Source of the DNA: Actinomycetospora chibensis
Lineage (GTDB): Bacteria; Actinomycetota; Actinomycetes; Mycobacteriales; Pseudonocardiaceae
Length of the DNA stretch: 64,000 nt
Assembly: GCF_028737215.1 (NCBI RefSeq)
Contig: NZ_JAQZAM010000001.1
Coordinates: 186,001-250,000, forward strand
Direction of reading: 5' to 3'
Below the pieces are notes generated by a model that did not search any database, was not told the origin of the DNA, and saw only the letters and a list, made by a program, of their open reading frames with translations. Positions 1 to 64,000 of this stretch are shown here, one piece after another. Each line of letters opens with the position of its first letter. Positions within the stretch are counted from its first letter, which is position 1. The position numbers and the translations under genes were made by a program.

Positions 1-293
1 CGGTTGGCCTTGTAGGCCGCGAACGTCTCGGCCCGGAAGGTCTGCCGCGAGACGTCGAAAGCCACCGCGACGTGCGTCGGCTCCTCGTCGCGCAGCAGGT
101 TGATGAGCATGGACGTGAAGCCGTAGACGGCGTTCGTCGTCTGGCCCGTCGTGGTGCTGAAGTTCTCCGTCGGCAGGGCGAAGAACGCCCGATAGGCCAA
201 CGAGTGCCCGTCGAGCAGCAGCAGGCGACCGCGCCCGCCCGCCGGTGCGTCCGGGACGGTCTCGGGTTGGGTCGCAGTGCCGGTCGGAGCCAC
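1..293 (-). CDS. polA: DNA polymerase I, N-terminal part (runs off left edge)
   Basis: The reverse strand encodes the N-terminus of DNA polymerase I, the repair and Okazaki-fragment-processing polymerase. After a 23-residue Pro/Ala/Gly-rich leader comes LLLLDGHSLAYRAFFALPTE, then NAVYGFTSMLINLLRDE and VAFDVSRQTFR, the hallmark start of the PolA 5'-3' exonuclease domain with its metal-binding Asp in LDGHS. The start chosen is the GTG at 293, the only start in frame shortly before the domain. Only about 97 residues are inside the window. It is divergent from the thioesterase gene, an arrangement I regard as common around actinobacterial polA. No oddities are seen in the visible part. Confidence 0.93.
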   Translation of the reverse strand, partial: MAPTGTATQPETVPDAPAGGRGRLLLLDGHSLAYRAFFALPTENFSTTTGQTTNAVYGFTSMLINLLRDEEPTHVAVAFDVSRQTFRAETFAAYKAN

Positions 294-373
294 GCCACGA
301 GTCTAGGGGCGAGGTCCGACACACCCCGGGCGCCCGGGGAGCCGCACACGACCGACCGCCCTACCCTGCGGGG

Positions 374-817
374 GTGACCAGCTCCCCGGCCCCCGAGTCC
401 GCCGCGGTGCCCGAGATCGAGGTCCAGTACCCCGACGAGCAGCTCGCCGCCCGGATGGGCATCGAGATCACCGAGTGGACCAAGGAGCGGGTGGTGGGCA
501 CCATGCCCGTTGCCGGCAACCGCCAGCCCTTCGGCCTGCTGCACGGCGGCGCGAACGGCGTGCTCGCCGAGACCCTGGGCTCCACCGCCGCCGCGATGCA
601 CGGCTGGCCCGAGCGTCTCCCCGTCGGCCTCGAGCTCTCCTGCACCCACCACCGCTCGGCCCTCGACGGCCTGGTCACCGGCGTCTGCACGCCGCTGTCG
701 GTGGGCCGCACGATCGGCACGTTCGAGATCGTGATCTCCGACTCCGAGGACCGCCGCGTCTGCACCGCCAAGCTCACCTGCGTCTACCGCTCGCGGCCGC
801 CGGGCTCGACGGGCTGA
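374..817 (+). CDS. PaaI-type hotdog-fold thioesterase
   Basis: A 147-residue single-domain protein of the PaaI/YbgC-like hotdog superfamily, cytoplasmic acyl-CoA or aryl-CoA thioesterases. The diagnostic segment is FGLLHGGANGVLAETLGS at about residues 55-72: HGG plus the following helix carries the acidic catalytic residue. GLELSCTHHRSA and GRTIGTFEI follow as the next strands. The length is typical. The start is GTG 374; an upstream ATG in the same frame would add 43 residues of arginine-rich sequence unlike the family. It is divergent from polA with an 80-bp gap. The substrate cannot be told from the sequence. Confidence 0.85.
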   Translation: MTSSPAPESAAVPEIEVQYPDEQLAARMGIEITEWTKERVVGTMPVAGNRQPFGLLHGGANGVLAETLGSTAAAMHGWPERLPVGLELSCTHHRSALDGLVTGVCTPLSVGRTIGTFEIVISDSEDRRVCTAKLTCVYRSRPPGSTG

Positions 818-878
818 TCCCGGCGATCCGGGGTCGTCGCCCCTGGTCAGCGGGCCGCGAGCGCGCTGCAATGGGGAG

Positions 879-3665
879 ATGGCCCGCCCCTGTCCCGTCG
901 GCCCGATCATCGGCCGGGACGCCGAGTGCGACCTGCTGCGCGGCCGGGTCGGGGCGCTGACCGACGGTGTCGGCGGCGCGGTCCTGCTCACCGGCGAGGC
1001 CGGGATCGGGAAGTCGCGGCTGCTCGCTGAGGTCGCCGACGGCGCCCGCGCCCGCGGGCTCCCGGTGCTGCGCGGCCGCGCCGTGCCCGGCGGTGGGGCG
1101 TACCGACCCCTCGCCGAGGCCCTCGCGCCGCCGCTGCGCGCCGGGCCGCTCCCGGAGACGCCGCGGCTGCGGCCGTTCCGGACGGCGCTCGCGCGCCTGG
1201 TCCCGGGCGCGGTGGACGGTCCCGTCGACCCGCCGGCCGGACCCGGCGCCGATCCCGCCGTCGTCCTCGGCGAAGGGGTCCTCGCGCTGCTCGCCGAGCT
1301 CCACGGCGCCCGGGGCGCCGTGCTCGTGCTCGACGACCTGCACTGGGCCGACGCCGACACCCTCGACCTCCTGCACTACCTGGCCGGCACCGTCGACGCG
1401 GGCCCGGTGCTGCTCGCCCTGGCCACGCGGGACGACGAGGACCACCGCGGCGTCGCCGCCCTCGCCGCCCATCCGGACGTCGCCGTCCTCGCGCTGGACC
1501 GGCTCGGCGCCGACGCGGTGGCCGCCCTCGCGAGCACCCGGGCGAGGTCGCCCGGCGATCTCCGGGAGCTCCTCGCCCGCTCCGAGGGCCTGCCCTTCCT
1601 CGTCGAGGAACTGCTCGGCGCCGGGCCCGACGCCGTGCCCCCGAGCTGGGCGGGGCTCGTCGCCCGACGGTTGGGGGCCCTGCCCGACGGGGCCCGCGCG
1701 GTGGTCGACGCCGCGGCCGTCGCCCCCGGCGACCCCGACCACCGGCTGCTCGCCGACGCCACCGGCGTCGACGAGGCCGGGGTGCTCGCGGCGCTGCGGG
1801 CGGCGGTGGCCGTGGGCCTGCTGGCCTCCGCCGAGGGGCGCCTCGCCTGGCGCCACGCCCTGACCCGCGACGCGGTGCTCGCGGCCCTCCTGCCGCCCGA
1901 CCGCGCGGCCGTGGCCGGCCGGCTCGCGGCGGCGCTGGAGGCGCGGGACTCCCCCGGCGACCGGGAGGCGGCCGCCGCGGGCTTCGCCGAGGCCGGCGAC
2001 CACCGGCGGGCGACGACCCTGCTCGTCGACCTCGCGCGCCACGACGCCGACCGGGGCGCCCTGGGCCACGCCGAGGAGCTGCTCGTCCGGGCCGGGGAGC
2101 TGGGCGCGGAGCCCGGTCGCGTGGCGGCCGAGCGGGTGCGGGTGCTCGGCCTGCGCGGCCGGGCGGCCGAGGCGCTGACGGTCGGCGGGGCGGCCCTGGA
2201 GTCGGGCGAGGTCGTCGGCGACGAGCACGCGGAGCTCTGCCTGCGCCTCGCCCGGGCCGCGGTGCTCGGCGGGCGCTGGGCCGAGTCCGAGCAGTGGATC
2301 GCGCGCGCCGGCCGTCCCGACGACCCCCGCTCGCTCGTGCTCGCCGCCGACGCCGCGTTCGGGGCCGGCGACACCGCCGTCGCCACGGTGCGCGCCCGGG
2401 CGGCCGTGGCGGCCGCGGAGGCGGGCTCCGGCAGCGACGAGACGCTCATCGAGGCGCTGCTGGTCCTCGGCCGCTGCTCCCTGACCGACGACGACCTCGA
2501 CGGCACGGCGATCGCGGAGCGTGCGGCGCGGATCGCCGGTGAGCACGGGCTGACGCCCTGGCGGGTCGAGGCGCTCTTCGCGCTGGGCGCGCGACGCCTC
2601 AGCACCGGCGACGTCCACGCGACGGACCTCGCCCGGGCCCGGGATCTGGCCGAACGGCACGGGATGCTCGCCCAGGCCGCGCAGTGCGACCTGCTGCGCG
2701 CGGACGCCGCGCTGCACCTCCACGGTCCGCGGGCGGCGCTCGCGATCGGGCGTCCGGCCATCGAGCGGCTGGGGCGCCTGCACCTCACCTCCCTGCAGGG
2801 CATGGCCGAGCTGTTCGCGGGCGCGGCCGCCGCCCTCGCCGGCGAACGGGCGGAGGCCGACGCCCTGCAGGCCGCCGGGCTCTCCCGCGCGGACGTGTCC
2901 CCGGAGGTCGCCGTGCTCGGACCGCTCGTGCCGGCGCTGGCCGCGCTCCTCGCCCACGACCTGCCCCGGTCCGCCGAGCTCCTCGACCGCGCCGTCCCCG
3001 CCGCCCTGGAGCACCGCAGCGCGGCCCCGCTCGCCTTCTACGGTCTCTGGCCACTCCTGCGGACCGCCGTCGGAGGCGGCGACGCCGAGGCCGCCCGCGA
3101 CCGGGTGCGCGGGCACCACATGCTGATGGCGCGCCCCAACGCCGGCATGCTCGGCTACGCCGACGCGATCGCCGCCGGGCGGGCGGGGCGCGGTACGCGG
3201 GCGGAGACCCTCGCCGCCGAGGCGGCGGCCTTCCTCGACGACACGCCCTGGTGGCACCGCCTCGTGCGCACCGTCGTCCTCGACGCCGCCGTGCGCGACG
3301 GCTGGGGCGATCCGGTGCCCGCGCTGCGCGCCGACCTCGCGGTGCACGAGCAGTGCGACGACCCCGGCGCCCGGGCGCTCGCCCGCACGTGCCGCGACCT
3401 GCTGCGGGCCGCCGGCGCGCCCACCCGGACGTCGCGCTCCGCCGACCCCGTGCCCCCGGACCTGCGGCGGCTCGGCGTCACCGCACGGGAGGCCGAGGTG
3501 CTCCGGCTCGTCGTCGACCACCGGAGCAACGCCGACATCGCGGCGCGCCTGCACCTCTCGACGCGCACCGTCGAGTCCCACGTCGCCCGGCTGCTGGCCA
3601 AGACCGGGACGAGCGACCGTGCCGGGCTACGGACCTGGGCCGACCGCGGGCCGTTGATTCCGTAG
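879..3665 (+). CDS. Large LuxR-family ATPase transcriptional regulator
   Basis: A 928-residue LAL-type regulator (large ATP-binding regulator of the LuxR family). The N-terminal AAA/NACHT-like ATPase has Walker A GEAGIGKS at about 39-46 and Walker B VLVLDDLHWAD at about 148-157. An alanine- and leucine-rich helical repeat region, probably TPR-like, fills the middle. The C-terminal helix-turn-helix starts at LGVTAREAEVLRL (about 865) and contains STRTVESHVARLLAK. Such proteins are usually pathway-specific activators that respond to a small molecule. It is followed after 45 bp by a flavin monooxygenase on the same strand, which is a plausible target. The ligand is unknown. Confidence 0.9.
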   Translation: MARPCPVGPIIGRDAECDLLRGRVGALTDGVGGAVLLTGEAGIGKSRLLAEVADGARARGLPVLRGRAVPGGGAYRPLAEALAPPLRAGPLPETPRLRPFRTALARLVPGAVDGPVDPPAGPGADPAVVLGEGVLALLAELHGARGAVLVLDDLHWADADTLDLLHYLAGTVDAGPVLLALATRDDEDHRGVAALAAHPDVAVLALDRLGADAVAALASTRARSPGDLRELLARSEGLPFLVEELLGAGPDAVPPSWAGLVARRLGALPDGARAVVDAAAVAPGDPDHRLLADATGVDEAGVLAALRAAVAVGLLASAEGRLAWRHALTRDAVLAALLPPDRAAVAGRLAAALEARDSPGDREAAAAGFAEAGDHRRATTLLVDLARHDADRGALGHAEELLVRAGELGAEPGRVAAERVRVLGLRGRAAEALTVGGAALESGEVVGDEHAELCLRLARAAVLGGRWAESEQWIARAGRPDDPRSLVLAADAAFGAGDTAVATVRARAAVAAAEAGSGSDETLIEALLVLGRCSLTDDDLDGTAIAERAARIAGEHGLTPWRVEALFALGARRLSTGDVHATDLARARDLAERHGMLAQAAQCDLLRADAALHLHGPRAALAIGRPAIERLGRLHLTSLQGMAELFAGAAAALAGERAEADALQAAGLSRADVSPEVAVLGPLVPALAALLAHDLPRSAELLDRAVPAALEHRSAAPLAFYGLWPLLRTAVGGGDAEAARDRVRGHHMLMARPNAGMLGYADAIAAGRAGRGTRAETLAAEAAAFLDDTPWWHRLVRTVVLDAAVRDGWGDPVPALRADLAVHEQCDDPGARALARTCRDLLRAAGAPTRTSRSADPVPPDLRRLGVTAREAEVLRLVVDHRSNADIAARLHLSTRTVESHVARLLAKTGTSDRAGLRTWADRGPLIP

Positions 3666-3710
3666 TCGGTACGGATCCGCGCCGACCCCCGTGACGCGAC
3701 GCTCGACGTC

Positions 3711-5275
3711 ATGAGCCACCACAGCGACACCCACGTCCTCGTCGTCGGCGCCGGCCCCGCGGGCCTCGCGACCGCCCTGTCCGCCGCCCGGCACGGCGCC
3801 CGGGTGCTGGTCGTCGAACGGCATCGGAGCACCTCGATCCATCCGCGGGCCTCCGGCCTGAGCACCCGCACCATGGAGATCTTCCGGACGTGGGGCGTCG
3901 CCGACGCCGTGCGCGCCGCGGGCTCGGTGATCCTCGCCCGCGCCTCGGCCGGGGCGACCCTCGCGGACCCCGACCTCGCCGAGAGCTCGATCGGCTATCC
4001 CCTGCCCCGCGAGGCCCTCGCCGTCAGCCCGACGTTCCCGGCCTGCTGCGCCCAGGACCTCCTGGAGCCGATCCTGCTCGCAGCGGTGCGCCGCGCGGGC
4101 GTCGACGTCCGGTTCGACACCGAGCTCACCGACCTCGCCGTCGACGACAGCGGCGCGTGGGCGCGGGTCCACGACCGGGTCACGGGCGCGACGACGACGG
4201 TGGCGAGCCGTTTCGTCGTGGGTGCGGACGGCCCGCGCAGCCGCGTGCGCACCGCGCTGGGCATCGGCACCGAGCACCTCGGCGGGATCGGGCGCCACAT
4301 CCAGCTGCTGTTCCGGGCCGACCTCTCCGCCGTGGTCGGCGAGTGGCAGCACGCGCTCTACATCGTGTCCCACCCGGAGGCCGCGGGGCTGTTCATCGCC
4401 TTCGGCGGCGACCGCTGGGGCTACGCCCGCCCCTGCCCCACCGACGACGACATCCCCGACGACGCGCAGTGGCTGACGCTCCTCCGGACGGCGTCCGGGA
4501 TCGCGGACCTGGCGCCCGAGCTGCTCGGCACCGCGGTGTTCGACCTGGAGGCCGAGCTCGCCACCACGAGCCGGGCCGGTGCGGCGTTCCTCGTCGGCGA
4601 CGCGGCGCACCGGATGACCCCGGTCGGCGGGGTCGGCCTCAACACCGCCGTCCAGGACGGCCACAACCTCGGCTGGAAGCTCGCCTGGGCCGCCCAGGGC
4701 CGGGCCGGCGAGCCGCTGCTGGCGAGCTACGCGCCCGAGCGCACACCCATCGGCGAGCGCCGGGCCCGGCGCTCGGTCCGCCCCGGCGAGCCCGACCCGG
4801 CCGACGGGCTCCTCGGCGACCTCGGGGCCGGCTACACCTCCCCCGTGCTCGCCGGCCACGCGCCCGCCCTGATCGACCCCGACGCCCTGGCCGCGGAGTC
4901 CGGCGAGCGGGCCCCGCACGTGTGGGTCCACGTCCACGGCCGGCGGTGCTCGACCCTCGACCTGTGGGACGGGCGCCTGACCCTGATCACCGCCGACGCG
5001 TCCTGGCGCGCGGCCGCCGAGGACCTGTCCCTCGCCGCCCCGGACCTCGCGAGCGCCCGGGTGACCAGCGCCTACCGGCTCGGCGACGGCGGCGCGGTGC
5101 TCGTGCGACCCGACGGCTACGTCGCCTGGCGGGCGGACGTCCCCGTCGCCGACCCGGTCGGAGCGCTCGCCGACGCCGTCGACCTCGCCCTCGGGCTCGC
5201 CGCTCGGGGAACGAACGGCGACTTCGTGCCGCGGGAAGCAGCGAACCCGCCGTTCGTTCCGACAGCCGGCGAGCC

Positions 5276-5294
<19 letters not shown>
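3711..5294 (+). CDS. FAD-dependent aromatic monooxygenase (PheA/TfdB/RdmE type)
   Basis: A 527-residue class A flavoprotein hydroxylase. It has an N-terminal Rossmann motif VVGAGPAGLATALSAARHG for FAD, the middle VVGADGPRSRVR (DG motif binding FAD and NADPH), and FLVGDAAHRMTPVGGVGLNT (GD motif) followed by QDGHNLGWKLAW. A thioredoxin-like C-terminal domain follows, as in phenol 2-monooxygenase-type enzymes. It should hydroxylate an aromatic or polyketide substrate using NAD(P)H and O2. It lies 45 bp behind the LuxR regulator and converges on livF with a 19-bp overlap of coding ends. The substrate is not predictable. Confidence 0.9.
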
Positions 5295-5991
<697 letters not shown>

Positions 5992-5995
<4 letters not shown>

Positions 5996-6933
5996 GGGGC
6001 GGACTCCTCATCGAGGTCGCCGCCCAGGTACGCCGCGACGACCGCGGGGTCCCTGCGGACCTCGTCGGGGATCCCGTCGGCGATCTTGCGGCCGAAGTCG
6101 AGCACGACGAGACGGTCGGTCACGCCGAGGACGACGCGCATGTCGTGCTCGACGATGACGACCGTGTACCCGTCGTCGCGGATCTTGAGGATGAGCTCGG
6201 AGAGCGCATCCTTCTCGCTGGCCGAGAACCCGGCGGCGGGCTCGTCGAGGCAGAGCAGCTTCGGCTCGGTGGCCAGGGCCCGGGCGATCTCGAGCCGGCG
6301 CTGGTAGCCGTAGGGCAGCGCCGTCGCCTTGTCCGCCGCGCGGTCGGCGATGCCGACGAACTCCAGCAGCGCCATGGCCTTCTCGACGGCCTCGCGCTCC
6401 TCGCGGCGGTGGCGGGGCAGACGCAGCAGCGCCCCCGGCACCGACGTGCGGTGCCGTGCGTCGGTGCCGACCACGACGTTCTCCAGCGCCGTCATCGCCC
6501 CGAACAGCCGGATGTTCTGGAACGTCCGGGCGACGCCGGTCTGGATGATCTTGTAGCGCTTCATCCGCGCCAGCGACCTGCCCTCGAGGAGGATGTCGCC
6601 CGAGGTCGGCCGGTAGACGCCCGTCATGATGTTGAAGCAGGTGGTCTTGCCGGCGCCGTTCGGGCCGATCAGCCCGAGGATCTCGCCGCGGCGGACGTCG
6701 AAGCTGACGTCGTCGAGGGCCGTCAGGCCCCCGAACCGCACCGTCAGCCCGTCCACCGCGAGCAGGGTCTCGCCCTTCGCGACGCTGAAATCGCGCTCCG
6801 GCGCGACCGAGGCCGACACCGCCGCGTCGTGCTCCGCGCGCTCGGCGGCGTCCATGTGCTCGAGGGACTCGAGGAGCCCCTCCTCGCTCGGGGGCGTGTC
6901 GAGCGACGTGTCGGTGGACGACGGCTCGCTCAT
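5992..6933 (-). CDS. livG: Branched-chain amino acid ABC transporter ATP-binding protein LivG
   Basis: A 313-residue ABC ATPase of the LivG type. Residues from about 60 contain [17 protein letters not shown], Walker [25 protein letters not shown] (a LivG hallmark), and Walker [13 protein letters not shown]. The first ~55 residues form an acidic Ser/Thr/Glu-rich extension absent from most LivG proteins. The ATG at 6933 was chosen because it overlaps the livM stop (ATGA). It pairs with LivF as the nucleotide-binding dimer. In Walker B and the following loop, [13 protein letters not shown] is normal for the family. Confidence 0.93.
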
Positions 6934-8099
6934 TCCCCACCTCCCCGCGGCGAGGTTCCGGCATGGTCGTCGGGCACCGTCTCCGGCAGGTCGCCCCGCG
7001 CCTTGCTCGACGGTGTCAACCCGCTCGGTGCCACGGCCGCCCCCGCCCCGAACAACTTCTGGTACGCCTGTCTGCCGTTGGCCAGCAGGTGCTGGCGCAT
7101 CCCGAGCAGACCCTGCGGGCGGAAGATCATCAGGACGATGAGGGCGACGCCGAAGATCAGGAAGCGGTAGGTCGGCTCGAACTGGAAGCGGTCGGGGATG
7201 TACGAGACGAGGAACGCCCCGAGGATCACGCCGACCTTGTTGCCCTGCCCGCCGAGCACCACCGCGGCGAGGTACAACGTCGACGTCGTGATGTCGAAGC
7301 GCTGGTTGTTGACGTAGCCGACCTGGGCGGCGAACAACGTGCCCGACAGACCGCCGACCGCCGCGCCGATCGCGAAGGCCCAGATCTTGAACCGGTAGGT
7401 CGGGACGCCGGAGAGCTCCGCGGCGTCCTCGTCCTCGCGGACGGCGATCCACGCGCGACCCACGCGCGAGCGCTCGAGGTTCCCCATGAACAGCAGGACG
7501 ATCACGATGATCATGACCGCGAGCCAGTAGAAGCCGAGGGCGTCGGTCTGCGAGAAGATCGGGGTGCCGTCGGGGAAGTCGCCGCCGGGACGCGCGATGT
7601 TCTGGAAGCCGCGGTTGCCGCGCAGCGGGTCGACGTTGTCGGCGAGCAGCCGGACGATCTCCCCGAAGCCGAGCGTGACGATTGCCAGGTAGTCGCCGCG
7701 CAGCCGCAGGGTCGGCGTCCCGAGGATGACCCCCGAGACCATCGTGACCACCATCGCGATCGGCACGATGACCAGCCACGGGTAGCGCACACCCAGCTCG
7801 GAGTCCGGGCTGGACAGCAGCGCCGCGGTGTACGCGCCGATGGCGAAGAAGCCGACGTAGCCGAGGTCGAGCAGGCCCGCCTGGCCGATGACGACGTTGA
7901 GCCCGATCGCGATGAGCGCGAACACCGCCGCGTTGAACAGCGAGATCGGGAAGTCGGTGTAGGGCTCGGTCGTGATGATCGGTGGGTTGAGCACCGGCAG
8001 CGCGAGCAGGAAGAGCACGACCGGGACCATGTAGCCCCACTGCGCCGGCCTGCTCTTCGCGTTCCACCAGTGCGAGACCCCTGCCATCCGTTCCCTCAT
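6930..8099 (-). CDS. livM: Branched-chain amino acid ABC transporter permease LivM
   Basis: A 389-residue integral membrane permease. Its N-terminal membrane segment starts near [17 protein letters not shown]. The LivM core follows with [38 protein letters not shown] and a cytoplasmic coupling loop with [18 protein letters not shown] (EAA-like). It ends in a hydrophilic 40-residue tail. With LivH it forms the translocation pore. The start at 8099 gives an ATGA overlap with livH, so the genes are co-translated. Confidence 0.93.
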
Positions 8100-9169
8100 G
8101 CCCGGGACCTCGCCAACGACTCGCCGAGGATGCCCGTCGGCCGGAACATCAGGATGAGCACCAGGAGCACGAACGCGACGACGTCGCGCCAGTCGCCGCC
8201 GAAGAGGCTCTGCCCGTAGTTCTCGACGACGCCGAGGATCAGCCCGCCGAGCAGAGCGCCCCGCAGGTTGCCGATGCCGCCCAGCACGGCCGCGGTGAAG
8301 GCCTTGATGCCCAGCAGGAAGCCGCCGTTGTAGACCGCGCCCTGGGGGATCGTCATGAGGTAGAAGAGCGCCGCGACGCCGGCGAGGATGCCGCCGACGG
8401 CAAAAGTGATCATGATGACCCGCTCGCGGTTGACGCCCATCAGCGTCGCCGTCGCCGGGTCCTGCGCCACGGCTCGGATGCCGCGTCCGAGACGGCTGCG
8501 GTTCACGAACTGGTCGGCGACGACGAACATCGCGAGCGACGCCAGGATGATGACGATCTGCAGGTTCGTGATCGGCGCGCCGAAGATCGTGAAGACCGGC
8601 GAGGGCGGCAGCAGGCGGATCGTGCCCTCGGGGTTCGACCCCCGCCAGATGCGGATGACCTGCTGGATGGCGAACGAGGCGCCGATGGCGGTGATGAGGA
8701 ACGCGAGGCGCGGCGCGTTGCGCCGTCGCAGGGGTCGGTAGGCCACCCGTTCCAGGCCGACGGCGGCGAGGCCGGACACCGCCATCGCCACGAGCCCGGC
8801 GAGGATCAGGTCGAGGATGATCGCCGCGAGCGGCAGGTTCGGGATCGCGCCGGGCTCGAAGCCGAGGCCGAGGAACGTCAGGTAGACCGCGAACACCCCG
8901 ATCACGAAGATCTCGGAGTGCGCGAAGTTGATCAGCTGGAGCACGCCGTAGACGAGCGTGTAGCCCAGGGCGATGAGCGCGTAGACGCTGCCGTAGGCGA
9001 GCCCGTTGATCGTGTTCGCCCAGAAGCGGTCGGCCAGCAGACCGACGTCGAAGTTGATCCAGGGCTCGGCGTGCACGACCAGCGGTGCGGCGTGCGCCAC
9101 GGCCAGGTCGAGAACGGAAGTCGGGATGACGCGCTCCCGGGTGCGTCGGGCGCCCGCCGGGGCGGGCAC
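8096..9169 (-). CDS. livH: Branched-chain amino acid ABC transporter permease LivH
   Basis: A 357-residue permease. The family core begins at INGLAYGSVYALIALGYTLVYGVLQLINFAHSE with the LivH NFAHSE signature; later come AVAQDPATATLMGVN (cytoplasmic loop contacting the ATPase) and GGIGNLRGALLGGLILGVVE. The hydrophilic first ~40 residues are longer than usual, and no strong ribosome-binding site precedes GTG 9169, so the true start may lie a little downstream. A GC-rich hairpin separates it from livK, suggesting lower expression than the binding protein. Confidence 0.9.
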   Translation of the reverse strand: MPAPAGARRTRERVIPTSVLDLAVAHAAPLVVHAEPWINFDVGLLADRFWANTINGLAYGSVYALIALGYTLVYGVLQLINFAHSEIFVIGVFAVYLTFLGLGFEPGAIPNLPLAAIILDLILAGLVAMAVSGLAAVGLERVAYRPLRRRNAPRLAFLITAIGASFAIQQVIRIWRGSNPEGTIRLLPPSPVFTIFGAPITNLQIVIILASLAMFVVADQFVNRSRLGRGIRAVAQDPATATLMGVNRERVIMITFAVGGILAGVAALFYLMTIPQGAVYNGGFLLGIKAFTAAVLGGIGNLRGALLGGLILGVVENYGQSLFGGDWRDVVAFVLLVLILMFRPTGILGESLARSRA

Positions 9170-9248
9170 GGAGGGGTGCCGGTAGGGCAGTGTCGAGCAC
9201 CGTGGCGTGAGCCGTCACAGGGGGTGCCCGGGGGGGCCGACACCCGAC

Positions 9249-9286
9249 GGCCGCGCCCCCGCGCGACGCTGCGCGGGGACGCGGCC
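9249..9286 (-). terminator. GC-rich hairpin between livK and livH
   Basis: Inverted repeat with arms 9249-9264 and 9271-9286 and a 6-nt loop. On the minus-strand transcript all 16 positions pair, with a single G-U. It begins 21 nt after the livK stop. No U-tract follows, so it is more likely an intercistronic RNA-stabilising or attenuating structure than a full terminator. Confidence 0.6.
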
Positions 9287-9306
9287 GAGGGCGCCGGACG
9301 GGTCGG

Positions 9307-10506
9307 TCAGATCTGGCTGTCCGTGACGATCGTGTTGCCCTGGACGCGGTACATCCAGACCGGCGTGTTCGTCAGCTCGCCGGTGGGGCTCCACTGGAAG
9401 AACTTCGTGAGGCCCTGGCCCTGGTAGTTGCGGACGTGGTTGAGCAGGCCGGCCCGGTCCGCGATGCCCTGGTCCAGACCGCGCAGCAGGATCGTCGTGG
9501 CGTCGTACGACTCCGCCGAGTAGGTCTGCGGCGGGACACCGAAGGCCGCACGGTAGGCGTTCGTGAAGTCGGTGAAGCCCTCCTGCGGCACGCATGGGCA
9601 GGACAGCAGCGTGCCGTCGGCCGAGCCGGCCGCGTTGACGACGTACTGCTCGTCCTTCACGCCGTCGGGGCCGATGAAGGTCGTCTGCACACCGGCATCA
9701 CGCAGCTGCTGGATCAGCGGCGCGGCCTCCTGGTAGTAGCCCGAGTAGAAGATCGCCTGCGGGGCGGCCTGCTGGACCTGGCCGATGATGGCCGAGAACT
9801 CGCGCTGGTTGGTCTTCACGTCGATCTGGCAGCCGGCTGCCGGGCCGAGCACCTGGCTGACCTGGGTGGCCAGGCCGATGCCGTAGTCCGAGTCGTCCTT
9901 GATGACGCACACGTTCTGGGCGTTGAGCCGCTGCTGCATGTAGCGGGCGACCGCCGGCCCCTGGACGGCGTCGTTGCCGAGGCCGCGGAAGAAGTTCGTC
10001 CACCCGTTCTGTGTGAGGGCCGGGTTGGTGGCCGACGGGGTGATGTTGACGATGCCGGCCGCGTTGAGGGCCGGGCCGACCGCCCGGGACTCGCCGGAGA
10101 ACGGCAGGCCCACGATGCCGAGGACCGCCGGGTTGTTGATCAGCGCGGTGGTGGGACCGACCGCGGTGTCGGGCGTGCCGCCGGTGTCGGCGCGGACCAG
10201 CGTCACCTGGCAGTTCGGGTTGGCCGCGTTGTGCTGGTCGACCGCGAGCTGCGCGGCGTTGACGATGGCGATGCCGAGCGCGGCGTTCTGGCCCGCGATG
10301 GTGCCGGCGTAGCCGATCGACGTCCCGGGAGCGCAGCGCCCCTGGCCGTTGCCCGCGGGCAGCACGGCATTGGTGGGCTGGGAAGGTGCCCCGGCCGCCG
10401 GACCGCCGCCCTGCTGCTCGCCTCCCCCCTGGTTGGCGCAGCCGCTGAGGACCAGCGCCACCGCTGCCGCGAGCGCACCCACGGCTGCGATCCGTCGTCG
10501 GATCAC
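9307..10506 (-). CDS. livK: Branched-chain amino acid ABC transporter substrate-binding lipoprotein
   Basis: A 399-residue periplasmic-binding-protein type I lipoprotein. The signal peptide has an Arg-rich n-region, hydrophobic AAVGALAAAVALVLSGC and lipobox LSGC, so it is lipid-anchored outside the membrane. A Gly/Gln linker follows, then a ligand-binding fold with GYAGTIAGQNAALG and NITPSATNPALT. The start GTG 10506 is preferred over the GTG 15 nt upstream because GGAGGT lies 5 nt before it and the signal peptide then has normal length. It is first in the liv operon, with a strong promoter candidate 60-90 nt upstream. Confidence 0.92.
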   Translation of the reverse strand: MIRRRIAAVGALAAAVALVLSGCANQGGGEQQGGGPAAGAPSQPTNAVLPAGNGQGRCAPGTSIGYAGTIAGQNAALGIAIVNAAQLAVDQHNAANPNCQVTLVRADTGGTPDTAVGPTTALINNPAVLGIVGLPFSGESRAVGPALNAAGIVNITPSATNPALTQNGWTNFFRGLGNDAVQGPAVARYMQQRLNAQNVCVIKDDSDYGIGLATQVSQVLGPAAGCQIDVKTNQREFSAIIGQVQQAAPQAIFYSGYYQEAAPLIQQLRDAGVQTTFIGPDGVKDEQYVVNAAGSADGTLLSCPCVPQEGFTDFTNAYRAAFGVPPQTYSAESYDATTILLRGLDQGIADRAGLLNHVRNYQGQGLTKFFQWSPTGELTNTPVWMYRVQGNTIVTDSQI

Positions 10507-10568
10507 GTCCACCTCCGTCACAGTTCGCGTCGGGTCCGCTGATCACGCTCGCCCGGTCGGGTGTGGAA

Positions 10569-10597
10569 GGTATAGGCGTGCGAGGTCTCGGGCGCAA
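10569..10597 (-). promoter_or_regulatory. Candidate livK promoter
   Basis: On the minus strand TTGCGC (10597-10592) and TATACC (10574-10569) are separated by 17 nt, a good fit to a primary-sigma -35/-10 pair in an otherwise GC-rich stretch. The predicted start would leave a leader of roughly 55 nt before livK. Confidence 0.55.
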
Positions 10598-10614
10598 GCG
10601 CCTGCGCCGTCGTA

Positions 10615-10634
10615 TCCGGACCGTAACGTCCGGA
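10615..10634. promoter_or_regulatory. Inverted repeat upstream of the livK promoter
   Basis: TCCGGAC and GTCCGGA form a perfect 7-bp inverted repeat with a 6-nt spacer (CGTAAC). Its inner edge is about 18 bp upstream of the -35 box, where an activator or a repressor of the liv operon could bind. No cognate regulator is adjacent. Confidence 0.4.
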
Positions 10635-10683
10635 CCGGTACAGAGATCCGTTTCGTGCCCGTCGCGGGACAGGGCCGGGTGGC

Positions 10684-11904
10684 TCAGTCAGCAGGGCCGA
10701 CGACCGCCCACCGCCCCTGCTGGACGCGGTACACGGTCACCGCATCGGTGCTGACGTCCCCGAAACGGTCGAACGACAGCGGCCCCGTGATGCCGTCGCC
10801 GTGGAACCCCTGCACCGCGCGCACGATCTCGGGGCGCAGCGTCGGCGTCCACTCGCCGTCCTCGGCGAGGCTGCGCACGGCGGAGTCGACGAGGACGTTC
10901 GCCGCGTCGTACGTGAACGCCCCGTACGAGCCGATGCTCTCCGGATAGCCCGCCCGGCGATACGCCTCGACGAACTCGCGCGCGGCCGGCAGCGTCTCCG
11001 GCGGGGGGCCGACGGAGGTGCCGAGGTCGCCCTCGCGACCACCCGCCGTGACGTAGCCGGGGTTGACGACACCGTCGCCGCCCATCACCGGCACGCTCAC
11101 GCCCCCGGCGGCGAGCGCCGCCGACAGCGGGCCGCCCTCCGGGTACTCGCCGCCGTAGAACACGGCGTCGGGCCGGGCGGCGGCCACGCTCGAGACGACC
11201 TGGGCCTGCGGTGTGCCCTGCGGCGCGCGGACGCGCGCGACGACCTGGCCGCCCTGGGTCGCCAGCTGCTTGGCGAACTCTTCGGCGATGCCGTCGCCGT
11301 AGGTCTTGCCGTCGGACACCACCGCGACGCGCCGCTTGTTCTCGGTGCGCGAGAGGTAGGTGGCCGCGGCCGGACCTTGGACGGCGTCGGTCGCGACGGT
11401 GCGGAAGAAGGTCTGGTACTGCCGCAGGGGCGCGGTCACGGCGTTGGCGCCGCGGGTCAGGCTCGTCGCGGTGCTGCCCGGGGAGATCTGGACGACGCCG
11501 GCCTCGCCGAGGACGGGCTGCACGGTCTGGGCGACCGACGAATTGAACGGACCGAGGACGCCGATCAGGGACGGGTCGCGCGCGAGCGTCGCCGCCGCGG
11601 CGGCTCCGACCTGGGGGTCCGCCCGGTCGTCCTGGCTCTGCACGGCCAGGTGGTAGCCCGGCACCGCGCACCGGGCGTTGGCCTGGTTGATCGCGACGTC
11701 CGCCGAGTTCTTCATCCCGAGCCCGACCGACGCCAGCTCACCCGACAGCGGCGCGATGAGCCCGACGACCAGCGTGCCCCGGCTGGTGTCGCAGTCGCCG
11801 CCGTCGCCCGACGAGCCGCCCGATCCCCCGCAACCCGCGACCACCAGCGCGAGTGTCGCGACGACCGCCGCGAGGGTCCCGACCCGACGTCGTCGCGCGC
11901 CCAC
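10684..11904 (-). CDS. Second LivK-like amino acid-binding lipoprotein
   Basis: A substrate-binding protein of about 406 residues in the same PBP type I family as livK. Its signal peptide ends in lipobox VAGC, followed by GGSGGSSGDGG. The body has GLIAPLSGELASVGLGMKN, GPFNSSVAQTVQPVL, VVQISPGSTATSLT and AVFYGGEYPEGGPLSAAL. GTG 11904 and TTG 11913 are both possible starts. There are no permease or ATPase genes of its own; it sits directly upstream of livK on the same strand. It may feed the same LivHMGF pore with a different ligand, an arrangement known from E. coli LivJ/LivK. Confidence 0.87.
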   Translation of the reverse strand: MGARRRRVGTLAAVVATLALVVAGCGGSGGSSGDGGDCDTSRGTLVVGLIAPLSGELASVGLGMKNSADVAINQANARCAVPGYHLAVQSQDDRADPQVGAAAAATLARDPSLIGVLGPFNSSVAQTVQPVLGEAGVVQISPGSTATSLTRGANAVTAPLRQYQTFFRTVATDAVQGPAAATYLSRTENKRRVAVVSDGKTYGDGIAEEFAKQLATQGGQVVARVRAPQGTPQAQVVSSVAAARPDAVFYGGEYPEGGPLSAALAAGGVSVPVMGGDGVVNPGYVTAGGREGDLGTSVGPPPETLPAAREFVEAYRRAGYPESIGSYGAFTYDAANVLVDSAVRSLAEDGEWTPTLRPEIVRAVQGFHGDGITGPLSFDRFGDVSTDAVTVYRVQQGRWAVVGPAD

Positions 11905-12077
11905 TCGCCTCAACCCCTGCCGTGTCCGACCTCGATGCGTGGCGGGAGTCCACGGTAGGTCACAGCCGGGCGACGGCCACGACGGGGACCGTCACGACTC
12001 ATCCGTGCTGCTCAGCGCGCCGCGACCCGAGCAGGTGACGCCTGGTCACCCACAGGCCGCACTCACGCTCGGTGACG

Positions 12078-12722
12078 TCAGCCGAAGGTCTCGACGACGG
12101 CGTCGGCGACCGCCCGCATCGTGGTGCGACGGTCCATCGCGGTGCGCTGGATCCAGCGGAAGGCGTCGGGCTCGGTCATCTTCTTCTTGGCCATCAGCAG
12201 GCCCTTGGCGCGCTCGACGGCCTTGCGGGTCTCGAGACGGTCGGTGAGACCCGCGACCTCGGCCTCGAGCGCGGCGACCTCGGCGTACCGTGACGCTGCC
12301 AGCTCGATCGCCGGGACCACGTCGGTCTTGGAGAAGGGCTTGACCAGGTAGGCCATCGCGCCGGCGTCGCGTGCGGACTCGACGAGCTCGCGCTGGCTGA
12401 ACGCCGTGAGCATCACGACGGGGGCGAGGCGCTCCCCGGCGATCGTCCGCGCGGCCTCGAGCCCGTCGGTGCCGGGCATCTTGATGTCCATCATGATCAG
12501 GTTCGGGCGGAGCTCGCGGGCGAGGCGCACGGCCTCCTCGCCGTCGCCGGCCTCGCCGACGACGTCGTACCCCTCCTCGCGCAGCATCTCCACGAGGTCG
12601 AGACGGATGAGCGCCTCGTCCTCGGCGACGACCACCCGCAGTCCACCGGGCGCGGCCTCGGCCTCCGGAGCGGCGGCGGCCTCGATGTCGGTCTCGGTGA
12701 CGATGTCGGCCGACTGGCTCAT
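12078..12722 (-). CDS. pdtaR: ANTAR-domain response regulator, PdtaR type
   Basis: A 214-residue two-component output protein. The receiver domain (about 28-145) has acidic pocket VVAEDEALIR, phospho-acceptor Asp in NLIMMDIKMPGTDG (about residue 79), and the Thr and Lys switch residues in VVMLTAF and YLVKPFS. The C-terminal ANTAR RNA-binding domain (about 150-205) has RKAVERAKGLLMAKKKMTEPDAFRWIQRT. ANTAR proteins prevent transcription termination by binding paired hexaloop RNA hairpins. Length and sequence match mycobacterial PdtaR (Rv1626). The start at ATG 12722 follows AGAGGGAG. The partner kinase PdtaS is not in the window. Confidence 0.92.
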   Translation of the reverse strand: MSQSADIVTETDIEAAAAPEAEAAPGGLRVVVAEDEALIRLDLVEMLREEGYDVVGEAGDGEEAVRLARELRPNLIMMDIKMPGTDGLEAARTIAGERLAPVVMLTAFSQRELVESARDAGAMAYLVKPFSKTDVVPAIELAASRYAEVAALEAEVAGLTDRLETRKAVERAKGLLMAKKKMTEPDAFRWIQRTAMDRRTTMRAVADAVVETFG

Positions 12723-12922
12723 GTGCGGCTCCCTCTCGATGCGCGTCGTCGCGCCACCCCAGCACGCGCGACGCTGCGTCGACCCCGGGCGGCGGTCCCG
12801 CCCGCCGGTCCGGCTCGGGGCCGTGACGACCGGTTCGGGCAGGCCGTTTCGATTCAGGGACGATACCTCCACTACGGTGTCGTACCGACGGTGACGCTTT
12901 TCTCCTGTGGATGCCGTAACAC

Positions 12923-12996
12923 GCCCCCGTAGCCCAATCGGCAGAGGCAGCGGACTCAAAATCCGTCCGGTGTGGGTTCGAGTCCCACCGGGGGCA
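12923..12996 (+). tRNA. tRNA, anticodon CAA (tRNA-Leu by anticodon), short variable loop
   Basis: A full cloverleaf can be drawn. The acceptor arms 12923-12929 and 12989-12995 pair perfectly over 7 bp, with discriminator A at 12996. The D arm starts at 12932. The anticodon stem is 12950-12954/12962-12966 with loop CTCAAAA, giving anticodon CAA at 12957-12959. The T arm is 12972-12988 with loop TTCGAGT. The variable loop has only 5 nt (12967-12971), although bacterial leucine tRNAs are normally class II with a long variable arm. CCA is not encoded. A degenerate copy of its 3' half lies at 38814-38873. Confidence 0.93.
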
Positions 12997-13010
12997 CTCG
13001 TCCTTGCAGG

Positions 13011-13350
13011 TCAGCGCCTCGACGGGTGGCACGGAGCCTGGGTCGCTCGCGGCCGATTCGGGACCGGCGGCACGCCGCGGGCGCCGTAGCCCTGGCGCGG
13101 CGGGACGACGAGCACGCGACGGCCGCCCTCGCGCATCCCGGAGATGCCGAGCTCGAAGCCGACGATCACGCCCTTCAGCGGGAACACTCGACGGGCGTGC
13201 CGCCGCGGCCCCACGACAGGTCGAACTCGCCGGAGTCCGAGACGCGGATGCCCGGTACTGACGAGATCGGTGATGTCGAGGTCGTTCGGCAGGGTGTCGG
13301 GGTGACTGCCGCGCCTGGAGCGCGGGTCAGGTCGTCGGGCTTGGCCACGG
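13011..13350 (-). pseudogene. FKBP-type peptidyl-prolyl isomerase remnant
   Basis: Reading leftwards, three frames together give FKBP pieces: LPNDLDITDLVSTGH (the usual N-terminal strand), then SGEFDLSWGRGG, then FPLKGVIVGFELGISGMREG and GRRVLVVPPRQGYGARG, which is the active-site flap and IPP strand of FKBP. Frame changes between the pieces and a missing C-terminal strand show decay. It lies immediately 3' of the tRNA, as expected for gene debris at an integration site. FKBP catalyses prolyl cis-trans isomerisation; this copy cannot be functional. Confidence 0.7.
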
Positions 13351-13390
13351 TGACTGCCTACCTGGACCCCACGGCACTAGCGTGACCACC

Positions 13391-14245
13391 ATGTGCCGCC
13401 TGTTCGCCCTGCATGCGGGACCCCATGACGTGCCCGCGGAGTTCTGGCTGCTCAGCGCGCCGGACTCGTTCGCCGCGCAGAGCGAGCGCAACGCCGAGGG
13501 GTTCGGCATCGCAGCGCTGAGCACCCGCGACGGGCTGCTGCTCGTGCGCAACCCGGTGAAGGCGGGCGACGACGCGATGTACCGACAGGTCTCCCAGCGC
13601 GTGCGGGCCAGCCAGCTGCTGGCCCACCTGCGCTACGCGAGCACCGGCGCGGTCTCGCTGCCCAATACGCATCCCTTCGTGATCGACAACCGGATCTTCG
13701 CCCACAACGGCGTCGTCGGCGACCTCCCCGAACTCGAGCGCCGGATCGGTCCCTCGATAGCCATGGTCGGCGGCGACACCGACAGCGAGCGGTTCTTCGC
13801 GTTCCTGACCTTGGCCGTGCGCGACGCCGGTGGCGACGTCAAAGCCGGCATCGTCGCCGCGGTGCACGAGCTCGCCCGCGAGATCGAGCTCTACAGCCTC
13901 AACTTCGTGCTGGGCGCGAACGGGCACCTCTGGGCGTTCCGCTACCCGGAGCACAACCCCTTGTGGATGCTCCACCGCGCGCCCTCCGACGAGGCGCTGG
14001 TCCACGACGACGCCGCGGGCACGTTGCACATGCACTCCGACGCGGCCGTGGACCACCCGGTCGTCGTGATCGCCAGCGAGCGGATGGACGCCCGGCCGGG
14101 CTGGGAGGAGGTCGCGGTGGGCGAACTGGTGCACATCGGCCCTGACCTCACCGTCGAGCGTGAGGTGATCATCGCCGAGCCGCCGTCGAAGCCGATGGTG
14201 CTCTCCGGCCACGCGGCACGCACGCAGTCCTACGAACGCGACTGA
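13391..14245 (+). CDS. Class II glutamine amidotransferase (YafJ/EgtC-like)
   Basis: A 284-residue Ntn-hydrolase-type glutamine amidotransferase. The start must be ATG 13391, not the in-frame GTG 13382, because the N-terminal Cys nucleophile in MCRLFALHAG has to follow the initiator Met. Other family motifs are ERNAEGFGIA, LLAHLRYASTGAVSLPNTHPF (Arg and Asn binding glutamine), FAHNGVVGDL and GGDTDSERFF. It releases ammonia from glutamine or a gamma-glutamyl substrate. It stands alone, so the acceptor pathway is unknown. Its end overlaps a doubtful small ORF on the other strand. Confidence 0.9.
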   Translation: MCRLFALHAGPHDVPAEFWLLSAPDSFAAQSERNAEGFGIAALSTRDGLLLVRNPVKAGDDAMYRQVSQRVRASQLLAHLRYASTGAVSLPNTHPFVIDNRIFAHNGVVGDLPELERRIGPSIAMVGGDTDSERFFAFLTLAVRDAGGDVKAGIVAAVHELAREIELYSLNFVLGANGHLWAFRYPEHNPLWMLHRAPSDEALVHDDAAGTLHMHSDAAVDHPVVVIASERMDARPGWEEVAVGELVHIGPDLTVEREVIIAEPPSKPMVLSGHAARTQSYERD

Positions 14246-14418
14246 TACCCGGCGGCGACCAGGTCCTCTTCCGCAGGCGGCCCGTGGTCGCGGCCGAGGG
14301 CGAGGCCGACGATCTTACCGACCGTGCGGCGCGCCTTGCCGAACCGCGCCGCCACCCCCCGGGCGGATCGGAGCCCCCGACCACTGCGCCGCACGCCGAC
14401 CGGAGGAGTGGCTGCCAT
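14230..14418 (-). CDS. Doubtful small basic protein
   Basis: A possible 62-residue Arg/Gly-rich product starting at ATG 14418 and ending TVGKIVGLALGRDHGPPAEEDLVAAGYQSRS. There is no family I recognise and no strong ribosome-binding site, and it overlaps the amidotransferase end by 16 bp. It could be spurious. The rest of 14246-14580 holds no other convincing gene. Confidence 0.22.
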   Translation of the reverse strand: MAATPPVGVRRSGRGLRSARGVAARFGKARRTVGKIVGLALGRDHGPPAEEDLVAAGYQSRS

Positions 14419-14580
14419 CCACGTGGCCCAACGGCTGGCTTCACCCCGGATCCTCGACCGAGACCTGCTCGACGATCTCGTGCCCCCGCGGGGCCAACTC
14501 GGCCGAGCTTCGGTGACCGACCCTCGCGGCCGCGCCTGCACCGCGTGCGCCCTCATGAAAGTCGAGACCGGCCGTCTCGG

Positions 14581-15036
14581 TCAGGGGGTTCGCATCTGGC
14601 GCCCGTGCACCGCGAGCGCATAGATGACAACGATATCGACGAAGATCACAATGACTGACCAGAAGGGGTACGCGGCCATGAACGCCAGGTTCACCACTGC
14701 GCTGAGCGCCGCGAGGCCGATCCCGACCACTCGGGCCCAAGTCTGGCCGGTCATGACCCCGAGGCCCGTCGCGACCAAGACGAGGCCGATCACCAGATGT
14801 AGCCAGCCCCAGGCGTTGTAGTCGACGTTGACCACCAACCCCTCCGGCCCAACGGCGTAGAACCCCCGATGGAGCAGGGCAACGAGTCCTTCGATCCCCT
14901 GAAACGTGCCGAGCAGTATCATCATCACGCCGGCGAACGTGATCCAGCCACGCCAGTCGCCAGATCGCTCCCGCGCGTCCGACCACGACGCGTCATTCTG
15001 AGGCGGTCCGCTCCTGGTTCGATCCGTGTCGGTCAT
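14581..15036 (-). CDS. DUF7144 family membrane protein (paralogue 1)
   Basis: A 151-residue protein with a hydrophilic N-terminus of about 27 residues and four predicted membrane helices. Family landmarks are GWITFAGVMMILLGTFQGIE, WGWLHLVIGLVLVATG, TWARVVGIGLAALSA and AYPFWSVIVIFVDIVVIYAL. The function of DUF7144 is unknown. ATG 15036 has GGAG 7 nt upstream. This is one of four paralogues in the window (others at 26880, 30725 and 37431) and the only one on the minus strand. It differs most from the other three (NLAFMAAYPFWS instead of QLAWLPAYPIWS). Confidence 0.88.
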   Translation of the reverse strand: MTDTDRTRSGPPQNDASWSDARERSGDWRGWITFAGVMMILLGTFQGIEGLVALLHRGFYAVGPEGLVVNVDYNAWGWLHLVIGLVLVATGLGVMTGQTWARVVGIGLAALSAVVNLAFMAAYPFWSVIVIFVDIVVIYALAVHGRQMRTP

Positions 15037-15454
15037 CTCGCGCTCCTTCGACGGTGCCTGCGGTACCGCACTTTGGGCACCGAGCCCATGATCGACCAGC
15101 ACCGACAGGGCCCGACTCACCCGCGCAGGATGAGCCCTCGAACCTGGGAGCGGCCGCGGGTCCCGCTCGTCTGCGGCGGCCACCGGTGACTTGAAGGTGG
15201 CTCGTGGTCCTAGCGATCTGTGCGGTCCCTTCTTCTGTGCGCGAGGAATGTGTCCGGGACCGATTACAGGACGGGAACGGTCACTTCTGCGATGCGCCAG
15301 CAGCGGGTGGCGCACCGTCGGCAGGTGACGACACCGCAGCAGGACGTCAGCTCCGCCGACGACCCCGCTGGACCTGGAGGCGAACCCGGACCCCCGAACT
15401 CGCCGGTCGCGCCTGCCCCGGGCCCAGCGCACCTGGGACAACTCGCGTACCGGG
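15037..15454. other. Non-coding stretch upstream of DUF7144 paralogue 1
   Basis: No reading frame here resembles a known protein. The stretch is somewhat less GC-rich than its surroundings. It probably holds the promoter of the minus-strand DUF7144 gene and possibly the decayed 5' part of the ANTAR gene that follows on the plus strand. Confidence 0.4.
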
Positions 15455-15712
15455 GTGTTTGATGCACTAACCGACTTCGACGAGATCACCCTGACCAGCA
15501 ACCTATGTCACGCGCTGAACACCCGCGGGGTGATCGACCAGGCCATCGGCATCGTCATCGCCCACCAGCAAGGCACCCCCGCCGAGGCGTTCGACGTGCT
15601 GCGCAGCATCTCCCAGGCTCGCAACTTTCGCTTGCCGCAAGTCGCCACCGACCTCGTCGAACGCACCGTCACCCACTCCCGACCCCGCGACCTGCGGGAC
15701 AACGGCCACTGA
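15455..15712 (+). pseudogene. ANTAR-domain fragment of a GAF-ANTAR regulator
   Basis: An 85-residue frame that is little more than one ANTAR domain: LCHALNTRGVIDQAIGIVIA, QQGTPAEAFDVLRSISQ and QVATDLVERTV. Whole actinobacterial ANTAR regulators carry an N-terminal GAF or receiver domain of 150 or more residues; nothing like that is found upstream in any frame. It could still be translated as a bare RNA-binding domain from GTG 15455, but no ribosome-binding site is evident. It lies within the debris-rich left part of the island. Confidence 0.6.
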
Positions 15713-15811
15713 ACCGTCGACTCGTTCGACCCCAGGGACGTCAGCGTTCGTGGATTCTGGCGTCCTCCGGTCTCTGGGTTCGAGACACTGCTGGGGACGG
15801 GAGGTGGCGGG

Positions 15812-16804
15812 ATGGGGGTGTCCGAGCGCATCGACACGTTCCAACGGCGGCACCGATGGGCCGCCCTGCCGGTGGCGGTCGGCTACAAGTTCATCGACGA
15901 CGAGGGCGTGTACCTCGTCGCGATGCTCAGCTACTACGGCTTCGTCTCGCTGTTCCCGCTGTTGCTGCTCGCCGTGACGATCCTCGGCTTCGTGCTGCGT
16001 GACGACCCGGCCGCCCAACAGGCGGTGCTGGCCTCCGCGCTGCGAAACATCCCGATCATCGGAGACCAGCTCCGCGCGAACGTGGATTCCCTCGAAGGCA
16101 GCGTCACCGCGCTCGGTATCGGGCTCCTGGTGGCGCTCTACGGCGCCCTCGGGGTGACCCATGCGGCGCAGTACACGCTCAACCGGGTCTGGGCGGTACC
16201 CAAGGCCGCACGCCCGAGCGTCCAGTCAGCCTACGGCCGCGGACTGCTCATGATCGTCCTGGCCGGGACGGGCATTCTCCTGTCGGCGATCGCGACGATG
16301 GCAGCAGAGATCACCGGACTCGGGTGGTTGGTGCAGCTGGGCGGGGTGGCCGTTGCGCTAACGCTGAACATCGGCATGTTCCTGCTCGCCTACCGCCTGC
16401 TCGCCGCCCATCCGTTGCCGGTGCAGCGCGTATGGGTTGGCTCGGTGGTGGCCGGGGTGATCTGGCAGCTGATCCTGAACTTCGCGACGTACCTCATCTC
16501 CACGAGGTTGCAGGGGGCCAGCGCCAGCTACGGGTTCTTCGGGATCGTGCTCGGCCTCATGGCGTGGATCTACATTGCGATGACCGTGTTCGTCGTGTGC
16601 GCCGAGCTCGACGCCGTCCTCGTCCGGCGGCTCTACCCGCGGAGCCTGTTCAGCATCTACCCCGCCGACCGGAACACAACTCCGGCCGACCGCCGCGCCT
16701 ACGCGTCCTACGCCGAGACCGAACGGCAGAAGGACTACCAGATCGTGGATGTCAGTTTCGATCAGCCCGATCCGTCGGGCGAGGCCGGAAGGGGCCCGGG
16801 TTAG
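15812..16804 (+). CDS. YihY/BrkB-family membrane protein
   Basis: A 330-residue inner-membrane protein with six predicted helices. Diagnostic stretches are AMLSYYGFVSLFPLLLLAVT near the N-terminus, LYGALGVTHAAQYTLNRVWAV, and AYRLLAAHPLPVQRVWVGSV, followed by ASYGFFGIVLGLMAWIYIAM and the short motif CAELDAVL. YihY proteins were once called RNase BN but are membrane proteins, possibly transporters. The hydrophilic tail (about 55 residues) is normal. It stands alone on the plus strand. Confidence 0.9.
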   Translation: MGVSERIDTFQRRHRWAALPVAVGYKFIDDEGVYLVAMLSYYGFVSLFPLLLLAVTILGFVLRDDPAAQQAVLASALRNIPIIGDQLRANVDSLEGSVTALGIGLLVALYGALGVTHAAQYTLNRVWAVPKAARPSVQSAYGRGLLMIVLAGTGILLSAIATMAAEITGLGWLVQLGGVAVALTLNIGMFLLAYRLLAAHPLPVQRVWVGSVVAGVIWQLILNFATYLISTRLQGASASYGFFGIVLGLMAWIYIAMTVFVVCAELDAVLVRRLYPRSLFSIYPADRNTTPADRRAYASYAETERQKDYQIVDVSFDQPDPSGEAGRGPG

Positions 16805-16899
16805 GTCGTTCGGCCTCAGATCAGCGCGCCGCGGACCGCATCGCGATCGCCGACACCCATTCTTCCATGACCAGGGCCTTAGGTTCTGGCACGCTGAGA

Positions 16900-17151
16900 C
16901 GCACCGCCCACGCCACCACTGCAACACGAGCACCACGATGATCGCACCGGCCGATGAACCGATGATCCCGCTGAGGCGGAAGGCCAGACCGTCGCCGGCG
17001 ATCAGAAGGCGAGAAGACCTCCGAGGAACGACCCGAGAATCCCTGCGACGAGAGCGCTCCCCCACTCAATGCCCCGAGCCGATCGATTGCCGACGAGCTG
17101 CGCAGCAGCACCGACGAGCAGCCCGAACAAGATGATTCCGAGCAGGAGCAT
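16900..17151 (-). pseudogene. GlsB/YeaQ/YmgE-family membrane protein, frameshifted
   Basis: The minus strand from ATG 17151 reads MLLLGIILFGLLVGAAAQLV and ends SFLGGLLAF-stop at 17002. The expected second half continues in another frame as LLIAGDGLAFRLSGIIGSSA then GAIIVVLVLQWWRG. The two halves together give a normal small YeaQ/transglycosylase-associated membrane protein of about 85 residues; one base gained or lost near 17005-17010 breaks it. The frame also lacks a stop shortly after WWRG, so the 3' end has changed too. A sequencing error at the shift cannot be excluded. Confidence 0.72.
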
Positions 17152-17435
17152 GGGCAGAGAGTATCGACAGAGACGGAACCCGCTGCTCTCCGGCACCCCA
17201 TGCGCCGACCCTGCATGAGTTGCTCTCGGGATTTCGAACGAAGTGGCTGCCCGATGCTCTGCGGCCGTCGGGCACGAGGTTGCCTACCGGTCCGGTTCCT
17301 GCTCCTCGGGCTGCGGGTGACGGGACTTGAGCCGCGGCTTTCCGGGTCACCGCGGTCACGGCACCCGAGTCGGGTCGAGTCAGGGATCCGTACCATCTGT
17401 TGGGCTCCGGCCACGGCAGGACGGCCGCTCAGGGA

Positions 17436-18263
17436 TCACGTGTCTCCGCGCCGGACCTCGAAGACCTGTGCGAGGCCTGGCTCCTCCGGGTCGTCCGTGA
17501 TCTCTCGGGCATCTAGCCAGGAGCCGATCACGTGGGCGAGCTCGCGGGGGTGGCTGAAGTTCATCGCGTGTGCCGCGCCCTCGATCACCGCGATCGTCAG
17601 GTGCGGCGGCGCCAGGCGGCCGACCTCCTGTACCCGCCACGGCGGCGGCATGAGCGGGTCACGGGTACCGATAACGGCGAGCGTGGGCACGGGTGTCCGC
17701 AGGATGCGTTCGAGCGAGGGGAATCGCATGAGCTCGCCGAACAGCTGCAGAGCGTTCAGGGGACCGAAGTGCAGATAGTCGGGGAGCACGACGCAAGCCA
17801 TGCGCGGGCTCTCGTGCCAGGCGTCGCGCGCGAGTTGCACGAGTGCCCTGGTCAGCGGCTGGTTGTGCATCCCGCCCGCGGGCGAGGCGAGCACGACCCC
17901 GGCCACGCGGTCGGGAGCGCTGTGCGCGACCTCCAGGCACACCGGTCCGCCCATGGAGTTGCCGACCAAGACCACGCGGTCGAGATCGAGCGCGTCGAGA
18001 ACCTCGAGCAGCGCCCACGCCAGCGACGGGATTCCCAGCACGTGATCCCAGACCGGACTGTGTCCATAGCCAGGCAGATCGGGGACCAGCGTTGTCGCAC
18101 GGTGTGCGAGTGCCGCGGCGGTGGGAAGCAGGTAGCTGCCGGAAACTGCGAAGCCGTGCACGTGCACGAGCGGGACCGAGCCGGGAACCTGCGGACCCTT
18201 GCGGACGAAGACCGGGCGTCCCTGGACCTCGACCCGGAGCTCCTCCCAACCCACCTCGGCCAT
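17436..18263 (-). CDS. Alpha/beta hydrolase
   Basis: A 275-residue alpha/beta-hydrolase-fold protein. The oxyanion region is VHVHGFAVSG and the nucleophile elbow GNSMGGPVC has Ser at about 103. The acid is probably Asp in GTRDPLMPP and the base His in GAAHAMNFSHP, giving a complete Ser-Asp-His triad. DLPGYGHSP is the usual strand 4 loop. It is probably cytoplasmic with a small ester, epoxide or C-C bond substrate. The start ATG 18263 fits the family. It is flanked by gene fragments on both sides. Confidence 0.88.
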   Translation of the reverse strand: MAEVGWEELRVEVQGRPVFVRKGPQVPGSVPLVHVHGFAVSGSYLLPTAAALAHRATTLVPDLPGYGHSPVWDHVLGIPSLAWALLEVLDALDLDRVVLVGNSMGGPVCLEVAHSAPDRVAGVVLASPAGGMHNQPLTRALVQLARDAWHESPRMACVVLPDYLHFGPLNALQLFGELMRFPSLERILRTPVPTLAVIGTRDPLMPPPWRVQEVGRLAPPHLTIAVIEGAAHAMNFSHPRELAHVIGSWLDAREITDDPEEPGLAQVFEVRRGDT

Positions 18264-18351
18264 GACCCAGTGTCACAGACAAGGGCCCGCCCCGCCCACC
18301 GCCTGAACCGCCCAGGCGTGTCGGGAGAGCTTGGGGTGCCCCCGGGGCGAT

Positions 18352-18552
18352 TCACCACCACACGAGGGTGATCGCTTCCCGGTAGTGCGGGGACAGCGTG
18401 TCGAGCAGGCCGTGCAGCACCATCCGGGCGTCGGCGGCGGTGTAGTCGTTGGTCCCGGACGCGGGGTCGAGCCCGGACGGCATGGCGGTGGTGGGGCGGG
18501 TGCGGGCCCGCCGGAGCCGATCGATGGCCCCATGGCGGGCGATACTCCACAG
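18352..18552 (-). pseudogene. ECF sigma factor fragment
   Basis: On the minus strand LWSIARHGAIDRLRRARTRP matches the end of sigma-70 region 2. After a variable linker DARMVLHGLLDTLSPHYREA begins region 4, but a stop follows at ITLVWW. The frame is also closed by a stop immediately before LWSIARH. The N-terminal half of region 2 and the DNA-recognition helix of region 4 are therefore missing, so it cannot work as a sigma factor. Confidence 0.6.
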
Positions 18553-18767
18553 TCACCCGGCGGCGCGGTCATCATGGACGGCGAGGTCCCGGAGCTCGTG
18601 CTCAGCGTGGTGCTCACCGTCGAGAGCAGCGGCGAAGAGGGCGGTCACGGCGTCTCGGTACGGGTGGGGAGGCCTGGTGGCGTTCATGCGCTGCTCGACG
18701 CAGCCGACAGCCAGCCGGTTCCCGACGAGCGCCCGTCGGCGATCAGGCGCGCGCCTTGTCTGTCGTG

Positions 18768-18926
18768 CGGCTGGCCGAGCTCGGCGGGGTTCCGATCGGG
18801 CTGCAGAACTCGCCAGCTCGAGTGGCGCAGGTGCCCGTCGTCGGTCCAGCTGCGGATGCGGGCCTCGCCGACGAGCCGCGGTACGCACCACCGCGCGGCG
18901 CACTCCTCGGGAACGACGCCGATGAA
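18768..18926 (-). pseudogene. ATP-dependent DNA ligase C-terminal fragment
   Basis: About 53 residues on the minus strand match the end of the OB-fold of LigC/LigD-type ATP-dependent ligases: PRLVGEARIRSWTDDGHLRH, SSWRVLQPDRNPAEL. Family members usually read ELVGEV...W..DG.LRHP.WRGLRPD; the invariant Gly after the Trp-Arg pair is here Val. No adenylation domain is found nearby. 18927-19102 holds nothing recognisable. Confidence 0.55.
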
Positions 18927-19102
18927 CGGGCTCTCAGTAGGGGCGTAGGGGGCGCTACTGCTCGGCGTCGGTCGGTAGCGCTCCCCCGCGCACTCACGGC
19001 CGTGTCGATGCCGGCGAGCCTTTCGGGGCGATCTCGCCCGAGGCCGCGGGCCGCGGGCCGCGGGCGGCAGGGCCTCGTCGTGGCCGGGATCATCCGCATC
19101 GG

Positions 19103-20377
19103 ATGACGACGGCGGGGCCGCGCTCCCAGAGGCTGAAGGACCGCTTCTCCGGAGACGACGTGACCGACAAGCAGCCCCGCGGCCCTGAGGACGCGGAACA
19201 GCCATCGAGTGGTGGAGGAGTCAGCCGACCGCCAGGTGATGAGGTGGTACATCCGCGACCTGACACGGACCAGCCGGGCAGACCCGCGTCGCCGGACCGC
19301 TGTGCCATCGGCGAGCCCCCGTTGGTGAGGACCAACGGGCCATCGCTGGGCCGGGTGGCCGCCGTCGTCCTCGTCGGCGCTCTGGTCGTCGTCGGAGTCG
19401 TCGTTCTGGCCCTCCTGGCCTACCGCGCACGGCAGGCGCTGCTGCTCGCCTTCACCGGCTTCTTCCTGGCCGTGGGTTTCGAGCCGGGGGTCGGATGGCT
19501 GATCCGTCACGGGGTGCGGCGCGGGCTCGGGGTGGCACTGACCGCGCTGGGTCTGGTCGCGGTCGGGGCCGTGCTGACGGCGGTGCTGATCGTGCCCGGC
19601 CTCCGCCAGCTCAGAGCTCTCGTCCAGGAGGCTCCCCAGTTGCTGGACCGACTCTCCGAGAGGTTCGGTGGACCGGGGACGAGCGCCGGTGCGGCGCTGG
19701 CCGACCCCGTGACCTACGCACAGGTCTCCCAGGTGAGCGAGCAGCTCGGCCAGGTGCTGGTCTCGGCACTCACGGCCATGTTCAGCGCCCTGGGTCTGCT
19801 GCTGGGCGGAGCCGCGGCAGCGCTCACCACGCTGGTCCTGATGGTCTACTTCGGGCTCGCGATGCCCCGCATCCGAGCGAGCCTGGCTCGCCTGCTGGCC
19901 CGTTCGGATCGCGTCCAGACCCTCGACCGGGCGCTCGGCCGGGTCGGCGGCTACATCTCCGGTCAGATCCTCGTCTCGCTCATCGCCGGGGCGGTGTCGT
20001 TCGTCTTCTTCCTCGTTGCCGGGGTGCCCTATCCGGCGCTGCTCGCCGTTGTCGTCGCCCTGTTCGACGCGCTGCCCCAGATCGGCGCCTTCCTCGCCTC
20101 TCTCATCGGTACAGCAGTCGCCCTCTCGCAGAGCTTGGGACTCGCGGTCGCGACGCTCGCGTTCTTCTGCGCCTACCAGGCGGTCGAGAACTATCTGATC
20201 GCGCCGCGCGTCTTCTCCCGCACCATCGACATGTCCCCGCTCGCGGCACTCGTCGCGGTCCTGGTCGGTGGCTCGCTCGGCGGCTTGCTCGGTGCCCTCG
20301 TCGCCCTCCCCGTCACCGCCGCCGGCAAGATCGTCCTGGCGCATCTGCTGTTCGGGCGTCCCGACCTGACCACCTGA
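19103..20377 (+). CDS. AI-2E/PerM-family transporter
   Basis: A 424-residue membrane protein. After a hydrophilic N-terminus of about 85 residues, paired helices (VAAVVLVGALVVVGVVVLAL, LLLAFTGFFLAVGFEPGV) are followed by the family core: GGYISGQILVSLIAGAVSF, GVPYPALLAVVVALFDALPQ, IGAFLASLIGTAVAL and QAVENYLIAPRVFSRTIDMS. The family includes TqsA and PerM and exports small signals or ions; substrate unclear. The start is uncertain because several in-frame starts lie within the first 75 codons. It is convergent with the P-type ATPase gene. Confidence 0.88.
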   Translation: MTTAGPRSQRLKDRFSGDDVTDKQPRGPEDAEQPSSGGGVSRPPGDEVVHPRPDTDQPGRPASPDRCAIGEPPLVRTNGPSLGRVAAVVLVGALVVVGVVVLALLAYRARQALLLAFTGFFLAVGFEPGVGWLIRHGVRRGLGVALTALGLVAVGAVLTAVLIVPGLRQLRALVQEAPQLLDRLSERFGGPGTSAGAALADPVTYAQVSQVSEQLGQVLVSALTAMFSALGLLLGGAAAALTTLVLMVYFGLAMPRIRASLARLLARSDRVQTLDRALGRVGGYISGQILVSLIAGAVSFVFFLVAGVPYPALLAVVVALFDALPQIGAFLASLIGTAVALSQSLGLAVATLAFFCAYQAVENYLIAPRVFSRTIDMSPLAALVAVLVGGSLGGLLGALVALPVTAAGKIVLAHLLFGRPDLTT

Positions 20378-20561
20378 CGGCACGGACGCGACCCCACGCG
20401 AGGTGAGCAGCCCACGGGCGGCGCCGAGCGTGCCGCCCTGCGGCCGAGCGTGCCGCAGCTTCCATCCGTGCGATGGCCACCGCCGGCGCGGCCTTTCCTC
20501 CCATCAGCTCGCAGTGTTCTCGTCTCGTCCTTCTCGGTGGCTCTGCTGGAGTTCTCGGATG

Positions 20562-23354
20562 TCACCGGACGGTGAGCGCCCGGGCGGGGGTGACCGCCTT
20601 CCGCGCGTCGACTGGTGGCGGTTGCGGTGCTCGGCGTCGACGGATCCACTTGCCGGCTTCGACCACGACGGGGAGCACCAGTGCGAGGCCGATGCAGGCC
20701 AGCCATTGGGTGCCGGTCAGCGCTCGGGTCAGGAGGCTGCGCTGCAGGAAGGCGGTCTCGGTGGCCAGCACGAGGAGCACGACCGGAGCGACCGAGATGG
20801 CGACCGCCTGGAGGAGCGGCGGCGTGAGCCCGCTGGCCGGGTCGCGGCGGTTGGTCAGGGCGTTGAAGACGGTGCCGAGTCCCATCACCACGAAGGTCAT
20901 GGTCAGCGACGCGCTGGGCTGGTCCGGTCTGGGCTGGTCGGGGCCCGCGACGAGGGGCGTCAGCGCGGCGAGGAAGAAGACCACGGCATACAGGACCCAG
21001 AGCCCGACCGCGGTGCGGTTGGTGATCGGCACGTTCGGGTCCCGGGGTGGGCGGTGCATGACGTCGGGGTCGCCGGGATCCACGGCGATGACCACCACCC
21101 CGGCGACGGTGACGAAGAACAACAGGTAGAGCACCATCGAGGGGGTGAGCGCCACCCCCTGATTGATGTTGAACGCGGTCGCGGCGACGAACAGCATCAC
21201 CAGGGCGAGGAGTTGGGTCATCTGGTAGCGCACGTAGGCCACGACCTTGTCGTACACACGTCGGCCGATCTCAACCGCCTGGACGAGGGTGCCGAAGTTG
21301 TCGTCGGTGAGGATCATGCGGGCGGCCTGCTTCGAGACCTCGCTACCGCTGCCCATCGCCACGCCGATGTCGGCCTGCTTGAGCGCGGCGGCGTCGTTCA
21401 CCGCGTCACCGGTCATCGCGACGATCAGTCCCTGGTGCTGCATCGTGCGGGCCAGACGCAGCTTGTCCTCCGGTGCGACCCGACCGAAGACGTGCAGCCG
21501 CGGTAGCCGCCGGGTCAGCTCCTCGTCGGACAACGCCTGCAGCTCGCGACCGCTGATCGCCCCTGGTCCGAGTCCGAGCTGCTCGCCGATGGCCTCGGCG
21601 GTGACAGCGTGATCGCCAGTAATCATCCGGACGTCGATGCCGGCCCTCAGAGCGATGCGCACCGCGCTTCTCGCCTCGGCACGCAGGGGGTCGATGATCC
21701 CGGCGAGCCCCACGAAGGCCAGGTCCCGGGTCAGGATCATCGGGTCGGTCCTCATCGACGCGAGCTCGCTGTCCGCGACGAGCCGGGCGGCGAACGCGAG
21801 CACCCGCAGGCCGCTGCTCCCCATCCGCTCGTTGGCGGCCTCGATGTCCGCCCGGACCTCCTCGACGGACACCTGCGAACCGCTCAGCGGACCGCCGGCG
21901 TGGCTGCACCGTGCCAGCACGACGTCCGGGGCGCCCTTGACCAATTCGATGACGCGGTCGATCCCGTCGGCGGTGAAGCGGTGGAAGGTGGCCATGAACT
22001 TGTACTCGGAGTCGAAAGGCACCTCGGCGATGCGCGGATAGGTCCGACGGGTCTCCTCGGCATCGACGCCGAGCTTGGCGGCGAGCACGACCAGCGCAGC
22101 CTCGGTGGGGTCGCCGATGACATCACCGTCGTCGCCGACCGTGGCGTCGGTGTCCAGGGCCAGACCCAGCGCCAGCCGTGTGAAGTCGGGCGTGCCAGCA
22201 CCGGCGACACCCCTGATCGCTCCGGACTTGCGGTAGCCCTCGCCGTCGACCGCGAACCAGGCGCCCCCGGTGTACAAGGTCGAGACCATCATCTCGTTCA
22301 TCGTCAGGGTGCCGGTCTTGTCGGTGTTGACGGCGCTGGTCGAGCCCAGGGTCTCCACGTCGGTGAGGTTCTTGACGATCGCCTTCGCCTGGGCGAGCTG
22401 CTTCGCACCGGACGACAGCAAGGCCGAGACGAACGCCGGCATCCCGGTGGGGATCGCGGAGATCGCCATCGCGGTCCCCAGCAGCAACAGCTGGTCCAGG
22501 GCCGTCCCGCGGAGCGCGCCGACGACCACGATCAGCGCCACGGCGATCCATGCGACGAGACCGAGGACCTTGGTCAGCGACCCGAGCTCGATCTGCATCG
22601 GTGATCGGGTGCGGGTCACCGAGGTCAACATGGAGGCGATCTGACCCATCTGGGTCTGCATCCCGGTCTCTGTCGCGACCAGCCTCGCGGTACCTCTGGT
22701 CACCGAGGTGTTCTGGAACAGCACGTTCGCCCTGTCGCCGACCGCGACGTCCTGGTCGGGAAGGGTGCCGGCGGCCTTGGCCACGGGCGCGCTCTCCCCG
22801 GTGAGCGCGGCCTCTTGGACCTCCAGGGACGACGATCGGACGATCCGCCCGTCGACCGGGACGATGTCGCCGGCCTCGAGCGCGACGATGTCGCCGGGGA
22901 CGAGCTCGGACGCCGGGACCTGGACGACCTCGCCGTCGCGGAGCGCCCTCGCCCGGGGCACCTGCAACGTCGAGAGTGCGTCGACGCTCGCCCTGGCCTT
23001 CAGTTCCTGCCGGGCTCCGAGGACGACATTGACGACCACCAGCGAGCCCACGATGGCCGCGGTCGAGAGCTCCCCGATGAGAACGCTCACCGCGACCACC
23101 GCGACCAGCATGAGATTCATCGGGTCGCGGAGCTGCTGCAGGGATACCGCCCACACCGACGGCGGCTTCTCGGCAGCGATCTGGTTCGGTCCGTACCGGG
23201 ACAGACGAGCCCCCGCGTCGGCCTGGGTCAAGCCGTGCTCGACGTCGCTGCCCATGGCATCGATCACGCGGTCGGGGTCCTGAGCGAACCAACGCTCGAC
23301 CGGCACCGTTGCTGCGGATCCGCTCTCCGGAACAGCGTGCGTCTTGCGGACCAT
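20562..23354 (-). CDS. P2-like P-type cation ATPase with altered ion-binding motif
   Basis: A 930-residue P-type ATPase with the P2 (SERCA-like) layout: N-terminal cation-ATPase domain (GLTQADAGARLSRYGPNQIA), TGES at 185-188 in the actuator, and phosphorylation site DKTGTLT with Asp at about 345. KGAPD lies in the nucleotide domain, and the C-terminal helices carry a cation-ATPase C domain. Two landmarks differ from canonical P2 pumps. The M4 motif PEGLP is IPTGMP (301-306), losing the ion-coordinating Glu, and the hinge TGDGVNDAPALK is TGDAVNDAAALK. The ion is therefore unknown. ATG 23354 has GGGAG 8 nt upstream. The upstream neighbour is a SpoIIAA-like gene. Confidence 0.92.
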   Translation of the reverse strand: MVRKTHAVPESGSAATVPVERWFAQDPDRVIDAMGSDVEHGLTQADAGARLSRYGPNQIAAEKPPSVWAVSLQQLRDPMNLMLVAVVAVSVLIGELSTAAIVGSLVVVNVVLGARQELKARASVDALSTLQVPRARALRDGEVVQVPASELVPGDIVALEAGDIVPVDGRIVRSSSLEVQEAALTGESAPVAKAAGTLPDQDVAVGDRANVLFQNTSVTRGTARLVATETGMQTQMGQIASMLTSVTRTRSPMQIELGSLTKVLGLVAWIAVALIVVVGALRGTALDQLLLLGTAMAISAIPTGMPAFVSALLSSGAKQLAQAKAIVKNLTDVETLGSTSAVNTDKTGTLTMNEMMVSTLYTGGAWFAVDGEGYRKSGAIRGVAGAGTPDFTRLALGLALDTDATVGDDGDVIGDPTEAALVVLAAKLGVDAEETRRTYPRIAEVPFDSEYKFMATFHRFTADGIDRVIELVKGAPDVVLARCSHAGGPLSGSQVSVEEVRADIEAANERMGSSGLRVLAFAARLVADSELASMRTDPMILTRDLAFVGLAGIIDPLRAEARSAVRIALRAGIDVRMITGDHAVTAEAIGEQLGLGPGAISGRELQALSDEELTRRLPRLHVFGRVAPEDKLRLARTMQHQGLIVAMTGDAVNDAAALKQADIGVAMGSGSEVSKQAARMILTDDNFGTLVQAVEIGRRVYDKVVAYVRYQMTQLLALVMLFVAATAFNINQGVALTPSMVLYLLFFVTVAGVVVIAVDPGDPDVMHRPPRDPNVPITNRTAVGLWVLYAVVFFLAALTPLVAGPDQPRPDQPSASLTMTFVVMGLGTVFNALTNRRDPASGLTPPLLQAVAISVAPVVLLVLATETAFLQRSLLTRALTGTQWLACIGLALVLPVVVEAGKWIRRRRAPQPPPVDARKAVTPARALTVR

Positions 23355-23465
23355 CGAGCGTCTCCCGTCGCTGCTTAGCCGGTCGGAGCTGCCGGACCGG
23401 CTCCGAGAGACGCCGCGGGGCCGCTGACGTGGGACCACCCGACGTCGCTGACGCGCCGGCGAAGA

Positions 23466-23846
23466 TCACGCATCGTGCTCTCGTCCGCCGGCCACCCACG
23501 CCTTGGCCTGCGGGAGCTCGGCGAGCGGGAACGCTCGTAGCTGTCCCGGCACGAGGGCGGAGAACAGGCGGAGCGCCGGCCTGAGCCAGTCCTGGTCGCT
23601 GACGACGGCGACGCGCTCATAGGACGACGCGTGGCGCGCCGCGAACTTCAGCTCCTCGGCCAGCGCGTCACCCTCGTACTCGAGCAGCTCGGAACCGAGG
23701 ACGTAGAGCAAGCGGATCGTCCTCCCGGCGGCGATCTCCCCACGGAGGACGGGCTCGACGGCTTCTTCGAAGTCGTCGTCGTCGAACTTGCCCACCACCT
23801 CGAAACCGATCGCTCCCGGCGGCATGTCCGCTATCGGCTTGAGCAT
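23466..23846 (-). CDS. SpoIIAA-like STAS/SEC14 protein
   Basis: A 126-residue single-domain protein of the SpoIIAA-like (DUF3478) family: MLKPIADMPPGAIGFEVVGK, FDDDDFEEAVEPVL, LLYVLGSELLEYEGDALAEE and YERVAVVSDQDWLRPALRLF. These proteins have a STAS/CRAL-TRIO-like fold and are thought to bind lipids or act at the membrane; the role is not settled. The phosphorylatable Ser region of true anti-sigma antagonists is not apparent. It is upstream of the P-type ATPase on the same strand with a 111-bp gap. A tandem version lies at 56795. Confidence 0.85.
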   Translation of the reverse strand: MLKPIADMPPGAIGFEVVGKFDDDDFEEAVEPVLRGEIAAGRTIRLLYVLGSELLEYEGDALAEELKFAARHASSYERVAVVSDQDWLRPALRLFSALVPGQLRAFPLAELPQAKAWVAGGREHDA

Positions 23847-23896
23847 CGCTCTCCTTCACCCGGCGATCGTGTCGGCACGCCATGGCCTTACTGAGG

Positions 23897-24175
23897 TCAG
23901 CCGACCACCTTGAGGCCGGTGCCGATCTCACTGACCACGCGGTTGTCGCGGTTGCGGGCCATGATGTGGCCCAGCCCGAGCACGCCCGCGACGGCCCAGG
24001 GGACGACGTCGAACGCAGCGAGGGCGCTGACCGTGATCAGGTAGCTGAGACTGCCGGTCAGCGGCCAGCCCACCGGGCCGACGTACGGAATATCGATGTG
24101 CCATTCCCAGCCGGCGGGCTCGTCCCGTTCGTCGGTCGAGGCCAGCGGACCCGCTGGATCGTCGTCGGGCGTCAT
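23897..24175 (-). CDS. Small two-helix membrane protein
   Basis: A 92-residue protein of unknown function. An acidic N-terminus (MTPDDDPAGPLASTDERDEP) is followed by two short hydrophobic segments around GWPLTGSLSYLITVSALAAF and VVPWAVAGVLGLGHIMARNR. ATG 24175 has GGGAG 7 nt upstream, better than the longer in-frame start at 24229. It lies just upstream of the SpoIIAA-like gene, 50 bp away, and may be cotranscribed with it and the P-type ATPase. Confidence 0.65.
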   Translation of the reverse strand: MTPDDDPAGPLASTDERDEPAGWEWHIDIPYVGPVGWPLTGSLSYLITVSALAAFDVVPWAVAGVLGLGHIMARNRDNRVVSEIGTGLKVVG

Positions 24176-24482
24176 CGGTCGCTCCCACGTGCTCGGGTCT
24201 CGGTGCGCACACCGTGCCCCGACCGGCACCGGACCGCCTCATCCGAGATGGGTGATCTCGGAGCGCCTCTCGGCTCCATCCCCGCCGCGGGCGAGTGAGT
24301 CTCCGGGTGCCGGCTGATCGAACCTGGGTACGGTCGGGATTTCTGATCGCGGTCGGGACACGCCGTCCATCGAGCGTCGCGATCGATCCGCTACCCGATG
24401 AGCTGGGTTTCGACGGTGCCACGATTTCCCGACGTGGTGGCTCGGGGTTCGGTCGCACGCCCCAGGAGCCGATCATCCGGCG
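24176..24482. other. Intergenic region, no gene recognised
   Basis: Both flanking genes are on the minus strand, so this probably holds the promoter of the 23.9-kb gene group. I see no reading frame with recognisable protein sequence and no clear repeat. Confidence 0.4.
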
Positions 24483-25010
24483 TCAGTGGAGCTGGGCCTT
24501 GAGCACGATGATCCCGACGCCGAGCACGACCGACGCGGCCACCGAGCCGACACGAAACAGGGGCGATCGGTGTGAGCCCCGGGCTTCGATCACGCTGACG
24601 GCCACCAACGTCAGGACTCCCAACCACAGGGCGACGTCGATGGCGGTCGGCACCGTGGTTCCGAGGACGTCGGCGATCAGGAGGAAGGCGCCGGCGAGGA
24701 CCCCGGGCGCGGCGGCCATCGAGCAGGCGCTCAGCTCGTGGCGGACCTCGGCGGCCGGCAGCGCACGGACCGAGGCCAGGGCCATCGAGAAGAGGCCCGC
24801 GTAAGCCTCACCGAAGAAGATCACGAGTCCGGTCCCGACGACCGTCAAAACCGCCTTCGTCAGGGTCGTCTCGTGGTCTCCGAGGTAGGCCAGGACCGAC
24901 ATGGCGAAGATCGACCCGGTGAGGGTCGCGCGGAGCTTCGCCCGGGTGTGGGGGCCGAGATCGCCGTGGCCCCCCGTCGCGGTGCCCGATCCCTCCGGTG
25001 CGACTGCCAT
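24483..25010 (-). CDS. Integral membrane protein of unknown family
   Basis: A 175-residue protein with about five predicted membrane helices: TLTGSIFAMSVLAYLGDHET, VVGTGLVIFFGEAYAGLFSM, GVLAGAFLLIADVLGTTVPT, ALWLGVLTLVAVSVIEARG and VGSVAASVVLGVGIIVLKAQ. ATG 25010 has GGGAGGAG 5 nt upstream. I do not recognise the family. An in-membrane Glu (FFGEAYAG) and His (AYLGDHETT) suggest a transport or sensing role, but this is only a guess. Confidence 0.72.
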   Translation of the reverse strand: MAVAPEGSGTATGGHGDLGPHTRAKLRATLTGSIFAMSVLAYLGDHETTLTKAVLTVVGTGLVIFFGEAYAGLFSMALASVRALPAAEVRHELSACSMAAAPGVLAGAFLLIADVLGTTVPTAIDVALWLGVLTLVAVSVIEARGSHRSPLFRVGSVAASVVLGVGIIVLKAQLH

Positions 25011-25242
25011 CGGTGCTCCTCCCACCTTCGTCTCGCTCGGTGCCCGGTCCGTCAGACGAAGGCCTGCCGGATGGCCGCGCACGTCGAGCCCGGGTGCGGT
25101 GCACCGCGATGCCGATCCGCTCCCGGGGGCGGCCGGGTCCCGCGGTGGGCGTCACGTCGATCAGCATGCGCCGGTCGGGGCCCGCCCGACCTCCCCCGCG
25201 ATGTATGAGACCCAGGGGTCGTGGAGCGCCGACAGCTCGCCC

Positions 25243-26625
25243 TTACTCGACGCCGTGCGTCCTGCGCGACGGATACCCGGCCACTCGACGGAACAGCTCG
25301 ACCGACGCCGCGCCGGGTCTCGGGAGTGGCGCGCCAGCCGTCGGTGCGCGGGATGCCCGCGGAACCCGGACGCGGAGGGCGGCGGCCGTCGACCGGAAAC
25401 GCAGGGGCGGTGCGAGCCTCAGCGCCTCCCCGTCGACCCCCACCGCGAGGAGCTCGTCCCCGGAGTCGACCACGAGCTCCGGCGTGCTCCACTGCCGGAA
25501 TCCCCGGTGACGGCTGAGGTTGCCGCGAGCCTCGGCCGCGAGCAGGGCAGGCACGTCGGTGGTGCTGTCGAGGGTGAGCGTGACGACCCCGAGCACCCCC
25601 TCGTCGAGGCGTGCCCTCGTGCCGAAGCCGCTGAACCGTTGGACGCGGTAGACGTTGTTCGAGACCAGGAGCAGGTCGGTGTCGATCTGCCGGTCGGGCT
25701 CCTCGGGGTCGAGACGCAGGCCGAGCCCGCGGGCGTCCGGTCCGAGCAGGTCCGGCAGCATCTGCGCCGCTGTGCGGACCTTCGCGTTCCGGTACCCGTC
25801 AGTCTGGACGACCGTGGCGTAGATCCCCAGCGAGACGTTGTTGACGAAGACCCGGTCGTTCACCCAGGCGAGGTCGACACGCCCTTCGGCAGCGTCGCCG
25901 AAGGCGTCGAGGGCGCTGACCACGTCATCGCGGTCGAGCCCGAGGTCCAGCGCGAAGTGGTTCCGGGTCCCGGCGGGGACACAGACCATCGCCACCCCGT
26001 GCCTCTGGGCCACCTCGGCGACCAGGGCCTGCGAGCCGTCGCCGCCGGCCATGCCGAGCACGTCGGCACCCTGGGCAACAGCTCGCTCGGCCAGCGCTCG
26101 CAGGTCGTCGCCCGGGTGCAGCAGGATCGGCGTGATGCCCCTGGCGCGGGCTTCGTTCTCGAGGTCGAACCGGACGACCCGGCCTCCCCCGGAGCGGGGG
26201 TTCATCAGCAGCACCCCGTGTGCGGCCGGTCCGACCGGCCCGGTCGCGAAGGAGGGCGCCTGCTCGACGTCGTGCAGCGCCACTCGGGCTGCGGCCAGCG
26301 AGGTCAGCACCAGCACGATCACCCCGAGGACCCGCCACAGGGCGTGGAGGTCGAACAGGAGTACCGCGCTGATCAAGGCGCCGGCGGCGATCGCGCCGGC
26401 GACGTTCCGCCGGACCCCGCGATGGACCATCGCGTCCCACCCGGCCAGGAGCGCGAGGACGACCGCCGCCAGGACCAGCGGGAGCCTCACCGGTTCACGG
26501 ACGAGACCGGCCACGACGATCGCCGCGGCCCCCAGCGCGGCGGCCAACGATGCTCCGGCGGCGCATCGCGTCCGCAGAGGGACCACATCCGATCGCGCGG
26601 TCAGGGGCTCCCCCGTACCGCCCAT
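25243..26625 (-). CDS. Membrane-anchored diacylglycerol kinase-like lipid kinase
   Basis: A protein of about 460 residues. Four hydrophobic helices occupy the first ~130 residues, then a DAGK catalytic domain: HGVLLMNPRSGGGRVVRFDL, GMAGGDGSQALVAEV (the GGDG phosphate-binding motif), VCVPAGTRNHFALDLGLDRD and a C-terminal beta-domain around FVNNVSLGIYA. Bacterial members phosphorylate diacylglycerol or related lipids. ATG 26625 is my choice; a start at 26751 would add 42 hydrophilic residues. The N-terminal membrane module makes it longer than the usual ~300-residue enzymes. A weak match to the DosR-like palindrome lies at 26642-26656. Confidence 0.85.
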   Translation of the reverse strand: MGGTGEPLTARSDVVPLRTRCAAGASLAAALGAAAIVVAGLVREPVRLPLVLAAVVLALLAGWDAMVHRGVRRNVAGAIAAGALISAVLLFDLHALWRVLGVIVLVLTSLAAARVALHDVEQAPSFATGPVGPAAHGVLLMNPRSGGGRVVRFDLENEARARGITPILLHPGDDLRALAERAVAQGADVLGMAGGDGSQALVAEVAQRHGVAMVCVPAGTRNHFALDLGLDRDDVVSALDAFGDAAEGRVDLAWVNDRVFVNNVSLGIYATVVQTDGYRNAKVRTAAQMLPDLLGPDARGLGLRLDPEEPDRQIDTDLLLVSNNVYRVQRFSGFGTRARLDEGVLGVVTLTLDSTTDVPALLAAEARGNLSRHRGFRQWSTPELVVDSGDELLAVGVDGEALRLAPPLRFRSTAAALRVRVPRASRAPTAGAPLPRPGAASVELFRRVAGYPSRRTHGVE

Positions 26626-26879
26626 CCGTGGTCGTCCCCTCGGGTCGTCCGGTCTTTCCACCTGACTCGAGAGGCTCGCGCCTTCCCGGTCCCGGCCAGG
26701 ATCGCGGGAACCGAACGGTATGGGCTCGCCCGAAGAAGATGAGGCGGACATCCGCCTCGTCGGTGCCGGGCCCGGTCAGCGGCCGGGGACGTCATCCGGC
26801 GCGGGTGACGCGTCGAGCGCGGATCGGCGGGACTCTGACGACCCCGATGGCATGCGTCCGCAGGTTCGAGGAGACGACG

Positions 26880-27344
26880 ATGACCGACCAGCAGACCCCG
26901 CCGGGACGATCGACGTACTCCCGCGCCGCGCACGGCAGGTCCCCGTCCGGACTCTCGGACGCATGGACCGGCTGGGTCCACTTCGGCGGCGTCCTCATGA
27001 TCGTGGTCGGCGCGTTCGCCGTCATCGAGGGCGTCATCGCCCTCCTCCTGCCCACGACCTACCTGGCCACCAACGAGCTCGTGCTGACCGTCACCTTCGC
27101 CGGCTGGGGCTGGCTCCACATCGTTCTCGGTGCCCTCGTCCTGGCCGTCGGAGCGAGCCTCGTGCGCGAGGAGGTGCCCTCCTGGGCGCGCGGCACCGCC
27201 ATCGTGCTGGTCGCACTCAGCACCGTCGTCCAGCTCGCGTGGCTGCCCGCCTACCCGATCTGGTCCGTCGTGATGATCGTGCTCGACGTACTGATCATCG
27301 GCGCACTCGCCGCGACCGGGGACCCGGCCGCCCGGTCACGCTGA
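26880..27344 (+). CDS. DUF7144 family membrane protein (paralogue 2)
   Basis: A 154-residue four-helix protein: GWVHFGGVLMIVVGAFAVIE, GWGWLHIVLGALVLAVGASL, SWARGTAIVLVALSTVVQLA and AYPIWSVVMIVLDVLIIGAL. The N-terminus MTDQQTPPGRS is nearly identical to MTEQQTPSSS in paralogue 4. ATG 26880 follows GAGGAGACGACG. It is 24 bp upstream of the Abhydrolase_9 gene, so the two are probably one transcript. Confidence 0.88.
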   Translation: MTDQQTPPGRSTYSRAAHGRSPSGLSDAWTGWVHFGGVLMIVVGAFAVIEGVIALLLPTTYLATNELVLTVTFAGWGWLHIVLGALVLAVGASLVREEVPSWARGTAIVLVALSTVVQLAWLPAYPIWSVVMIVLDVLIIGALAATGDPAARSR

Positions 27345-27368
27345 GGCCGGGCCACGACGAAGGATGCC

Positions 27369-28991
27369 GTGCGCCGGCCCACGCTCCTCACGCTGACCCT
27401 TCCCGGCTGCTGGGGCGCGCTGATCCTCAGCTGCTTGTCGTTCACGCCGTCCCTCCTTCCCCGCGGCGGGGTCGTCCAGGGTCTCGTGTGGGGCATCGGT
27501 GCCGTCATCGGCTACGGCCTGGGAACGCTCGCCGCCTGGATCTGGCGGGCCTTCGCCGATCGCGACCCACGGCGACCGGGGCACCGTGCCTGGCTCGTCC
27601 TAGGGGTGGTGGCGGGTCTCCTGCTCGCGGTGTCGTTCACGCTCGGGCAGTACTGGCAGTCGGAGATCCGGGAGCTCGTCGGGGTCACCGACCACGACGT
27701 CGTCCTCGTGGTCGCGTCACCGTTCGTCGCTGCGATCACGTTCGTCCTGCTCCTCCTGCTCGGGCGAGGACTCCGCGGTCTGTACCGGTGGTGGGCGAGC
27801 CTGTTCCGCCGATGGATCGGGCGGCGGGCCGCCGACGCCGTGGGATGGATCGTCGCCGTCGGGTTGGCCTACCTGGTCGTGAGCGGTCTGCTCCTCGGCG
27901 GGTTCGTCGACGCCGCAAACGCCACGTTCTCCCTGCGCAACGGCAGCACATCGGAGGGGACACACCGACCCGCGAGCGGCGCGCGCTCGGGCGGACCCGA
28001 TTCGCTGGTGCCCTGGGATTCCCTCGGTCAGCAGGGGCGGGACTTCACGGGCCTGGGCCCGACGATCAGCGACATCCAGGAGCTGACCGCCCGTCCGGCT
28101 CTCGAGCCCGTCCGGACCTATGCCGGCCTGGACTCCGCCCCCGACGCGGAGACGCGCGCGGAACTCGCCGTCCGGGACCTGGAGCGGGCCGGCGGCTTCC
28201 AGCGCAGGAACCTGGTGGTGGTCACAACCACCGGCAGCGGGTGGGTCGACCCCGCGCTCGTCGACTCGTTCGAGTACCTCAGCGGCGGCGACTCCGCGAC
28301 CGTGGCGCTCCAGTACTCCTACCTGCCGTCGTGGATGTCGTACCTGGTCGACCAGTCCAAGGCCCGCGACGCCGGCCGCGCTCTCTTCGACGCGGTGTAC
28401 GGGAGGTGGTCGACCCTGCCCGCGGACCGGCGGCCCCGGCTCTTCGTCGCCGGGGAGAGTCTCGGATCGTTCGGGGCCGAGACGGCGTTCAGCGGTGAGT
28501 ACGACATGGCCAACCGCACCTCCGGGATCGTCTTCGCGGGGCCACCCAATTTCAACAGCCTGTTCCGCGAGTTCACCGATCACCGCGAGCCGGGCAGCCC
28601 CGAGGTGGCGCCGGTGTTCCGGGAGGGCCGGGTCGTGCGGTTCACGAACGACCCGGAGATCGACATTCCACCGGCGGGCGCCTGGCCCCGGAGCCGGGTG
28701 CTCTACATGATGAATCCGTCGGATCCCATCGTCTGGTGGAGTCCGCGGCTCGCGCTGCACCGGCCCGACTGGATCCGTGAGCCGCCCGGTGACGATGTGC
28801 TCCCGGGGATGATCTGGATTCCGTTCGTGACGTTCTGGCAGGTCACGGCCGATCTACCGTTCGCCGTCGATCCGCCGGGAGGTCACGGGCACCACTACAC
28901 CTCGGCCTACGTCGACGGGTGGTACACCGTCATGCAACCGGCCGACGTGACACCGGCCGAGCTGACAGAGCTGCGCACCCGCGTCGGCTGA
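27369..28991 (+). CDS. Abhydrolase_9 family membrane-bound alpha/beta hydrolase
   Basis: A 540-residue protein with five N-terminal membrane helices (TLPGCWGALILSCLSFTPSL begins the N-domain) and an extracytoplasmic alpha/beta-hydrolase domain. The nucleophile elbow is FVAGESLGSFGAE. GHGHHYTSAYVDGW near the C-terminus supplies the likely catalytic His; the Asp is probably in MNPSDPIVWW. The layout matches the Pfam Abhydrolase_9_N plus Abhydrolase_9 pair, found mainly in actinobacteria; substrate unknown. The start is GTG 27369. Its end is 7 bp from the convergent MFS gene. Confidence 0.85.
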   Translation: MRRPTLLTLTLPGCWGALILSCLSFTPSLLPRGGVVQGLVWGIGAVIGYGLGTLAAWIWRAFADRDPRRPGHRAWLVLGVVAGLLLAVSFTLGQYWQSEIRELVGVTDHDVVLVVASPFVAAITFVLLLLLGRGLRGLYRWWASLFRRWIGRRAADAVGWIVAVGLAYLVVSGLLLGGFVDAANATFSLRNGSTSEGTHRPASGARSGGPDSLVPWDSLGQQGRDFTGLGPTISDIQELTARPALEPVRTYAGLDSAPDAETRAELAVRDLERAGGFQRRNLVVVTTTGSGWVDPALVDSFEYLSGGDSATVALQYSYLPSWMSYLVDQSKARDAGRALFDAVYGRWSTLPADRRPRLFVAGESLGSFGAETAFSGEYDMANRTSGIVFAGPPNFNSLFREFTDHREPGSPEVAPVFREGRVVRFTNDPEIDIPPAGAWPRSRVLYMMNPSDPIVWWSPRLALHRPDWIREPPGDDVLPGMIWIPFVTFWQVTADLPFAVDPPGGHGHHYTSAYVDGWYTVMQPADVTPAELTELRTRVG

Positions 28992-28998
28992 GGCGTGG

Positions 28999-30597
28999 TC
29001 AACCGCCGAGCGCCGTCTCGGCGGCCCCGCTCTGTTCGGGGTCACGCAGCCGCGTCATCGGGAACGACAGCAGCAGACCGAGCACGCCCGCCACGAGCGG
29101 GACGAGCAGGGCGGCCTGTAGCGCGGGCGGCCGCGCCACCGTGTTGATCCGGAGCACCTCCTCGCGCGCCGCGGGCGGCTCGTCGGCCAGGAGCTGTCCG
29201 AGGCCCGTGTTGCTCATCACCTCGGCGTCGTGCTCCAGCGCCACGGCGACGCGTTCCTGGTCGCCGGGCGCAAGCACCGAGCTGGAGCGCGCCTCGGCGG
29301 TGAACGTCGTCGCGAGCGTGGCCAGCATGACGGCGCCCGCGAGCGCCAGGCCGAGCGAGAGCCCGAACGAGCCCGCGGCGGAGTTGACCCCGGCGGCCTC
29401 GCTCGCGCGCTCCTCGGACATCGGTCCGAGTGTGTAGGCGTTGAGCTGGGAGACGAGCAGTCCGAAGCCGGCACCCGCGAGCGCGAGCGGGAGGATGAGC
29501 GCCCAGCCGAAGTCCGCGCGTGGCACGGTCGCGATGAGGACGGCGTTGCCGATCACGAGGAGCAGGAAGCCGACCCGGATCACCGTGGCCGGGCGTCGCC
29601 GTCCAGCTCGCCTCCCCGCGACCAGGGCCACCGCGAACATCGTCAGCGACAGCGGCGCGAGCGAGAGGCCGGCGAGCAGGGCGCTGTACTCGAGGACCAT
29701 CTGCAGATAGATCGGCAGCGCGATCATCGTGCCGCCGAGGGCGGTCTGCTGGAGCAACTGGGCGGAGATCCCCAGGCGGAACCACGGGGACTCGAAGAGC
29801 CCGGCGTCGAGCAGCGCGGCCCGGCCACGACGGCGACAGCGGATCAGCCAGACGGCGAGCAGGCCGAGCGCAACCACACCGGTGACGACGAGGGCACCGA
29901 CGGCCTCGCCGCCCTCCTGCCAGACGAGGATGCCCAGGACGACGCTGCCCATCCCGACCACCGAGAGCACCGACCCGAGGACGTCCACGCGACGCGGGCC
30001 GAGGTAGGGCACGTCGTGCACTAGGCGCACGCCGCAGAGCACGACGCCGATGATGAGCACCTCGAGGGCGAAGCCGAGCCGCCACGACAGGAACGTCGTG
30101 ATGAACCCGCCGAGGAGCGGGCCGACCGCCGCGGCGATGGCGGCCGCGGCCCCGACCAGTGCGTAGGCCTGCTTGCGCTCGACGCCGGCGAAGTTCCCGT
30201 GGATCAGCGACTGCATGGCGGGCAGCAGCAACGCCGCGCCGAGCCCGCCGATGACGGCCCAGAAGATGATGATCGCTGTGAGCCCCTGCGCCAGGGTCAT
30301 CGCCACGGCCCCCGTCGCGTAACCCAGGAGGCCGAGCACATAGGCCCTCTTGCGGCCGATCAGGTCACCGACCTTGCCTCCGATGATGATGAACGCCGCG
30401 GACACGAGGGCTTCGAGGGCGATCGCCGACTGCACACCGCTGACGGTCGTGTCGAGGTCGCGCACAACCGCCGCGATGGAGACGTTCATCAGCGACGTGT
30501 CCACGACGAGGACGAACATCGCCATCGCCAGGAGCAGCGCGAGCAGCCGGCTCCGACCGCCGGCTGGTGCGCTCCCCTCGCTCGACACCTCGGCCAT
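28999..30597 (-). CDS. MFS drug/proton antiporter, DHA2/EmrB type
   Basis: A 532-residue transporter with about 14 helices. It starts with LALLLAMAMFVLVVDTSLMN (motif D1 of the DHA2 family), then GGKVGDLIGRKRAYVLGLLG (motif A) and ALVGAAAAIAAAVGPLLGGF (motif C), and has a large extracytoplasmic loop near the C-terminus. It should export hydrophobic drugs or metabolites using the proton gradient. ATG 30597 has GGAGG 4-5 nt upstream. It is divergent from DUF7144 paralogue 3; no TetR regulator is adjacent. Confidence 0.9.
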   Translation of the reverse strand: MAEVSSEGSAPAGGRSRLLALLLAMAMFVLVVDTSLMNVSIAAVVRDLDTTVSGVQSAIALEALVSAAFIIIGGKVGDLIGRKRAYVLGLLGYATGAVAMTLAQGLTAIIIFWAVIGGLGAALLLPAMQSLIHGNFAGVERKQAYALVGAAAAIAAAVGPLLGGFITTFLSWRLGFALEVLIIGVVLCGVRLVHDVPYLGPRRVDVLGSVLSVVGMGSVVLGILVWQEGGEAVGALVVTGVVALGLLAVWLIRCRRRGRAALLDAGLFESPWFRLGISAQLLQQTALGGTMIALPIYLQMVLEYSALLAGLSLAPLSLTMFAVALVAGRRAGRRRPATVIRVGFLLLVIGNAVLIATVPRADFGWALILPLALAGAGFGLLVSQLNAYTLGPMSEERASEAAGVNSAAGSFGLSLGLALAGAVMLATLATTFTAEARSSSVLAPGDQERVAVALEHDAEVMSNTGLGQLLADEPPAAREEVLRINTVARPPALQAALLVPLVAGVLGLLLSFPMTRLRDPEQSGAAETALGG

Positions 30598-30724
30598 GGG
30601 ACCTCCTGGCCCCACCGTGCGTCGGACACCGTCGAACGGCATCACCCGCCGCGGGCGAGGCTCCGGAGAGCCGCGGGGCGGAAGGTCATCCTCCTGAGGA
30701 GCCGGATTCGCGGAAGAGGTCGAC

Positions 30725-31195
30725 ATGGCGGAGGCAGACGGCACCCGCGCGGAGGCGCGCGAGGACGCGGCGACGCGCAGGAACGACGACGAATCGGTCT
30801 TCACGAATTCCGCGAGGGAATGGGTGCGTTTCGGCGCCATCGTGATGGTGATCGTCGGCGGGTTCTCCGTGCTCGAGGGCGTGATGGCCCTGGCGGCACC
30901 GGACACCTACGTCACCCGCGAGGGGACCGTCCTCGCGATCGACCTCGCCGGCTGGGCCTGGCTGCACCTCGTCCTCGGCGCGCTCGTGCTCCTCAGCGGC
31001 CTCGCTCTGCTCCGCGACGCGATGTCCGGTCGGGCTCGCGCCGCGGGAGTCACGGTGGTCGGGCTCAGCGCGATCGTGCAACTGGCCTGGCTACCGGCCG
31101 CGCCGATCTGGTCGATCATCATGATCGCCCTGGACGTGCTCGTCCTCGGCGCGATCGTCGCGGTCGGGAACCAGCACAGCGCGGGCAGGCTATGA
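30725..31195 (+). CDS. DUF7144 family membrane protein (paralogue 3)
   Basis: A 156-residue four-helix protein: WVRFGAIVMVIVGGFSVLEG, AGWAWLHLVLGALVLLSGLA, GVTVVGLSAIVQLAWLPAAP and IWSIIMIALDVLVLGAIVAV. The charged N-terminus (about 33 residues) differs from paralogues 2 and 4. Its stop overlaps the BCCT start by 4 nt (ATGA), so it is translationally coupled to an osmolyte transporter. That is the strongest functional hint for the family in this window. Confidence 0.88.
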   Translation: MAEADGTRAEAREDAATRRNDDESVFTNSAREWVRFGAIVMVIVGGFSVLEGVMALAAPDTYVTREGTVLAIDLAGWAWLHLVLGALVLLSGLALLRDAMSGRARAAGVTVVGLSAIVQLAWLPAAPIWSIIMIALDVLVLGAIVAVGNQHSAGRL

Positions 31196-33003
31196 CCGTC
31201 CACGGCGACGGCCAGGCGCCCGTACCCGGCGCGCGCGAGCCACGCCACAGCACGAACGACGATGCTCCTGCGCCGCGCTCCGGCGGGCCTCCGGGTCGTC
31301 CTGGCGCCGTCCGTCCCGACTGGGTCGTGTTCGGCGTCGGGGGGGCGCTGGTCCTGGCCTTCGTCGGCTGGGGCGTCGTCGACCCCACGTCCCTCGCGTC
31401 GGTGACCGGCGCGCTGCTCGACGGACTCATCCGGGCCGGCGGATGGGCGTTCAGCCTCGCCGCACTCGGGTTCGTCGTCTTCGCCCTGTGTCTCGCGTTC
31501 AGTCGGTTCGGGCGCATCCGCCTCGGCGGGGACGACGAGCGGCCGGCGTTCCGGACGTCGTCGTGGGTGGCGATGATGTTCAGCGCGGGCATGGGTATCG
31601 GGTTGATGTTCTACGGCGTCGCCGAGCCGCTCGCCTTCTACACCAGTCCCCCGCCGGGATCGGTGCCACCGGGCGACGACGTCGAGGCCGTGCGCACCGC
31701 GATGGCGACCTCGCTGTTCCACTGGACCCTGCACCCGTGGGCGATCTATGCGGTGGTCGGCCTGGCCATTGCGTACTCGACCTTCCGCAAGGGCCGCAAA
31801 CAGCTCATCAGCTCCGCCTTCGTCCCCCTCATCGGCCAGCGGGCGGCCGACGGCTGGCTCGGCAAGGTCATCGACATCATCGCCATCTTCGCGACCGTGT
31901 TCGGTTCGGCCGCGTCCCTGGGACTGGGCGCCCTGCAGATCGGTGGGGGCCTCGAGGCGACCGGGCTGGTCGCCTCCGTCGGCAACAGCGTCCTCGTCCC
32001 GATGATCATCGTGCTCACCGCGGCGTTCGTCCTCTCCGCGGTGTCGGGCATCGCGCGCGGCATCCAGTGGCTGTCGAACATCAACATGGTGCTCGCGGGC
32101 CTGCTCGCGCTGTTCGTGTTCGTCCTCGGCCCGACCGTGCTCATCCTCGACCTCCTGCAGACCGGGCTCATGGCCTACTTCACCGACTTCTTCGAGATGG
32201 CCGGACGCTCGGAGGCGACCGGCGGCCCCGCGATGCTCGAGTGGCTGAGCGACTGGACGATCTTCTACTGGGCCTGGTGGATCTCCTGGACACCGTTCGT
32301 CGGGATGTTCCTGGCCAAGATCAGTCGCGGCCGCACCATCCGACAGTTCGTCGGGGGCGTCATCCTCGTGCCGAGCGTGGTGAGCCTGGTCTGGTTCGCC
32401 ATCTTCGGGGGGTCGGCCATCGCCCAGCAGAAGATCGGGCTCGACCCGGCCTCCGCGGGTACCGAGCAGCAGCTGTTCGCGGTGCTCTCGCAGTACCCCG
32501 CCGCCTCGTTCACCGGATTGCTCGTCATGGTTCTCGTCGCGATCTTCTTCGTCTCCGGGGCGGATGCCGCATCGATCGTGACCGGCACGCTCTCCCAACG
32601 GGGCACCGACGAGCCGAAGCGCTGGGTGGTCGTCTTCTGGGGCGCGATGATGGGTGCGGTCGCCGTGGTGATGCTGCTGGTCGGCGGCGAGGATGCGCTC
32701 AAGGGCCTGGAGAGCCTCACCATCCTCGTCGCCGCTCCCTTCGTCGTGATCATGCTGCTCCTCTGCGTCGCGTTCGCCCGCGACCTCAGGAACGACCCGC
32801 AGGTGAGGCTCGAGGACAAGAGCGCGGAGGTCGTCGAACAGGCCGTCGACTACGGCACCAGCCACTACGGCGACCACTTCACCCTCCGCGTGCTGGCCTT
32901 TCCGGGGGCTCGGCCTCGACGTCGGGCGGACGCCCCGGAGGCGGTCACCACTGGCAACGGCGACGTCGACGGGACAGGAACGACGCCGTCCGCAGCCGAG
33001 TGA
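31192..33003 (+). CDS. BCCT-family betaine/carnitine/choline transporter
   Basis: A 603-residue transporter with 12 helices. Family signatures are MMFSAGMGIGLMFYGVAEPL, LFHWTLHPWAIYAVVGLAIA and YWAWWISWTPFVGMFLAKIS, the last being the aromatic BCCT signature around helix 8. GMGIGL is the glycine stretch of the betaine and carnitine transporters. Members driven by Na+ usually carry GMGIGLMFWG; here it is MFYG. It likely imports a quaternary ammonium osmolyte. The C-terminal tail of about 70 residues could be an osmosensor. It is coupled to DUF7144 paralogue 3. Confidence 0.93.
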   Translation: MTVHGDGQAPVPGAREPRHSTNDDAPAPRSGGPPGRPGAVRPDWVVFGVGGALVLAFVGWGVVDPTSLASVTGALLDGLIRAGGWAFSLAALGFVVFALCLAFSRFGRIRLGGDDERPAFRTSSWVAMMFSAGMGIGLMFYGVAEPLAFYTSPPPGSVPPGDDVEAVRTAMATSLFHWTLHPWAIYAVVGLAIAYSTFRKGRKQLISSAFVPLIGQRAADGWLGKVIDIIAIFATVFGSAASLGLGALQIGGGLEATGLVASVGNSVLVPMIIVLTAAFVLSAVSGIARGIQWLSNINMVLAGLLALFVFVLGPTVLILDLLQTGLMAYFTDFFEMAGRSEATGGPAMLEWLSDWTIFYWAWWISWTPFVGMFLAKISRGRTIRQFVGGVILVPSVVSLVWFAIFGGSAIAQQKIGLDPASAGTEQQLFAVLSQYPAASFTGLLVMVLVAIFFVSGADAASIVTGTLSQRGTDEPKRWVVVFWGAMMGAVAVVMLLVGGEDALKGLESLTILVAAPFVVIMLLLCVAFARDLRNDPQVRLEDKSAEVVEQAVDYGTSHYGDHFTLRVLAFPGARPRRRADAPEAVTTGNGDVDGTGTTPSAAE

Positions 33004-33031
33004 GGCGACCAGACACTGTCCCTGGACCGGC

Positions 33032-33931
33032 TCACGCAGCGTCGGACTCGGCGCTCTGGTCGCGGTCGGCCGGGTCCGTCGAGAGGAGCCCGAGCCCCAC
33101 GAGACGCTCCAGCCTCCGCACCGTGAACGGGTGCGATCGCGGGAGCTGGGCGAGGCCGACCCACACTCCGCGCAGACGACGGCCCTGGTCGAGAAGCTGC
33201 TCGATGTCGACCTCTGTCTCGGTGTAGCGGCCGGAGGCGAGGAGGACGAGGCCCACGGCGCCCTGCGGCTCCAGGGCAGCGCCGATCCGGTCGCAGGAGT
33301 ACTCCCGCAACCGGGACAACGTGGGCCCGAGGATCGGGATCCGCTGGGAGTAGGCCACGGCGAGCTGGTACCAGAGCGAGACGTGGTGCAGACGGATGTG
33401 TGCCATCTCGTGTCCCAGGATGAAGCGAAGACCGTCGCGGTTCTCCTCGCGCAGGTGGGCGAACAGCTGGCTCGACACCACGACGTAGTCCTGACCGGCC
33501 GCCTGCGCGGCGAAGGCGTTGAGCGCGCCGTTCCCGTTGGCCAGGTAGACGACGGGTCGCCGGCCGAGCCCGAGGGCCTCCGCGAACTCCTGCGCGGTGC
33601 CGTAGAGGGCGGGGAACTGCCGCTCCGAGAGCTGCACCGCCGTGCCCAGCACCGAGGCCCGCTGAACCTCACGCACGACGATCAGGGCGGGAACGAAGAG
33701 CAGGAGCCCGACCAGCGCGGCGCGGACGGTGTTCGCGAACCCGGAGTCCTGCATCTCCGCCGGCAGGAAGGGCACCACCAGGGCCGATCTCACGATCACC
33801 AGCACGATGGCCAGGTTGAGGACCACCATCACGACGAAGAACGGCACCTCAGCCGGATGCCTCGACACTCGAGCCGGGCGGGGCGATCCGCGGTGTCGAT
33901 CTCTGCGTGTCGATGCCTGCTGGTCGCTCAC
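33032..33931 (-). CDS. M48-family membrane zinc metalloprotease (HtpX/YugP-like)
   Basis: A 299-residue protein with two hydrophobic segments at about 31-55 and 70-90, then a peptidase M48 domain. The zinc motif is HEMAH at about 174-178 within FILGHEMAHIRLHHV, and the third ligand is probably Glu in LREYSCDRIG. M48 membrane proteases degrade misfolded membrane proteins under stress. The C-terminal 35 residues are hydrophilic. It is convergent with the BCCT gene, 28 bp apart. Confidence 0.88.
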   Translation of the reverse strand: MSDQQASTRRDRHRGSPRPARVSRHPAEVPFFVVMVVLNLAIVLVIVRSALVVPFLPAEMQDSGFANTVRAALVGLLLFVPALIVVREVQRASVLGTAVQLSERQFPALYGTAQEFAEALGLGRRPVVYLANGNGALNAFAAQAAGQDYVVVSSQLFAHLREENRDGLRFILGHEMAHIRLHHVSLWYQLAVAYSQRIPILGPTLSRLREYSCDRIGAALEPQGAVGLVLLASGRYTETEVDIEQLLDQGRRLRGVWVGLAQLPRSHPFTVRRLERLVGLGLLSTDPADRDQSAESDAA

Positions 33932-34052
33932 GACGGCCTCCGGACGGCAGATCGGTCTCGCGCCGATGGTGGGCGGGAAACGCGGCGCCCGTCCTCGCCT
34001 CCCACGGATGAGGGCGAGCGGCCCAACCCGCAGCCCGCGACCCCTCAGGGGC

Positions 34053-34259
34053 CTACCGCGGCATTGCGCGCAGGGAGACGAGCTGCAGCCCGAACGACTC
34101 GAGGCGGGCCAGGACGCCGTGGAGGTGGGCCCCGTCGACGACCTCGCCCAGCAGGACGGTCTCGGCCGGAGCCTCGGTCACGTCGAACTCCTCGAAGTCC
34201 TGACTGACGTCAGGGGACAGTCGTCCCTGGACCCGGAGCTCGTAACGGGTGGATGCCAT
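34053..34259 (-). CDS. Small conserved protein of unknown function
   Basis: A 68-residue protein: MASTRYELRVQGRLSPDVSQ, FEEFDVTEAPAETVLLGEVV, GAHLHGVLARLESFGLQLVS. I recognise this pattern (YEL.V.G.L, then a ferredoxin-like beta-alpha-beta) as a small actinobacterial family with no assigned function. ATG 34259 fits the conserved start. It is divergent from the MalT-like regulator at 34558, so it may be one of its targets. Confidence 0.7.
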   Translation of the reverse strand: MASTRYELRVQGRLSPDVSQDFEEFDVTEAPAETVLLGEVVDGAHLHGVLARLESFGLQLVSLRAMPR

Positions 34260-34557
34260 GGAAAGCCCTCGCCGACCTGCTCGCGTGAGTGGGTAGCCGG
34301 AGCTCGTGATGTGACCTCCGGGGACCACAGCGTGGCTCGCCGAACCGTCGACGGCCTCATGCCGCAGAGGTGACCCGACGACGGATCCCGGGTCATCCCC
34401 GGAGCGCACGACCGTCGGCGTGAACGCATGCCGCTGCCTGAACAAGCGAATCCAGCGTTCGGCGGAACCCATCACAGAGAGCTATGCCCGGCGCCACAAC
34501 GAAGTCACACTGAATCACCCAGTCCGAGCGACCGAGCCCGTTGGCGGTGAACGCGCC
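34260..34557. other. Divergent promoter region
   Basis: 298 bp between divergent start codons. The part from about 34440 to 34530 is less GC-rich than the surroundings and is the likely promoter area of the LuxR gene. I see no clean palindrome. Confidence 0.4.
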
Positions 34558-37164
34558 ATGCGACTCTCGAAGACCACGGTGCCGCTCCTCCCGGCCGAGG
34601 TCGTCGAACGCCTGCGGGTGCGGCGAGCGCTCGACGAGCCGAGCGGCGCGACGGGGTCCTGCCCGGTGGTGCTCGTCAGTGCCCCGCCGGGTCACGGGAA
34701 GACCGTGGCGTTGGCCGACTGGGTCCGCGCCACGCCCGAGGTCCCGACGGCCTGGCTGTCGCTGGACGCCTCGGACCGGGACGAGGCCACGTGGTGGCGG
34801 TCGGTGATGACTGCCCTGTGCGCGAAGGTCCCGGCCGACAGCGCCCTCCACAGGCTGCACGCCGCCCCCGCCGCCGGGCGCCCGCACGACGATGCCTTCC
34901 TCGCCACGGTCCTCGATGTGCTCGACGACCTGCCCGACCCCGTGCGACTGGTCCTCGACGACGTCCACGAGATCCTGGGGCATCCGGCCGAGCGTGAGCT
35001 CCGCGCCCTGGTCCGGTATCCGATCCGTGGCCTCACGATCGTCCTGTGCAGCCGGTTCGACCCACCACTCGGACTGGATCGGCTCCGCCTGGACGGCCGC
35101 CTGCGTGAGGTGCGGGTCGACCGGCTCGCCTTCACGATCGCAGACACCGCGCAGCTGTTCGAGCAGACGTCGATCGAGCTGACCACGGAACAGATCGGCA
35201 GTCTCGTGGCACGCACCGAGGGCTGGGTCGCCGCGCTGCGTCTGGTGGCGAGGTCCCTGCAGAGCTCACCCGACCCTGCCGCGGTGGTGCAGGACTTCGC
35301 CGGCGACGACCGCTCGGTCGCCGACTACGTGGTGGACGAGGTCCTGTCCAAGCTCGACGATCGGGAGCGCCGCCTCGTCGAGGCCGCCAGCGCATGCTCG
35401 CCGATCTCGGTGGAACTGGCCGCCGTGCTGACCGGCGATCCCGAGGCGGCCGAGGTCCTCGAGCGCGTGGAAGCGTCCACGAGCATGGTCACCGCCATCG
35501 ACCGTCGGCGCGAGCAGTTCCACACCCATGAGCTGCTGCGCAGCCACGTCGTGGCCAGGTTGCGACGCACCCGCTGGCAGGATCTCCGCGACCTCTACCA
35601 GCGCGCGGCCGCGTGGTACGAGGCCCAGGACGACCCCGACGCTGCCCTCCACTACTCCGCGCTCGCCTGCGACGTCGCCGGGACCGAGGCCCTCCTGAGG
35701 GCCCGCGCGATCGAGCTGCTGGCCCGCGGGGCGTTCCGGTCCCTCGAGGAGCCCGACCGTCTGCTCGAGGCCCGTGGTGAGGACCACCGCGCACGCATCG
35801 TGCTCGCTCTCGCGGCACTCGAGCACGACGAGCTCGACCGCGCAGCGACCCTCGCCCAGGACGTCGGGGGTGAGACCGGCGACGACGACGCCAACCTCGG
35901 CACCGTCCGCGCCGTGCTGCAGACCCGTCTGGCACTCGCTCGTGGCCGACCGGTGGACGCGCGGGCCGCGGCGCTGCGGATCGCGCCGGAGGCCGTCACC
36001 GGAGCTCCCCTGCGGACCCTCGCCCTGACGACCCGCGGTTACGCGTCGGTCACCTCGGAGCCGGACCGCGCCCGCGCCGACGCGGAGAAGGCCCTGTCGC
36101 TGGCCGAGCGGCACGGATGGCGCTACGCCGTCGTGCAGGCCAGGACCGTCCTGGCGCTCGCTCATGCCCACCGCGACAACCTCCTCGTGGCCGTCGAGCA
36201 TGCCCAGGCCGTCCTGCGATCGGTGGCTGACGAGGGGTGGAAGCACACGCCGTGGGCGGTGGGCGCCCTGGTGGTGCTGGCTGGCGCCGATGTCCTCGGT
36301 GGGCGCCCGGAGCACGCTCTCGCCGGGGTCGCCCGGGCCGAGGCGATGGCAGCCCTCAACCATGTGGAGCACCGTCGGTCGCTCGAGGTCCTGCGTGGCG
36401 CCGCGGAACACGACAGCGGCCGGGAGCTCGATGGATGGCACCGCCTGCGGGCCTGCCGCGCTCGCCAGGACACGGACCAGCTCGACGTCCGCCAGGTCGC
36501 GCTGGCCGCCCTGCTCGAGCACGAGATGGCGCTCGGGCTGGGGCGGGTACACGAGGCCGCGGGGCTCGTGCGTGACGTCGAGGCCCGGCTGGACGGGACG
36601 GGCGACGCGGTCCTCCTGCGGGCCCGGGAGCTCTGGGCCACCACCCGGGACGTGCGCGCACGCCGGCTCCTCGCCCCGGCATGCGAAGGCAGTCTCCCCT
36701 TCGTCACCGCTCTCGCCGCCGTCGAGTCCTCCGTGCTCGATGCGGAGATCGCCCTCGCGCAGGGAGCGCACCCGTTCGTCCGCCGCCGGCTGCACGACGC
36801 ACTCCGGCGGGCGGCCACGCAGGGTGTCGTCCGTCCCCTCCTGCGAGCAGCACCGACGGTCCACCGATACCTCGAGCAGCGACGCGGGAGCTTCGACGAC
36901 CTCGACCGCACGGTCGCACGCGTGCTCTCCGCCGGCCCGTCGGCGTCCTCGCCGCCGGTCGTCGCGCTCACCGAACGGGAACGGGAGGTCCTCGAGCTCC
37001 TGCCGAGCATGCGCTCCGTGGTCGAGATCGCCGAGGACCTCGCGGTCTCCGCCAACACGGTGAAGACCCACCAGCGAGCGATCTACCACAAGCTCGGCGC
37101 AGACACCCGTCGCGCCGCCGTGCTCCGGGCTCGCCGAGTGGGCCTCCTCTCCAGCTCCGACTGA
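34558..37164 (+). CDS. MalT-like LuxR-family ATPase regulator
   Basis: An 868-residue STAND-type regulator. Walker A APPGHGKTVALADW at about 42-55, Walker B VRLVLDDVHEI, then winged-helix and TPR-like helical repeats with many ERHGWRYAVVQAR-type segments. The C-terminal LuxR HTH is ALTEREREVLELLPSMRSVV with SANTVKTHQRAIYHKLGADT. ATG 34558 begins RLSKTTVPLLPAEVVERLRV, the usual MalT-family N-terminus. The inducer is unknown. Nearby genes that could be targets are the 68-residue protein and DUF7144 paralogue 4. Confidence 0.9.
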   Translation: MRLSKTTVPLLPAEVVERLRVRRALDEPSGATGSCPVVLVSAPPGHGKTVALADWVRATPEVPTAWLSLDASDRDEATWWRSVMTALCAKVPADSALHRLHAAPAAGRPHDDAFLATVLDVLDDLPDPVRLVLDDVHEILGHPAERELRALVRYPIRGLTIVLCSRFDPPLGLDRLRLDGRLREVRVDRLAFTIADTAQLFEQTSIELTTEQIGSLVARTEGWVAALRLVARSLQSSPDPAAVVQDFAGDDRSVADYVVDEVLSKLDDRERRLVEAASACSPISVELAAVLTGDPEAAEVLERVEASTSMVTAIDRRREQFHTHELLRSHVVARLRRTRWQDLRDLYQRAAAWYEAQDDPDAALHYSALACDVAGTEALLRARAIELLARGAFRSLEEPDRLLEARGEDHRARIVLALAALEHDELDRAATLAQDVGGETGDDDANLGTVRAVLQTRLALARGRPVDARAAALRIAPEAVTGAPLRTLALTTRGYASVTSEPDRARADAEKALSLAERHGWRYAVVQARTVLALAHAHRDNLLVAVEHAQAVLRSVADEGWKHTPWAVGALVVLAGADVLGGRPEHALAGVARAEAMAALNHVEHRRSLEVLRGAAEHDSGRELDGWHRLRACRARQDTDQLDVRQVALAALLEHEMALGLGRVHEAAGLVRDVEARLDGTGDAVLLRARELWATTRDVRARRLLAPACEGSLPFVTALAAVESSVLDAEIALAQGAHPFVRRRLHDALRRAATQGVVRPLLRAAPTVHRYLEQRRGSFDDLDRTVARVLSAGPSASSPPVVALTEREREVLELLPSMRSVVEIAEDLAVSANTVKTHQRAIYHKLGADTRRAAVLRARRVGLLSSSD

Positions 37165-37199
37165 GGCTCGACCTGAGGCTCGACGTGGCCGGTCGTCCC

Positions 37200-37214
37200 G
37201 CGACCTCCGGACCC
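37200..37214. promoter_or_regulatory. DosR-like palindrome, site 1
   Basis: GCGACCTCCGGACCC matches the recurring form RGGNCCTYCGGNCCC seen in the 56-61-kb cluster except at the second base. It lies in the intergenic region 217 bp before DUF7144 paralogue 4. Confidence 0.35.
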
Positions 37215-37430
37215 GCGCCGACCTCGCCGACCACGCGGGCGCAGTCCGCGGGACCCGCGTCACCCTCACCCGCCGTGGGCGACCTCGCGTCGTACCGGAT
37301 CGACGGTCGGGGCAGCCAGTGCCGGCGGTGGGAGAGCTCACCCGCCCAGGGCGAGGAGGGGCCCCGGGCCGGGGAGCACCGTGCACGGAGACCTCGTCCA
37401 CCCAGCTCTGCCGCCCGTGCGGAGGCGATG

Positions 37431-37901
37431 ATGACCGAACAACAGACACCGAGCTCCTCGCCGGACCGCGTGTCGATCCCTCGGCAGCGGGAGGCCGAGC
37501 CGCCGGCGAGCGGCTCGCCCGAGTCCTGGTCCGGCTGGGTCCGCTTCGGCGGCATCGTGATGGCGGTGACCGGCACCTTCTCGGTCCTCGAGGGCATCCT
37601 CGCGCTCGCCGCCCCCACGACGTACGTGACCATCGACGGCGCTGTGCTGGCCATCGACCTCGTTGCCTGGGGCTGGCTCCACCTGGCCCTCGGCGTGCTC
37701 GTACTCGCCACTGGAGCCGCGCTGCTCGGCCGCGACGTCCCGGGCTGGGCCCGCGCGTTGGGCATCGGGCTCGTGACGGTCAACATGATCGTGCAACTGG
37801 CGTGGCTGCCGGCCTACCCGATCTGGTCGATCCTCGTGCTCGCGCTCGACGGGCTCGTCCTCTATGCCTTGATGGCGACCTGGGACGACACCCGCGCATG
37901 A
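37431..37901 (+). CDS. DUF7144 family membrane protein (paralogue 4)
   Basis: A 156-residue four-helix protein: GWVRFGGIVMAVTGTFSVLE, WGWLHLALGVLVLATGAALL, WARALGIGLVTVNMIVQLAW and AYPIWSILVLALDGLVLYAL. Two ATG codons stand in tandem at 37428 and 37431. GGAGG ends only 2 nt before the first but 5 nt before the second, so 37431 is preferred. It is closest to paralogue 2 in its N-terminus. A DosR-like palindrome lies upstream at 37200. DUF1269 follows 119 bp downstream. Confidence 0.88.
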   Translation: MTEQQTPSSSPDRVSIPRQREAEPPASGSPESWSGWVRFGGIVMAVTGTFSVLEGILALAAPTTYVTIDGAVLAIDLVAWGWLHLALGVLVLATGAALLGRDVPGWARALGIGLVTVNMIVQLAWLPAYPIWSILVLALDGLVLYALMATWDDTRA

Positions 37902-38020
37902 GCCACGGGAGATGTCGGAGCCCTCGTGGGGGGCGGCTAACCCGACGTGTGTGAGGTGGCCGACCGGCGGCGCCGCAAGCCTGGCTCGAGGCTCGACCCC
38001 TCTAGAAAGGCTCACCAACC

Positions 38021-38503
38021 ATGGCCACGCTGACAGTGTGGAAGTTCCAGACGACCGATGGCGCGGACGGAGCCGTCGACCGGCTGAAGTCGCTGGAGAA
38101 GCAGGAGCTGATCCAGGTCCACGACGCTGCCACGATCTCGTGGGAGGAAGGCGCCAAGCGCCCGACCACCCGACAGCTCCACAACCTCGTGGGGGCAGGC
38201 GCGATGGGCGGCATGTTCTGGGGCATGCTCTTCGGTCTGATCTTCTTCGTTCCCTTGCTCGGGGCCGCTGTCGGGGCGGCCACCGGAGCAGCGAGCGGAG
38301 CTCTGGCCGACGTGGGGATCGACGACGACTTCATCAAGAACGTTCGGGACCAGGTCACGCCCGGCACATCCGCTCTGTTCGTCATGACCTCGGGAGCGGT
38401 CATGGACAAGGTGCACGATGCCTTCCGGGGCGATCGCGTCGAGCTGATCCACACGAACCTCTCCGAGGACCAGGAGAAGGCCCTCAAGGAGGTCTTCGCC
38501 TGA
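38021..38503 (+). CDS. DUF1269 family glycine-zipper membrane protein
   Basis: A 160-residue protein: MATLTVWKFQTTDGADGAVD, then a glycine- and alanine-rich hydrophobic segment GAGAMGGMFWGMLFGLIFFV and PLLGAAVGAATGAASGALAD, then GIDDDFIKNVRDQVTPGTSA and LFVMTSGAVMDKV. The family is associated with stress responses, but no biochemical role is known. AAAGG precedes ATG 38021. It is the last complete gene before the degenerate tRNA copy and thus the right end of the candidate island. Confidence 0.9.
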   Translation: MATLTVWKFQTTDGADGAVDRLKSLEKQELIQVHDAATISWEEGAKRPTTRQLHNLVGAGAMGGMFWGMLFGLIFFVPLLGAAVGAATGAASGALADVGIDDDFIKNVRDQVTPGTSALFVMTSGAVMDKVHDAFRGDRVELIHTNLSEDQEKALKEVFA

Positions 38504-38813
38504 CGACGGTCCCTGACCGCATCGGGCCGACGGCGGTGCAGCCGCCTGCAGGCGCCACGGTCGCCCCGGCGCGTCGGCAGCGATCGAGAGCCGACGGCTA
38601 GGGGGAGCAATGTCGCTGCCGGGTCGCTTGTCCTCGATCATCCCTGTTCCGGGCGAGTCGGAGAGCTGAGGAGCGGCGCCAGCCGAGGTACCGGTCTGGG
38701 TACCGCTCATGTCACACCACCACCGCCGACGGACCGTCACGATGCTTGATCACCTCGGTCGATCTGACCGCTGACCAGCACGAACGCCCACCGCGCACCA
38801 CCACTGCCGACAG
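38504..38813. other. Intergenic region at the right island end
   Basis: No gene is recognised. It leads into the degenerate tRNA copy at 38814. Small inverted motifs are present but none stands out as a terminator. Confidence 0.4.
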
Positions 38814-38873
38814 GATTCACCACCCGTCCGGTGGGTTCGAGTCCCGCCTGGGGCACTCTTCGTCGCAGGTCAG
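38814..38873 (+). repeat. Degenerate copy of the tRNA(CAA) 3' half, candidate attachment-site scar
   Basis: This stretch aligns with 12952-13013, the anticodon loop to 17 nt beyond the tRNA. GGATTCACCACCCGTCCGG corresponds to GGACTCAAAATCCGTCCGG in the tRNA, GGGTTCGAGTCCC is identical, CTGGGGCACTC corresponds to CGGGGGCACTC, and GCAGGTCAG beyond the tRNA end is identical. A 2-nt gap lies in the variable region. The 5' half and a working acceptor stem are missing, so it is not a functional tRNA. Similarity beyond the gene end argues for duplication of an attachment region rather than a random tRNA fragment. Confidence 0.7.
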
Positions 38874-39739
38874 AGCTCTGACCTGGTTCTATCGGTCGGA
38901 GCTGGTCGTCCTTCACCTGCCGAAGTCTCCTCCGAGGAGCCTCGAGACCTCTGCCCGTAGGCGCTGCGGGCCGACGTCTCCGGCCACCGCTGGGTCTGAC
39001 CAGCCCGATATGCAGGACCGCTGCTTGCGAACGTCGATCGCCCTTCGATGACAGGCCACGCGGCGCGGCTGAGCGAGGTGTCGGCAGCTCCAAGCGCAGC
39101 GGCGTCCTTGGGTCGGCACAATCGGTGCACGTGCTCGGCGACTACGTCGCCGAGCCAGAGGCCGTACTGCTCGCGTGTCCAGCCACGTTGGTCGATGAGC
39201 AGCAGCGCGACCTCCGGCGAGACGAGGGTCCACACCACGTCGACGGCGCGGTCCAGTGCAGGGCCGGCCGATGTGCCGGAGAGCCGGACGAGCAGGTTCC
39301 GCGTGCCCTCGAGGCGTTCGGCCCGGGTGGCCTCGAGCAGACTCTGCAGCTCCGGCTCGTGGGCGGCATCGGCGAGAACTCTCAGCACGGGCCCGATGCG
39401 CTCGACGAGCTCGGCGGACAGCATCCCGAAGGTTCGGGTTGCCGCGGCAGGGTCGGGGTCGGCCAGCATCTGGGTGTACTCGGGCCGGTCCGCGACCGCG
39501 ACGGACTCGTGGTCGCCGACAACGGCCACGTCGTAGACCGCTTTGAGCAGGTCGGGCTTGGTGCGGAACGTCTTGTAGAGCGTCTCGCGCGAGACACCGG
39601 CTTCCCGCGCGAGCGCCGCCATCGACGTGCCGCCGTACCCGTCGCGCACGAACGCCCGCCACGCCGCATCGATGATCTGCTGGCGCGTCCTCGCCGCCTG
39701 TGCGGTGCGCAGGGGTGACTCGTAGGCCCTCTTGCCCAT
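38870..39739 (-). CDS. TetR-family transcriptional regulator
   Basis: A 289-residue regulator. The N-terminal HTH (about 15-60) has TRQQIIDAAWRAFVRDGYGG, TSMAALAREAGVSRETLYKT and FRTKPDLLKAVYD. The ligand domain ends normally near residue 210 (HVHRLCRPKDA). The last ~75 residues are low-complexity and unlike the family, and the stop falls inside the tRNA-like scar. The original stop may therefore have been lost, with the frame reading into junction DNA. ATG 39739 is preferred to GTG 39742. It is divergent from a VOC protein over a 60-bp AT-rich gap, its probable target and operator. Confidence 0.88.
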   Translation of the reverse strand: MGKRAYESPLRTAQAARTRQQIIDAAWRAFVRDGYGGTSMAALAREAGVSRETLYKTFRTKPDLLKAVYDVAVVGDHESVAVADRPEYTQMLADPDPAAATRTFGMLSAELVERIGPVLRVLADAAHEPELQSLLEATRAERLEGTRNLLVRLSGTSAGPALDRAVDVVWTLVSPEVALLLIDQRGWTREQYGLWLGDVVAEHVHRLCRPKDAAALGAADTSLSRAAWPVIEGRSTFASSGPAYRAGQTQRWPETSARSAYGQRSRGSSEETSAGEGRPAPTDRTRSEL

Positions 39740-39757
39740 CACATTCTCTGACAGGTA

Positions 39758-39770
39758 GTATTTTCAATAC
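39758..39770. promoter_or_regulatory. Candidate TetR operator
   Basis: GTATT-TTC-AATAC, a perfect 5-bp inverted repeat in the conspicuously AT-rich gap between the divergent TetR and VOC genes. The position would block both promoters. Confidence 0.45.
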
Positions 39771-39799
39771 ACACACCGTCAAGTTAACAGGTGAGAGCC

Positions 39800-40315
39800 A
39801 TGACCGCGACCACAGAGGCCACCGGCGCCAAGCCGACCGACCAGGACCTCCCCCACCCCGAGTCGGTGCTCGTCGCGATGCTTCCGGTAACGGACATCGG
39901 GGCGAGCGCCCGGTTCTACGGTCAGCTCCTCGGCCTCACCGTGCTCCGCGAGTTCCTCCACGACGGGCAGGTCACCGGATGCAGCCTGAGCCATCCCCGG
40001 GCCGGCTTCGCCCTGAGCCTGCGGCTCCGGGCCACCCTCGGCGCGCCGGCCGACCTGCGTGGCGAGCACCCGATCATCTGGCGGGTCCGGGACAAGGCCG
40101 CGCTGGAGCGGTACCGCACCCACGCGGACGCACTCGGGCTCTCCCCCACATCCCGCCGACACGACGACGCCGACCTGGTGGCCGTGGTCGACCCCGATGG
40201 GATCGACGTCCTGGTCGGGATTCCAGCCCGGCCCTGGGACCGCTTCCAGGGATACGAACTCGTGGCCGACGGGTACCGGCTCAGCCACGAACAGCCGCTG
40301 CTCGATGGCGGCTAG
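39800..40315 (+). CDS. VOC/glyoxalase-superfamily protein
   Basis: A 171-residue protein with the beta-alpha-beta-beta-beta repeat: VLVAMLPVTDIGASARFYGQ, LLGLTVLREF, then IIWRVRDKAALERYRTHADA and LVAVVDPDGIDVLVGI. Members are metal-dependent isomerases, dioxygenases or resistance proteins. A second metal-binding His/Glu set is not obvious, so function is open. ATG 39800 has AGGTGAG 5 nt upstream, preferred over GTG 39791. Divergent from TetR, it is probably the regulated gene. Confidence 0.8.
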   Translation: MTATTEATGAKPTDQDLPHPESVLVAMLPVTDIGASARFYGQLLGLTVLREFLHDGQVTGCSLSHPRAGFALSLRLRATLGAPADLRGEHPIIWRVRDKAALERYRTHADALGLSPTSRRHDDADLVAVVDPDGIDVLVGIPARPWDRFQGYELVADGYRLSHEQPLLDGG

Positions 40316-40540
40316 AGACCCGATGCGCATCACGAGAACCCCGTCCGGATCGCACGGCGCAACGGCGCCACCGAACGCGGTGCCCCGAGTTCCGGGTAGC
40401 CGCCGAGGATGGCGTCCAGCCACACTGGACGGGTTGATGGTCCCGTGAGGGGTGAACACCCGGGGGCCGACTCGTATGGCTACTCGCGCTTCCTGACCTC
40501 AACGGCCTCGAGCGCAACGTCCTAGAGGACTACACCCGTG

Positions 40541-41425
40541 ATGAGCGCGAAGAACGAATCGGGTTCCGACGCGTCGCAGGTCGGCGAATCGAACGGAGGC
40601 CCGCACCGGGACCTGACGGTGGCTCTGGCCACGGTCGCGGTCGCTTTCGACCGGTTCCGTCTCGCGACCGCGCGCGGGCTGCTCGGCGTGGGCAACACCG
40701 AGATGCTCGCGCTGACCGTCATGGCGATGCGCGGACCGCTCACGCCGAGCGAGCTCGCCGGCGAGGTCGGTATCAGCAACGCCGCAGCGACCAGCCTGCT
40801 CGACCGGCTCGAGGTCGAGAACCTGGCCACCCGGAACCGTCACCCCCGCGACCGGCGCAAGCTCGTGATCGAGCTGACCGCCGTCGGACGTACCGCCATC
40901 CAGCTCTACCTGGAGCGCATCACGGCCGTGGTCGAGCGCGGCGTGTCCGCCTGCAGCCCTGGTGAGCGGAGCGCGCTGCTGCCGTTCCTGCGCCAGGTTG
41001 CGCACGGGCTCGCGGAGGTGCCCGACCCGCCCCCGTTCCAGCCGCATGTCGAACTCGACGATCGCGGCGGGATCACGGCTCACCTCACCGGGGAGCTGGA
41101 CTTCGCGAGCGTCCCCGCTCTGGGCGACTGGCTCGATGAGCATGTGAGCGACGGCGCCGACAGCGTGACCATCGATCTGACGGCGGTGAGCTTCCTGTCC
41201 AGCGCGGGTATCCGGTTGCTCGTCGAGTTCCAGCACGGCCACCCCGGCGGCGGTGTCCGGCTGCACGCCCCACCGCAGAGCCCCGCCGGCCGGGCCTTGG
41301 CCCTTGCCGGGCTCCCCGCATCGGCACCCGGCGACCAGCACCGGATCACCGGTCGCGCAGAGGAACGCCCGCAGGAGGAGAGGCCACCTCAGGGACGGAG
41401 CCCGTACCCACCGTTCGGCGAGTGA
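40541..41425 (+). CDS. MarR-type winged-helix protein fused to a STAS domain
   Basis: A 294-residue two-domain protein. The MarR winged helix is at about 25-160: TEMLALTVMAMRGPLTPSEL, EVGISNAAATSLLDRLEVEN (recognition helix) and RHPRDRRKLVIELTAVGRTA (wing). The STAS domain at about 168-260 has GGITAHLTGELDFASVPALG and SVTIDLTAVSFLSSAGIRLL, with Ser at about 220-221 where anti-sigma antagonists are phosphorylated. The STAS part suggests that phosphorylation or partner binding controls DNA binding. A SpoIIE-type phosphatase is encoded 3 kb downstream. ATG 40541 is chosen over GTG 40538. Confidence 0.85.
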   Translation: MSAKNESGSDASQVGESNGGPHRDLTVALATVAVAFDRFRLATARGLLGVGNTEMLALTVMAMRGPLTPSELAGEVGISNAAATSLLDRLEVENLATRNRHPRDRRKLVIELTAVGRTAIQLYLERITAVVERGVSACSPGERSALLPFLRQVAHGLAEVPDPPPFQPHVELDDRGGITAHLTGELDFASVPALGDWLDEHVSDGADSVTIDLTAVSFLSSAGIRLLVEFQHGHPGGGVRLHAPPQSPAGRALALAGLPASAPGDQHRITGRAEERPQEERPPQGRSPYPPFGE

Positions 41426-41663
41426 GCCGATGTGAGCTCCACGCCGGGCAGCACGACCGGCGAGGGCGCCCACCCGGACGGCACCGGGGAGATCGGGTCG
41501 GCATTGACGCTGGGTCCCGGGCGGCGGAAGCTTCTCCGGCAGGTCGTGGGGGGGTGCCCCCGTGGTTCTCCGGAAGGTTCGATCGTGTGCGCGGCCGGTG
41601 CGACGGCCGCGCCGATAGGACGGGTCGCCGACCCGGCGGGACGGCGACCGCGCCGACGCTCCC

Positions 41664-43869
41664 GTGGGGCGATCAGGTCCGAGGCAGGGGGCGCGCGCCG
41701 TGCGACGGAGCCCATCGATCGACTTCGTGGCTCCGGGCACCCCGATCGATCGCAGCAATTGCGAGCGCGAGCCGATCCACACGCCCGGGGCGATCCAGCC
41801 CGGCGGCGCGCTGCTGGCGGCGGAGGCGCAGGACGGCACGATCGTTCAGGTGTCGGCCAATGCCGGCGCCCTGCTCGGACGTGAGACCGACCGGACGCTG
41901 GGCGCCTCGCTGAGCGAGGTGCTCGGCGAGGAGCTGGTCGGCGAGCTGCGACGTCGCTCCACCCTGCTCACCCCGAACCTACGGCCGGTGCGGGCGACGA
42001 TCGCGGGTGGCGAGTTCGACGCTTTCGCCTACCGCCCCGACGAGCAGCTCCTCGTCGTGGAGCTGGAGCTGGCCGCGGAGGCCGGCCGGCCCGGGACGGC
42101 GGACCTCCAGGAGCGGTTGGCGCAGTCGGTGGCGGCGTTGCAGGACACCTCGTCGGTGGAGGAGCTGCTGGTCCGGGCGGCGCGGGTCGTGCGTGAGCTG
42201 ACCGGCTTCGATCGGGTGTGGGCCGACCGGTTCGAGCCCGACGACCACGGCGTGATCGTCGCTGAGGACAAGCTCGAGCCGCTGCCCGCGTTCCTGGGGC
42301 TGCACTATCCGGCCAGCGACATCCCGGCCCAGGCACGCGCGCTCTACCTGCAGAACCGGCTGCGCCTCATCCCCGACGCGCAGGCCGAGCCGGTGCCGCT
42401 CGTGCCGCTCGTGAACCCCCTGACCGGCGCGTGGCTGGACGTCTCGGCGGGAGTGCTGCGGGCCGTGTCGCCGATGCACATCGAGTACCTGCGCAACATG
42501 GGCGCGACGGCGTCGATGTCGATCGCGCTGTCGGTCGGGAACCGGCTGTGGGGGCTGATCTCGGCGCATCACTACGCGGGTCCGCGGCAGGTGGGGCACG
42601 AGGTCCGCGCGACCTGTGAGCTGATCGGACTCGTCTGTTCGATGCAGCTCCAGGCGCTCGAAGCGCTCGAGACCAGCGAGCGGCGCGTCACACTCAGCGA
42701 GCACCGTACGGCCGTGCTCGAGCAGGTGGCCGCCGCGGAGACCATCCCCGAGGGCCTGGCGGACGCCGACGCGGCGCTCCTGGGCGTGTGCGACGCCGAC
42801 GGCGCAGCCGTACGCCTCGGATCGGAGCTGCGGTTGGTCGGACGCACCCCGGACGAGGCGGCGGTGCGGTCCCTGCTGGACGAGTTGGCGGCGCGCGACA
42901 CCGCTGACGTCTTCCAGGCCGCGTCGCTGGCGGCCGCCCTGCCCGGCCACGCGGGGCTGACCGACACGGCGAGCGGCCTCCTCGCCGTGCCGCTGGGGCA
43001 CGCGCGCGGCAACTACCTGGTGTGGTTCCGTCCGGAGTGGGTGCACACGGTCACCTGGGGTGGCGCGCGCGCCGCGACCGATCGAGGTGCCGCGCAGGCG
43101 CCGCTGGGCCCGCACGGTTCGTTCGCGCAGTGGGCGGAGTCGGTACGGGCCACCAGCCGCCCGTGGCGTGAGGTCGAGGTGGAATCGGTGCTCGAGCTCC
43201 GCGGCGGGCTGGGGACCTTCCTCCTGACCCGCGCCGAACAGCTGGCTGCTCTCAACGCCGAGCTCGCCCGCTCGAACGCCGATCTCGACGCGTTCGCCTA
43301 CATCGCCGCACACGACCTCAAGGAGCCCCTGCGCGGCATCAACAACTTCGCCACGTTCCTGGTCGAGGACTATCACGACACCCTCGGCGCCGAGGGCCGC
43401 GAGCAGCTGGCGACGATCATGCGGTTGGCCCGGGGCATGGGAGGCCTCCTGGACTCGCTGCTGGAGTACTCACGTATCGGCCGCGCCACGCTCGAGCCGG
43501 CGGACTTCGCCGTGTCCGAGCTGGTCGACGATGCGCGCGAACTGCTCGCCGGGCGCCTGACGGTCTCCCACGCCGCGCTGCTGGTGACCTCCGGCGAGCA
43601 GCGGCTGTACGGCGACCGCAGCCGGGTGCGGCAGGTGCTGGTCAACCTCGTCGCCAACGCGATCAAGTACAACGAGCACGCGCAGCCTCAGGTCGAGATC
43701 TCCGCCTGCCGGCTGTCCGAGACCCGCCGGGGTATCGAGCTGGCCGGACCGGACCGCCGGGTTGACGATCGCGCGACGCATCGTCGAGCGGCACGGCGGC
43801 ATACTCTGGGTCGACGACTCGGCGCTCGGGCTCGGGTCCGTCCTGTGTTTCACGCTGGAGGCGCCATGA
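41664..43869 (+). pseudogene. Bacteriophytochrome histidine kinase with deleted, frameshifted ATPase domain
   Basis: The photosensor is complete: Cys at about 33 in NCEREPIHTPGAIQPGG (biliverdin attachment), GAF with PASDIP at 216-221, SPMHIEYLRNMG and GLISAHHY, and PHY with PHGSF in place of PRxSF (483-487). HisKA follows with AYIAAHDLKEPLR (His about 550). The ATPase keeps its N box (NLVANAIKYN), but the G1 and F boxes are missing. The G2 end, GLTIARRIVERHGG and VLCFTLEAP, is in another frame and stops at 43869. The reading frame from 41664 runs on into the response regulator to 44330. The start is uncertain; GTG 41727 is an alternative. Confidence 0.8.
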
Positions 43870-44330
43870 GCAGCGCTGAGCTCGAATCGCTGGCGGTCGT
43901 CGAGGACAACGACGAGGACTTCACCGCGCTCTGCCGCGCGCTGCGCGGGACCACGATCGGTGAGCACATCGTGCGCTTCCGCAGTGGTGAGGAGGCACTC
44001 GAGCGCCTGATCGGAGATCGCGCGACCCCCGACCCGTGGCCGATGCTGGTGCTGCTCGACCTGAACCTCCCCGGCCGACGCGGGCTGGACGTGCTCAGCG
44101 ATCTCAAGGACGACCCGTTCGCCCGGGTGATGCCGGTCGTCGTCGTGTCGGGCTCCACGCGTCAGGAGGACATCGACGCCGCCTACCGACGAGGCGCCAA
44201 CGCCTACCTGATCAAAGCGCTGGAGTTCGGCGAGCTGCAGAGGGGGCTGCGCGCGCTCCAGGAATTCTGGTTCCTCGTCGCCCACCCGACGCCGCCCCGC
44301 CGTGGCCGGACCGGAGCAGGGGTGCCATGA
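43866..44330 (+). CDS. Single-domain response regulator (Rcp1/CheY-like)
   Basis: A 154-residue receiver-only protein. Acidic residues are in AVVEDNDEDF, the phospho-acceptor Asp is at about 65 in MLVLLDLNLPGRRGLD, the switch Ser in VVVVSGSTRQ and the Lys in YLIKALEF. Such proteins pair with phytochrome kinases (Cph1/Rcp1). ATG 43866 overlaps the old kinase stop by 4 nt (ATGA), showing that the kinase originally ended here. Because of the frameshift it can now also be translated as the tail of the phytochrome ORF. Its own stop overlaps the next start by 4 nt. Confidence 0.9.
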   Translation: MSSAELESLAVVEDNDEDFTALCRALRGTTIGEHIVRFRSGEEALERLIGDRATPDPWPMLVLLDLNLPGRRGLDVLSDLKDDPFARVMPVVVVSGSTRQEDIDAAYRRGANAYLIKALEFGELQRGLRALQEFWFLVAHPTPPRRGRTGAGVP

Positions 44331-46579
44331 CCTCCTCGGAAGCGAGCGGCACCACCCCAGCCGACGTGGGAACCGTCCTCGTCATCGACGACAGCCCCGA
44401 GAACCGCTACGCGGTGCGGCGCGCGTTCGTGCGCGAGGGCTTCACGGTGCAGGAGGCCGACACCGGCGCCCTCGCTCTCGTCCGTGCCGCCGAGGACCCC
44501 GACCTCGTCGTGCTCGACGTCAACCTGCCCGACATGAGCGGCTTCGAGGTGTGCCGCCGGCTCAAGGCCGCCCCGCGAACCGCGCACGTGCCCGTGCTGC
44601 ACCTGTCCCAGACGCGCGTCGACGATGCCGCGCGCGTCCACGGGCTCGACGGCGGCGCCGACGCCTACCTCACCGAGCCGGTCGACCCGGCCGTCCTCGT
44701 GGCCACCGCCCGCGCGCTGCTGCGCATGCGCCGCGCCGAGGCCCGTCTGCGCCGCGAGCTCACCCAGGCGAAGATGTTGCAGGAACTGGCCGGAACGCTG
44801 GCCGCGGCCCACACCGCGGACGAGATGGCCGCGGAGATCGTCGCGAACGCCCACCGGGTGGTCAACGCCCATCACACCCAGCTGGGACTGCTCGACCGGG
44901 AGGCTGCGGTGGTGGCGCTCCGCCACGGTCCCGGGCCGGGCCCCCGCTCCGGCGACGGCTGGGAGCAGGTCCCGCTGGCCACGCCGACCCCGATGACGGC
45001 GGTGATCGAGTCGGGCCGTCCGCAGGTCTTCGGCAGCCGCGAGGCGCCGCTGGCGTCCTTCCCGCAGGCGGCGACGAACGGATCGGGCTGCCGGACGATG
45101 GCGGTGGTGCCGATCGCGCTCCCCAACGGTCAGGTGGTGGGCGCGTTGGCCGCGGCGTGGACAGAGGAGAACGCGGCGGACGAGCTCACGATGACGGTGC
45201 TCGCCGATCTCGCACTCCGCTGCGGAGCGGTCCTGCTCCGCGGGCAGCTGCAGAGCCGCCGTGCCCTCAAGCTGGAACGCTCGGAACTGACCGCTCGCGT
45301 GCTCGGCGAGCTGGAGACCGCCGGTTCGGCGGCCGCGCGCTGCCGACGGCTCATCGACCTGGTGGTGCCGGCCCTGGCCGACTATGCCGTCGTCGAGCAG
45401 CCGGGCCCGCCGCGTCGTGTCCTCGCGCTCGCTCATCGGGATCCGCACCTGCGCGAGACGCTGCGCATGCTGCGGGAGCATCACGCGCTGCCACCCCGGG
45501 CGGCCCACTCCACGCATCGGGCTGCCGCCGGGGAGTCTCACCTGATCGAGCGCATCACCCCGGAGCGGGTCGCCGAGTACGCCCTGGACCCGCCGACCGC
45601 AGCGCTGCTGGAGGAGCTCGGGCCACGCTCGCACATCTCCGTGCCGCTCATCGGCGGGGACACCGTCATGATGCTGGGCATCAGCCACCCGGACCGGCCG
45701 GACTACACCCCGGCTGATCTCGCCTACGTACAGGAACTCGCTGCGCGCGCCGGATCGAGCATCGCCACCGCCCGGTTGCTCGAGCACGACCACACGACCG
45801 CTGAGCGGCTGCAACATGCGCTGCTCCCCGCCACACCGCTCACCCATCCCCGCCTGCAGACGGCCTCCCGCTACCTGCCGGGGGACGGATCGCTGCACGT
45901 CGGCGGCGACTGGCACGAGAGCATCCTGCTGCCCGACGGGCGGGCGGTCGTCGCCGTGGGCGACATCGTCGGGCACGGGTTGGAGGCCGCCGCCACCATG
46001 GGCCAGGTGCGCACGGCATTCGCCGTGCTCGCGCCACGCAGCAGCGGCCCCGCCGATCTGATCAACGAGATCAGCGCCTTCGCCGCGACCCTGCCCTCGG
46101 CCCGCTACTCCACGATCGCCTGCGCGGTGATCGACCCCCACCGGGCCGACGTCACCTACGCCTGCGCGGGCCACCCCCCGCCCATCCTTGTCACTCCCGA
46201 GGGCCGGGCCGATCTCCTCACCGCCGGTCGCTCCCCGCTGCTGGCGTTCCCGGTAGCCGAGCACCGCGAGGAGGCAGCCGTCGCGCTACCGATCGGGTCG
46301 ACCCTGCTGCTCTACTCCGACGGGCTCGTCGAACGCCGCGGAGAGATCATCGACATCGGGCTGGAACGGCTGCGCTCCACCGCGCAACGCACCGCCACCC
46401 TGCCCGTCGGCTCCCAGTGCGACGCCATCCTGACCACCCTCACCCGTCTCCAGCCCCGCTACGACGACATCGTCCTGCTCGCCGCGCGACTCACCCCCGC
46501 CGCCGACGAGCAGCCGCAGCCACAGCTCCAGCACTCGCCACGGTCGAGCCCGCCGGCCACACCTGCCCTCCGGAGCTGA
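44327..46579 (+). CDS. Receiver-GAF-SpoIIE/PP2C phosphatase
   Basis: A 750-residue protein. The receiver domain at about 15-135 has VLVIDDSPENRYAVRRAF, phospho-acceptor Asp about 64 in DLVVLDVNLPDMSG. GAF-like domains lie at about 160-310 and 330-495. A C-terminal SpoIIE-type PPM phosphatase has LHVGGDWHESILLPDGRAVV, AVGDIVGHGLEAAA, YACAGHPPPIL and LLLYSDGLVERRGE; the metal-binding Asp residues in GGDW, VGD and SDG are present. It should dephosphorylate Ser/Thr on a STAS partner; the MarR-STAS protein upstream is a candidate. ATG 44327 overlaps the response-regulator stop (ATGA). Confidence 0.92.
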   Translation: MTSSEASGTTPADVGTVLVIDDSPENRYAVRRAFVREGFTVQEADTGALALVRAAEDPDLVVLDVNLPDMSGFEVCRRLKAAPRTAHVPVLHLSQTRVDDAARVHGLDGGADAYLTEPVDPAVLVATARALLRMRRAEARLRRELTQAKMLQELAGTLAAAHTADEMAAEIVANAHRVVNAHHTQLGLLDREAAVVALRHGPGPGPRSGDGWEQVPLATPTPMTAVIESGRPQVFGSREAPLASFPQAATNGSGCRTMAVVPIALPNGQVVGALAAAWTEENAADELTMTVLADLALRCGAVLLRGQLQSRRALKLERSELTARVLGELETAGSAAARCRRLIDLVVPALADYAVVEQPGPPRRVLALAHRDPHLRETLRMLREHHALPPRAAHSTHRAAAGESHLIERITPERVAEYALDPPTAALLEELGPRSHISVPLIGGDTVMMLGISHPDRPDYTPADLAYVQELAARAGSSIATARLLEHDHTTAERLQHALLPATPLTHPRLQTASRYLPGDGSLHVGGDWHESILLPDGRAVVAVGDIVGHGLEAAATMGQVRTAFAVLAPRSSGPADLINEISAFAATLPSARYSTIACAVIDPHRADVTYACAGHPPPILVTPEGRADLLTAGRSPLLAFPVAEHREEAAVALPIGSTLLLYSDGLVERRGEIIDIGLERLRSTAQRTATLPVGSQCDAILTTLTRLQPRYDDIVLLAARLTPAADEQPQPQLQHSPRSSPPATPALRS

Positions 46580-46972
46580 ACGGCCGCCGTTCTGCCCGGG
46601 CGGGACCTGCCCGTCGCACCTCCTCCTGCAGTCCGCCCGGCAGGTCGTTGTCGACACCGGTCCGAGCGTGGTCGACCGTCAACGGTGCCCGCCGGCCTCG
46701 TGAGGCGAGAGGATTCGACGAGCGAAACGTCCGCTCGGCGAAACTTCTCCCGGTCGGACTCCTCGGCGAAGATGCGCCCGACGGCGCCTGCCGCGGCACG
46801 GGGCAGGGTCCTAGCGTCGACGGTGCTCCGAGGAGCACGGAACGCCCCGATCCGGGCCGCGGAGAGAGGGCCGCCGGCGTCCCTGCCCCGGACGCCGGCG
46901 GTCCACCCGCACGCCACGCCAGGACCGGGACGGTGTATGCCCAGATCGCGCGGTGCCGGGCGAGATGTCTGC
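46580..46972. other. Intergenic region, no gene recognised
   Basis: The frame of the following ANTAR gene is open through most of this stretch, but its translation is Arg/Ala/Pro-rich and unlike any domain. I treat it as the upstream region of the ANTAR gene. No clear promoter stands out. Confidence 0.4.
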
Positions 46973-47374
46973 GTGACTCCTGACGTCGTGCGGAAGAGCG
47001 CGCCCTGCACCACCGACGTGTTCGGTTCCGCGGAGGACCGACGTCGCTCCACCGAGGACGTGACGGACCTCCACGAGCGCATCGAGCGCGCGGAACGCAG
47101 GGCCGAGAAGGCCGAACAGCGGCGCGACGACCACGAGCGCGCCGTCGTCACCCGAGCCCGTATCGATCAGGTCGAGGGCATCCTGATGTCCGGCTTCGGC
47201 CTGGAGCCGGACGACGCGTTCGACGTGCTCGTCTGGCTCTCGCAGCAGACCAACACCGAGCTCGTCCATGTCTGCGACGACATCCTCCGTGCCGTGCGCA
47301 CCGTCGACGTCCCCGACGCCTGCCGCGACGAGATCACCGCGGTGCTCGATCGCCTTCTCCGGCGGACCGCGTGA
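46973..47374 (+). CDS. Coiled-coil ANTAR-domain protein
   Basis: A protein of about 133 residues. A charged helix (DLHERIERAERRAEKAEQRR) that should form a coiled coil is followed by an ANTAR domain: VVTRARIDQVEGILMSGFGL, EPDDAFDVLVWLSQQTNTEL and VHVCDDILRAV. ANTAR binds RNA hairpins to prevent termination. With no GAF or receiver domain, control may come through dimerisation. The start is uncertain: GTG 46973 or ATG 46937. Its stop overlaps the next small gene (GTGA). Confidence 0.78.
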   Translation: MTPDVVRKSAPCTTDVFGSAEDRRRSTEDVTDLHERIERAERRAEKAEQRRDDHERAVVTRARIDQVEGILMSGFGLEPDDAFDVLVWLSQQTNTELVHVCDDILRAVRTVDVPDACRDEITAVLDRLLRRTA

Positions 47375-47580
47375 GTCCGGGCGAGGAGGCCGAGATCGAG
47401 CTCGCCGCGATCATCGACGACGTGCGAGCCGGACACCTGCCGTTCGGCACCGTCGCCGCCGAGTTCGCCGAGGAAGAGGCGAGCGCGCGTGACCCTCGGC
47501 GCATCGACGTCCTCCGGCGAGCCCTCGAACGGCTTCAGGACCGACAGCGACCACGTGCCGCGGGGGCCGACCTTCCCTGA
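47371..47580 (+). CDS. Small acidic protein coupled to the ANTAR gene
   Basis: A 69-residue protein, MSPGEEAEIELAAIIDDVRA, GHLPFGTVAAEFAEEEASAR, ending in a basic helix RRIDVLRRALERLQ. The GTG start overlaps the ANTAR stop by 4 nt, so it is translationally coupled. I do not recognise a family. A role as a partner or regulator of the ANTAR protein is a guess from coupling. Confidence 0.6.
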   Translation: MSPGEEAEIELAAIIDDVRAGHLPFGTVAAEFAEEEASARDPRRIDVLRRALERLQDRQRPRAAGADLP

Positions 47581-47735
47581 GTCGCTCCCCCGGGTCGATC
47601 GACTCGCACCGGCGGAGCAGGCCACCCTCCCCGCTGCTGACAGCAATTCACGAGCGGCCGACGCGCCATCCCCTGCTACCTCGTCGTCGCGTTCCTCGTC
47701 GGTGGCTGGTTCGGGCAGCGGCTCGCTGCCGCCCC

Positions 47736-48095
47736 GTGCCGATCAGCTACGCCTACGGCGACGGGTGCGTGTACGGGCACTGCGCGGGCGGGAAGAAGCT
47801 CGACCTCATGCGCGCACGCCCGGAGGTCTGTGTGGAGGTGGAGGACGTGCGGGGGCTGACCGACTGGCGCTCGGTGATCGCGCAGGGCCGGTTCGAGGAG
47901 CTCTCCGGGGACCAGGCGGACGAGGCGATGCAGCTGCTGATGCGCCGGTTCCGGCGCGAACGACCGAGTCGGACGGCCCTGCCCGACGACGGGCACGGCA
48001 CGACCGACCACGGCCACGGAGCCGGCACGGGCGCGCCGGTGCTCTACCGCATCCGCCTGCACAGCCGCACCGGCCGCGGTGAGACCCCGAGGTGA
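47736..48095 (+). CDS. Pyridoxamine 5'-phosphate oxidase-like protein, N-terminally truncated
   Basis: A 119-residue PPOX split-barrel protein: VPISYAYGDGCVYGHCAGGK, KLDLMRARPEVCVEVEDVRG, LTDWRSVIAQGRFEELSGDQ and GAPVLYRIRLHSRTGR. Homologues have about 30 residues (LL....VGRLAC.) before VPISYAY; the frames upstream give only fragments such as RWLVRAAARCRPV, so the first strands and part of the flavin/F420 site are lost. It may be a recent pseudogene or a shortened functional barrel. The usual substrates are flavin or F420 cofactors. GTG 47736 is the only start. Confidence 0.72.
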   Translation: MPISYAYGDGCVYGHCAGGKKLDLMRARPEVCVEVEDVRGLTDWRSVIAQGRFEELSGDQADEAMQLLMRRFRRERPSRTALPDDGHGTTDHGHGAGTGAPVLYRIRLHSRTGRGETPR

Positions 48096-48773
48096 GGCCG
48101 GGATCCACCGATCCGTGTGGAGGCTGACGAGACGCCGCGGGCGAGCTGCACCGTCGTGGTGGTCGCGCGCAATGCGCGAGGAGGCCGGGCGCCGACCCCG
48201 GCCGCCCCGGGGAGGGACAGACGTTCGAGGTCAGCGCCCGGCCGACCCGGAGCCGAGGGCGACCAGCGTGCAGGACACCGTTCGAGCGGGTCTCGGCGCC
48301 ACGCACCGCCAGTCGGCACGTGCACGCAGACCCACGGCGCCGACCTTCCGCGGTCGCGAGCTCCGCGTGGGCGTCCGGGCTCCGGGTAGGCCCGCGCGCG
48401 AGGGGGGCCGGCGTTTCTCCTCCACCCCGACCGTGGCCCCGCGCCGGGCCTGTCCACGACAGTGCGATCGCCGACCACCGTCGGGCAGGACCGAAGGTCC
48501 CGGGCTCGACCCCCCCCACCGGTCCGAGTTCGGCGGCGCCAGGGACGGTGCCGGGCAGGCGTCGAGCGGGGTTCCCGGGCGTGCGCACCAGCCGGTCGCC
48601 GAGAGCGCCGGCGCCCCCGTGCTCGAGCAGCGCGGGCACGACAAGCTCGTCGACACCACGTTCGTCATGGGTGCGGGAGAGGCCGGCGGACCTCGTCGAG
48701 CTCGTCGACGTGCGGCGCTTCGGGCCGGGCGAACGAGTCGTGCCCCAGCCCTGCACCCGGTCGCCGGGGACCA
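48096..48773. other. Long gene-free gap with a DosR-like palindrome
   Basis: 678 bp without a recognisable protein in any frame, although several GC-driven open frames cross it. AGGACCGAAGGTCCC at 48487-48501 is the reverse complement of the recurring DosR-like form. The region may be the remains of a decayed dormancy-type gene next to the truncated PPOX gene. Confidence 0.45.
48487..48501 (-). promoter_or_regulatory. DosR-like palindrome, site 2
   Basis: On the minus strand it reads GGGACCTTCGGTCCT, a close match to RGGNCCTYCGGNCCC. No intact gene starts next to it. Confidence 0.35.
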
Positions 48774-49433
48774 TCACGTCGAGACCCAGGTCCGGTCGTC
48801 CCGCGGGGTGCTTCCCACCGGCACGACGATCTCGTTGCGGCGTCGGAACGGCAGCGTCCAGGGTGGGTCGTAGAACCACGCGGCCGCGTCCCCGATGGTG
48901 TCGATGCCGCGGTCGCTCAGAGTCTGCAACAGCTCGTCGGTCCGGGCGGCGACGGCTCGTGCGCCACGGTCGCCACTGAAGCGCAACACCGCGACGGTCT
49001 CTCCGGGCACCGTCACCAGCCTGACCCCGTCATCGTCAGGTACGGGCAGGGTCTCCAGCGTCCACTTCGCCGGCATGAAGAACCGGATCCTCCACCCACC
49101 GTCGTCCTGACGGGACTGGGCGACGGGGGCGGTCATGGCGATCTCGTCGCCACCGGCCGGCTGCTGCGCCACCGGCGCCGTCATCGCGATCTCGTCGCTG
49201 CGGTGGTTGGCCCCGAAGATGTAGCGTGCCAGGCGCCGGAACCCGAGGTTCCGGGCCTGGTCCTCGTCGCCCGCGACCACCGTCTCCGCCGCGATCCGCG
49301 GTCCGTACCGCCGTAGCTCGACGCTCTCCGTCAACGGCCGACGAAGATGGTGCGGTTCCTCCGTGCCGACCCGGATCCCGCCGACCGACAACACGGACTC
49401 GACCACCTGCACGGCGAGCTTGCGGACGTCCAC
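48774..49433 (-). CDS. SOUL-family heme-binding protein
   Basis: A 219-residue SOUL/HBP-family protein: VELRRYGPRIAAETVV, NLGFRRLARYIFGANHR, DEIAMTAPV, RIRFFMPAKWTLETLPVPDD and ETVAVLRFSGDRGARAVA. SOUL proteins bind heme or other tetrapyrroles. DEIAMTAPVAQ occurs twice, 16 residues apart, which I have seen in other bacterial members. ATG 49433 gives a family-like N-terminus. It is near the bacteriophytochrome, whose chromophore is heme-derived, but no heme oxygenase is present. Confidence 0.88.
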   Translation of the reverse strand: MDVRKLAVQVVESVLSVGGIRVGTEEPHHLRRPLTESVELRRYGPRIAAETVVAGDEDQARNLGFRRLARYIFGANHRSDEIAMTAPVAQQPAGGDEIAMTAPVAQSRQDDGGWRIRFFMPAKWTLETLPVPDDDGVRLVTVPGETVAVLRFSGDRGARAVAARTDELLQTLSDRGIDTIGDAAAWFYDPPWTLPFRRRNEIVVPVGSTPRDDRTWVST

Positions 49434-49992
49434 GTGACCCTCCTCCAGAGGGGCGGTCTACCGGAGAACTCTACGCTCGGCACGGCGGCGACCGGCGCGG
49501 TCGATCGCGACGGTGCCGGTCACTCGCACCACGTTCGACGTCACGGCATCGGCACAGAGGTCGGTGCACGGCTTCTGACCGGGATGAGCGCGGCGGGATG
49601 CGACCTGCGACCGACGGCTGGCAAGAACGCACGACGAGGCTCAGGAGCCGCTTCCGATCGTGGACAGTCGAAGGCCACCGTCGAGAACTGGGCCGAACGA
49701 GAATCCGGGAACGCGCCGCGTGCGCAATCGACGACAACCGGTCGCATAGCCGAAAGTAGTGGGGTGCCTGAGCAGACAGGCGTCGTCCGTCGACAAGATT
49801 GCCGAGCGCACTGCCCTCGCGTCGCCTGTCCGAATCAGCCTCGAGCAACTCTCTGTTTGCGATCTGTAGCTCCTCGTCATGGAGGTCGACGCAACGAAGA
49901 TCGGCGGGTCGGAGGCCACGCAGCGCCTTGACACGAAGAGTGGTGCGCAGGACAGTCGATCCCCCATTAGTCGCATGATGTCGGGAGCGACC
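49434..49992. other. Intergenic region, no gene recognised
   Basis: The stretch lies between the divergent SOUL and DUF1326 genes and is less GC-rich between about 49720 and 49890. It probably carries both promoters. The DUF1326 frame is open back to 49879, but that part has no family similarity. Confidence 0.4.
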
Positions 49993-50595
49993 ATGTCGTG
50001 GAACCTGCGGGGCCGCTACGTAGAGACCTGCTCCTGCGAGTTGATGTGCCCGTGCAACCTGTCACTGGATCACGGCGCCACCTACGATTTCTGCCGAGCC
50101 AGTCTGGCTTTCGACATCCGACAAGGATCGATCGGCGGCACCGACGTATCGGACCGCAAGATCGTCATGATCATCGACACGCCGAAGATCATGACCGAAG
50201 GGAACTGGCGGGTCGGGGTGTTCGTCGACGACCAGGCGAGCGACGCCCAGTTCGAGCAGCTGGCCCAGGTCTTCAGTGGTCAGCTCGGGGGACCGATGGC
50301 CGGTCTCGCCCCACTGGTCGGGGAGGTCCTGGGACCGGAGCGGGCCACGATCGAGATCGACCACGACGGCCTGCGGCACTCGGTGCGCGTATCCGGAGGG
50401 ATCGACTTCGAGATCCAGGACATCGTGCCGTTCGGCAAGGAGCCCGCGGAGCCGGTGAAGTTCTCGGGCATGTTCCACCCGGTGGCCTCCGACCTCACGA
50501 TGGCCGAGGCCACTCGATCACACATCGACGCCTTCGGTATCCGGTACGAGGGCAAGACGGGGGTCTCGCACTCGGACTTCTCCTGGGCAGCTTGA
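49993..50595 (+). CDS. DUF1326 family protein
   Basis: A 200-residue protein: MSWNLRGRYVETCSCELMCP with CSCELMCPC (four Cys in a CxC/CxC arrangement), YDFCRASLAFDIRQGSI, then RATIEIDHDGLRHSVRVSGG and HSDFSWAA at the end. The family is of unknown function; the Cys cluster suggests metal binding. ATG 49993 has GGGAG 6 nt upstream and starts right at the family motif. It is followed after 4 bp by the DUF2182 gene, a very common partner. Confidence 0.88.
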   Translation: MSWNLRGRYVETCSCELMCPCNLSLDHGATYDFCRASLAFDIRQGSIGGTDVSDRKIVMIIDTPKIMTEGNWRVGVFVDDQASDAQFEQLAQVFSGQLGGPMAGLAPLVGEVLGPERATIEIDHDGLRHSVRVSGGIDFEIQDIVPFGKEPAEPVKFSGMFHPVASDLTMAEATRSHIDAFGIRYEGKTGVSHSDFSWAA

Positions 50596-50599
50596 CGAC

Positions 50600-51415
50600 A
50601 TGACCCTGGGGAACCGCAGCGAGCGAGCCGCCGATGAAGGCCCCCGTCCGGCGCTGGCGGCTGCCGGCGCGCGGCTCGGTCTCGTCGTCGCACTCCTGGT
50701 CGTTGCGGCGGTGGCCTGGTGGTGGTCCGCCGAGCAGATGCGGGGAATGGACTCCGGCCCGTGGACCGCTCTCGGCGGTCTCGGCTGGTTCGTCCTTCTC
50801 TGGGTCGTGATGATGGCGGCGATGATGTTTCCGTCGGTCGCGCCGACCGTTGCGTTGTACACACGGATGACGAAGACGCGGACCCCTGTCGCACCCTCTG
50901 CCTTCACCGGCGGGTACCTCCTGACGTGGACCGTTGCCGGTGCGATCGCCTGGGGGGTCGGAGCGGCCTCGAGCCGGGTGGGTGGCGATGCTCTCGCGTG
51001 GGACAGCGGCGGTCGTGCTCTCGCGGGTGCCGCGCTCATCTTCGCGGGCATCTACGAACTGACCCCGTTGAAGAGCGTCTGCCTGACCAGATGCCGGAGC
51101 CCGCTGGGTTTCCTGCTCGGCTCCTGGCGCGATGGCTCGCTCGGCGGCCTGCGGATGGGCGTCAGACTCGGCGCCTGGTGTCTCGGGTGCTGCTGGGCGC
51201 TCATGCTCGCCCTGTTCGCCCTCGGCGTCATGAGCATCGTGTGGATGGCGTTCGTCGCCGTCCTCATCGCCATCGAGAAGCTCGCACCGTGGCGCTCCCT
51301 GGTCACCTACGGGACGGCGGCACTCCTCGTCGTCCTCGGAATCGTCGTTCTCGTCGCCCCGACCGCCGTTCCCGGGCTCACGATCCCCGGAATGCGCGAC
51401 ATGGTGATGATGTGA
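50600..51415 (+). CDS. DUF2182 predicted metal-binding membrane protein
   Basis: A 271-residue integral membrane protein with about seven helices. Key segments are WVVMMAAMMFPSVAPTVALY, YELTPLKSVCLTRCRSPLGF (CLxxCRxP motif) and GVRLGAWCLGCCWALMLALF (GxxCxGCCW motif). Paired Met and Cys residues in the membrane suggest copper or another soft metal; this is an inference from residues. It is in an operon with DUF1326. Confidence 0.87.
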   Translation: MTLGNRSERAADEGPRPALAAAGARLGLVVALLVVAAVAWWWSAEQMRGMDSGPWTALGGLGWFVLLWVVMMAAMMFPSVAPTVALYTRMTKTRTPVAPSAFTGGYLLTWTVAGAIAWGVGAASSRVGGDALAWDSGGRALAGAALIFAGIYELTPLKSVCLTRCRSPLGFLLGSWRDGSLGGLRMGVRLGAWCLGCCWALMLALFALGVMSIVWMAFVAVLIAIEKLAPWRSLVTYGTAALLVVLGIVVLVAPTAVPGLTIPGMRDMVMM

Positions 51416-51807
51416 TGCTCCTCCGATGGGGGTGCCGAACAAGCGGGCGGTGACCCGGTCGCTCGCCCTCCGCGTCAGGGAGCTCGGCCGAATGTTCCGC
51501 CGCGAAGGCACCGGGGGACGACCGGCCGAACACCTCCGAGGAACGGAACACGAATTGTGCCTTCAGCCGTCGGCGCGAGGTGTCACCGTGTCCGCCATGG
51601 AAGTGACCGACACGGACGTGGCAGCCATTCCGCCGCGCAACGTTCCCGACACGGTCGGGGCCCACTGTGCTGCGGTCACCGCTCGGAGCGTCGCGGAGCG
51701 CTGCCGCAACCCCAGCGCGCTCGCGTCCGCCGCCTCGACGCGTGGGCCCGGTGCGAGCCGCGACGGACTCCGGGTTGTCGTGACCGCGCGGTCGGGCACG
51801 ACCTCGA
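51416..51807. other. Intergenic region, no gene recognised
   Basis: 392 bp between convergent genes. Short open frames exist on both strands but none resembles a protein family. There is no obvious hairpin with a T-tract. Confidence 0.4.
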
Positions 51808-52323
51808 TCAGGTCGCGCCGGGTTCGTAGAGAGCGTGGGTCCGGCCGGCGAGATCGGCGACGCGGTCGCGCAGTTCCGGTGGATGCGTGATCTCGATCAG
51901 AGGGCCCAGGGAGAGCACGTCGGCGGCGGTGTGCTCGAGGGAGTGCCATCGAAAGCTCACCTCGCCCCACCCACGGGGATCGGCGACGGCGTCCGGTCGC
52001 GGCCGCAGTGGTGGGAGGCGGCCGAGGACCGCCGCGAGGGTCGCGCCCTGCGGCGCGATCCGGGCTCGCGCTCGCCGGGGCTGCCGCCGCGGGGCCCGCC
52101 ACCCGAGACCCACGGCGGGTAGCGATGCCTGCTGGTCGAGCAGGGCGAACCCTCCGCCGGGTCCGTGTACCGAGTAGATCGGCACGCCCGCCCCGATGAG
52201 GGCCTCGATGTCGCGCAGCACCGTCCGTCGACTGACTTCCAGGCGCGCGGCGAGGTCGGCCCCGGTGAGCCGCCCCTGACTCTGCAGAAGCGACGCCAGG
52301 GCCACCAGCCGGCCGGCGCGCAT
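51808..52323 (-). CDS. YafY-type HTH/WYL regulator with most of the WYL domain missing
   Basis: A 171-residue protein. The N-terminal DeoR-like HTH is intact: MRAGRLVALASLLQSQGRLT, ADLAARLEVSRRTVLRDIEA and YSVHGPGGGFALLD. The C-terminal end of the family is also there: RWHSLEHTAADVLSLGPLIE, THPPELRDRVADLAGRTHAL. The middle, which carries the WYL sensor (about 150 residues), is missing and replaced by Arg/Pro-rich sequence. Full-length relatives have about 310-330 residues. It is divergent from its conserved partner gene with a clear operator in between. Confidence 0.8.
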   Translation of the reverse strand: MRAGRLVALASLLQSQGRLTGADLAARLEVSRRTVLRDIEALIGAGVPIYSVHGPGGGFALLDQQASLPAVGLGWRAPRRQPRRARARIAPQGATLAAVLGRLPPLRPRPDAVADPRGWGEVSFRWHSLEHTAADVLSLGPLIEITHPPELRDRVADLAGRTHALYEPGAT

Positions 52324-52350
52324 GCCGCCAGCCTGCCGACCTCCGGAGCG

Positions 52351-52369
52351 AGTGACAAGAGATGTCACT
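52351..52369. promoter_or_regulatory. Operator of the YafY-type regulator
   Basis: AGTGACA-AGAGA-TGTCACT: a perfect 7-bp inverted repeat with a 5-nt spacer midway between the divergent start codons. Such TGACA/TGTCA palindromes are typical of YafY/WYL-regulated promoters. Confidence 0.7.
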
Positions 52370-52432
52370 TTCCGGGTCTAGCGTGCCCGAGCGGAAGGCA
52401 CGGTCCCCGCGTGGAGAAGGCGAGACGAGACG

Positions 52433-52852
52433 ATGACCGCCATCGAGGTCGAAGGATCGGGGACACCGTCAGATCCCTGGGTCCTGGCCACACCACCAGG
52501 CACGTCGCAGTTCGAGAGCTACCGCGACCCCGACGCCGATCCCCCCGCACTGGTGGTGCAGGTCGGGACCACGGAGCTGCGCTATCACCTGCGCTGCATC
52601 GACGACCTGCACCAGATGCTGGTCGCTCATGGGGACTGGATGCCTCTGGGCAACGCCGATGAGCAGAAGCCGGCGAAACCGGACACGGTCGAGGCGTGGG
52701 GGCGAGCGGCCGACAACCCGGTCGGCGGGTGGTACGGCCTGAAGAAGGGGCTCCGCGGCCGTTTCGGGAACTACGTACCCCCCGTCCTCGAAGCCCTCGG
52801 CCTCGCCGAGCTCGAGCACCACAGCCGCAACAACCGCGTCCGGGCCCGCTGA
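52433..52852 (+). CDS. Conserved protein of unknown function, partner of YafY regulator
   Basis: A 139-residue hydrophilic protein: GTPSDPWVLATPPGTSQFES, PALVVQVGTTELRYHLRCID, DLHQMLVAHGDWMPLGNADE, GWYGLKKGLRGRFGNYVPPV. I recognise a conserved actinobacterial family (DUF6855-like) usually found next to YafY regulators, with no known biochemistry. ATG 52433 follows GGAGAAGGCGAGACGACG. Its promoter shares the 52351 operator, so it is the regulated gene. Confidence 0.78.
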   Translation: MTAIEVEGSGTPSDPWVLATPPGTSQFESYRDPDADPPALVVQVGTTELRYHLRCIDDLHQMLVAHGDWMPLGNADEQKPAKPDTVEAWGRAADNPVGGWYGLKKGLRGRFGNYVPPVLEALGLAELEHHSRNNRVRAR

Positions 52853-52907
52853 CCCGGGAGACCTCGGTGCTCCGCCACTGCCCTCGACCCCGGAGCGCTG
52901 CCCCTGC

Positions 52908-53570
52908 TCAGTCGCCGTCGACGAGGTGTTCGATGTCGTCGTTGTGGCCGACGGCGAGGATGACGTCGTCGCGGGACACGACGGTCTCGTTCGTGGCGTA
53001 GGTGAACGACCCCTCGCCCTTCTTGACCGCGACGACGGTGACGCCGTGCTTGCTGCGGATCTCCGACTCGCTCAGCGGCACACCCAGGATCTCCCGCGGT
53101 GGGCGGAGCTTGGCGAGGGCGAAGTCGGCGTCGATCTTGAGGTAGTCGAGCACATTGCCGGAGACGAGGTGGGCGACGCGCTCGCCCATGTCCTGCTCGG
53201 GGAACACCACGTGGTGCGCGCCGATGCGCTCGAGGATGCGGCCGTGGTGGGCGCTGGTGGCCTTGGCCCAGATGTCGGGTATCTCGAGGTCGACGAGCAG
53301 CGAGGTGACCAGGATGCTGTCCTCCAGGTGGTCCCCGATCGCGACCACGGCCCGGTGGAAGTCGCCGACGCCCAGCTGCCGGAGCGCCTCGATGTCGGTG
53401 CAATCGGCGGTCACCGCGTGAGTGAGCTGGGACGACAGGTTCTGCACCGTGCGGTTGACGCTGTCGATCGCGAGCACTTCGGTGCCCTGCCGCTCGAGCT
53501 CGAGGGCGATCGCGGTGCCGAAGCGACCCAGTCCGATCACCACCACGGGCGCGTGGGTCGTGTCAGCCAA
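52908..53570 (-). CDS. ktrA: Potassium channel regulatory subunit KtrA/TrkA (RCK)
   Basis: A 220-residue RCK protein. The Rossmann N-domain VVVIGLGRFGTAIALELERQ with GxGxxG and Asp in VLAIDS binds NAD(H)/ATP; the RCK_C domain at about 140-220 ends VSRDDVILAVGHNDDIEHLV. It gates the membrane subunit KtrB in response to nucleotide. It overlaps the ktrB end by 8 nt, so it is coupled downstream of it. Confidence 0.92.
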   Translation of the reverse strand: MADTTHAPVVVIGLGRFGTAIALELERQGTEVLAIDSVNRTVQNLSSQLTHAVTADCTDIEALRQLGVGDFHRAVVAIGDHLEDSILVTSLLVDLEIPDIWAKATSAHHGRILERIGAHHVVFPEQDMGERVAHLVSGNVLDYLKIDADFALAKLRPPREILGVPLSESEIRSKHGVTVVAVKKGEGSFTYATNETVVSRDDVILAVGHNDDIEHLVDGD

Positions 53571-54918
53571 TGATCGTCCTCTCCTCGGGCCGCTGGTAGT
53601 GCCGAGGGCGCTCGCGCAGGGCCAGCGCCGAGGCCAGCGCCAGCGGCCCGAGGCGGCCCACGAACATCAGCACGACCAGGACCACCTGGCCGACGGCCGG
53701 CAGCTCGGCGGTGATCCCCGTCGAGAGCCCGACGGTACCGAGAGCGGAGAGAGCCTCGAACAGCACGCGGTCCAGGTCCTCGTCGCTGGCGCCGAGCAGG
53801 ACGAAGGTCGAGGCCATCGCCAGGCCGACGCCGAGCAGCGCCACCGCGAGGGCCTGGCGCTGGTTGGCCACCGGGATGCGGCGGCGACCGACGTCGACGT
53901 CCGGCTCCCCGCTCATCTCGGCCCACAGGACCGCGGCCAGCAGACCGAAGGTGGTGACCTTGATACCCCCGGCGGTGCTGGCGCTGCCCCCGCCGATGAA
54001 CATCAGGACGTCCGTGGCCAACCAGCTCTCGGGGGTCATCGCCCCGATCTCGACGACGTTGAACCCGCCGCTGCGCGGCATCACGGCCGAGAAGAAGCCG
54101 GCGAGGGCCTTGCCGCCGACACCCATCGGTCCCAGCGTCGCCGGGTTGCCGTACTCCAGTGCGGTCAACAGCGCCGTGCCGACGAGCAGCAGCACGCCCG
54201 AGGTGACGATGGTGATCCTGGTCGTCACCGACCACGTCCGCGGTCGCCACGACGCGACCAGTTCGAAGATCACCGGGAAGCCGAGGCCTCCGACGATCAC
54301 GGCGAGGGCCACCGGGAGCAGCATCCACGGATCGCCGGCGAACCCGGTCATCCCGTCGGACCACAGCACGAACCCGGCGTTGTTGAACGCCGAGACCGCG
54401 TGGAACACGCCCTCCCACACGGCGGCGCCCGGCGCCACCCCGTAACCCGCGACGAGGCGCCCGCCCAGCGCCAGCGCGGTCAGGGCCTCCCCGACCAGGC
54501 TGAACAGCACGACGTTGCGCAGGACCCGGCGGACATCACTGAGGTCCAGACTGCCGGACTGGGCCTGGGCCACCAGGCGGGCCCGCAGACCCAGACGCCG
54601 GGACACCAGCACCACCAGCAGGGACGCCACGGTCATGATCCCCAGCCCCCCGACCTGCATCAGCCCGAGGATCACCAGGTGCCCGAACGTCGACCACGAC
54701 GTCCCGGTGTCCACCGTGACCAGGCCGGTGACGCACACCGCCGACGTCGCGGTGAACACCGCGTCGAGAACGCTCGCGCCCTCCTCGCCGGCAGCGGACG
54801 CCGGCAACAGCAGCAACCCGGTGCCGATCGCGATGCCCACGGCGAACGCCCCGGCGATGATCTGTCCCGGTTCGGCCGCACGGGGTCTGCCGTGAGCACG
54901 TGGGCGTCGACGGGACAT
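53563..54918 (-). CDS. ktrB: Potassium uptake membrane subunit KtrB/TrkH
   Basis: A 451-residue TrkH/KtrB protein with four pore-loop repeats: TSAVCVTGLVTVDTG, HAVSAFNNAGFVLWSDGMTG, MPRSGGFNVVEIGAM and SALGTVGLSTGITAEL. Each has the Gly that lines the selectivity filter. GGGSASTAGGIKVTTFGLL is the gating-loop signature. It takes up K+ (often Na+-coupled) and is important in osmotic adaptation. ATG 54918 is preferred to the adjacent GTG. Confidence 0.93.
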   Translation of the reverse strand: MSRRRPRAHGRPRAAEPGQIIAGAFAVGIAIGTGLLLLPASAAGEEGASVLDAVFTATSAVCVTGLVTVDTGTSWSTFGHLVILGLMQVGGLGIMTVASLLVVLVSRRLGLRARLVAQAQSGSLDLSDVRRVLRNVVLFSLVGEALTALALGGRLVAGYGVAPGAAVWEGVFHAVSAFNNAGFVLWSDGMTGFAGDPWMLLPVALAVIVGGLGFPVIFELVASWRPRTWSVTTRITIVTSGVLLLVGTALLTALEYGNPATLGPMGVGGKALAGFFSAVMPRSGGFNVVEIGAMTPESWLATDVLMFIGGGSASTAGGIKVTTFGLLAAVLWAEMSGEPDVDVGRRRIPVANQRQALAVALLGVGLAMASTFVLLGASDEDLDRVLFEALSALGTVGLSTGITAELPAVGQVVLVVLMFVGRLGPLALASALALRERPRHYQRPEERTIIG

Positions 54919-54977
54919 CACCGTCGCCAGCTACCCCGTCCGGGCCCCGGCATCCCACCTCGGACGCCGCCGGCTCC

Positions 54978-55250
54978 TCAGTCCTCGTCGCCGACCCACC
55001 CACGGACGTAGCGGCGGACACGGTGGAGGTCCAGGACCTCGCCGGCGTCGTCGAGGCGAACACGGTAGGTCGCCATGAAGTCGGTGGTGCCGGGGATGCG
55101 ACGCAGTTCGACGACGTCGACGTCGAGCACCCAGTCCGCGCCCTCGCGGCGCAGCGCGACGATCTGCTCGGTGTCCTTGCCGGTCAGCTGGGCGACCTCG
55201 GCCAGCGCGGCCCGGGAGACGGCGCGCACACGGTCACGAGACAGGGTCAT
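54978..55250 (-). CDS. GvpO-family protein (orphan)
   Basis: A 90-residue protein of the gas-vesicle protein O family: ALAEVAQLTGKDTEQIVALR, GADWVLDVDVVELRRIPGTT and DFMATYRVRLDDAGEVLDLH, VRRYVRGWVGD. ATG 55250 fits the family start. No other gas-vesicle gene (gvpA, F, N, L, K) is within the window, so it probably has another role. It is upstream of ktrB on the same strand, 59 bp away. Confidence 0.85.
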   Translation of the reverse strand: MTLSRDRVRAVSRAALAEVAQLTGKDTEQIVALRREGADWVLDVDVVELRRIPGTTDFMATYRVRLDDAGEVLDLHRVRRYVRGWVGDED

Positions 55251-55305
55251 CGCTCCATGGTGCTCTCCGACCGAGGGTCGGGGTGCCGCTGACACCACAG
55301 CGCGC

Positions 55306-56091
55306 TCAGGGCTCCCCGTCCGCCGAGTCCTCCGAGAGGTGCGGCGGGTCGGCGAGCTCGCTCGGCAACGGCGCAGCGCCCGGCACGGGCTCGAGGGCGG
55401 TGAGCTGGAAGCGCACGACCTCCCGGCCGGGGCCCGGACCGTCGAGGCGCCACCCGAGCACGCCGGTGCTCGGGACGGTGAGACCGCCGAAGGTGCGGTG
55501 CTCGAGGATCTCCGCTCCGAAGGGCACCTCGCGGAAGCGGCCGGAGCCCTCGGGATCGCCCCAGCGCATCGTGCTGATCCGACGGGGCAGGCCGCCCCGA
55601 TGCAGGGTGAGTCGCAGCGACACCGGGGCCCCGGCCACGACGAGAGCCACCGACGCGCTGTCCCGGTCCTCGGCGGTCCAGCGCACGGTGTCCGAGGGCA
55701 GGAGCACCGGCGGAACCCACATCGCGCTGAGCGCGGCGTGGGCGACGTCGGTGCGGGCGAGGTCCGGTCCGACGAGAGCGGGGTGGAGGCACCGTCCCAG
55801 CAGGGTCGTGCTCCGTCTCGCCTCTCCGTCCACCCAGGAGTCGACGACCCGGAGGCCGCCGGCCATGCGGATCTCGCGGAAGTACCCGTGCGTCGGAAGC
55901 GTCACCTCGTGGCTACGGAACGGCCACCACAGGCCACCGATGCGGATGAGCCCGCGGCTCCGGATGCGCGCTCCCACCACGTCGCCGACCGTGGACGCCA
56001 CCGAACAGGCCGCGTACCGCGCCGCAGGCGTCGGCGGTGCCGCCGTCACGTCCCCGAGAACCGGCTCCGCTCCCCCGACCGTCTCCCTCAT
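55306..56091 (-). CDS. DUF6544 family protein
   Basis: A 261-residue protein of a conserved actinobacterial family: GLIRIGGLWWPFRSHEVTLP, HGYFREIRMAGGLRVVDSWV, GRCLHPALVGPDLARTDVAH, AMWVPPVLLPSDTVRW and STMRWGDPEGSGRFREVPFG. The function is unknown. ATG 56091 has no perfect ribosome-binding site; longer starts would add Arg/Pro-rich sequence. It is divergent from the CBS gene with a DosR-like palindrome in the 187-bp gap. Confidence 0.78.
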   Translation of the reverse strand: MRETVGGAEPVLGDVTAAPPTPAARYAACSVASTVGDVVGARIRSRGLIRIGGLWWPFRSHEVTLPTHGYFREIRMAGGLRVVDSWVDGEARRSTTLLGRCLHPALVGPDLARTDVAHAALSAMWVPPVLLPSDTVRWTAEDRDSASVALVVAGAPVSLRLTLHRGGLPRRISTMRWGDPEGSGRFREVPFGAEILEHRTFGGLTVPSTGVLGWRLDGPGPGREVVRFQLTALEPVPGAAPLPSELADPPHLSEDSADGEP

Positions 56092-56228
56092 GTCCGTCGC
56101 CACCACTGCGGTCCCTCCCCGTTCCCATCCATCCGGGCGCCTCGCCCGTCGCCACCGTGGCTCGCGGGCGGGACGCGACGGCAGGGTCTCCGGCATCCCG
56201 TCGCCGCGACCCGCGGCCCGGTGCGTCC

Positions 56229-56243
56229 GGGCCCTCCGGCCCT
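56229..56243. promoter_or_regulatory. DosR-like palindrome, site 3
   Basis: GGGCCCTCCGGCCCT in the divergent promoter between the DUF6544 and CBS genes, 35 bp before the CBS ATG. Member of the RGGNCCTYCGGNCCC set. Confidence 0.45.
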
Positions 56244-56278
56244 GCCGAGGCGGGGTGGACGGCATCGACGGTCACGGC

Positions 56279-56746
56279 ATGAGCACGACCCCCGTGACCA
56301 CACCTCCGCGTGGACTCGCCGCACCCCCGGAGGCTCTCGACGACGACCCGCCGGCCCGGGTCCTGATGAGCCCGATCGGACCGAGCGAGGTGTCCCCCAC
56401 CACGCGGGTGGTCACCGCCCTGCAGATCGCGCGCGAGCGCGGGAGCGATCATCTCGTCGTCCGCGGTGACGGCGAGATCCGCGCCGTCGCCGAGGTCGAC
56501 CTGCAGCGCCATCTCCTCGAGGCCGGGGTACGACCGTCACGGATGCTCGACCCGGTCTCGGCCGTCGCGACCCGGGTGCACGGTGTCGGGCCCGAGACAC
56601 GCCGTTCCCGGGCTGCCGAGCTGATGCTCGCTCAGGACCGTCCGGTGCTGGTCGTCGTGGAGAACGGCGAACCGTGCGGGCTGCTCGACGCGCGCAGCGT
56701 GCTGCGCAGTCTCGCCGGCGGGCGGGACCACCGACCCACCCCATGA
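56279..56746 (+). CDS. CBS-domain protein
   Basis: A 155-residue protein with two divergent CBS motifs. The first is around VLMSPIGPSEVSPTTRVVTA and HLVVRGDGEIRAVAEVDLQR; the second is around RSRAAELMLAQDRPVLVVVE and GEPCGLLDARSVL. CBS pairs bind adenosyl ligands as energy sensors. Mycobacterial Hrp1, a DosR-regulated CBS protein, is a functional analogue. ATG 56279 fits. Confidence 0.8.
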   Translation: MSTTPVTTPPRGLAAPPEALDDDPPARVLMSPIGPSEVSPTTRVVTALQIARERGSDHLVVRGDGEIRAVAEVDLQRHLLEAGVRPSRMLDPVSAVATRVHGVGPETRRSRAAELMLAQDRPVLVVVENGEPCGLLDARSVLRSLAGGRDHRPTP

Positions 56747-56760
56747 GGCCTTCCGGCCGG
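56746..56760. promoter_or_regulatory. DosR-like palindrome, site 4
   Basis: AGGCCTTCCGGCCGG between the CBS stop and the tandem SpoIIAA-like start, a weaker member of the set (GGCC-TTCC-GGCC core). Confidence 0.3.
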
Positions 56761-56794
56761 TGACGGCCCCACGGCGCGGGGCTGGACTGTCGGC

Positions 56795-57553
56795 ATGATC
56801 GAAAGAGACTCCGACGTCCCGGCAGGCATCGACGCCGTCCGTGCCGTCGGCACCGTGACCCGTCACGACTACGAAACGGTCGTCGTCCCCATGCTCGACG
56901 CCGCCGTCCGCGAGGGGCGCCGCCTGCGCTTCCTCTGTGTGGTCGACGAGGACTTCCACGGCCTCACCCCCGACGGGGCGTGGGCCGACGTCAAGCTCGG
57001 TCTCACCGCCATGCGCCGCCTCGAGGGCTGCGCGGTGGTCAGCGACCTGCCCTGGGTGCGGGACACGACGAAGCTCGCGTCCTTCTTCCTGCCCGGCCAC
57101 GTGCGTGTGTTCGACGCGATCCAACGCGAGGAGGCGCTGCGCTGGCTCGAGAGCCTGCCGGGGCGGCTCGCGACCACGCGGATCGACCCCGCGGCCGGGG
57201 TGGTGGTCGCCGACGTCGGCCAGCCGCTGCGTCGCGAGGACGTCGAGGTCATCGCGACCGCGGTGGACAGCTGGCTCGCCGACCACACCGACCTGCCCGG
57301 ACTCGTCCTGCACGCCTCGTCGTTCCCCGGCTGGGAGAACCTCGGCGCCCTCGTGGAGCACCTGCGCTTCGTGGGCGGCCACCAGCGCCGGATCGGCCGG
57401 GTCGCCCTGGCCGTCGACGGTCAGCCGGTGGGGGTCGCCGCGCGGGTGGCCGGCGCCCTGCTCCACCCGGAGGTCCGCCACTTCGCCACGGGCGAGATCG
57501 ACGCGGCGATCGCCTGGGCGGGTGCGGGCGCCCGACCGGCGGCCTCGGCCTGA
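56795..57553 (+). CDS. Tandem SpoIIAA-like protein
   Basis: A 252-residue protein made of two SpoIIAA-like domains. Domain 1 (about 10-120) contains VTRHDYETVVVPMLDAAVRE, RRLRFLCVVDEDFHGLTPDG and GCAVVSDLPWVRDTTKLASF. Domain 2 (about 128-245) contains LRREDVEVIATAVDSWLADH, LVLHASSFPGWENLGALVEH and IGRVALAVDGQPVG. The tandem form differs from the single-domain copy at 23466. A membrane or stress role is suggested; no enzyme activity is known. ATG 56795 fits. Confidence 0.85.
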   Translation: MIERDSDVPAGIDAVRAVGTVTRHDYETVVVPMLDAAVREGRRLRFLCVVDEDFHGLTPDGAWADVKLGLTAMRRLEGCAVVSDLPWVRDTTKLASFFLPGHVRVFDAIQREEALRWLESLPGRLATTRIDPAAGVVVADVGQPLRREDVEVIATAVDSWLADHTDLPGLVLHASSFPGWENLGALVEHLRFVGGHQRRIGRVALAVDGQPVGVAARVAGALLHPEVRHFATGEIDAAIAWAGAGARPAASA

Positions 57554-57555
57554 CC

Positions 57556-58584
57556 TCAGGGTCTCGGCAGCAGGACGATCTTGCCGACCTGCTCGCGGCG
57601 TTCGAACCGGGTGTGCGCGGCGTGGATCTCGGTCAGCGGGTACGTCGCCGCCACGACGGGCCGGACGTCGCCGCGACGGGCGGCCTCGACGAGCAGCGCG
57701 AACTGCGCGGGGGTGTGCATCGTGGAGCCCAGCAGCGCGAGGGAGCGCAGATAGAGGGTCCGCAGGTCGAGCTCGATCACCGGGCCCGCGAGCGATCCCG
57801 CCACCACCCATCGACCCCCCGCCCGAACCTGCGGCAGGAGGCCGGTGAGGACGCCACCGCCGACGACATCGGCCACGACGTCGACCCCGGCGGGGACGAG
57901 TTCGGAGAGCCGTCGGCCGACGTCACCGGCCCGGCGGTCGAGCACCTCGTCCGCGCCGGCCGCCCGGACGGCGTCCGCCTTGTCCGCCGAGCTCAGCGCG
58001 ATCACCCGGGCACCCCGTCCCGCGGCCAGCGACACCAGACCGAGACCGACGCCGCCCGACGCACCGGTGACCAACACGGTCTGCCCCGCATGCACGGCGG
58101 CCCGATCGAGCATCCCGATCGCCGTGCCCGAGGAGATCGGCAGACACGCCAGCTCGACATCGGTCAGGGGGGAGCCGGTCACGTCATGGGCCCGGTCGGC
58201 CTGCACCAGCACATGTTCGGCGTACGCGCCGTCGGCCTCGCTGCCGAGCACCTCGGCCACCAGGGGCTCGGGTCCGTCGCTGTAGCGCAGCACGGGGTCC
58301 ACCAGCACCCGCTGGCCCCGCCGTGCAGGATCGACGCCCTCGCCGGTCGCCGCGACGTAGCCGCAGACGTCGGCGCCCTGGATGCGGGGGAAGTCCACGG
58401 GCCCGAGCCACCCCGAGGGCTCGCTGCGGCCGTAGGCGCCCTGGCGGGTCCACACGTCGGTGTTGTTCACCCCCGCCGCGGCGACGTCGACGAGGACCTC
58501 ACCGGGCCCGGGGCTCGGCGTCGCGACCTCGCGCACCTCGAGAGCGTCGACGCCGCCGAAACGGGTGAGCACCGCTGCGAGCAC
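57556..58584 (-). CDS. Zinc-type alcohol dehydrogenase-like quinone oxidoreductase
   Basis: A 342-residue MDR-superfamily oxidoreductase. The GroES-like domain has LEVREVATPSPGPGEVLVDV, AAGVNNTDVWTRQGAY and FPRIQGADVCGYVAATGEGV. The Rossmann domain has VLVTGASGGVGLGLVSLAAG (NADPH-binding AxxGxVG-type). Structural zinc cysteines are absent, as in quinone reductase-like members. GTG 58584 has GGAGG 5 nt upstream. It is cotranscribed with the Acg-like gene upstream (16-bp gap). Confidence 0.88.
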   Translation of the reverse strand: MLAAVLTRFGGVDALEVREVATPSPGPGEVLVDVAAAGVNNTDVWTRQGAYGRSEPSGWLGPVDFPRIQGADVCGYVAATGEGVDPARRGQRVLVDPVLRYSDGPEPLVAEVLGSEADGAYAEHVLVQADRAHDVTGSPLTDVELACLPISSGTAIGMLDRAAVHAGQTVLVTGASGGVGLGLVSLAAGRGARVIALSSADKADAVRAAGADEVLDRRAGDVGRRLSELVPAGVDVVADVVGGGVLTGLLPQVRAGGRWVVAGSLAGPVIELDLRTLYLRSLALLGSTMHTPAQFALLVEAARRGDVRPVVAATYPLTEIHAAHTRFERREQVGKIVLLPRP

Positions 58585-58600
58585 GAGAACCTCCGGGCTG

Positions 58601-59374
58601 TCAGGGCCGGAGGCGGAGCACCGCGTGCCCGACGCCGGTCTCGCGCGGGTCGGCGAGCAGGACGGCTGCTCGGACCGACTCGTCGTCGAAGGCGTCCACG
58701 TACACATCCGCGTGCAGGCCGCGCAGAGCGGCCTCCACGGTCGCCGACTCGACCACGATACCGGCCACGACGGCCTCACGGGCGCTGTCGGTGTGGGTGC
58801 ACACCGCCATGACGGGGTCGCGGCGCCACGGCAGATCGAGCGTCAGGGTGTCCGCGGGCACCGAGCCCGGACTGTGCCAGGCGGGGTTCCCGTCACGGGT
58901 CGGACCGTTGAGCAGGTGCAGCCAGGCGCCGCGTGACCCCGCCGCGTGGGCGACGTCGACGACGCGCGCCTGGTCGGCGGGTGCGGCGTACCGCGGGGAC
59001 GCCCCGGTCCCCTGGTACCGGTTGACGCGACGGCGTGCGAGGTCCATCGGTGCCGCGGGCCGTCGGCGGGTGCCTGCGACCACGGCGAGGGGCCGCGCTT
59101 CCGGGGTTCCGGCGATGACGGTGCGGGGCGCCCACCCGAGCGCGCGCAGGGTGTTCTCGACCGCCCCGACGAGGCGCCCGGCCTGCACGAGGGCTTGGTG
59201 CCGGGGGCTCCCTGCCGACGGGTCGAGCGCGAGCTCGATGCGCCGGTCGTGGACGGACACCGAGCACGCGGGTGCCGCCGGCCCCCCGAGAGGTTCGAGA
59301 GCCTGCAGGAGAGCCGAGATCTCGGCCGGAGACCACCTGCCGGCCGAGGTCGCGGGTGCACGGGTCGCGCTCAT
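58601..59374 (-). CDS. Acg-like nitroreductase-fold protein lacking the FMN motif
   Basis: A 257-residue divergent member of the Acg (Rv2032/Rv3131-type) family. Shared architecture: SPAEISALLQALEPLGG at the N-terminus, RHQALVQAGRLVGAVENTLR in place of the CGAAL..NLRL helix, and a C-terminal VMAVCTHTDSAREAVVAG segment. The N-terminal APSxHNxQPW flavin-binding stretch is absent. The flavin-type relative at 61179 keeps it. Probably a flavin-free, regulatory or sequestering version, as proposed for some Acg proteins. ATG 59374 is used. Confidence 0.65.
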   Translation of the reverse strand: MSATRAPATSAGRWSPAEISALLQALEPLGGPAAPACSVSVHDRRIELALDPSAGSPRHQALVQAGRLVGAVENTLRALGWAPRTVIAGTPEARPLAVVAGTRRRPAAPMDLARRRVNRYQGTGASPRYAAPADQARVVDVAHAAGSRGAWLHLLNGPTRDGNPAWHSPGSVPADTLTLDLPWRRDPVMAVCTHTDSAREAVVAGIVVESATVEAALRGLHADVYVDAFDDESVRAAVLLADPRETGVGHAVLRLRP

Positions 59375-59431
59375 GGGAAGCAGCGTGGGCCGCGGCCGGC
59401 CGCGCCCCCAGGGCCGGACGTCACCACTCCG

Positions 59432-59446
59432 AGGCCCTCCGACCCG
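59432..59446. promoter_or_regulatory. DosR-like palindrome, site 5
   Basis: AGGCCCTCCGACCCG in the divergent promoter between the Acg-like gene and the CBS-USP gene. It fits the set with one Gly-to-Ala position change (G to A at base 11). Confidence 0.35.
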
Positions 59447-59504
59447 GCCGGACCCGGTCCGGCGGCCCTGCTCCACCGCTGCGGGCCACCCCACGCTCGA
59501 CGCC

Positions 59505-60410
59505 ATGAACCACGACCAGGGCCCGCGGCGGGCCCGCGACCTGATGACGAGCCCGGTGCTCACCGTGCCCCCCGACGCACCGCGTGCCGCCGCCGCGGCG
59601 CTGCTGGTATCCCACGGCATCGCCTCGGCTCCGGTCGTCGACGCCCGGGGCCGACTGCTCGGCATGGTGGACGAGCGCGGCCTCGTCGGCGGGGACGATG
59701 CGGCACCCGCGGCCGAGCTGATGACGCGGGCGACCGCCGTCGCCGGGCCGGACACCCCGATCGACGAGCTCGTCGACCGCCTGCTCGCGAGCGGGACCCG
59801 CGCCGTCCCGGTGGTCCGTGAGGACATCCCCATCGGCATCGTCAGCCGGAGGGACGTTCTCCGGCGCGTCGCTCGGGGCGAGCTGCTCGGCGAGGGATCG
59901 CGCGCTCCCGACGACCGCGTCCCCGCCGACCCCGACGTCCCGCCGGACGGCCCCGTGGTGGTGGGGATCGACGGGTCGGAGGGCTCGGTGCGCGCCCTGC
60001 GATGGGCCGCGCGGGCCGCGGCGAGCACCGGGGCACCCCTCGTCGCCGTCATCGCCTGCGAGACGCCGGACCTGTACGGCACTCCCGCCCAGGTCGTCGC
60101 GGAAGCGGGGCTGCGGCTCGCGACGACGGTGCGGCGGGCGCTCGGCGCGGACGAGGCGGCCCGGAGGGCGTTGACGGAGAATGTGCGCGAAGGTCGCCCG
60201 ATGCGCGTGCTGGTCGAGGCGAGCGAGGGCGCGCGCCTGCTCGTGGTGGGGAGCCGCCACGTCGACGGTCCCGGCGGCCCCCCGGGCGGCTCGTTGACGG
60301 CGCGGCTGGTCAGCCGGGCCCGGTGTCCGGTCGTCGCGGTGGTCCCCGCACCCGCGGAGAGCCCCGGAGCCCCGGTCGCGGAGGCCGGTTCGGCGGTTCC
60401 GGTGACCTGA
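59505..60410 (+). CDS. CBS pair fused to universal stress protein domain
   Basis: A 301-residue fusion. The CBS pair is at about 10-130: RARDLMTSPVLTVPPDAPRA, AELMTRATAVAGPDTPIDEL and PIGIVSRRDVLRRVARGE. The USP domain at about 148-285 has GPVVVGIDGSEGSVRALRWA, ending LLVVGSRHVDGPGGPPGGS and CPVVAVVP. The ATP-binding G-2x-G-9x-G pattern is partly altered (GSRHVDGPGGPPGGS). Both modules sense adenine nucleotides. ATG 59505 fits. Confidence 0.88.
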   Translation: MNHDQGPRRARDLMTSPVLTVPPDAPRAAAAALLVSHGIASAPVVDARGRLLGMVDERGLVGGDDAAPAAELMTRATAVAGPDTPIDELVDRLLASGTRAVPVVREDIPIGIVSRRDVLRRVARGELLGEGSRAPDDRVPADPDVPPDGPVVVGIDGSEGSVRALRWAARAAASTGAPLVAVIACETPDLYGTPAQVVAEAGLRLATTVRRALGADEAARRALTENVREGRPMRVLVEASEGARLLVVGSRHVDGPGGPPGGSLTARLVSRARCPVVAVVPAPAESPGAPVAEAGSAVPVT

Positions 60411-60420
60411 GGCGGACACC

Positions 60421-60450
60421 GCCCCGGTACCCGAGATCGGATACCGGGGC
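60421..60450. terminator. Bidirectional hairpin between convergent genes
   Basis: GCCCCGGTA and TACCGGGGC form a perfect 9-bp inverted repeat with a 12-nt loop between the convergent CBS-USP and USP genes. No T-tract is present; it is a likely bidirectional terminator of the GC-rich type. Confidence 0.6.
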
Positions 60451-60480
60451 GGGAGGCGGGGCGACGCGGTGTGGTGGGAC

Positions 60481-61014
60481 TCAGGCGATCGGTCCCACGG
60501 GCAGGGGTCCGGCGAGCGCCGACGCGTCCTCCGGCGCCGTCTCCTCGGTGGCCCGCGCCGACGGGACGACCGTCACCGGGCACGGGGCGCGCAGGACCGC
60601 GGCCAGGCCGACCGAGCCCAGCAGCCGGCTGCGCAGGCCGCCCCGGCCGCGGTGGCCCACGACCAACAGGGGGGCGTTCTCGGCCTCCCGCATCAGCACG
60701 TGCGCCGGGGACCCCGAGAGGGCCACGACCTCGACGGGCACGGCCTGCTCCTCGGCATCCATCCCGCCTCGGATCTCCTCGACCCGGGCGCGCGCGCTGT
60801 CCTCCACCGCCCGGCGGAGGCTGCCGTCGTCCGCCAGCAGCGGCATCCCGTAGTCGGCCATCCAGGCGTCGGGCGGCTCGTGCGCGACCACGGCACGCAC
60901 ACCGAGACCACGACGGGCGGCCTCGTCCACGGCGTACCGCAGCGCCTCCTCGGCGTGGGCCGAGCCGTCGAACCCCACCACGATCGTTGCGGGGCCGTTC
61001 TCCGTTCCGTCCAT
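60481..61014 (-). CDS. Universal stress protein
   Basis: A 177-residue UspA-family protein: TIVVGFDGSAHAEEALRYAV with the N-terminal Asp, SPAHVLMREAENAPLLVVGH, RGRGGLRSRLLGSVGLAAVL and CPVTVVPSA. The ATP-binding signature G-2x-G-9x-G(S) is present (GHRGRGGLRSRLLGSV). Paralogues in mycobacteria belong to the DosR regulon. ATG 61014 has GGGAG 6 nt upstream. It shares a divergent promoter, and a DosR-like palindrome, with the nitroreductase gene. Confidence 0.9.
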   Translation of the reverse strand: MDGTENGPATIVVGFDGSAHAEEALRYAVDEAARRGLGVRAVVAHEPPDAWMADYGMPLLADDGSLRRAVEDSARARVEEIRGGMDAEEQAVPVEVVALSGSPAHVLMREAENAPLLVVGHRGRGGLRSRLLGSVGLAAVLRAPCPVTVVPSARATEETAPEDASALAGPLPVGPIA

Positions 61015-61107
61015 CGTGCACTCCCGTCGTCCGACCAGCGGCTTGTTCCCGGGACAGAGTGCCGACGGGCAGGGTCCCGGCGCCCGAGGCGGACGGCCCT
61101 GCCTCGG

Positions 61108-61122
61108 GGGTCCTTCGGTCCC
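61108..61122. promoter_or_regulatory. DosR-like palindrome, site 6
   Basis: GGGTCCTTCGGTCCC, the clearest member of the set, in the divergent promoter between the USP and Acg-type nitroreductase genes, about 57 bp before the nitroreductase GTG. Confidence 0.5.
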
Positions 61123-61178
61123 TGGTGACCCGCCGGAGCGGCACGGAAGGTGTGATCCGAGGACGAGGGAGGTGCCCC

Positions 61179-63949
<2,771 letters not shown>

Positions 63950-64000
63950 CTAGGAGAACGGGCTCGACGACTCTCACGCGGCGACCGGGGGATGGTGCGG

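Follow-up and report, generated by a model that had tools for sequence, protein, structure and literature searches.

A phytochrome kinase gene of Actinomycetospora chibensis that has probably lost its ATPase core through an out-of-frame deletion

We analyzed a 64-kb stretch of the A. chibensis genome (hereafter, the window), in which the ORF listing contains an 888-codon open frame at positions 41664-44330 of the + strand, the strand that also carries the rest of its operon and the upstream MarR-STAS gene. Pfam searches with the 888-aa translation revealed PAS_2 (aa 33 to 136), GAF (aa 165 to 325), PHY (aa 346 to 520), HisKA (aa 542 to 606), and Response_reg (aa 744 to 859) domains, and the complete order is PAS-GAF-PHY, HisKA, a HATPase domain reduced to its N-box half, ∼40 out-of-frame residues, and a complete receiver. 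The structure, frame, and coordinates proposed in the first-pass annotation, including its claim that a single open frame of 888 codons joins photosensor, HisKA, and receiver, were thus borne out by the ORF listing and by Pfam. The photosensory PAS-GAF-PHY module (41700..43223, from Pfam and the homologue alignment) keeps the chromophore Cys33 (888-aa frame numbering), and its start codon is likely the GTG at 41700, which has a GGCAGGGGG stretch upstream, rather than the codon at 41664. It is followed by the HisKA (DHp) region with the phospho-acceptor His550 (43287..43481, from Pfam and the alignment), by the N-box half of HATPase_c (43611..43733), which ends at the motif ETRRG when the sequences of the window gene and of its closest relative are compared, by a deletion junction zone (43734..43755), and by a remnant of the ATPase C terminus (43756..43869), which begins with the last part of the G2 box and runs through the former stop codon TGA (43867-43869). 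This remnant is in the +1 frame, and the fusion reads its DNA out of frame.

The gene for the single-domain receiver (response regulator; 43866..44330; Response_reg, whole-protein E value of 3.6e-13) has its own ATG at 43866 inside an ATGA overlap, with GGAGG just ahead of the ATG. A second ATGA overlap, at 44327, connects it to a gene encoding a receiver-GAF-GAF-SpoIIE protein with a PP2C-type phosphatase domain (44327..46579; Pfam, scanned on frame 44036-46576). Upstream of the phytochrome gene lies a MarR-STAS protein (40538..41425; Pfam MarR, STAS, and STAS_2), possibly a partner-switch component. An ANTAR-domain protein (46685-47374) is encoded directly after the SpoIIE gene, and a gene for a SOUL heme-binding protein (48774-49433), transcribed in the opposite direction, lies close to the phytochrome operon.

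Our comparisons relied on 48 photosensor homologues from whole genomes and genome contigs, a set that excludes the gene of the window itself and 11 duplicates. It comprises 41 kinase-type proteins and 7 with another output, which Pfam confirmed as SpoIIE in the 4 that were scanned. We searched for relatives in four overlapping samples, drawn from relatives (61 genomes), the family (390), the order (397), and the class (394), the order and class samples being parts of larger groups with matches at E 1e-100, and none of the matches listed, besides the window gene itself, exceeded 50% identity; the contig search returned relatives with best segments of up to 40% identity. The closest relative found, L099 (genome G665; L099/L090), belongs to another family of the same order and shares 50% identity over photosensor and HisKA. 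It has the same three overlapping genes, encoding a phytochrome kinase, a receiver, and a receiver-GAF-GAF-SpoIIE protein, and its HATPase_c is complete (2e-21, positions 1 to 107 of 111 in Pfam). No second phytochrome was found in the genome of A. chibensis itself, where the 8 other matches are confined to kinase or receiver regions. We also observed PAS-GAF-PHY modules fused directly to SpoIIE, without a kinase match, in a same-order family (L095 to L097) and in another genome of the class (L098); these would be light-controlled phosphatases, a class whose targets may include sigma-factor partner switches.

We then examined the ATPase region. In the 888-aa frame, HATPase_c is matched over profile positions 1 to 46 of 111 only (18.7 bits, below the family cut-off), and the +1-frame piece at 43600-43866 matches positions 75 to 108 (18.4 bits, also below the cut-off), so that positions ∼47 to 74, the site of the G1 and F boxes, are absent from both frames and no single frame of the window gene holds a HATPase_c with its N, G1, F, and G2 boxes. 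The split of the domain between two frames agrees with the claim of the first-pass annotation that a deletion removes the G1 and F boxes and shifts the frame. The +1 translation reads AGLTIARRIVERHGG...FTLEAP*, and the piece terminates in AGLTIARRIVERHGGILWVDDSALGLGSVLCFTLEAP followed by the TGA, which lies within the ATGA of the receiver start. That this overlap marks the original gene boundary, with the G2 end surviving in the other frame, had also been proposed, and the equivalent junction in L099 is indeed a GTGA overlap. The interval from ETRRG to AGL measures 55 residues (165 nt) in L099, G1 and F boxes included, and 22 nt in the window, as derived from the homologue alignment, the lengths of the segments, and L099 DNA; the net loss is 143 nt. 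In the alignment, 37 to 55 residues fill this gap in 41/41 kinase-type homologues, which puts the loss at ∼90 to 143 nt and always at a length of 3n+2; inspection by eye of 9 homologues located DNGIG (G1) and the F box within the lost part. A displaced copy of the ATPase piece was not found in the 64-kb window by tblastn with the segments of the 41 homologues, which gave only short weak matches (best E value of 0.02). Neither did we find relatives with the same organization and an alternative ATPase, the sole relative with the same operon having a normal HATPase_c.

The photosensor and HisKA had been described as intact, which proved accurate for HisKA and not fully so for the photosensor. HisKA is matched above the Pfam cut-off, its region shows 0 departures at columns conserved at ≥95%, and the column of His550 contains His in 41/48 homologues, the other 7 not being kinase-type. 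The photosensor is a PAS-GAF-PHY module with an N-terminal Cys (the Cys33 column holds 47 Cys and 1 gap among the 48 homologues). We compared it at 15 sites of the DrBphP GAF pocket: 13 are identical, 1 has Tyr for Phe (as in 20/48 homologues), and the equivalent of Tyr176 alone is out of line. At this position, aligned with Tyr176 of DrBphP in a numbering set by the DIP-motif Asp as residue 207, the window gene encodes D188 (codon 42225-42227), and 48/48 other homologues have Tyr. The PRxSF motif reads PHGSF at residues 483 to 487, as noted in the first-pass annotation, with H484 (codon 43113-43115) in place of an Arg that is present in 48/48 other homologues; the Phe of the motif varies among the 48. 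Finally, V509 replaces an Ala found in 48/48 other homologues. Departures at strictly invariant photosensor columns numbered 3 in the window gene, the highest count of 49, tied with the intact kinase L089 (3), and 1 in L099. Relaxing the threshold to 95% gave 4 departures versus 6 in L099, and 90% gave 9 versus 12; we do not claim a general decay of the photosensor, since its departures are not above those of the intact L099 at these thresholds.

According to excerpts of PMC11924222, the Tyr176-to-His variant of Cph1 combines a chromophore resembling that of Pr with a tongue resembling that of Pfr, so that chromophore and tongue are uncoupled, and is strongly fluorescent, and Arg472 of PRxSF forms a salt bridge with Asp207 in Pr; we found nothing on Asp at position 176 in these excerpts. 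The genome encodes a heme oxygenase (G000:C2), which makes biliverdin binding by the window phytochrome plausible.

Does the joined frame carry meaning? Given the ATGA overlap, any deletion of length 3n+2, one class in three, joins the sensor to the receiver frame. In the intact kinase-type homologues with a GC content of ≥65% (31 genes, the 10 of lower GC content being left out), the corresponding frame was open for at least 36 codons before the kinase stop in 29/31 and for at least 200 codons in 22/31; when low-GC genomes were included, it was open across the tail in 32/41. L099 itself contains a 923-codon wrong-frame ORF (4558-7329) that spans the entire intact kinase gene into the receiver, which calls for caution in interpreting long frames in GC-rich DNA. 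When the tail (43756-43866) is read in the old frame, its three codon positions have GC contents of 0.70/0.51/0.89; for the fused frame, the values are 0.89/0.70/0.51. This codon bias fits the old frame, which indicates that selection acted on the tail in that frame and that the shift is either recent or an artifact. The receiver, with its own ATG and GGAGG, need not depend on the fusion; it has the complete domain and start expected of a single-domain response regulator and could probably be produced on its own. In a hybrid histidine kinase, a single polypeptide carries an entire kinase core and, after it, a receiver; the core of the 888-aa frame is incomplete. In an AlphaFold2 model of residues 500 to 888, of modest quality (mean pLDDT of 73.7, pTM of 0.40), the DHp helices and the receiver were mostly folded, and pLDDT was <50 at residues 685 to 740, which include the out-of-frame linker; as the input alignment was poor at the receiver N terminus, we used the model for the linker and the broad domains only. 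The joined frame is most likely a by-product of the 3n+2 deletion length and of GC-rich DNA, an accident rather than a new protein. Between the two outcomes raised by the first-pass annotation, a dead kinase or a new light-responsive protein without kinase activity, we favor the first, and the second is weakened by the corresponding frame being open without selection in 29/31 homologues of high GC content.

With regard to the origin of the operon, a phytochrome match at E 1e-35 was found in 0/17 genus mates examined, and the matches listed for the SpoIIE protein in these 17 genomes had ≤41% identity, which together fit an acquisition of the operon by this genome; it may instead have been lost in the other species of the genus. 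Matches to the MarR-STAS protein in genus mates covered the MarR half only, to residue 165 of 295 at most, and these could possibly be counterparts with a diverged STAS part.

We propose that the window contains a bacteriophytochrome kinase gene that has undergone a real, recent loss-of-function deletion, out of frame and of ∼143 nt compared with L099, and we hold this explanation to be probable. The gap, the two frames, the intact relative, and the changed residues are direct observations. From them we infer that the loss is recent, that kinase activity is gone, and that the deletion exists in the organism rather than in the assembly. Several results weigh against this reading: the GC3 of the photosensor is still like that of a live gene, HisKA, 14/15 GAF pocket sites, and the receiver domain are kept, and a second genome with the same deletion, which would have confirmed it in another strain, was not found among the genomes searched.

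An assembly or sequencing error in the draft genome, the kinase of the organism being intact, would account for the preservation of the tail and of both gene overlaps in the old frame, and it is made easier to envisage by a draft assembly of 55 contigs, by DNA of ∼72% GC, and by an 8-base direct repeat, CCGCCGGG, whose copies flank the junction zone 30 bases apart. However, this repeat is short, and the loss of ∼90 to 143 bases within a 475-kb contig is atypical for a base-calling error. Moreover, two residues of central importance for the photochemistry are also changed in this gene, which suggests relaxed constraint. We regard such an error as unlikely, albeit deserving of consideration.

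It is more doubtful still that the cell produces the fused protein and benefits from it, as a light or biliverdin receptor whose DHp and tethered receiver would serve, without a kinase, as a phosphatase, a phosphate sink, or a scaffold for other kinases. The open frame with its complete receiver and HisKA, the 14/15 conserved pocket sites, and the heme oxygenase encoded in the genome would suit such a function, and in an engineered DrBphP-DrRR fusion the spectra are close to normal and phosphatase activity, although reduced, persists, as stated in passages of PMC9744887. However, that construct includes DrBphP in full length, joined through a tether of 12 residues that was designed (same passages), whereas the natural frame lacks the ATPase core and contains ∼40 out-of-frame residues within a stretch predicted with pLDDT of <50. 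In addition, chance alone is expected to give an open frame, the gene is altered at the Tyr and the Arg by which chromophore and tongue are coupled, and no second genome carrying the fusion was found among those searched. The most elaborate version, in which an expressed natural phytochrome-receiver protein has kept biliverdin binding and lost both kinase activity and light-to-tongue coupling, becoming a scaffold that is locked, possibly fluorescent, and either constitutive or blind to light and whose tethered receiver feeds or drains the phosphate of the SpoIIE pathway, appears to us very improbable.

The domains suggest an ancestral pathway in which a biliverdin-binding photosensor for red/far-red light controlled a HisKA-HATPase kinase, which would have exchanged phosphate with the single-domain receiver. 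The receiver-GAF-GAF-SpoIIE phosphatase would have relayed the signal, plausibly to a STAS-type sigma-factor partner switch, with perhaps the upstream MarR-STAS protein as its target. The ∼143-nt deletion would have removed the G1 and F boxes, without which ATP binding by the sensor is not expected and light input via the kinase would be lost. The coupling of light to the tongue is probably damaged too, by the Asp at the Tyr176 equivalent and the Arg-to-His change in PRxSF. The receiver and the phosphatase, both complete and with their own start codons, may answer other kinases.

Our finding is a fresh instance of a broken kinase, an already known kind of event, and as such is of modest interest. 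Disrupted sensor kinases are known; a passage of PMC2222644 gives an example in which an authentic frameshift affects a hybrid kinase of one pathovar of Pseudomonas syringae. A broken sensor kinase is an ordinary event, and the genus mates examined have no such kinase. The locus nevertheless offers a natural test of the fate of a receiver and a SpoIIE phosphatase once their light-sensing kinase is lost, and the gene is a natural variant at both the Tyr176 position and that of the PRxSF Arg. In addition, L099 suggests that another family of the order has a phytochrome-receiver-SpoIIE operon, through which red light could be connected to a sigma-factor partner switch. Among the titles and abstract openings listed for mainly open-access literature on broken or fused phytochromes, SpoIIE outputs, Tyr176, and PRxSF, we found no report of the window gene or of a like natural fusion.

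Compared with known systems, the window gene shares with the DrBphP and Cph1 phytochrome kinases the PAS-GAF-PHY-HisKA architecture, the N-terminal Cys, the DIP motif, and the pocket histidines; unlike them, it has no complete ATPase, an Asp at the Tyr176 equivalent, and a His for the PRxSF Arg. The L099/L090 kinase belongs to the same type of three-gene operon but has kept HATPase_c, the Tyr, and the PRxSF Arg. The engineered DrBphP-DrRR fusion, like the window frame, places a phytochrome and a receiver in one chain, yet it is man-made, with a designed tether and a full-length DrBphP (passages of PMC9744887). PDB entry 8avv carries both DrBphP and DrRR as molecule names and would correspond to this construct. 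Lastly, a figure legend in PMC9587094 already gives SpoIIE/PPM phosphatase as a phytochrome effector; in phytochromes with such an output, the phosphatase is part of the same chain, whereas in the window it is encoded by a separate gene and has a receiver of its own.
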